A stretch of DNA of 22,933 bases, from positions 1 through 22,933 of IMG/VR virus record IMGVR_UViG_3300032073_000272. One strand, given 5' to 3'. A program made the translations under genes and the position numbers. Below the pieces are notes generated by a model. It was not told where the DNA came from. It worked only from the letters and a program-made list of their open reading frames with translations, and made no database searches. Positions 1 through 22,933 of this stretch are shown here, piece after piece (the stretch's first letter is position 1; the number at the start of each line of letters is the position of its first letter). This DNA comes from a virus.

Positions 1-3000
1 GGCAGTTACATCAGCATTAGCATCAGCATCAGTTGTTCTAGTCCAAGCACCTGCTTTACAAAGATAAATACCATTTTGGCTTGCAGTGCTTTGATTCTTT
101 ACTAATACTCTATCATCAGCAATTACACTTACACTATCAATATCTTGAGTTCCACTTAAAGTAATATTTGTAGTAGTAGTAACCCTTACAGAATCTTTAG
201 TATCTAATCCCTGTTTAACCACCGCCGCACTAGCATCAGCAAGAGCAGTAATTTCAGCATCAGTTCTCATTGTATTAGTGTCTGTATTAACACTAGAAAT
301 ATCTAATGTCTTATTATCCCCACCTGTAACAGTAGCGGTTATTGTTGAGCCGCTAAGAGACAATCCTGATAAGAATTTATTTGTATCTGTATTAACAGCC
401 GAAATATCAACTGTTAAATCTGCTAAACTACCCCTTGCTAATGTTATTGTTCCACTAGCAAAAGTAGCCGCACTAACAAAATCATTACTATCAACAGAAG
501 AACCTGCACCAATAGAGGTTCTAAATGCAGTTGCTTGATTAGTAGTTAAATCATCTGCTCTTGCTAAAAGATTCGCTACGGAAACATTGTCTACTGCGGT
601 AGTCCCTGCTAGAGCGTCTGTTATTCCATAACCTGCAAGGGTTGTCGGTTTACTCGTTAAATTAGAAAACGCTCCACCAAATATATTACCTGCATTAGTC
701 GCTATGTTAGTTGCGTTTGTCGCTATGTTAGTTACATTCGTGGCTACATTAGTAGCATTAGTAGTTATACCGCTTTCCATAGTGTCTAAATTAACTGCTT
801 GTGTTACTGTAATAAAATTCATTTTTGTGCTATCAGCAGATGGGTATGTATTTTTGGCAGTATTAAGACCGACAGCAGTAACGTTAGTTGCTATATCGGT
901 TGCATTCGTAGCCACATTAGTTACGTTAGTTGCTATGTTTGTCGCATTAGTAGTTATACTACTCGACATTGTGTTTAGATTAAGTGCAGAATTAACGGTA
1001 AGGTGTCCTACTTTCGTAGCGTCTGCTGTTGGATATGTATTCTTAGCAGTATTAAGAGCAACTGCGGTTACATTAGTTGCTATGTTAGTTGTATTAGTTG
1101 CTAGATTAGTTACATTAGTGGCTATATTAGTCGCATTAGTTGTTATATCACTTGCCGCACTTCCTAATCCTACATCACTAGCAGTAGCAGCAGTAAGAGT
1201 CGCTGCTTGAATAGTTGCTTGACTAACATTAGTTACATTATCTAAATTTAAAGTTGCAGTAGTTATTTTAGAATTATCAAATATAACATCAGCATTACTA
1301 GCATTTTGTATTACAACCGCAGTTCCACCATCATTAATTTCTAATTTACCTGCCGCATTTATTCCTAATGTTAAGTTATTAGAAAGTGCCTTACCTGCAA
1401 TAGTTCTAGATGTAGGAACTTTTGCTGATAAATCAGTAGCCAAATCAGTAATCTTAGATTGCGCTAAAGTCGGTATTCTAGCAACATCAAATGAACCGCT
1501 TGTAATTTTAGCAGCAGATAAGTCGGGTAATATTGCTTCTGTTACAGCACCCATTAATTCTGTTAAACTTAATTTTTTAACTGCGCCCGAATCACTATTA
1601 TCACGGAAAATTAAACTATCATTTGCTATATCTATACTAGACAATGCAGTTAAACCACTAATAATATCAGTAGTTCCAATGTTAGTATTTGTATCTGTAT
1701 TTATTGCTGAAATATCTAGAGTCTGATTTGTTCCCCCCGATACAGTAGCAGTTATTGTTCCTCCACTCAAAGATAAACCGGAAAGAAATTTATTTGTATC
1801 TGTTGTCATGTCATCAACAACAACATTGATTTTACCACTAGTATCATCGTAAGTAGCACCGACTCTTGTTTCTGTATTACTAGTAAACATAGCACCTACA
1901 ATATCTTGCACTGCTTCTGTTGATATTTGTGAATCAGTAGTAAATCCTAATCCTGTTACGAAAGTATGTATTTGGTCTGCCGTAGCCAAACCCGTACCTC
2001 CATCAGCAATAGCACCCGTTGCTAAAGTAGCAGAAGCACCTAATCCTAGATTAGTTCTAGCGGTAGCGGCATCTTCTAAATCTGATAAATTACTATTTTT
2101 TGTTAATTTAGTGCTTATGCTATTTGTTATTGTCGTAGAAAAATTAGCATCATCACCTAATGCCGCCGCTAATTCATTAAGCGTATCTAATGCCGCCGGA
2201 CTGCCATTCAATAAATTATTCAAACTACCGTCAACATACGCTTTTATTGATTGCTGACTAGCCGCTTTGATTGCACTATTGGAAGCCATGTTATCTTCGT
2301 CTAGTAAATCTAGTTGTGTATTAGTATCAGTAGAAGTAATTGTAATATTGTTTGCATCAGTATGTGTAAGAGTAACATTAGAACCCGCTACAAACTTAAT
2401 ATCTTGAGTTCCTGAACCTGCACCACTTTCTGTTAATCTTAATAATATGTCATCAGAAGAATCCACAAAAGATGTAGCATATTCATTTTGAGTATTATTA
2501 TCAGCAATATAAGCAGGTGTTCCGAAAGTCCCGTCATGTTTTAGAAACTCTCCCGCATTACCTGCTGATGGTATTAGACCTCCGTTTCCTGTGGAAATAG
2601 CGGCAATTGAAGAAGTTACATCGGCAGTTCTTGCCAAAGTTCCTGTCGAAGAAGGAAGAGTAATAGTAGCAGAACCCTTTGTTAATGTTCCATCGGGATT
2701 AATTCTAGTAGTTTCAACACCACCATTTATTGCAGAAAAACTTCTTGATGTTTGTGTATAAGTTAAATATTGTATGTCATGTGTAGCACTATTTGCTTCA
2801 TCCTTATCGTATTTAACCATAGCAATAGGAATATCCCCTGCTGTTAATTCTGCTACCGTAGGAGTACTATTATTTCCTTTTCCTGATGTAGAACCATGTC
2901 TCCAAACTACTGTTTCATCACTGTCTTGTATAACTAACAGACCATACCAATCGGCACTATTTACAGAACCATTAGTATTATTCGTTTGTATGTCAGTAGT

Positions 3001-3231
3001 AGTAGTTATTGTTCCATTAAATTTACCGTTTCTTAAATAGTTACCACTTGTTATAGTAAATTTAGTGAACCCTCCAACTGCTGTTTGTGTAATATTAAAA
3101 CCGCTTAATATTCTATTTTCACCCATAGCAGTATTAAGAGTTTTAATTATACCTGTATGTATTGCATCTGTCCCATCTACTAATTGTGTATCAGCCCCTA
3201 ATCTACTAATAAATCCTGTATTGTTAACCAT
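1..3231 (-). CDS. long tail fibre protein, C-terminus beyond the window
   Basis: The frame is open from the ATG at 3231 to the left edge: 1077 codons with no stop, so the C-terminal receptor-binding end is missing. Residues about 325-400 hold a stretch common in phage tail fibres (SIKAYVDG, then LDTLNELAAALGDD, then RTNLGLG). Residues 696-850 are 63-residue repeats of heptads such as IATNVTN, which I read as a trimeric coiled-coil stalk. A 39-residue module (TDTNKFLSGLSLSG...) occurs twice. From about residue 1009 there is a beta module with DDRVLVKNQ and NGIYLCKAGAWTRTTDAD, also frequent in tail fibres. Composition is rich in Thr, Asn, Ala and Ser, as in homotrimeric fibres. The start ATG overlaps the stop of the preceding 121-residue gene (TAATG), suggesting coupled translation, and GGAGTTGA lies just upstream. 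Its place as last gene of the tail block fits a host-recognition fibre. The function class is confident; the receptor is unknown. Confidence 0.85.
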   Translation of the reverse strand, partial: MVNNTGFISRLGADTQLVDGTDAIHTGIIKTLNTAMGENRILSGFNITQTAVGGFTKFTITSGNYLRNGKFNGTITTTTDIQTNNTNGSVNSADWYGLLVIQDSDETVVWRHGSTSGKGNNSTPTVAELTAGDIPIAMVKYDKDEANSATHDIQYLTYTQTSRSFSAINGGVETTRINPDGTLTKGSATITLPSSTGTLARTADVTSSIAAISTGNGGLIPSAGNAGEFLKHDGTFGTPAYIADNNTQNEYATSFVDSSDDILLRLTESGAGSGTQDIKFVAGSNVTLTHTDANNITITSTDTNTQLDLLDEDNMASNSAIKAASQQSIKAYVDGSLNNLLNGSPAALDTLNELAAALGDDANFSTTITNSISTKLTKNSNLSDLEDAATARTNLGLGASATLATGAIADGGTGLATADQIHTFVTGLGFTTDSQISTEAVQDIVGAMFTSNTETRVGATYDDTSGKINVVVDDMTTDTNKFLSGLSLSGGTITATVSGGTNQTLDISAINTDTNTNIGTTDIISGLTALSSIDIANDSLIFRDNSDSGAVKKLSLTELMGAVTEAILPDLSAAKITSGSFDVARIPTLAQSKITDLATDLSAKVPTSRTIAGKALSNNLTLGINAAGKLEINDGGTAVVIQNASNADVIFDNSKITTATLNLDNVTNVSQATIQAATLTAATASDVGLGSAASDITTNATNIATNVTNLATNTTNIATNVTAVALNTAKNTYPTADATKVGHLTVNSALNLNTMSSSITTNATNIATNVTNVATNATDIATNVTAVGLNTAKNTYPSADSTKMNFITVTQAVNLDTMESGITTNATNVATNVTNIATNATNIATNAGNIFGGAFSNLTSKPTTLAGYGITDALAGTTAVDNVSVANLLARADDLTTNQATAFRTSIGAGSSVDSNDFVSAATFASGTITLARGSLADLTVDISAVNTDTNKFLSGLSLSGSTITATVTGGDNKTLDISSVNTDTNTMRTDAEITALADASAAVVKQGLDTKDSVRVTTTTNITLSGTQDIDSVSVIADDRVLVKNQSTASQNGIYLCKAGAWTRTTDADANADVTA
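274..390 (-). repeat. fibre module duplication, second copy
   Basis: This is the second copy of the 39-residue module, beginning TDTNKFLSGLSLSGSTITAT and ending SSVNTDTN. It is separated from the first copy by the heptad-repeat stalk. It lies just before the C-terminal module with the VLVKNQ and NGIYLC motifs. Confidence 0.8.
682..1146 (-). repeat. 189-base in-frame tandem repeats in the fibre stalk
   Basis: There are two full copies (1146-958 and 957-769) and a third partial copy (768 to about 682). Each full copy encodes 63 residues, exactly nine heptads. A copy opens with ITTNATN, runs through IATN-type heptads and a LNTAKNTYP segment, and closes near LN(T/D)TM. Conserved length and register show coding tandem duplication, not an iteron or CRISPR array. 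Confidence 0.85.
1687..1803 (-). repeat. fibre module duplication, first copy
   Basis: This encodes 39 residues beginning TDTNKFLSGLSLSGGTITAT and ending in SAINTDTN. A second copy of the same length lies at 274-390 in the same frame and gene. The two differ at only a few positions, mainly SGG against SGS and SGGTNQ against TGGDNK, so this is a duplicated beta-rich module within the fibre. Confidence 0.8.
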
Positions 3232-3596
3232 TATTTCAACTCCACTCTAATTGTAAAAGATACCGTATCAGATGCCGCGACTACGCCTGTGCTAGTGAAT
3301 GTTACTCTTGTTAACATTACTCCCGAAGTATTAACATCAGTATCGCTGTTATTATGAAATATTCCCAATTCAGTTATTCCTGATGTTGGTATTTGAGAAC
3401 CTAAGAAATCCACATTCCAAATTAAAGTCGAGCCGACTCTTGTAGGAGTAACATCAGTCGCATGAGTAAACACCACATGGTCTAAATTAGTTTGTGAAGG
3501 GGCAGTGCTATCTGAACCATCACCTATTTTTATCACTCTATATTTTTCTTGAATATAATTAGCAATTATATCCTCCTTACCTGCATTCACTATCAT
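3231..3596 (-). CDS. small tail/baseplate protein, possible fibre adaptor
   Basis: 121 residues. No catalytic motif or membrane segment is visible. The N-terminus (about 1-25) looks helical (IIANYIQEKY) and is followed by VIKIGDGSDSTAPSQTNL, a short motif of a type seen in small phage tail proteins that precede fibres. The rest alternates hydrophobic and Ser/Thr/Asp residues, suggesting a small beta-sandwich. It sits between the giant hub gene, whose TAA ends at 3599, and the fibre gene, which it overlaps by one base (TAATG). AAAGGA lies upstream of its ATG. Position and size suggest an attachment or adaptor protein joining fibre to baseplate. That role is inference; the identification as a tail-block protein is firmer. 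Confidence 0.6.
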   Translation of the reverse strand: MIVNAGKEDIIANYIQEKYRVIKIGDGSDSTAPSQTNLDHVVFTHATDVTPTRVGSTLIWNVDFLGSQIPTSGITELGIFHNNSDTDVNTSGVMLTRVTFTSTGVVAASDTVSFTIRVELK

Positions 3597-3598
3597 AC

Positions 3599-6500
3599 TT
3601 ATACATCCTTTTCGCTCTTGTAGGTCTTTAATGTTGTTGACCCTGCTCCAAATCCTAATATAGTTGTAAAACCTAACGGATTAGAGAATCCTAAATTACC
3701 TGTTGATGAAACTATTTTGTATTCTATTGTGCCGTTTTTGACTAAAAATGAATCAAAAACAGTTTTACCTACCACACTTTGTATAGAATTTTTACCAAAT
3801 AAAACCGAAGAATTAGAAGTTTGTTTATTAGTCAATTCACTCAACCTTTCTGCTATTGTTTTATTGAAAGTTCCAACTGTTATTGAAGAAATACCATCTA
3901 ATATATTTTCTATTTCAAACACTTGATATTCATTTTTTGGTATGTTATGATTTGGAAAATCAAGAATTAGAATATCTCCGGCTTCCATCAATTCTAATCC
4001 TTCTTTTTGTATTTTTAATTTTATTTTTCTTATATCTGCGTTATGTATTTGTAATAATTGTTGAGATTTTATTTTCGCATCTAATATAGTTTTAATTGAC
4101 GAATCAACATGGCGTATAGTCCTATTTCTACTATTTCTATCGTCTATTGGTATTTCTGATTCTGCTTTGACTCCATCACCAATGACAATTATTTTATTTG
4201 CTTTATCAAAGAGAGATTTATTGCTTTCAACAGATATTAGATTATGACCTGTTTTATAACTAATTGAATATCTTCTAAGGCCATGTGTATCTTCTATATC
4301 CTTTGCTACAAGTTCGTTATTAGTTATTTTAAAATCTAATCCTTTTTTACTCGCTAATAAATTAATAGCGTCAAAGGCGTTAGTATCATTAAAATTTATA
4401 TTAGAAACATGAGTTTTTCTTTCTCTTTTTATTATTTCATCAAAAGGTAGTGGGTCAAAAATCATATTATTAAAAGTGATAGTAGTAGAACTAACAGAAG
4501 TAACTTCGCCAATTAAATAACCCTTCTGAGTGTATAAAACATCTCCCGCAACAACATTAATTGGACTATCTACTGTTGTCAATACACTAGAAGTAACGAC
4601 ATTTTGATTATTAGCATTGTGAGTAATTTTAGATACTAATACATTATTTACTATTTCAGCATCTACTACATTCGAGGTATAATTTCTAAAACTCTTTTCA
4701 TAGTCAAAATCTAACCCTACTTCATTAGCAATGTTTTCTATTTCGTTTTCAATAATTCCACCGATACTAAATGTAGTGCCAATATAACATTTAGAAGGTT
4801 TAAATGATAATTTTCTTGGAACATTTATATCTAAAATTTCTCCAAAAGAAACACAACCATCTCCATTTAACGTTCCATTATAATCAAATCTTAATTTTTG
4901 TCCTGTTCCTGTGCCAACATATGAAACTGATAAAGACTTACTTTGAGAATTAAGTCCATCTGTAATATAACATTTCATCTCATCACCATTAGTAAATAAA
5001 CTAGAACTTATTGTTGATAAGTCTCTCCTATCCAAGTAATTATTTCCTGTAATATCTTCATCTATATTTAATAACATATACATAGAATAAATTCCTTCCG
5101 AATATTGATTTTTTATACTTGTATCTCCTGTTAAGAAATTAGAAATAATCTTATTATATTGCAGACCTTTATCTTGCATAACATTGATTTCAAAATAATT
5201 TGGCGTATCTTCAAATACTGTATCCGATATTCTCATCAACCTAAAATAATTTCCATGTTCAGAAATATCAATAGATTTATCAAATGTTAATTTATGAGTA
5301 TCGTATGTTCCTGTTTCATCAACTTCATGTGTTAATATTTTACCAATATAAACAGGTGTTCCTTTTTCTGTAACGTCTCCTAACATTAAAACTTCAGTTC
5401 CTATTGGTAGCACCAATGGAATATTAATTGTTAATGTATTAGTGCTAGTGTTATTAGCCGACCATGTAAAAGATGTTCCTAGTATAGAACCTGTTCCAGT
5501 TGCAGGGAGACTTGAACTATCTTCTAAAATTATGTAATGTGTGTTACCAACCGTAGAACCCGCCCCACCTATCTTATGTCTTGTTGTATTATTAGGTAAA
5601 GATTGATTATCTATAAGTTTACTACTTACAATATAAAACCCTTCTAAATTAGGCACAAAATTTAACCAATGGTGTGTGGAAGAAGTGTTCATAATGAATG
5701 TTTTTTCAGTTCCCATAGCAACATCAGAAGTAATATTAAATTGTGGTTTGATAAACATCTGTGCTGAATATAATTCTCCGTCATTTTTAGAATTATATGG
5801 TAGGGGGCTACCGTCCACATAAACAGCATTATCTGCTAGATGATGATTAGTTTTTCTGTCGGTAGTCGGGGTATGGCCTTCCCTGTAAGAAAAAGGATAG
5901 GACGCTGTTTTTGTTCCAATAAACGATAAATTATTACTAGTTCCCGCATAATTACTTCCTTTTATATTCATAATATTACTTGTATGTTGGTCTAAACTTA
6001 ACCTTCCCGCAACTGTGCTTGCTAAGTTAGTAAACGAGTCAGATTTTAATGGACTACTAGTAAATTCCATTGTAGTATCGCTACCTTCTCTTGAACTTGT
6101 CATATCTTTAAAAATAGCAGTGCAGTTTTCATAAATATCACTACTAGGCCAAGCAATATTGTAAGGTCTTTGGTTTATAGTTTGGCCTGTATGATTATCT
6201 AAATGGGGCTTACATAAGGCAGAAAGAACCTTAGAAATATGATATTTTTGAAAAGTTAAATTATTATTATTATCATTAGTAGCCCCCGCAATACGCTCCA
6301 AGTGAAACGCTGAATTAATAAAATAATCAGTACCCGAAACATTAGATTCAGATACATTACTTATTAGAGGTAATAAAATATTAGGAGGATTGTATTCATT
6401 TGAATTTCCACTTAATAGTGAAAAATTAAAATATGGACTCTCAAAACTAGGAGATGTCATATATATTCTAGACAAAACTAACTGAGGAATAACCGTATTA

Positions 6501-9500
6501 TTAGCCGCTATATTATCCTTTGTCAATAAATCCATTTTATTTCCTATTTGAGAATACAAATCATAATCGTCATAATCAGTCTGTCCGACACTAGGATTCC
6601 ACCACTTTCTATATATTGGAATATTTATTCTAGGGGAAGCATTCAAACTATAAGCAGATTCAGCATCTACCGAATTAAAATGCCAATCAAATGTTGCTTC
6701 TACTAGTCTAATTACTCCCCATCTTTTAATTTGTGTAGGATTATCTAAAGAAGATTTAGATATTTCACTTATCTCATAGTTTTCATCTTCTCTTTTAGTA
6801 GAAAAAGTTTGACCGTTATAATCGTGATTAGTTTTAGTTTTACTTAAACCATTAATACCTTCAAACATAACACCAAAATTTTCTATTTTATTTGAATCCG
6901 AAAAACCCAAATTGTTAAATCGTAATTTTGAAAACGGGAATAAATCACCCGTAGCATAGAAAGAATACGGTCTTGCCCTCCAATCATTGTTAACCAATTT
7001 TTTAATATTAGCAGTTGAAACTGTTTCATCAATATTAATTGTGTTATCGGCTCTTTTATACCAAGCAACTCCAATTTGAGAGTCCACGTTTTCGTTAAGA
7101 CTTGTTGTTTTATTTGTATTTAAATCTCTTACTCCGTCTGCGAAAAGCATTACACCCGATGTATAACCTTTAATCTTAAATTCTCTATTACTATCGTTAT
7201 AAACAGGGTCTCCGTTAACATAATCATTAGGCGTTATTGTGCTATTATCAAATTGTTGTAAATCTGTATATCTTATTGTATGTTCGGGGGCATAATAATG
7301 CTGAAATTGTTTTTTTAATTTATGTATAAAACCACCCAACGGCATATTACTATTTAAGAAATATAAATTGTTATGGTCGTCAGGAGTATCGTTGGCGACT
7401 GAAAGAAAACGTGAATCATAAGTATTTCTATCTTGCACACCCAATACAACAGGAAAGTTAGGAGCAATTTGAACTACATTTTTAGTATCGCTTACCTCAT
7501 TTATGTTAACTACGTGAAACATTTCACTAGATAAAATATCTTTATTTGTAAGAGTTCTACTAGTTTCTTTTTCTTTTCCTATTCTTAATAAATATCTACT
7601 AGAAGTAGTTGCAATATTAGTATTTGTAGAGCCGCCATTAAGACGATATTTATTTATTTTACTAGGATTAATAATATCAAATCCAAAACTATCGTTATTT
7701 TGAAAATCCCCTTCATTAGAAGAAAGACTCAAGTTATGATATGAAAATTTATTAGTCGCGGCATTATATGTATAATTAATTCCTTTATTAAAAATTAAGC
7801 CTTTTTCTGATACACTAGAAAAATCTGTTGTTCTTTCTTCTTCTAGTATGTTGGTAGAAATTGCCTTTACTCCTGAAATAAATCTAGAAGCCTCGTTTAG
7901 AGGATTATAATAATACACATTAGAACCACTAGTAATATTAGTATATGTGTTATCTTTTAATGTAATAGTAGTAATTGAATTAGATACTGAATGACTGTTA
8001 TATTCTCCAATTAATTCAAAAAAAGAATTAAAGAATAATGTATATTTTGTAAATGTTTGAGAACCATTAACCAATATTTGATTAGACTCTCCCTTATTTA
8101 CAGTAGTTGATGAAGTGTAATAATTGTTCAAATCATCTAAATGTGGGTTTAATGTAGAATATACTATATCATCACTAAAATTTAAATTTTTATTTACCGT
8201 ATTAGACAACAGTCTAGCCATTTCATCTCTTCCTGAAATAGTATAAGTCATCATTCCATTTTCATTTTTAGATTCTATATCTTCTACATTGCCGTTAAAT
8301 ATTTCTTGATTAATAGTAAAACTTCCATTGTAGTAATACATTCTAGATATAGGAGTTTTTTGATAATATTGCTTTGAGACATCTAAAACAGTAAGATATT
8401 TATGCACTCTATCTCCATAATTAATCCTAATATCATGTCCTCTTCTATTAGTTATAGATATTCTAGCATTATACAATTTTGTATTTTCTATTTCTATTGT
8501 TTTATCCTCTAAAGTTAATCTATTATTCTGGTCGTTTCTTATCTTTGTATCTGCTAAAAACTCAACATTTAATTTATTATTAGAATAAGGAACTATGTAA
8601 CACTCAGCATTTGTTACTATTTTAACACTATTACTTCCACTTAGCCCCCCAACTACTTTAACAAAAGTATTACTATCAACAGTTTTTATTGCATCTAAAT
8701 AAATTTTTTGAGTATTAGTTGAATAATTTCTAGTGCTGACACTAGAAACTACATAATTATAACCTTCAACTTCTATAATAGTTCCATCTGTTAAAACTGA
8801 ATTGTAGTCATATTCACCTGTTAAATTATTTATATTTAAAACATTAGTCTCGAATGCAGTAGAAGTAACAGTATGTTCTATTTTTTTAAGTTTCATATTA
8901 TCTGAGAATAACCCATTTCTAACTACCATTTTAGAACTCTCTTTGACTTTCAAATGCTGAGTTCCACTATTATCTAAACTCACAACAGTAGCCATTTTAC
9001 TCATTTTATTTTTAGGATTATTTACTATTGTATCTAATGTCGTGGGAACTTTGTCATTTTTCAAGGAAGCAGATTTAAAATTAATATAAGTTGTAACTCC
9101 CTTTAAATTGCTACTTTTGTCCCAAACATTTCCGGTGGAAGAATACTCATCGGTTGTGCTTCTTCTCATTAAAGGAAATGCGGTGTGCCAAAAAATAGGG
9201 TTGAAATTATTGTCATCTTCATCATCAACTAATATATTATCTACAAGTATTGCATCTAATATACCCCTTCCCATGTTTTGTATTGTGCTGTCATATTTTT
9301 TCTCTGTTTTGAAAACTATGTTTTGTATCGTTTGGCCTATTTTTAGATTAGCATCTGTTGATTCTTGTATTGCTATTCTAGCAAAATCTAATCTAGCGTG
9401 ATATACTCTACTTTCAATTGCTGCTAAGTTATCTCCCAAAGATTCTACGTTACCAATATATGTTCCACTAGAATTAAACAATGACATTCCTTCTGTCAAC

Positions 9501-10411
9501 TTATCCCAATTTGCTTTCTTGGCCGTAGAAAACTCAATTTGTGGATTACTATTTCCCAATTGATAAATAGAGTGTTCATCTATAACACTAGTAGAAATTG
9601 TAGATAAAGTACTTTCCCAAACTCTATGCGAAGTAACAGTATATTTTGTATTATAATCTAATTGGTTTTTTTCTTGTAATCTATCATTGTAAAAATAAAA
9701 TGTAGGAGTGTTTACATTGCAAACCTTATCATACTTATCAGTAGTCGCTAAGGCATCACCTCTCAATCCATAAGACACCGCGACTAAATCAGTATCAACT
9801 TCGCCCGTTTTAGCCGCCCCTTTGTATATTTCAAATGTAGTTCCTTCGGGAATTTCACCATTGTATTTAGGGCTAAATTCTATACCATCACCGAACTCAT
9901 CAAATGAAACAATTCTTTTTATTTTAGCAAAATGCGCTCTAACATTGTCTTGACTAGACCCCGAACCATCTTCTTTATCAACAACATTATAGTTTAACAT
10001 AACAAAATAATCATAATTATCTATATCAATTCCTTTTCTATCAGCAGGGGTATTACTAAAATCATATGTAACCTTTATGTTAGTATTTCCATCAGGAAAT
10101 AATTTATCATATATTTTAATTTTAAACGAAGGAGTATTTTCTTTATTCGTTCCTGACATTATTGCAGTTTGTATCGTGCCTTCTTTTCTAGGTGCAGTTC
10201 TTATTTCAGTATGTATTATTGAACTTGAAGGTGCGGATGAAGATAAATAATTAGTTTCGTCTTCTAAACCTACTGTATATAATGTAGGATTTACTGAAAC
10301 ATTTTTGAATGCTTTTTCTTTAGCGTTAGAGCCATTTTTATCTGTATAAGTAGCAGTAACATCAGATTCACTCACACCCGTATTCAAAGGAAATAACATT
10401 CTTCCTGTCAT
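3599..10411 (-). CDS. giant baseplate/tail hub protein (2270 residues)
   Basis: A single uninterrupted frame and the largest gene here. Two regions look like the baseplate hub family (T4 gp27 / late control gpD-like). One is at residues about 630-745, with ITNRRGHDIRINYGDRVH and TISGRDEMARLLS. The other is at about 1870-2190, with FSIGGIIENEIENIANEVGL, FDAINLLASKKGLDFKI, KANKIIVIGDGVK and a late segment ending near TIAERLSEL. About 1100 residues of Ser/Asn/Thr-rich, beta-prone sequence separate them, and about 600 residues precede the first. Short modules of the form G-x-hydrophobic...yIG-x-v recur near residues 304-345, 1660-1714 and 1944-1984. The start is supported by GGTGAG five bases before the ATG. 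Downstream of the tape measure and upstream of the fibre, this is where phages encode the hub/tip that caps the tube and anchors fibres. The hub assignment is from motif resemblance and position. The inserted and N-terminal regions are unassigned and could be adhesive or enzymatic. Confidence 0.7.
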   Translation of the reverse strand: MTGRMLFPLNTGVSESDVTATYTDKNGSNAKEKAFKNVSVNPTLYTVGLEDETNYLSSSAPSSSIIHTEIRTAPRKEGTIQTAIMSGTNKENTPSFKIKIYDKLFPDGNTNIKVTYDFSNTPADRKGIDIDNYDYFVMLNYNVVDKEDGSGSSQDNVRAHFAKIKRIVSFDEFGDGIEFSPKYNGEIPEGTTFEIYKGAAKTGEVDTDLVAVSYGLRGDALATTDKYDKVCNVNTPTFYFYNDRLQEKNQLDYNTKYTVTSHRVWESTLSTISTSVIDEHSIYQLGNSNPQIEFSTAKKANWDKLTEGMSLFNSSGTYIGNVESLGDNLAAIESRVYHARLDFARIAIQESTDANLKIGQTIQNIVFKTEKKYDSTIQNMGRGILDAILVDNILVDDEDDNNFNPIFWHTAFPLMRRSTTDEYSSTGNVWDKSSNLKGVTTYINFKSASLKNDKVPTTLDTIVNNPKNKMSKMATVVSLDNSGTQHLKVKESSKMVVRNGLFSDNMKLKKIEHTVTSTAFETNVLNINNLTGEYDYNSVLTDGTIIEVEGYNYVVSSVSTRNYSTNTQKIYLDAIKTVDSNTFVKVVGGLSGSNSVKIVTNAECYIVPYSNNKLNVEFLADTKIRNDQNNRLTLEDKTIEIENTKLYNARISITNRRGHDIRINYGDRVHKYLTVLDVSKQYYQKTPISRMYYYNGSFTINQEIFNGNVEDIESKNENGMMTYTISGRDEMARLLSNTVNKNLNFSDDIVYSTLNPHLDDLNNYYTSSTTVNKGESNQILVNGSQTFTKYTLFFNSFFELIGEYNSHSVSNSITTITLKDNTYTNITSGSNVYYYNPLNEASRFISGVKAISTNILEEERTTDFSSVSEKGLIFNKGINYTYNAATNKFSYHNLSLSSNEGDFQNNDSFGFDIINPSKINKYRLNGGSTNTNIATTSSRYLLRIGKEKETSRTLTNKDILSSEMFHVVNINEVSDTKNVVQIAPNFPVVLGVQDRNTYDSRFLSVANDTPDDHNNLYFLNSNMPLGGFIHKLKKQFQHYYAPEHTIRYTDLQQFDNSTITPNDYVNGDPVYNDSNREFKIKGYTSGVMLFADGVRDLNTNKTTSLNENVDSQIGVAWYKRADNTINIDETVSTANIKKLVNNDWRARPYSFYATGDLFPFSKLRFNNLGFSDSNKIENFGVMFEGINGLSKTKTNHDYNGQTFSTKREDENYEISEISKSSLDNPTQIKRWGVIRLVEATFDWHFNSVDAESAYSLNASPRINIPIYRKWWNPSVGQTDYDDYDLYSQIGNKMDLLTKDNIAANNTVIPQLVLSRIYMTSPSFESPYFNFSLLSGNSNEYNPPNILLPLISNVSESNVSGTDYFINSAFHLERIAGATNDNNNNLTFQKYHISKVLSALCKPHLDNHTGQTINQRPYNIAWPSSDIYENCTAIFKDMTSSREGSDTTMEFTSSPLKSDSFTNLASTVAGRLSLDQHTSNIMNIKGSNYAGTSNNLSFIGTKTASYPFSYREGHTPTTDRKTNHHLADNAVYVDGSPLPYNSKNDGELYSAQMFIKPQFNITSDVAMGTEKTFIMNTSSTHHWLNFVPNLEGFYIVSSKLIDNQSLPNNTTRHKIGGAGSTVGNTHYIILEDSSSLPATGTGSILGTSFTWSANNTSTNTLTINIPLVLPIGTEVLMLGDVTEKGTPVYIGKILTHEVDETGTYDTHKLTFDKSIDISEHGNYFRLMRISDTVFEDTPNYFEINVMQDKGLQYNKIISNFLTGDTSIKNQYSEGIYSMYMLLNIDEDITGNNYLDRRDLSTISSSLFTNGDEMKCYITDGLNSQSKSLSVSYVGTGTGQKLRFDYNGTLNGDGCVSFGEILDINVPRKLSFKPSKCYIGTTFSIGGIIENEIENIANEVGLDFDYEKSFRNYTSNVVDAEIVNNVLVSKITHNANNQNVVTSSVLTTVDSPINVVAGDVLYTQKGYLIGEVTSVSSTTITFNNMIFDPLPFDEIIKRERKTHVSNINFNDTNAFDAINLLASKKGLDFKITNNELVAKDIEDTHGLRRYSISYKTGHNLISVESNKSLFDKANKIIVIGDGVKAESEIPIDDRNSRNRTIRHVDSSIKTILDAKIKSQQLLQIHNADIRKIKLKIQKEGLELMEAGDILILDFPNHNIPKNEYQVFEIENILDGISSITVGTFNKTIAERLSELTNKQTSNSSVLFGKNSIQSVVGKTVFDSFLVKNGTIEYKIVSSTGNLGFSNPLGFTTILGFGAGSTTLKTYKSEKDV

Positions 10412-11509
10412 TTACTCACCAAACGTATAATAAAATAAAATGTTACTGTAACTAGGTGTTAAAGTATTGATTGTTAAACTCGGTTCTTTCCCTTTGTGCA
10501 TTGAGATTTCAAAAAGTTCTCCCATAAATTGTTCACTAGTAAGAGTTCCTTTACCTATTCTAGATTCGCCATTATTTGTAGTTGAATCAAACTCAAAGGT
10601 AGGAACTGTAAGAGTTTGAGTTTTGATAGATTGATTATTAACATACAATTCTATTTGCCCGTTCTTTCTATACGAACAAGAAACTTTGTAAACTTCTTCC
10701 AAATACAATGCTTCTCTAGGCTGAGAAATATAAATTAAACCTCCCGATAAGTAGGAAGAAATGCTAAGTGTAGTATTTGTGCCGCTTTTACTAATCACTT
10801 TTCCTAAACTAACTCCACTACTACTAAATATTTCAGTTCCTCCACTATTATGTGCGCCTAATTTAGCCATTTTATCAGAAGCACTACTACCAAAAGTTAG
10901 CGTAGCACCCGCGCCTCCACTTCCATTTGAAATAGTAGCATCGGAAGCCAGTTCTGTAAGACTAGTATTGTTTTTTTGATAATAACCGTTTTCATCATAA
11001 TAACCATGTAAGGTATTTACAGAAGTTATAATAGGATTATCGCTAGAAATAGTAGTAGTTAAACCGGAAGTATTTGTAAAATCAACACACAGTTTATATT
11101 CAGCAGGTTGATTATAATTAGTAGTTGTAGTATTCTGTAAATAAAACTTAAAATTGTTATTATAAAATAACATCATTTTGTGAGATAACCTACTTGTTAC
11201 ATGATTTGTGTAATCCCCTGTTCCAAAATATCTAGAACTTTGGTAATCATCAAAAGTAGAAGAATAAGAATCTCTAGGACTAGGAGGTGTTCTCGTAGAA
11301 GTTTTTGTATCTACATCAGCAGAACCATGTCCGTTTCCATTAACGTCATATGGCGTTATAATTGCTTCAATGGTAAAGTTATCAGTATGATTCCAAAAGT
11401 TGCCTTTAGAAGCGGCTGTACCTACTGTATCGGCATCTAATTTTAAATAGCCATCACACATAACAGGAAAGACTAATGCTTTAGAATCTCCAATATATAC
11501 GTTAGCCAT
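10412..11509 (-). CDS. LamG/concanavalin-like jelly-roll tail protein
   Basis: 365 residues. The first half has the opening strands of a LamG-like fold (DGYLKLDAD, NFTIEAIITPYD, HKMMLFYNNNFKFYLQ). The second half has the characteristic end (YKVSCSYRKNGQIELYVNNQ, then ESRIGKGTL, then FMGELFEISMHKGK). Between them, at about 205-262, is an inserted Gly/Ser-rich segment with the pattern IFSSSGVSLGKVIS, resembling short modules in the neighbouring hub protein. LamG-like folds in virions usually bind carbohydrate or mediate protein contacts, so a role in cell-surface binding is plausible. A near-perfect GAGGTGA lies six bases before the ATG. The stop abuts the start of the hub gene (3599-10411). 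No signal peptide is seen. The fold is fairly sure, the ligand unknown. Confidence 0.7.
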   Translation of the reverse strand: MANVYIGDSKALVFPVMCDGYLKLDADTVGTAASKGNFWNHTDNFTIEAIITPYDVNGNGHGSADVDTKTSTRTPPSPRDSYSSTFDDYQSSRYFGTGDYTNHVTSRLSHKMMLFYNNNFKFYLQNTTTTNYNQPAEYKLCVDFTNTSGLTTTISSDNPIITSVNTLHGYYDENGYYQKNNTSLTELASDATISNGSGGAGATLTFGSSASDKMAKLGAHNSGGTEIFSSSGVSLGKVISKSGTNTTLSISSYLSGGLIYISQPREALYLEEVYKVSCSYRKNGQIELYVNNQSIKTQTLTVPTFEFDSTTNNGESRIGKGTLTSEQFMGELFEISMHKGKEPSLTINTLTPSYSNILFYYTFGE

Positions 11510-11520
11510 TTTTCTTCACC

Positions 11521-12258
11521 TCAATCAAAGAAATTGTCGCCTATCACTTTTGCTTCTTCAAAGTCTAATTGATATCCAATCGTAGGAAACTCACTAGCAA
11601 TAATATTAGTAGTAAAGGAACGCATAAATCCTTCAACACCAATATGATTATTATTTAATGATATATTATCAAAAATGTTAGATTGACTACTCATAGTATT
11701 GCCTGTACCAAATGTGAAGGAATTATCAAATGCTCGATTTTTCCAAGAAAAAGGAATTAAGGGTACTTTGTCTATACTTAGAACTCTCATTTCTGCGGCT
11801 GTAACTGTATTTCCGTCTTTATCCTTTGTTCTTTGGTCGAAAGCATTGTTTACTTTACTAGGATAAAAGAATAATATTTTACTTATATTTTGGTCGTCCT
11901 GTAAAGAACTAGAATCAGCGTAAGAATGTATTAGTTGCATTAGTTCAAATGATGTCATAACAACATCTCTTTCATTATCCGAACCTTGTTCTGATTGTTT
12001 GATAATATTTTGTTCGGTTAATCTGCCCGTTATATTAATTGTCTTACTAGCGAGACCCATATCAAAAGCAAGATTTAGTGATTCTCCCGTTATCGCCCCT
12101 GCTAATGGAACAGGAACGTTAGGTACACTTTTACCTGTTGAAATATTTACAGTTTCAACGTGTAATGGTATTCTATTTTTAATAGCACTACCCGAACCTA
12201 TATCATTTCTTCTAGATAATTCTAACATTACCATATTATTCGGATTTAAAACACTCAA
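11521..12258 (-). CDS. tail protein after the tape measure, possible distal tail/baseplate component
   Basis: 245 residues from a TTG start that overlaps the tape measure stop (TTGA), with GGAGTGAG about seven bases upstream. The next in-frame ATG is eight codons later and has no clear ribosome site, so TTG is preferred. No membrane segment or catalytic motif is visible. Residues about 60-85 contain NLAFDMGLASKTINITGRLT. The C-terminal part has aromatic-rich beta-like segments (VPLIPFSWKNRAFDNSF, VEGFMRSF, YQLDFEEAKVIGDNFFD). In siphovirus tail blocks the gene directly after the tape measure normally encodes the distal tail protein or a baseplate hub partner, so that is the likeliest role. 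I do not recognise the family from sequence alone, and the role rests on position. Confidence 0.55.
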   Translation of the reverse strand: MSVLNPNNMVMLELSRRNDIGSGSAIKNRIPLHVETVNISTGKSVPNVPVPLAGAITGESLNLAFDMGLASKTINITGRLTEQNIIKQSEQGSDNERDVVMTSFELMQLIHSYADSSSLQDDQNISKILFFYPSKVNNAFDQRTKDKDGNTVTAAEMRVLSIDKVPLIPFSWKNRAFDNSFTFGTGNTMSSQSNIFDNISLNNNHIGVEGFMRSFTTNIIASEFPTIGYQLDFEEAKVIGDNFFD

Positions 12259-13769
12259 AAGAAACTCACTCCATTATTTGACCTCATCATTTTAAGTTTA
12301 ATTTCCTTACCTATTTTATTTGCTATGTCTCTTATTTCTGCATCCGATGCACCAACTCGACCACTAACATGAATGTGTATTGTATTGCCTCCCGAACTTC
12401 CCATTCTTTGACTATCTGCATTAGAATGAACTCTAGAACCTCTAGGTAAGGATACTAATTCCGGCCCTTTTTCTCCTACTAACTGCATATTAGAATTTAC
12501 TATTCCTCCTGTTGAAAGCCCCACCATCTTCTTCACAACTGCGGCCACTACACCCGCAATAGCGGCGATTATTAAAACAGGTAAACTGATAAGTGTGCTA
12601 CCTAATAATGCCATTATTCCCACAACTACCGCAACTAATTGCACTACATCTAATACCATTGTAGCAAAGCCCTTCAAACTTAAAAACCCATCTTTTAATC
12701 TTTCCCAAATTAACTTTAATGTCCCTCCTATTACTACGGTTATGGCAGTTCCTATTGCCGTTAAAGCAAGTAATACTACACCACCAAAAACCTGTAATAA
12801 TCCCCATAATAATAAAATTATATCTCCATTTTCTAAAGCATATTTAATATCCGCAATACCATTAGAAATAATTCCCATAGTATATGCTATAATAGTCATA
12901 GCGACTTCAAATATTTCTCCTAACCACTCCATAGTTGTCGCGAATGGTTCTTTGAAACCTTCAAATACATTTTTTAATAATACTAAACCTACTAATATTG
13001 CCGCTAAACCTAACATGAACTTAGCAAAAAACACCAATCCTGTTTTTATAAACTTACCAAAATTAAGCCATGTTTGTATTTTAAATACTTTTTTAATTTG
13101 ACCCACATATTCACTCGCAATTAATTGTTTTTGCAATAATTTAACTCTAATATTATCAAACCTACTACCTGTTGTTCCGATAGAACTACCTGCCGCTTGT
13201 CTTTCTCTTAATTCATCTTGTAGTCGTCTTTTTCTGTTTGTTCTTTTGTCAATTGCTTTTTGTTCTGTTGTTGTTTGTTGATGTAATTCCCTAAAAATTT
13301 CTTTTACTGCCTGTATCATTTCTATTTCATCTTCAATAGTTTGAATACCATCCTTACCAAAAAGAGAAAATTCTGTTCCCTTAAACTCTGAAAGGTTTTC
13401 TTCTAGTAAAAATATTAAATTCGATATATTATCTACATCTTTTAGTGCATCTTTATCAAATATTCCTTTAATTGGTTCTAATCTTTGCGAGGCTTCCATT
13501 GCTTCTGTTGCACCTTTTACCGCAAGTTGAAGTTGTTTCATTGATGGCACAGTTTTTTTTGTTATCTCGTTAGCCACATGAATAATTCCTCTTAATGTAT
13601 TTTGTAACTCCCAAAATGCACCTGTTCCTGAAGTAAATCTACTTAGTATAGTCCAGTATGAACTATATCTTAGTTTCTTTGTTACGTCATAAAGTTTAGT
13701 TGTATCAGAAGTTATTTTTCTTGTTGCATCTGCAAAACTCAACATATCTTTGGTAGCATTATCAACCAT
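12255..13769 (-). CDS. tail tape measure protein
   Basis: 504 residues. The N-terminal half is helical and charged, with Gln/Arg/Glu-rich segments at about 150-195. Strongly hydrophobic stretches lie at about 242-270, 288-305, 317-350 and 367-415. The C-terminus has the hallmark of many tape measure proteins: GGIV...QLVGEKGPELVSLPRGSRV at about 420-447, then Ser/Gly linkers, TIHIHVSGRVGASDAEIRDI and a basic helix. Tape measure proteins span the tail lumen and set tail length; at about 1.5 angstrom per residue this predicts a tail near 75 nm, short for a siphovirus. The hydrophobic helices are the kind that may insert in the host membrane at infection. AAGTGAT precedes the ATG, and the gene follows the chaperone frameshift product by four bases. 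Confidence 0.85.
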   Translation of the reverse strand: MVDNATKDMLSFADATRKITSDTTKLYDVTKKLRYSSYWTILSRFTSGTGAFWELQNTLRGIIHVANEITKKTVPSMKQLQLAVKGATEAMEASQRLEPIKGIFDKDALKDVDNISNLIFLLEENLSEFKGTEFSLFGKDGIQTIEDEIEMIQAVKEIFRELHQQTTTEQKAIDKRTNRKRRLQDELRERQAAGSSIGTTGSRFDNIRVKLLQKQLIASEYVGQIKKVFKIQTWLNFGKFIKTGLVFFAKFMLGLAAILVGLVLLKNVFEGFKEPFATTMEWLGEIFEVAMTIIAYTMGIISNGIADIKYALENGDIILLLWGLLQVFGGVVLLALTAIGTAITVVIGGTLKLIWERLKDGFLSLKGFATMVLDVVQLVAVVVGIMALLGSTLISLPVLIIAAIAGVVAAVVKKMVGLSTGGIVNSNMQLVGEKGPELVSLPRGSRVHSNADSQRMGSSGGNTIHIHVSGRVGASDAEIRDIANKIGKEIKLKMMRSNNGVSFF

Positions 13770-13773
13770 ATTA

Positions 13774-14345
13774 TCACTTCTTATTCATTTTATCCATTTC
13801 TTCTGACTCTATCTTTTTAAATTCACCATGAACTTCTAGCATTTGTTTTATGAGAATAGCGGGGGTATTGTAAGCCTCTAAAGGACTAGTTCCGAAAGTG
13901 GTTGAATATGTATATATCATTATCCGTGATGCAATATGCGGCGGCACATTACCGCCTTTTAATGCTCTACGAACTAACTTTCGTTTCCCGTATCATCCCC
14001 CATCATATCGGTGAAAGGATTAGGGAGAATTTCTTTAAGTTGTGCGCCAACATAAGGGCTAAGTCGTAGTAAATCAACAGACGTTAAAACGGGGTCTGTT
14101 TTTTCAACAAAGTTTTCAACCATAAATCTATACATTTTATTCAAATCTAAATCAAAAGATTTAGACTGCGAATCAATGTTCATTACACTTGACAACGCTT
14201 GTTCTACCTGTAACCAAGTTGGTTCTTTAATCCAAACTTGTAGGTATTCATCACTATCAGGGGCTACCCTTATGTGATGGCATTCTGTATTTACTGCGGC
14301 AAATAGCCGACTCTTATCTGTTATTGCTTTCTTTTCTTCTACCAT
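13774..14345 (-). CDS. tail assembly chaperone, -1 frameshift fusion (GT-like) form
   Basis: Predicted fusion of 190 residues: 121 codons in frame 0 up to the AAC of the slippery heptamer, then 69 residues in the -1 frame to TGA at 13776-13774. The -1 frame is closed upstream by stops and is open only from about 13995, so it cannot be a long independent gene. The T-like part starts RKLVRRALKGGNVPPH, contains YSTTFGTSPLEAYNTPAILI and ends in a charged helix (EFKKIESEEMDKMNKK). In lambda and most long-tailed phages the T-like extension recruits tail tube subunits while the G part binds the tape measure. A separately initiated T product (for example from ATG at 13920) cannot be excluded, but no good ribosome site precedes it. 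Confidence 0.75.
13940..13956 (-). promoter_or_regulatory. GC-rich hairpin downstream of the slippery site
   Basis: GGCGG and CCGCC form five G-C pairs, extendable by a T-G and an A-T pair over a three-base loop. In this AT-rich window such a stem stands out. It starts 26 bases after the heptamer, further than the usual 5-9 bases for a frameshift stimulator, so a stimulating role is uncertain. The same bases also encode KGGNVPPH of the T-like frame. Confidence 0.35.
13974..14345 (-). CDS. tail assembly chaperone, short (G-like) form
   Basis: 123 residues, in the place of lambda gpG: after the tail tube gene and before the tape measure. The acidic, mainly helical sequence (WLQVEQALSSVMNID, MYRFMVENFVEKTD, LRLSPYVGAQLKEIL) suits a chaperone that coats the tape measure during assembly and is not kept in the virion. 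AGGTGG lies upstream of the ATG. The in-frame stop is TAG at 13976-13974. Seven bases before that stop is a GGGAAAC heptamer, with an open -1 frame running on to 13774. So this is the non-shifted product and the longer fusion at 13774-14345 is the other. The assignment rests on synteny and the slippery site, not on clear sequence similarity. Confidence 0.8.
   Translation of the reverse strand: MVEEKKAITDKSRLFAAVNTECHHIRVAPDSDEYLQVWIKEPTWLQVEQALSSVMNIDSQSKSFDLDLNKMYRFMVENFVEKTDPVLTSVDLLRLSPYVGAQLKEILPNPFTDMMGDDTGNES
13983..13989 (-). promoter_or_regulatory. programmed -1 ribosomal frameshift site, GGGAAAC
   Basis: Read on the minus strand in the chaperone frame, this is G GGA AAC, an exact X XXY YYZ slippery heptamer, nearly the same as the GGGAAAG used by lambda for G/GT. 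It lies in the short window between the last -1 frame stop and the frame 0 stop, where a productive slip must occur. Confidence 0.8.
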
Positions 14346-14432
14346 GTTTTTCCACCTAACTATATACTAACAAACAAACGATGTTAGTGGAATGTGATAT
14401 TGAACTATTATCTAATTTAATAGTCCTCCGTA
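14346..14432 (-). other. largest intergenic gap, between tail tube and chaperone genes
   Basis: 87 bases without a gene. It contains a short inverted repeat (ACTAACA/TGTTAGT, 14366-14388) and, next to the chaperone start, the ribosome site AGGTGG. There is a GGAGGA close after the tail tube stop, but no start codon follows it usefully. I see no convincing promoter. Confidence 0.6.
14366..14388 (-). terminator. weak stem-loop after the tail tube gene
   Basis: Seven base pairs (ACTAACA with TGTTAGT) enclose a nine-base loop. There is no clear run of T after it on the minus strand, so it is not a standard intrinsic terminator. It could trim or attenuate message between a highly expressed tube gene and the chaperone gene, or be chance in AT-rich DNA. 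Confidence 0.25.
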
Positions 14433-15962
14433 TTAATGCATTAAAGCCCATTTACCTTTATATTGTGCATTTGATAATGTTCTTGCTGACGCTGTAAAGG
14501 ATGCTTCTATCGCACCTTTATCTTCGGGGAAAGGAATATCAACATTAGTTATTATAAAATCTGTTAATTTTAATTTAATAAACTCACCCGTTGCAGTATC
14601 CTTTGTAAAGTTTATTTCTATATCTCCACTAGATTCTGTGCTTCCTCTTAATTCATCCCACAATTTAGTATCTGTAATTAATACTGACATTTGAATTTCA
14701 TATGTTCTTTGTGCAGGTATATGTTCATTCATAACTTGCCTACTTGTATTTCCGATAAATCTCTGAGGGGTAATATTATTATTAATTGTAATAGAACCGG
14801 ATTTTACTCTTGCATAAGTTTCACTAAATACTTTTAACGAACCATCAGAAAACATAAATGGGTAATTATCAGAAGCAGTAGCACTAAAATTTTGTAAATC
14901 ACTAGGATTTAATTTTCCATTATGGGGAATGTAATCGTTGGAATTATCAGTAACAACATCGTATGCTCTCCTAGTAACTAAAGACAAATTAGTTTTCAGT
15001 TCTTCACCTTCTGTAAAGTTAAGAGACAAGGTATTAACTTGACACCCCGTAAATATTCGAGAATACATATTCTCATGTGGGGTCAAATTATCAACGGCTG
15101 TGCTTGCAGACACCCCCGCTTTTCTATATGATACATCTAACCCGAAAGAAGGTAGTGAAGCCCCGTTCGATTCATCGAAAGTATAGGTTAAAATATCAGA
15201 ACTAGCAATTTCATCATAAGTAGTTAAATTACTAAAAGTACCATCGGTAGTATCATTTGTAGTTAAAGGTGGATATTCAATACCGCCCGCTATAACTCTT
15301 GAAATTCCAACCCCTCCACTTTTGTAAATGAATTTGTTTGTTGTATTTACATCCCAATCATCAGAAGAACCATTACTGTTCGATAATGAAGATACTTTTC
15401 CTAAAGCATAATACAACCAAGAACCATTATTCATTGATAGGTCTAAAGAACCTCCACTAACGGTTTCTGCTCCTTTGTATTGTAAAGCAAGATTTCTTGT
15501 ATTGCCTCCCATTAATGGTAATTGTGTAGTTTGAACATCCACACTAGGCGGAGTAAAACTATTAACTAACCCTAACCAATTATCAGAAAGTAATTTTTCA
15601 TTAGTAGTTGAAGGAGCAATAACAGGCGCACCGAATGCTAATAATTTAACATCCACATTTTCAGCCCCCGCACTTGTCATTACCGAAACATCAGAATCAA
15701 AAGTAAAACTACTTGCAGTATTAGAAGTAACTGTAACATAAAAAACAGTATCAGTAGTTTCATTAATTACTTTTGCTCTGCAACCAACATATAGGTCTTT
15801 TAAAAATTTATATTTTGCTTGTTCCGAACTGTCTAATACTACAATGTTTAGATTAGTATTCCCACTAGCCCAAGTTACATTCATACTATCAAAAAACATA
15901 TCCATTTCAGGCACTAACGTAGCCATTGTCCCTGCGCCTACAAATACTTCATTACTTACCAT
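14433..15962 (-). CDS. major tail (tube) protein candidate
   Basis: 509 residues, beta-rich, with no membrane segment. It begins MVSNEVFVGAGTMATLVPEM and has tube-like features: repeated beta segments, YKGAETVSGGSLDLSMNNGSW in the first third, and a C-terminal half with VNTLSLNFTEGEELKTNLS, RVKSGSITINNNITPQRFIG, YEIQMSVLITDTKLWDEL and a final strand (AIEASFTASARTL). It lies after the candidate tail terminator and immediately before the frameshifted chaperone, the canonical position of the tube gene in siphoviruses. AGGGTGAT lies six bases before the ATG. It is two to three times longer than typical lambdoid tube proteins. The excess includes an N-terminal insert at about 55-110 (KDLYVGCRAKVINETTDT and following), probably exposed decoration. 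Synteny carries most of the weight. Confidence 0.7.
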   Translation of the reverse strand: MVSNEVFVGAGTMATLVPEMDMFFDSMNVTWASGNTNLNIVVLDSSEQAKYKFLKDLYVGCRAKVINETTDTVFYVTVTSNTASSFTFDSDVSVMTSAGAENVDVKLLAFGAPVIAPSTTNEKLLSDNWLGLVNSFTPPSVDVQTTQLPLMGGNTRNLALQYKGAETVSGGSLDLSMNNGSWLYYALGKVSSLSNSNGSSDDWDVNTTNKFIYKSGGVGISRVIAGGIEYPPLTTNDTTDGTFSNLTTYDEIASSDILTYTFDESNGASLPSFGLDVSYRKAGVSASTAVDNLTPHENMYSRIFTGCQVNTLSLNFTEGEELKTNLSLVTRRAYDVVTDNSNDYIPHNGKLNPSDLQNFSATASDNYPFMFSDGSLKVFSETYARVKSGSITINNNITPQRFIGNTSRQVMNEHIPAQRTYEIQMSVLITDTKLWDELRGSTESSGDIEINFTKDTATGEFIKLKLTDFIITNVDIPFPEDKGAIEASFTASARTLSNAQYKGKWALMH

Positions 15963-15973
15963 TTTTAATCACC

Positions 15974-16501
15974 CTATGTATTCCGTCCAATCCGTTTCAT
16001 TTCAACTGATAACTTATACCCTAATAGTCTTTTACCTCTATCATTAGCCTCGCTTCTACTTGTTAACTTTAGTAACTCAGCACTTTCCTCTATTGTTCCC
16101 GAAGTTCCCCCACCAACATAAACAGTTGGACGTAGAGAGTTATGTTCTAAAATGTATCGTGTAATTCTATACAATGCTTGCAATCTATCCCTAGAATAAG
16201 TAGCATTTGGAAAATCTCGTCTATGCAAAACTCTTATGTGTAAAGTAAAATTAAATGTTTCATTTCTAACAGCATAGTCTATTGTAGGATAACTTGTTGT
16301 AGCACTATCTTCAAAAACAATAACTACCTCTTGAGAATCAACATCAACCCGTCTTCCTTCTTTTGGAACAATAGACCTAACATCAATAAACTTAGGTGTT
16401 ACTGCATGACTCGCTACAATACTACCATTATTTGTTAGAGTTGTAGCAGTAGCAGCCCAATTATCATTAAGTAATCTAACAATAAAACTTACTTCATCCA
16501 T
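15974..16501 (-). CDS. tail terminator / tail completion candidate
   Basis: 175 residues of mixed alpha/beta appearance. The N-terminus resembles a short helix (VSFIVRLLNDNW). It is followed by strands (KFIDVRSIV, EVVIVFED), a beta segment with ETFNFTLHIRVLHRRD, a helix with RLQALYRITRYILEHN and a last strand (LLGYKLSVEMKRIG). This order of a strand-rich core with one long helix, the size, and the position between connector and tube fit the tail terminator group (gpU-like), which caps the tube and joins it to the head. GAGGG lies upstream of the ATG. The preceding gene ends five bases before the start. I recognise no diagnostic motif, so the call rests on synteny and general appearance. Confidence 0.55.
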   Translation of the reverse strand: MDEVSFIVRLLNDNWAATATTLTNNGSIVASHAVTPKFIDVRSIVPKEGRRVDVDSQEVVIVFEDSATTSYPTIDYAVRNETFNFTLHIRVLHRRDFPNATYSRDRLQALYRITRYILEHNSLRPTVYVGGGTSGTIEESAELLKLTSRSEANDRGKRLLGYKLSVEMKRIGRNT

Positions 16502-16506
16502 ATTAT

Positions 16507-16722
16507 TTACCCTCTTCTTTCTCTTCCTATCAATGCAGCATATGTTTCTTTTTGAAAATCATTTTTTAATTTTTTTAGTAAAAGTTCTATTGCGTGTTTT
16601 TGCATTTCTTCATCAGATAAACTAATATCAAAACCTAAAATCCCTTCCATTTCTTTCAATATAATATTACGTTCTACTTGTATTCTTAACATTTCCGTCA
16701 AAAATGCTTGATAATTTTCCAT
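16507..16722 (-). CDS. small helical protein in the neck region, unknown
   Basis: 71 residues, almost entirely amphipathic helix (FLTEMLRIQVERNIILKEME, then DEEMQKHAIELLLKKLKNDF), ending in a basic tail RERRG. It lies between the connector-like and terminator-like genes with gaps of a few bases. A GTGAT sits just before its ATG and overlaps the TGA of the preceding gene. It may be a head-closure partner or an assembly factor; nothing in the sequence decides this. Tight spacing within the operon and good coding character support it as a real gene. Confidence 0.6.
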   Translation of the reverse strand: MENYQAFLTEMLRIQVERNIILKEMEGILGFDISLSDEEMQKHAIELLLKKLKNDFQKETYAALIGRERRG

Positions 16723-16726
16723 AATA

Positions 16727-17803
16727 TCACGATATAAAATGTATTAGATTCTTTTTACCTGCTATAATTTTATTCGCTTCTTCAAGTAAAATATCATGTT
16801 TAGTTTTCAAATCTATATTAGAACCCGTTTCTGATATTATAATAGAATTATCATCATGTCTTATAATTTCGGCTGCTACTAATTTAGTCGCTGCTTCATG
16901 TATTCCGGCAGGTACTCTTCCATTGCCCGCTACATATGTAACTCTAATGGAATGGTTTTGAACATAAGGAAATTCTCTTCTAAAAAATATTTTTCCTTCA
17001 TCGTTTATAGTCCAATAGTCTCCCATTCTATTTTGGTCTTGATTATCTGTAAATGTCGCCACCGTTCCGAAGTTTGATGTTATAGTGCAAGCCGAACCAT
17101 CTTCACCCATTAACAAAGAAGATATAATTACAGTTTTACTATCTTCTGAATCAGTAGTTGCATAAAAGAAATCTGAAATGTTAACATTAGAATTTCCATT
17201 AGCAGTAACAGATTTAGCAGCAGTTTCACCTGTAAAGTTTGCAGTTTTAGCGGGAAACACTTCATTAATTGTATCTACTAATTGACTAGCAGTAGTTTTA
17301 GCACCAAAGTTATCATAAAAATGTGTTCCTTCTATTATATTAAAAGTATAACTTCCTACTGTTAATGAGATAGTCCAAGTACTATTTGTTACAGATGTCG
17401 GTAAAGTAATTTTTGCAGTAGCAGATGCCAAATCTTTGTATTCATTTCCCTGCCATACTTCTAATCTAACTATTTTCCTAATTTTTGGTTGAGATAGTTG
17501 TACAAAACCAACATAGTCTTTCCATATAGATACAGGATAAGCCCCTTGATTCCATCCATCAAAAGAAAAATATTCATCCTTATGTATTATAGGTCTAAAC
17601 GATTGACCTATACCACCATCTATTTTTTCTTCCACTCTCTTTATAATTTTTCCAATTTCTGCTCTTGTAGGTGTTGTCGTATCAGAAAATGCTCCAATTT
17701 GTAATAGGTTAGAAACATCTGTATGTGTAGTATAATGACCGTTACCTATTGTATAGTTTACGTTGATATTTGTAAAATCACTTGGAGAGGAAACCTTTGC
17801 CAT
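16727..17803 (-). CDS. head-tail connector/adaptor-like protein with inserted beta domain
   Basis: 358 residues. The ends look like a gp6/gp15-type head-tail adaptor. The N-terminal helices include VSNLLQIGAFSDTTTPTRAEIGKIIKRVEEKIDGGIGQSFRP, here split over about residues 30-72. The C-terminal part has IRVTYVAGNGRVPAGIHEAA and LVAAEIIRHDD and closes with a helix (HDILLEEANKII). Between them, at about 125-250, is a separate domain with YTFNIIEGTHFYDNF, ASQLVDTINEVF and VIISSLLMGEDGSACTI. This pattern is shared by small beta domains in many phage structural proteins. The start ATG follows the TAG of the upstream gene with no gap. The position just before the tail genes agrees with a ring protein docking the tail to the portal. 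Confidence 0.65.
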   Translation of the reverse strand: MAKVSSPSDFTNINVNYTIGNGHYTTHTDVSNLLQIGAFSDTTTPTRAEIGKIIKRVEEKIDGGIGQSFRPIIHKDEYFSFDGWNQGAYPVSIWKDYVGFVQLSQPKIRKIVRLEVWQGNEYKDLASATAKITLPTSVTNSTWTISLTVGSYTFNIIEGTHFYDNFGAKTTASQLVDTINEVFPAKTANFTGETAAKSVTANGNSNVNISDFFYATTDSEDSKTVIISSLLMGEDGSACTITSNFGTVATFTDNQDQNRMGDYWTINDEGKIFFRREFPYVQNHSIRVTYVAGNGRVPAGIHEAATKLVAAEIIRHDDNSIIISETGSNIDLKTKHDILLEEANKIIAGKKNLIHFIS

Positions 17804-20800
17804 CTAATTCAATCCCATTAATTGCTTATATTTATACTGTGCGGCTAAAATCCTAGCGTTATCATTCATAGAAGTTTCTTTAGAACCCACTTTACTCGGT
17901 ATAGATGACCCCAATCTTGTTGATGCAGAAAATCCCCTTATTGGTTCATCAGTCTTACTTCCCGACATTGCCGATGATGGATTTAGTGATTTTAGTGATT
18001 CACTAGTTTTAGAATCAAAGGATACAAATGGAATATATTTTAGTTGACCCAAACCCGCCAACATTCCTCTAGGCAAAGTTGTCATTAATTTGCTATCTTT
18101 ATTTTTTATTTCTAATTTAGGAATTTTCCTTTTATTCGGTAGTATTTCTTCTACAAACAATTGCTGTAATGTTTTAGTTATGTTAAACATATTATAACTA
18201 TTTTGACCTGCTCTATTTTCTCTTAATAAACTTCCTAAGTTTAACAAATTCTTGAATGATTTAAAATCTAATTTATCCACTCTTTTTGTTTTAGTACCTT
18301 TTTCATCTGTTTGTTCTTTTAACGTTATTAAAAAGTTACCGAAAAGACTTACTAACTGTTCTCTATCAGTTTTACTTAGCCAAAAGAATAAACTGTTAAT
18401 TTCATCAACCTCTTCTATTTCTTCGATAGTAAGTGAAAACATTTTTGTTATTTTGTTTAGTTGTTTTTTTCTTAATATTTCAGACTTACTAACATTACCC
18501 TTTTGGTCTTCATATGTTTGTGTTATTTCTTCAATTATATTATTCAATGTTATTATATCAACATTATCGTATGCAAAATTCCCTCTTAATATGCTTTTGT
18601 AATAACCTTGATAGCCGTCCTCAAACCATGTTGGAAATATATCAGTTTCCACTGTTTCTTCTTGGTCTACCCATTCTCTTTTTTCTCTTTCTTCTTTCTG
18701 TAAAGAGCCATAAGAAAGAAGTATTTTTTTATTGTCTTCACTTGTAAACCACTTATACGCTTCTGATTCTTTGAACTTATCAAAAATTTCCTTTGCACTT
18801 TCTGTAACTTCTTCTGTAACTTCTTCTGTAAGCATTCCATCCATTTCATCTGAATCAAATCCCACGCGTAGATTTGACAAACCTACGAGATATTTTCCAT
18901 ATAATCTAAATAAATTATCAACATCTTCTTGTTTTCCGCTATTTGTTAATTTCTTAATATTTTGAGATGTAATGGTTTTACCATCTTTTGTTTCAATTTT
19001 TAGACGATTCATTAAATCATTTATTTTTTTAAAGTCATTATACGTTGCATCTATCGCCCACCTAATTCTAGTTTCAGGATTTCCTGAATTTTCGCCCTTT
19101 CCCGATGTGTTAAAAATAGAAGTTGTTAGATAAAAGGCAGCATCATCCCAATTACCTTTGTTAGTAACCTTTTCTAATTTTCTAGGAGAACCTTTAGTAA
19201 AATTATAACTATCTTTTTGTAAAAGCGTGTGCAATTTTTGTTGGAAAGGCATAATATCATCTACAATTAAATTATGTATTCTATCTACATCTTTATGAAA
19301 TGTGTCGGGGGTGTTGTATAATAATCTAGAATCCGAAGATGTACCTTTAGGTCTTGTTCCTGTATCTTCATCAGCGAGTTGTGTTCCATATTTTTTATTA
19401 TAGTTTAAAAATTCATTAAAATTCTCTTTACTTTGTAACGCTTCTTTAGCCTTGCCGTCTGCAAATTTTAACTTAAACGTATATTTACCCATCATTACTT
19501 CGCCTTTTTGTGGTGTTAATACTGCTTTAATAGCAGCACCAATATCATACATTGCAGTACTACTTATTCTTGTATCACTAGCAATTATTTTTTCAATTAA
19601 TTTAGTGGCTCTTGCCTCATCGGTAATTTCGTTATAAAATTGTTTAACAGTATCGTAAGCCTGTTGTTCAGATAGTCCCATGTAATTGCCTCCTGTTTCG
19701 GGCTTCAAAGAAGAAAACACATTATACATTTCAACTACGGGCGTTTCTATTGGATTGCGATTATCCTTTTGGTCTAAAAATGGATTATTAGGGTCTTTTG
19801 ATTGACCTTTAAAATGTCTTTCTAACATTGTGCGTGTAGTTTTTTCATCACTAAATATTCTTTCTAACACTAAAATTCCATTAGTAAAACTAGGCTCGAA
19901 GAAGTCTTTAAACCCACTAAAATCTGTATCCTTTGGTGTAAATTTTTTATTGGAAAAGTTTTTATTTTTGTTTTTCCAATTAGGTTCTCTCTTTAAAAAA
20001 GTTATAGTTTTCAAAACACTTTTTAGAAGTTGTTTTTCTATATCCTCTTCTTCATCTTGGTCGGTATCTTTAGTTTTTTCTTTATATACATTGTCTATAA
20101 TATCTAATATTTCTTTAAGGACAGAAATGGCAAATTTCTGTTCGTTTCCTTCACTATCTTTTGGTTCGGATATTCGCTCTACAAACGCACTACCGCCTTC
20201 TGATAAATCGCTAAGCAACATTAAAATCCATTTTGTCTTAGCATCTGATGTTTCAAAAATTTCTTTAGCCTTTGCAAACTTCTTTTTCTCATTTTCTTCA
20301 CCATCTAATAGTGTCGTTAGATATTTAGTTTTTTCATTACTCTGACTTGTAGTATTTATCCATTTCTCGTATAGGTCTATTTTCGTTTTTAAATCTTCAT
20401 CATCCCTAGTTGATAAATTATATTTAGATTTCTCATCTAATATATTTTTATCTAGTCCGGCTTTATCAAACACTTTTTGAAAATACTTATTAGTGTCTAT
20501 AATAATATTAAGTGAAGATTTGGTTTCTTTACCACTCTCTGATTTTGATGTTTCTAATTTAACAGTAATTATTCCTTTTTCTTTTAATATTTCAGGTATA
20601 TAAATAACCTTAGATTTATCAAATGAATCTATAACACTGTAATTACTTTCATCATCAACTTCTTCTAAAAGTGCAAGTTTATCTTCAAGACCCTGTTCTA
20701 TTGCTTCTTCAAATTCTGCATCAAAATTCATTCGTTTCTCTTTAGAGAGTCCATTCCTATGTTCCTTTAAGTTTTTAATTTTTTTATTCTTTAAATAATT

Positions 20801-21400
20801 AGTTTTTATTTTTTCTCTCATATCTTCTATTTCTTTATTAGTAATTTTAGGTTTATCATAAGTTTCTTCTAATAATTGGTTTCGTCTTTTTTCATTGAGA
20901 AAATGTTTAGTTAGAAAGTTTATTTTTTTAGCCCTATTTAATAAATTAACGCTAAAAATATATTTATCATCAGTTCTAGTTAATTTTTTCTTTTTTTGTT
21001 CTTTAGAGGTATCATATATTGTTACATAACCTTTATCTGCTAATTTTTCTATCAACGAGTGTAATTTTACCTTTCCTATTTTTTCCATTATTAATTTTAT
21101 CAATTTCTTTAATTCTTTTGATTTGAGTCTTCTTACATTAGCATCTTTATCTTTAAAATCATCCTCATCTGCTTCCCTAATATCCCTAACAGAAAGGTTT
21201 GCCTTTTTCATTTTTTCATTGGGATTTTCTACTGACTTAAAAAAGATAGAAGCAGCAAATTTTTCAAAAAATTGTTCTATTCTTTTATTAGAGTGAGAAA
21301 ATTCTTTATCATTAAATAATTCAATATTTTCTTCGGTTAATAAGAACTCGGTTAGTTGGTATCTATCTATACTACTATTAATCCATACACCCTTTTTCAT
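17804..21400 (-). CDS. very large charged protein of unknown function (1198 residues)
   Basis: I do not recognise this protein. It is Lys/Glu/Asp-rich and predominantly helical, with probable coiled-coil stretches, for example near residues 85-115 (RRLKSKELKKLIKLIMEKIG) and 180-250. Residues about 95-155 (KLHSLIEKLADKGYVTIYD, then a lysine run and DDKYIFSV) recall a winged-helix layout, but this is weak. A 12-base repeat near residue 860 encodes TEEVTEEVTE. The last 120 residues differ: Gly/Ser-rich with basic patches (RGFSASTRLGSSIPSK), ending in a helix (ARILAAQYKYKQLMGLN). No membrane segment, signal peptide or enzyme motif is visible. AAGGTGG lies eight bases before the ATG. It lies between two small proteins and the connector gene, so a virion, internal (ejected) or assembly role is likely. 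That is inference from position only. Confidence 0.7.
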   Translation of the reverse strand: MKKGVWINSSIDRYQLTEFLLTEENIELFNDKEFSHSNKRIEQFFEKFAASIFFKSVENPNEKMKKANLSVRDIREADEDDFKDKDANVRRLKSKELKKLIKLIMEKIGKVKLHSLIEKLADKGYVTIYDTSKEQKKKKLTRTDDKYIFSVNLLNRAKKINFLTKHFLNEKRRNQLLEETYDKPKITNKEIEDMREKIKTNYLKNKKIKNLKEHRNGLSKEKRMNFDAEFEEAIEQGLEDKLALLEEVDDESNYSVIDSFDKSKVIYIPEILKEKGIITVKLETSKSESGKETKSSLNIIIDTNKYFQKVFDKAGLDKNILDEKSKYNLSTRDDEDLKTKIDLYEKWINTTSQSNEKTKYLTTLLDGEENEKKKFAKAKEIFETSDAKTKWILMLLSDLSEGGSAFVERISEPKDSEGNEQKFAISVLKEILDIIDNVYKEKTKDTDQDEEEDIEKQLLKSVLKTITFLKREPNWKNKNKNFSNKKFTPKDTDFSGFKDFFEPSFTNGILVLERIFSDEKTTRTMLERHFKGQSKDPNNPFLDQKDNRNPIETPVVEMYNVFSSLKPETGGNYMGLSEQQAYDTVKQFYNEITDEARATKLIEKIIASDTRISSTAMYDIGAAIKAVLTPQKGEVMMGKYTFKLKFADGKAKEALQSKENFNEFLNYNKKYGTQLADEDTGTRPKGTSSDSRLLYNTPDTFHKDVDRIHNLIVDDIMPFQQKLHTLLQKDSYNFTKGSPRKLEKVTNKGNWDDAAFYLTTSIFNTSGKGENSGNPETRIRWAIDATYNDFKKINDLMNRLKIETKDGKTITSQNIKKLTNSGKQEDVDNLFRLYGKYLVGLSNLRVGFDSDEMDGMLTEEVTEEVTESAKEIFDKFKESEAYKWFTSEDNKKILLSYGSLQKEEREKREWVDQEETVETDIFPTWFEDGYQGYYKSILRGNFAYDNVDIITLNNIIEEITQTYEDQKGNVSKSEILRKKQLNKITKMFSLTIEEIEEVDEINSLFFWLSKTDREQLVSLFGNFLITLKEQTDEKGTKTKRVDKLDFKSFKNLLNLGSLLRENRAGQNSYNMFNITKTLQQLFVEEILPNKRKIPKLEIKNKDSKLMTTLPRGMLAGLGQLKYIPFVSFDSKTSESLKSLNPSSAMSGSKTDEPIRGFSASTRLGSSIPSKVGSKETSMNDNARILAAQYKYKQLMGLN
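18801..18832 (-). repeat. 12-base tandem repeat inside the large unknown gene
   Basis: The unit tctgtaacttct (plus strand) occurs twice, followed by a partial third copy. It is in frame and encodes EEVT repeats. It is probably a slippage expansion in an acidic linker. Confidence 0.7.
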
Positions 21401-21413
21401 TCATTATACCACC

Positions 21414-22127
21414 TTAAGCAAGCCATTTAGCCCATGCAACTGCTTTACCCAATCCTTGTGCTAGACCTAGACCACTTTGAGGTGGAGTATATGTTGGTTG
21501 ACCTGTTTGTGGGTCAATCCAATAAGGATTATTCATGTTGTCATAACCACTAGGAGGAATAGGATAACCGCTACCGTTGTTCATAGCCATTTGTTGTTGG
21601 TTTAGAGTATTGTTAAAATTAGTACTCATGTTTCCTCCTTGTATTTGACTTGGATTTAACCCTTGATGATTCATACCCATTTGAGGATTCATACCCATGT
21701 TGGTAGAAGGAGCAGGTGCAGATGGAGAACTAAACCCTTGTGCTTCGAGATACTGTTGTTTAGCCATTCTTCTTTGCATAACAACTTCACTATTAATTGC
21801 AGTAGCCAATAAATTCTGTATATCTAAATCAATATTTTCTTGAGTTATAGCAGTAAAATCACTAAGAGCATCGGGTGTTATAGATAAATTGCCACTAGAA
21901 CTTTGACTAAACTCTAACTTTACTAACATTTGACTAACACTTCTTGTAACAGTGTCTTCAATAAGTTTTTCTAAAGCCCCTAAGAATGCCTCTCCGTGAT
22001 ATTGAAAAAAATCTTCTACATGGTTTTCCTGTAAAGTTAGAAGATTGTTCATTGCTTTGAATTGGGTTTGTTGTTGTGCGCCAATTTGGGTTGCTAACGC
22101 ACCATTACTAGTTCCGAATAATCCCAT
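21414..22127 (-). CDS. Gln/Asn/Met/Pro-rich structural-type protein, unknown
   Basis: 237 residues. The first half is helical (ATQIGAQQQTQFKAMNNLLTL, FLGALEKLIEDTVTRSVSQML) and continues to about residue 130. From about 130 the sequence is low-complexity, rich in Met, Asn, Gln, Pro and Gly, with a short repeat (MGMNPQMGMNHQ) and YW/PP segments. A hydrophobic helix closes it (GLAQGLGKAVAWAKWLA). There is no signal peptide. GGGGGGGAGTGA immediately precedes the ATG and contains the stop of the upstream gene, so translation is probably coupled. Its position before the 1198-residue gene suggests a virion or assembly component; a disordered surface or packing role fits the composition. No family is recognised. 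Confidence 0.65.
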   Translation of the reverse strand: MGLFGTSNGALATQIGAQQQTQFKAMNNLLTLQENHVEDFFQYHGEAFLGALEKLIEDTVTRSVSQMLVKLEFSQSSSGNLSITPDALSDFTAITQENIDLDIQNLLATAINSEVVMQRRMAKQQYLEAQGFSSPSAPAPSTNMGMNPQMGMNHQGLNPSQIQGGNMSTNFNNTLNQQQMAMNNGSGYPIPPSGYDNMNNPYWIDPQTGQPTYTPPQSGLGLAQGLGKAVAWAKWLA

Positions 22128-22130
22128 TAA

Positions 22131-22808
22131 TCACTCCCCCCCTGTTTCAACATTGACAACGTTAACGCCTTCGGTTAATAGAGTTTTGACTCTTTCATTA
22201 ATATTGTTAGTTTCTATAATTAATCTAAATAATTCTTCTTCTTTATTTTCAGCACCGTTGTTTGGAGGTCGGATAGTCCAACCCATAGCAGAAAGAGATT
22301 GCATATCGGCTTGTTTTAATGTTGTCATTGGACTTGATGTTACTAAATTAACAGGGTTCAAACTTTTAGCAGATGGGATGTATGCACTAAAAGAAAGTCC
22401 GTGTTCTTCTGCTAGTATTTGTTGTTCTAACATTTCATATTGTCTATGAATTGCTGCGTGTTTTTCACAATATGTTCCTCTCATTGGATAACCTTTTCTT
22501 ACTTTATGTAAAGGTAAAGGTGGTCTTCTAGCATCACCTGCTTCCCAAACTTTTTGTGAACCGCAAACCACACATCTATCCTTTAAATTATATTTGAATC
22601 GGTATGGTATTTTCAAAAATTTCTTTTTTTCGGGCTTTAATACTTTGATTATTTCTTTCAATTGTTTTTTAGGTTTTAGGTTTTTATACTCATAATGTAT
22701 AATTGAACCTGCTGCTCTCGCGGCAGAAAATCTATCTAAAAATGGGTTAGTTCCCACATGGGCTGATTGTGCGCCAATAAGATTTGTTGGGTTGTAGTTC
22801 ATTGTCAT
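22131..22808 (-). CDS. protein with Cys/His metal-binding cluster, unknown role
   Basis: 225 residues from the ATG at 22808. That start is chosen because AAGGGTGA lies eight bases upstream and matches the ribosome sites of the neighbouring genes; an in-frame GTG at 22820 would add four residues. Residues about 40-78 are strongly basic (KKQLKEIIKVLKPEKKKFLK). They are followed by CVVCG (C79, C82), a Pro/Arg/Gly-rich loop (DARRPPLPLHKVRKGYPMRG) and YCEKHAAIH (C114, H117, H121). This spacing suits one zinc ion held by CxxC and CxxH. The C-terminal half is mixed and helical, ending with ETGGE. The basic stretch beside a zinc-type knuckle suggests nucleic-acid or protein binding. As a neighbour of structural genes it could be a minor capsid or assembly protein. 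No exact family is recognised. Confidence 0.65.
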   Translation of the reverse strand: MTMNYNPTNLIGAQSAHVGTNPFLDRFSAARAAGSIIHYEYKNLKPKKQLKEIIKVLKPEKKKFLKIPYRFKYNLKDRCVVCGSQKVWEAGDARRPPLPLHKVRKGYPMRGTYCEKHAAIHRQYEMLEQQILAEEHGLSFSAYIPSAKSLNPVNLVTSSPMTTLKQADMQSLSAMGWTIRPPNNGAENKEEELFRLIIETNNINERVKTLLTEGVNVVNVETGGE

Positions 22809-22816
22809 GTGGTAAT

Positions 22817-22824
22817 TCACCCTT
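22817..22824 (-). promoter_or_regulatory. ribosome binding site AAGGGTGA that decides a start
   Basis: On the minus strand AAGGGTGA lies eight bases before the ATG at 22808 and overlaps the alternative GTG codon at 22820. Its GGTGA core recurs before other genes here, which favours the ATG. Confidence 0.55.
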
Positions 22825-22933
22825 AGTAGTCCTTTATCATTGTTAGGATTCCTCTATATACCATCTCTGAATCAGATTTGGCACTTACTATATATTTGTA
22901 GCATGGTATTCCTTTATCATTTAACTTCTGCAT
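22823..22933 (-). CDS. 3' end of an upstream gene, product unknown
   Basis: The frame is open from the right edge to TAA at 22825-22823. It gives 36 residues including PCYKYIVSAKSDSEMVYRGI and ends MIKDY. The first codon in the window is ATG, but the gene may begin further upstream. The stop directly abuts the ribosome site of the next gene, consistent with one operon. Too little is visible to name it. Confidence 0.5.
   Translation of the reverse strand: MQKLNDKGIPCYKYIVSAKSDSEMVYRGILTMIKDY

Follow-up and report, generated by a model that had tools for sequence, protein, structure and literature searches.

Gene content of the locus

The window is the whole stretch of viral DNA that was analysed, 22,933 nucleotides in length. 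The ORF under study, P0001, lies at positions 17804-21400 on the minus strand, starts with ATG and encodes 1198 aa. The gene is present unchanged in two other viral contigs, one of which is 66 kb long. P0001 is a real coding gene, as its frame stays open in relatives at the same locus and its dN/dS is well below 1 (see below, Evolutionary rate). P0001, its parts, and the adjoining genes are listed below, with the basis of each assignment in parentheses.

17804..21400, minus strand: P0001, B-family protein, 1198 aa (ORF and same-locus relatives)
20426..21400, minus strand: P0001 residues 1-325, N-terminal domain, family-conserved part (AF2 pLDDT; profile match)
19691..20425, minus strand: P0001 residues 326-570, lineage-specific, mostly helical insertion (low alignment occupancy, low pLDDT)
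19766..19825, minus strand: P0001 residues 526-545, HFKGQSKDPNNPFLDQK motif common to protein A of the same genome (sequence comparison)
19421..19690, minus strand: P0001 residues 571-660, second core with the ..LTPQKGEVMMGKYTFKLKF.. strand (pLDDT; partly conserved columns)
18071..19420, minus strand: P0001 residues 661-1110, lineage-specific helical region (family alignment, AF2 model)
17807..18070, minus strand: P0001 residues 1111-1198, comprising a strand (1122-1139), a Gly/Ser-rich disordered stretch, and a helix (1174-1195)
16727..17803, minus strand: head-tail connector, 358 aa, beginning directly after the B stop codon (weak phrog_442 match)
21414..22127, minus strand: p237, conserved protein upstream of B (same-place relatives)
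22131..22820, minus strand: Zn229, conserved Cys/His-containing protein of the same cassette as p237 (same-place relatives)

The order of genes in the 66-kb contig is a 930-aa protein, TerL, a 448-aa protein, portal, a series of small genes together with the 736-aa protein A, DNA ligase, S78 protease, MCP, 153, 91, two small membrane proteins predicted from their sequences (141 and 74 aa), a 222-aa GTPase, Zn229, p237, P0001 (B), connector, 71, 175, tail tube, 123, a tape-measure-like protein, and further tail genes. The S78 protease has its own acidic, scaffold-like C-terminal region. Homologues of the connector were found at the same place in all related loci and in a sister lineage. As originally predicted, P0001 immediately precedes a connector gene. 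The capsid gene, however, is separated from P0001 by a few kb on the upstream side and lies beyond the window. Its predicted rank as the second longest gene held among the complete ORFs of the window, where it follows a 2270-aa ORF, but not when an ORF cut by the left window end, which is longer, was counted. In the 66-kb contig, the gene to which the cut ORF (window positions 1-3231) belongs encodes ~2,796 aa.

Magroviruses are viruses of Poseidoniales archaea (PMC10160649; PMC12999244) that are known from metagenomes only (PMC12999244), and their gene set includes PolB, an ATP-dependent ligase, and an ERCC4 nuclease (PMC10160649). All three were found here, together with a halovirus-related MCP, S78 protease, TerL, portal, and tail tube. 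The MCP matched SU10_MCP and the haloarchaeal viruses HCTV-1 and HVTV-1. Given these MCP matches and the PolB, ligase, and ERCC4 nuclease genes, the virus to which the window belongs fits, by gene content, the magrovirus-like tailed viruses that infect marine archaea. PolB is encoded in two parts, by ORFs of 566 and 308 aa that are separated by a 114-aa ORF (L006, 4093-7060), and these lengths are repeated in two related genomes.

Sequence and predicted structure of P0001

P0001 had been described as charged and mainly helical, with a Gly/Ser-rich basic end, and these properties were confirmed. K, R, D, and E make up 34% of its residues, the predicted model is mainly helical, residues 1135-1180 contain 37% G+S, and the net charge from residue 1080 on is +9. 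No Cys is present. Residues 1145-1175 are largely predicted to be disordered and are followed by the final helix, the Y..L-type end of which is kept across the B family. The lack of a recognisable domain was also upheld, with no match for P0001 in Pfam, PHROGs, NCBIfam, or PDB. Profile searches and structure prediction, both suggested earlier as checks, were run on P0001 and gave no confident match to a known family.

The P0001 model had a mean pLDDT of 62.5. It was poor in the long insertions and good for most of residues 1-325, much of 571-660, and the C-terminal strand and helix. In the AF2 block 1-325, the pLDDT was 76-93 over most of the length and dropped at 131-150, 181-190, and 241-260; in the block 571-660 it was 67-90. 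The model suggests a layout consisting of a confident N-terminal domain, a small second core, a conserved C-terminal strand and helix, and long lineage-specific helical insertions. For a compact homologue (L071, 457 aa), an alpha/beta fold was predicted (mean pLDDT 82, pTM 0.56). When the L071 homologue and P0001 were searched with Foldseek, no PDB match below 1e-3 was obtained. The best hits of the L071 homologue, volvatoxin A2 and Cyt toxins, were rejected (E 0.07 or worse, TM-scores 0.11-0.25, not significant), and a BFVD match, A0A516LI73 (E 4.9e-4, TM ≤0.2), was nameless and uninformative. Walker A motifs in B were scattered and showed no conservation. The assignments of P0001 as a portal, terminase, or prohead protease were discarded, as there was no model match and the 66-kb contig has a separate gene for each of them; the connector, likewise, is a separate adjoining gene.

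The B family

Related loci were gathered by MCP searches, and the analysed set comprised 62 loci whose borders could be read and whose B sequences all differed from one another. Presence and length in related contigs, proposed earlier as a further check, were determined: the gap between p237 and the connector held exactly one ORF, of 352-1326 aa, in 62/62 loci. After these, 21 additional distinct B sequences were found. Single-linkage BLAST (E<1e-5) joined 54 of the 62 ORFs, and the remaining ones formed a second cluster of six and two singles, one of which was matched by the second cluster at 97.5% in profile comparison. Residues 43-317 of P0001 matched two other clades at 91-95% by the same method, and P0001 is both the single p237-connector ORF of its locus and linked by sequence to other members. 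Homology within B is well supported for most members and, for a few, is suggested by position. No B paralogues were found in the searched loci.

No convincing domain was detected with Pfam and PHROGs in any of 52 B members, and NCBIfam gave no match for P0001 or the compact homologue. The B family profile had a single match among PDB sequences (E 0.23, not significant). No counterparts of B, the GTPase, or the connector were found in annotated phages. Judged from sequence comparisons, B is a protein family that had not been listed before and that occupies a single fixed position in the head-and-tail genes of a large group of archaeal viruses from the ocean. P0001, the long version of B, is a genuine orphan: the family is new, and the kind of position it occupies is familiar. 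P0001 had been put forward as the best candidate for an undescribed function. The family is indeed undescribed, and neither sequence nor Foldseek searches matched it to a portal, terminase, or internal virion protein; the reading of its function (see below, Possible roles of B) is borne out in part.

Evolutionary rate

This virus (G001) was compared with two close relatives. Between G001 and G003, the capsid proteins were 100% and the connectors 93% identical, and the identity was 56% by BLAST (59% aligned) for B and 50% by BLAST for A. Between G001 and G004, the capsid protein was 99% identical and the GTPase, Zn229, and p237 97-98%, and neither B nor A had a BLAST match at 1e-4. This larger difference of B and A in G004 is compatible with allele replacement as well as with change.

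In codon counts for the G001-G003 pair, dN was 0.304 for both B and A and 0.003-0.075 for MCP, GTPase, ligase, protease, Zn229, p237, connector, and p175. The divergence of B and A is not a matter of older DNA, since their dS values (0.68 and 0.65) were similar to those of the ligase (0.66), GTPase (0.63), and p237 (0.55). The dN/dS of B was ~0.4 overall and 0.25-0.70 in windows along the gene, the rate being high across the whole protein. B is fast-evolving but constrained, and positive selection is without proof because no G001-G003 window had dN/dS >1. In other close pairs, B and A were usually among the fastest of the compared genes, with exceptions that include p175 and, in one pair, MCP.

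Two further proteins also varied strongly between genomes with near-identical capsid proteins. Identity was 30-35% for the tape-measure-like protein (window 12255-13769, 504 aa) and 32-68% for the 930-aa protein that precedes TerL (L008, 12212-15004).

Protein A and the N-terminal tag

Protein A is large and charged. Charged residues amount to 34-36% in A and B, and the Cys content is 0.010% in A and 0.037% in B versus 0.77% in other ORFs, p237 and p175 being low too. The N-terminus of A is MSFMDILK, a variant of the tag MSWxDILK. About a dozen proteins per genome start with MSWxDILK or MSWFDVIK, and they are encoded in the portal-ligase interval of the 66-kb contig (L008, 1250-7476, minus strand) and its equivalents in related loci. 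The pattern M-x-[WF]-x-[DEN]-[IVL]-[LIV]-[KRH] was found near the N-terminus in 141 ORFs versus 1 elsewhere, and in none of the shuffled proteins. When pieces of three genomes were read in six frames, 35/35 listed tag occurrences (one ORF being counted twice, in two overlapping pieces) were ≤19 codons from the preceding stop. A similar sequence, M[ST]WDD[VIL]H, is present at the C-terminus of the protease in most genomes, including the sister lineage, where 1/1224 ORFs had the N-terminal tag. Because it resembles the end of the protease-scaffold, the N-terminal tag is possibly a capsid-targeting tag. P0001, which starts with MKKGVWINSSIDRYQ, does not carry it. The tag offers a testable prediction of which proteins sit in the particle, and this system beside P0001 may be more consequential than P0001 itself.

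A and B of this virus both carry the 20-residue motif HF[KE]GQSK[DN]PNNPFLDQK. The B copy is in a segment absent from the B of the closest relative, and, judged by eye, the A and B copies differ in DNA mostly by synonymous changes. A search of the viral collection located the motif in this virus only, and its copying may have been accidental. Besides it, profile comparison showed no homology between A and B. Their lengths were correlated (rho 0.87; independent contrasts, r = 0.30, sign-flip p = 0.03), and this co-variation was set aside as evidence, being mostly clade structure.

The GTPase cassette and the sister lineage

The 222-aa Arf/SRPRB-like GTPase (L003, 7910-8578) is encoded just outside the window, beside the two small predicted membrane proteins, Zn229, and p237. 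Its G motifs are intact (GASKAGKTT, DVGG, NKHD, SAK), and the GTPase, Zn229, and p237 are strongly conserved in the virus lineage. The GTPase profile had no match to solved structures at 0.001. The cellular relatives were just two contigs of one Maricaulis MAG, which are probably misbinned virus since they have the same MCP-GTPase-Zn229-p237 order.

B and the cassette (the membrane proteins, GTPase, Zn229, and p237) co-occurred in every locus read. The sister lineage retains homologous MCP, protease, connector, and p175, and had no match to B, GTPase, Zn229, or p237. The capsid-connector interval of HCTV-1 contains no GTPase, no large ORF, and no B. As both are missing in the sister lineage and HCTV-1, B may belong functionally to the cassette, on the basis of this one lineage contrast.

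Two other observations concern these loci. Where this virus lineage has the 871-aa ligase, the sister lineage encodes a protein of 1848-2395 aa (L347, 2696-8539, and equivalents in L274-L353) with a match to the ligase profile; no Pfam domain was found in the one tested. In L206 (1-11650), the head genes as far as the start of B match L015 at 92%, and from inside Zn229 on the sequence matches L072 at 98%, including an identical 433-aa B, so L206 is either a recombination product or a chimeric assembly.

Possible roles of B

Our first choice, held tentatively and as somewhat short of an even chance, is that B is a fast-evolving, virion-associated protein co-delivered with the genome. We infer that P0001 would be loaded at head assembly and delivered along with the genome, to act in the host alongside A, which is tagged. 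Its conserved N- and C-terminal parts would anchor the protein, and the long, variable, helical middle would face the host. This is consistent with the one B ORF at a fixed place in the 62 loci, the dN equal to that of tagged A, the shared composition of A and B (nearly Cys-free, highly charged) and their common motif, and, by analogy, with the tag of A following the logic of the T4 capsid-targeting sequence. However, B is without the N-terminal tag of A and about a dozen others, its motif is unique to this virus and perhaps accidental, A and B are non-homologous, and neither their lengths nor selection adds to the case. Travelling together with the cassette may also indicate a non-virion role.

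That role, our second choice and a rather doubtful one, would be as the variable part of a GTPase-controlled membrane complex made late in infection, e.g. for egress or for assembly at the membrane, in which B would adapt to host factors. The joint presence and absence of B and the cassette and the conserved GTPase with its kept G motifs point in this direction, but the co-occurrence comes from a single lineage contrast, the physical link is putative, and the rate of B is unlike that of the cassette genes.

We consider it improbable that B is an external decoration or fibre of the head or neck, anchored by its conserved ends and varying in the middle through contact with the host or surroundings. 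Its conserved ends, variable middle, and adjoining connector gene would suit such a protein, but B is mostly helical and highly charged, is without the beta-rich repeats usual in fibres, and matched no decoration or fibre family. Fast evolution in step with A would favour an internal position over an external one, and the missing tag would argue against it. Very unlikely is a head or neck assembly factor absent from the finished particle: its place between the head and connector genes is fixed, but such fast change would be unexpected with near-invariant partners (MCP, connector), and the sister lineage assembles without B. The scaffold-like factor mentioned in the original prediction is unlikely for P0001 because the S78 protease carries its own acidic C-terminal region and the B-less sister lineage has homologous head genes.

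With its fixed locus and a rate of evolution as high as that of the tagged, possibly packaged A, the family is a concrete candidate for cargo that these viruses bring into archaeal cells. A broader scheme, which we regard as unlikely, is an addressed packaging system of magroviruses in which the M[ST]W-[DE]-D-[IV] tag carries about a dozen proteins into the head, with P0001 as a second, untagged and fast-diversifying delivered protein that comes with the viral Arf/SRbeta-like GTPase cassette.

Comparison with known systems

HCTV-1 and HVTV-1 have a homologous MCP and a comparable head-to-tail gene order, but HCTV-1 differs in having neither B nor a GTPase gene between capsid and connector. The polyvalent proteins of phages and conjugative elements (PMC5512222) are very long and multidomain. 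P0001 resembles them in its great length and possible delivery with DNA, but B, with no convincing domain in 52 members, is not multidomain in that sense. The head ejection proteins of the giant phages SPN3US and phiKZ are poorly conserved head-module proteins, several per virus (PMC5694885). B is likewise poorly conserved and in a head module, but no sequence relation to P0001 was seen, and no propeptide or protease site was identified in P0001.

The internal proteins of T4 are diverse counter-defence proteins (PMC3012670) in which the capsid-targeting tag alone is conserved (PMC3012670; PMC5694885). P0001 differs from them in being tagless and far longer than the IPs, with no sequence or fold match, and its packaging is putative. 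Like B, however, T4 IPI, IPII, IPIII, and Alt are fast-evolving, charged, and linked to head genes, and the T4 capsid-targeting sequence can be likened to the short N-terminal tag on A and about a dozen proteins, which resembles the end of the protease-scaffold.
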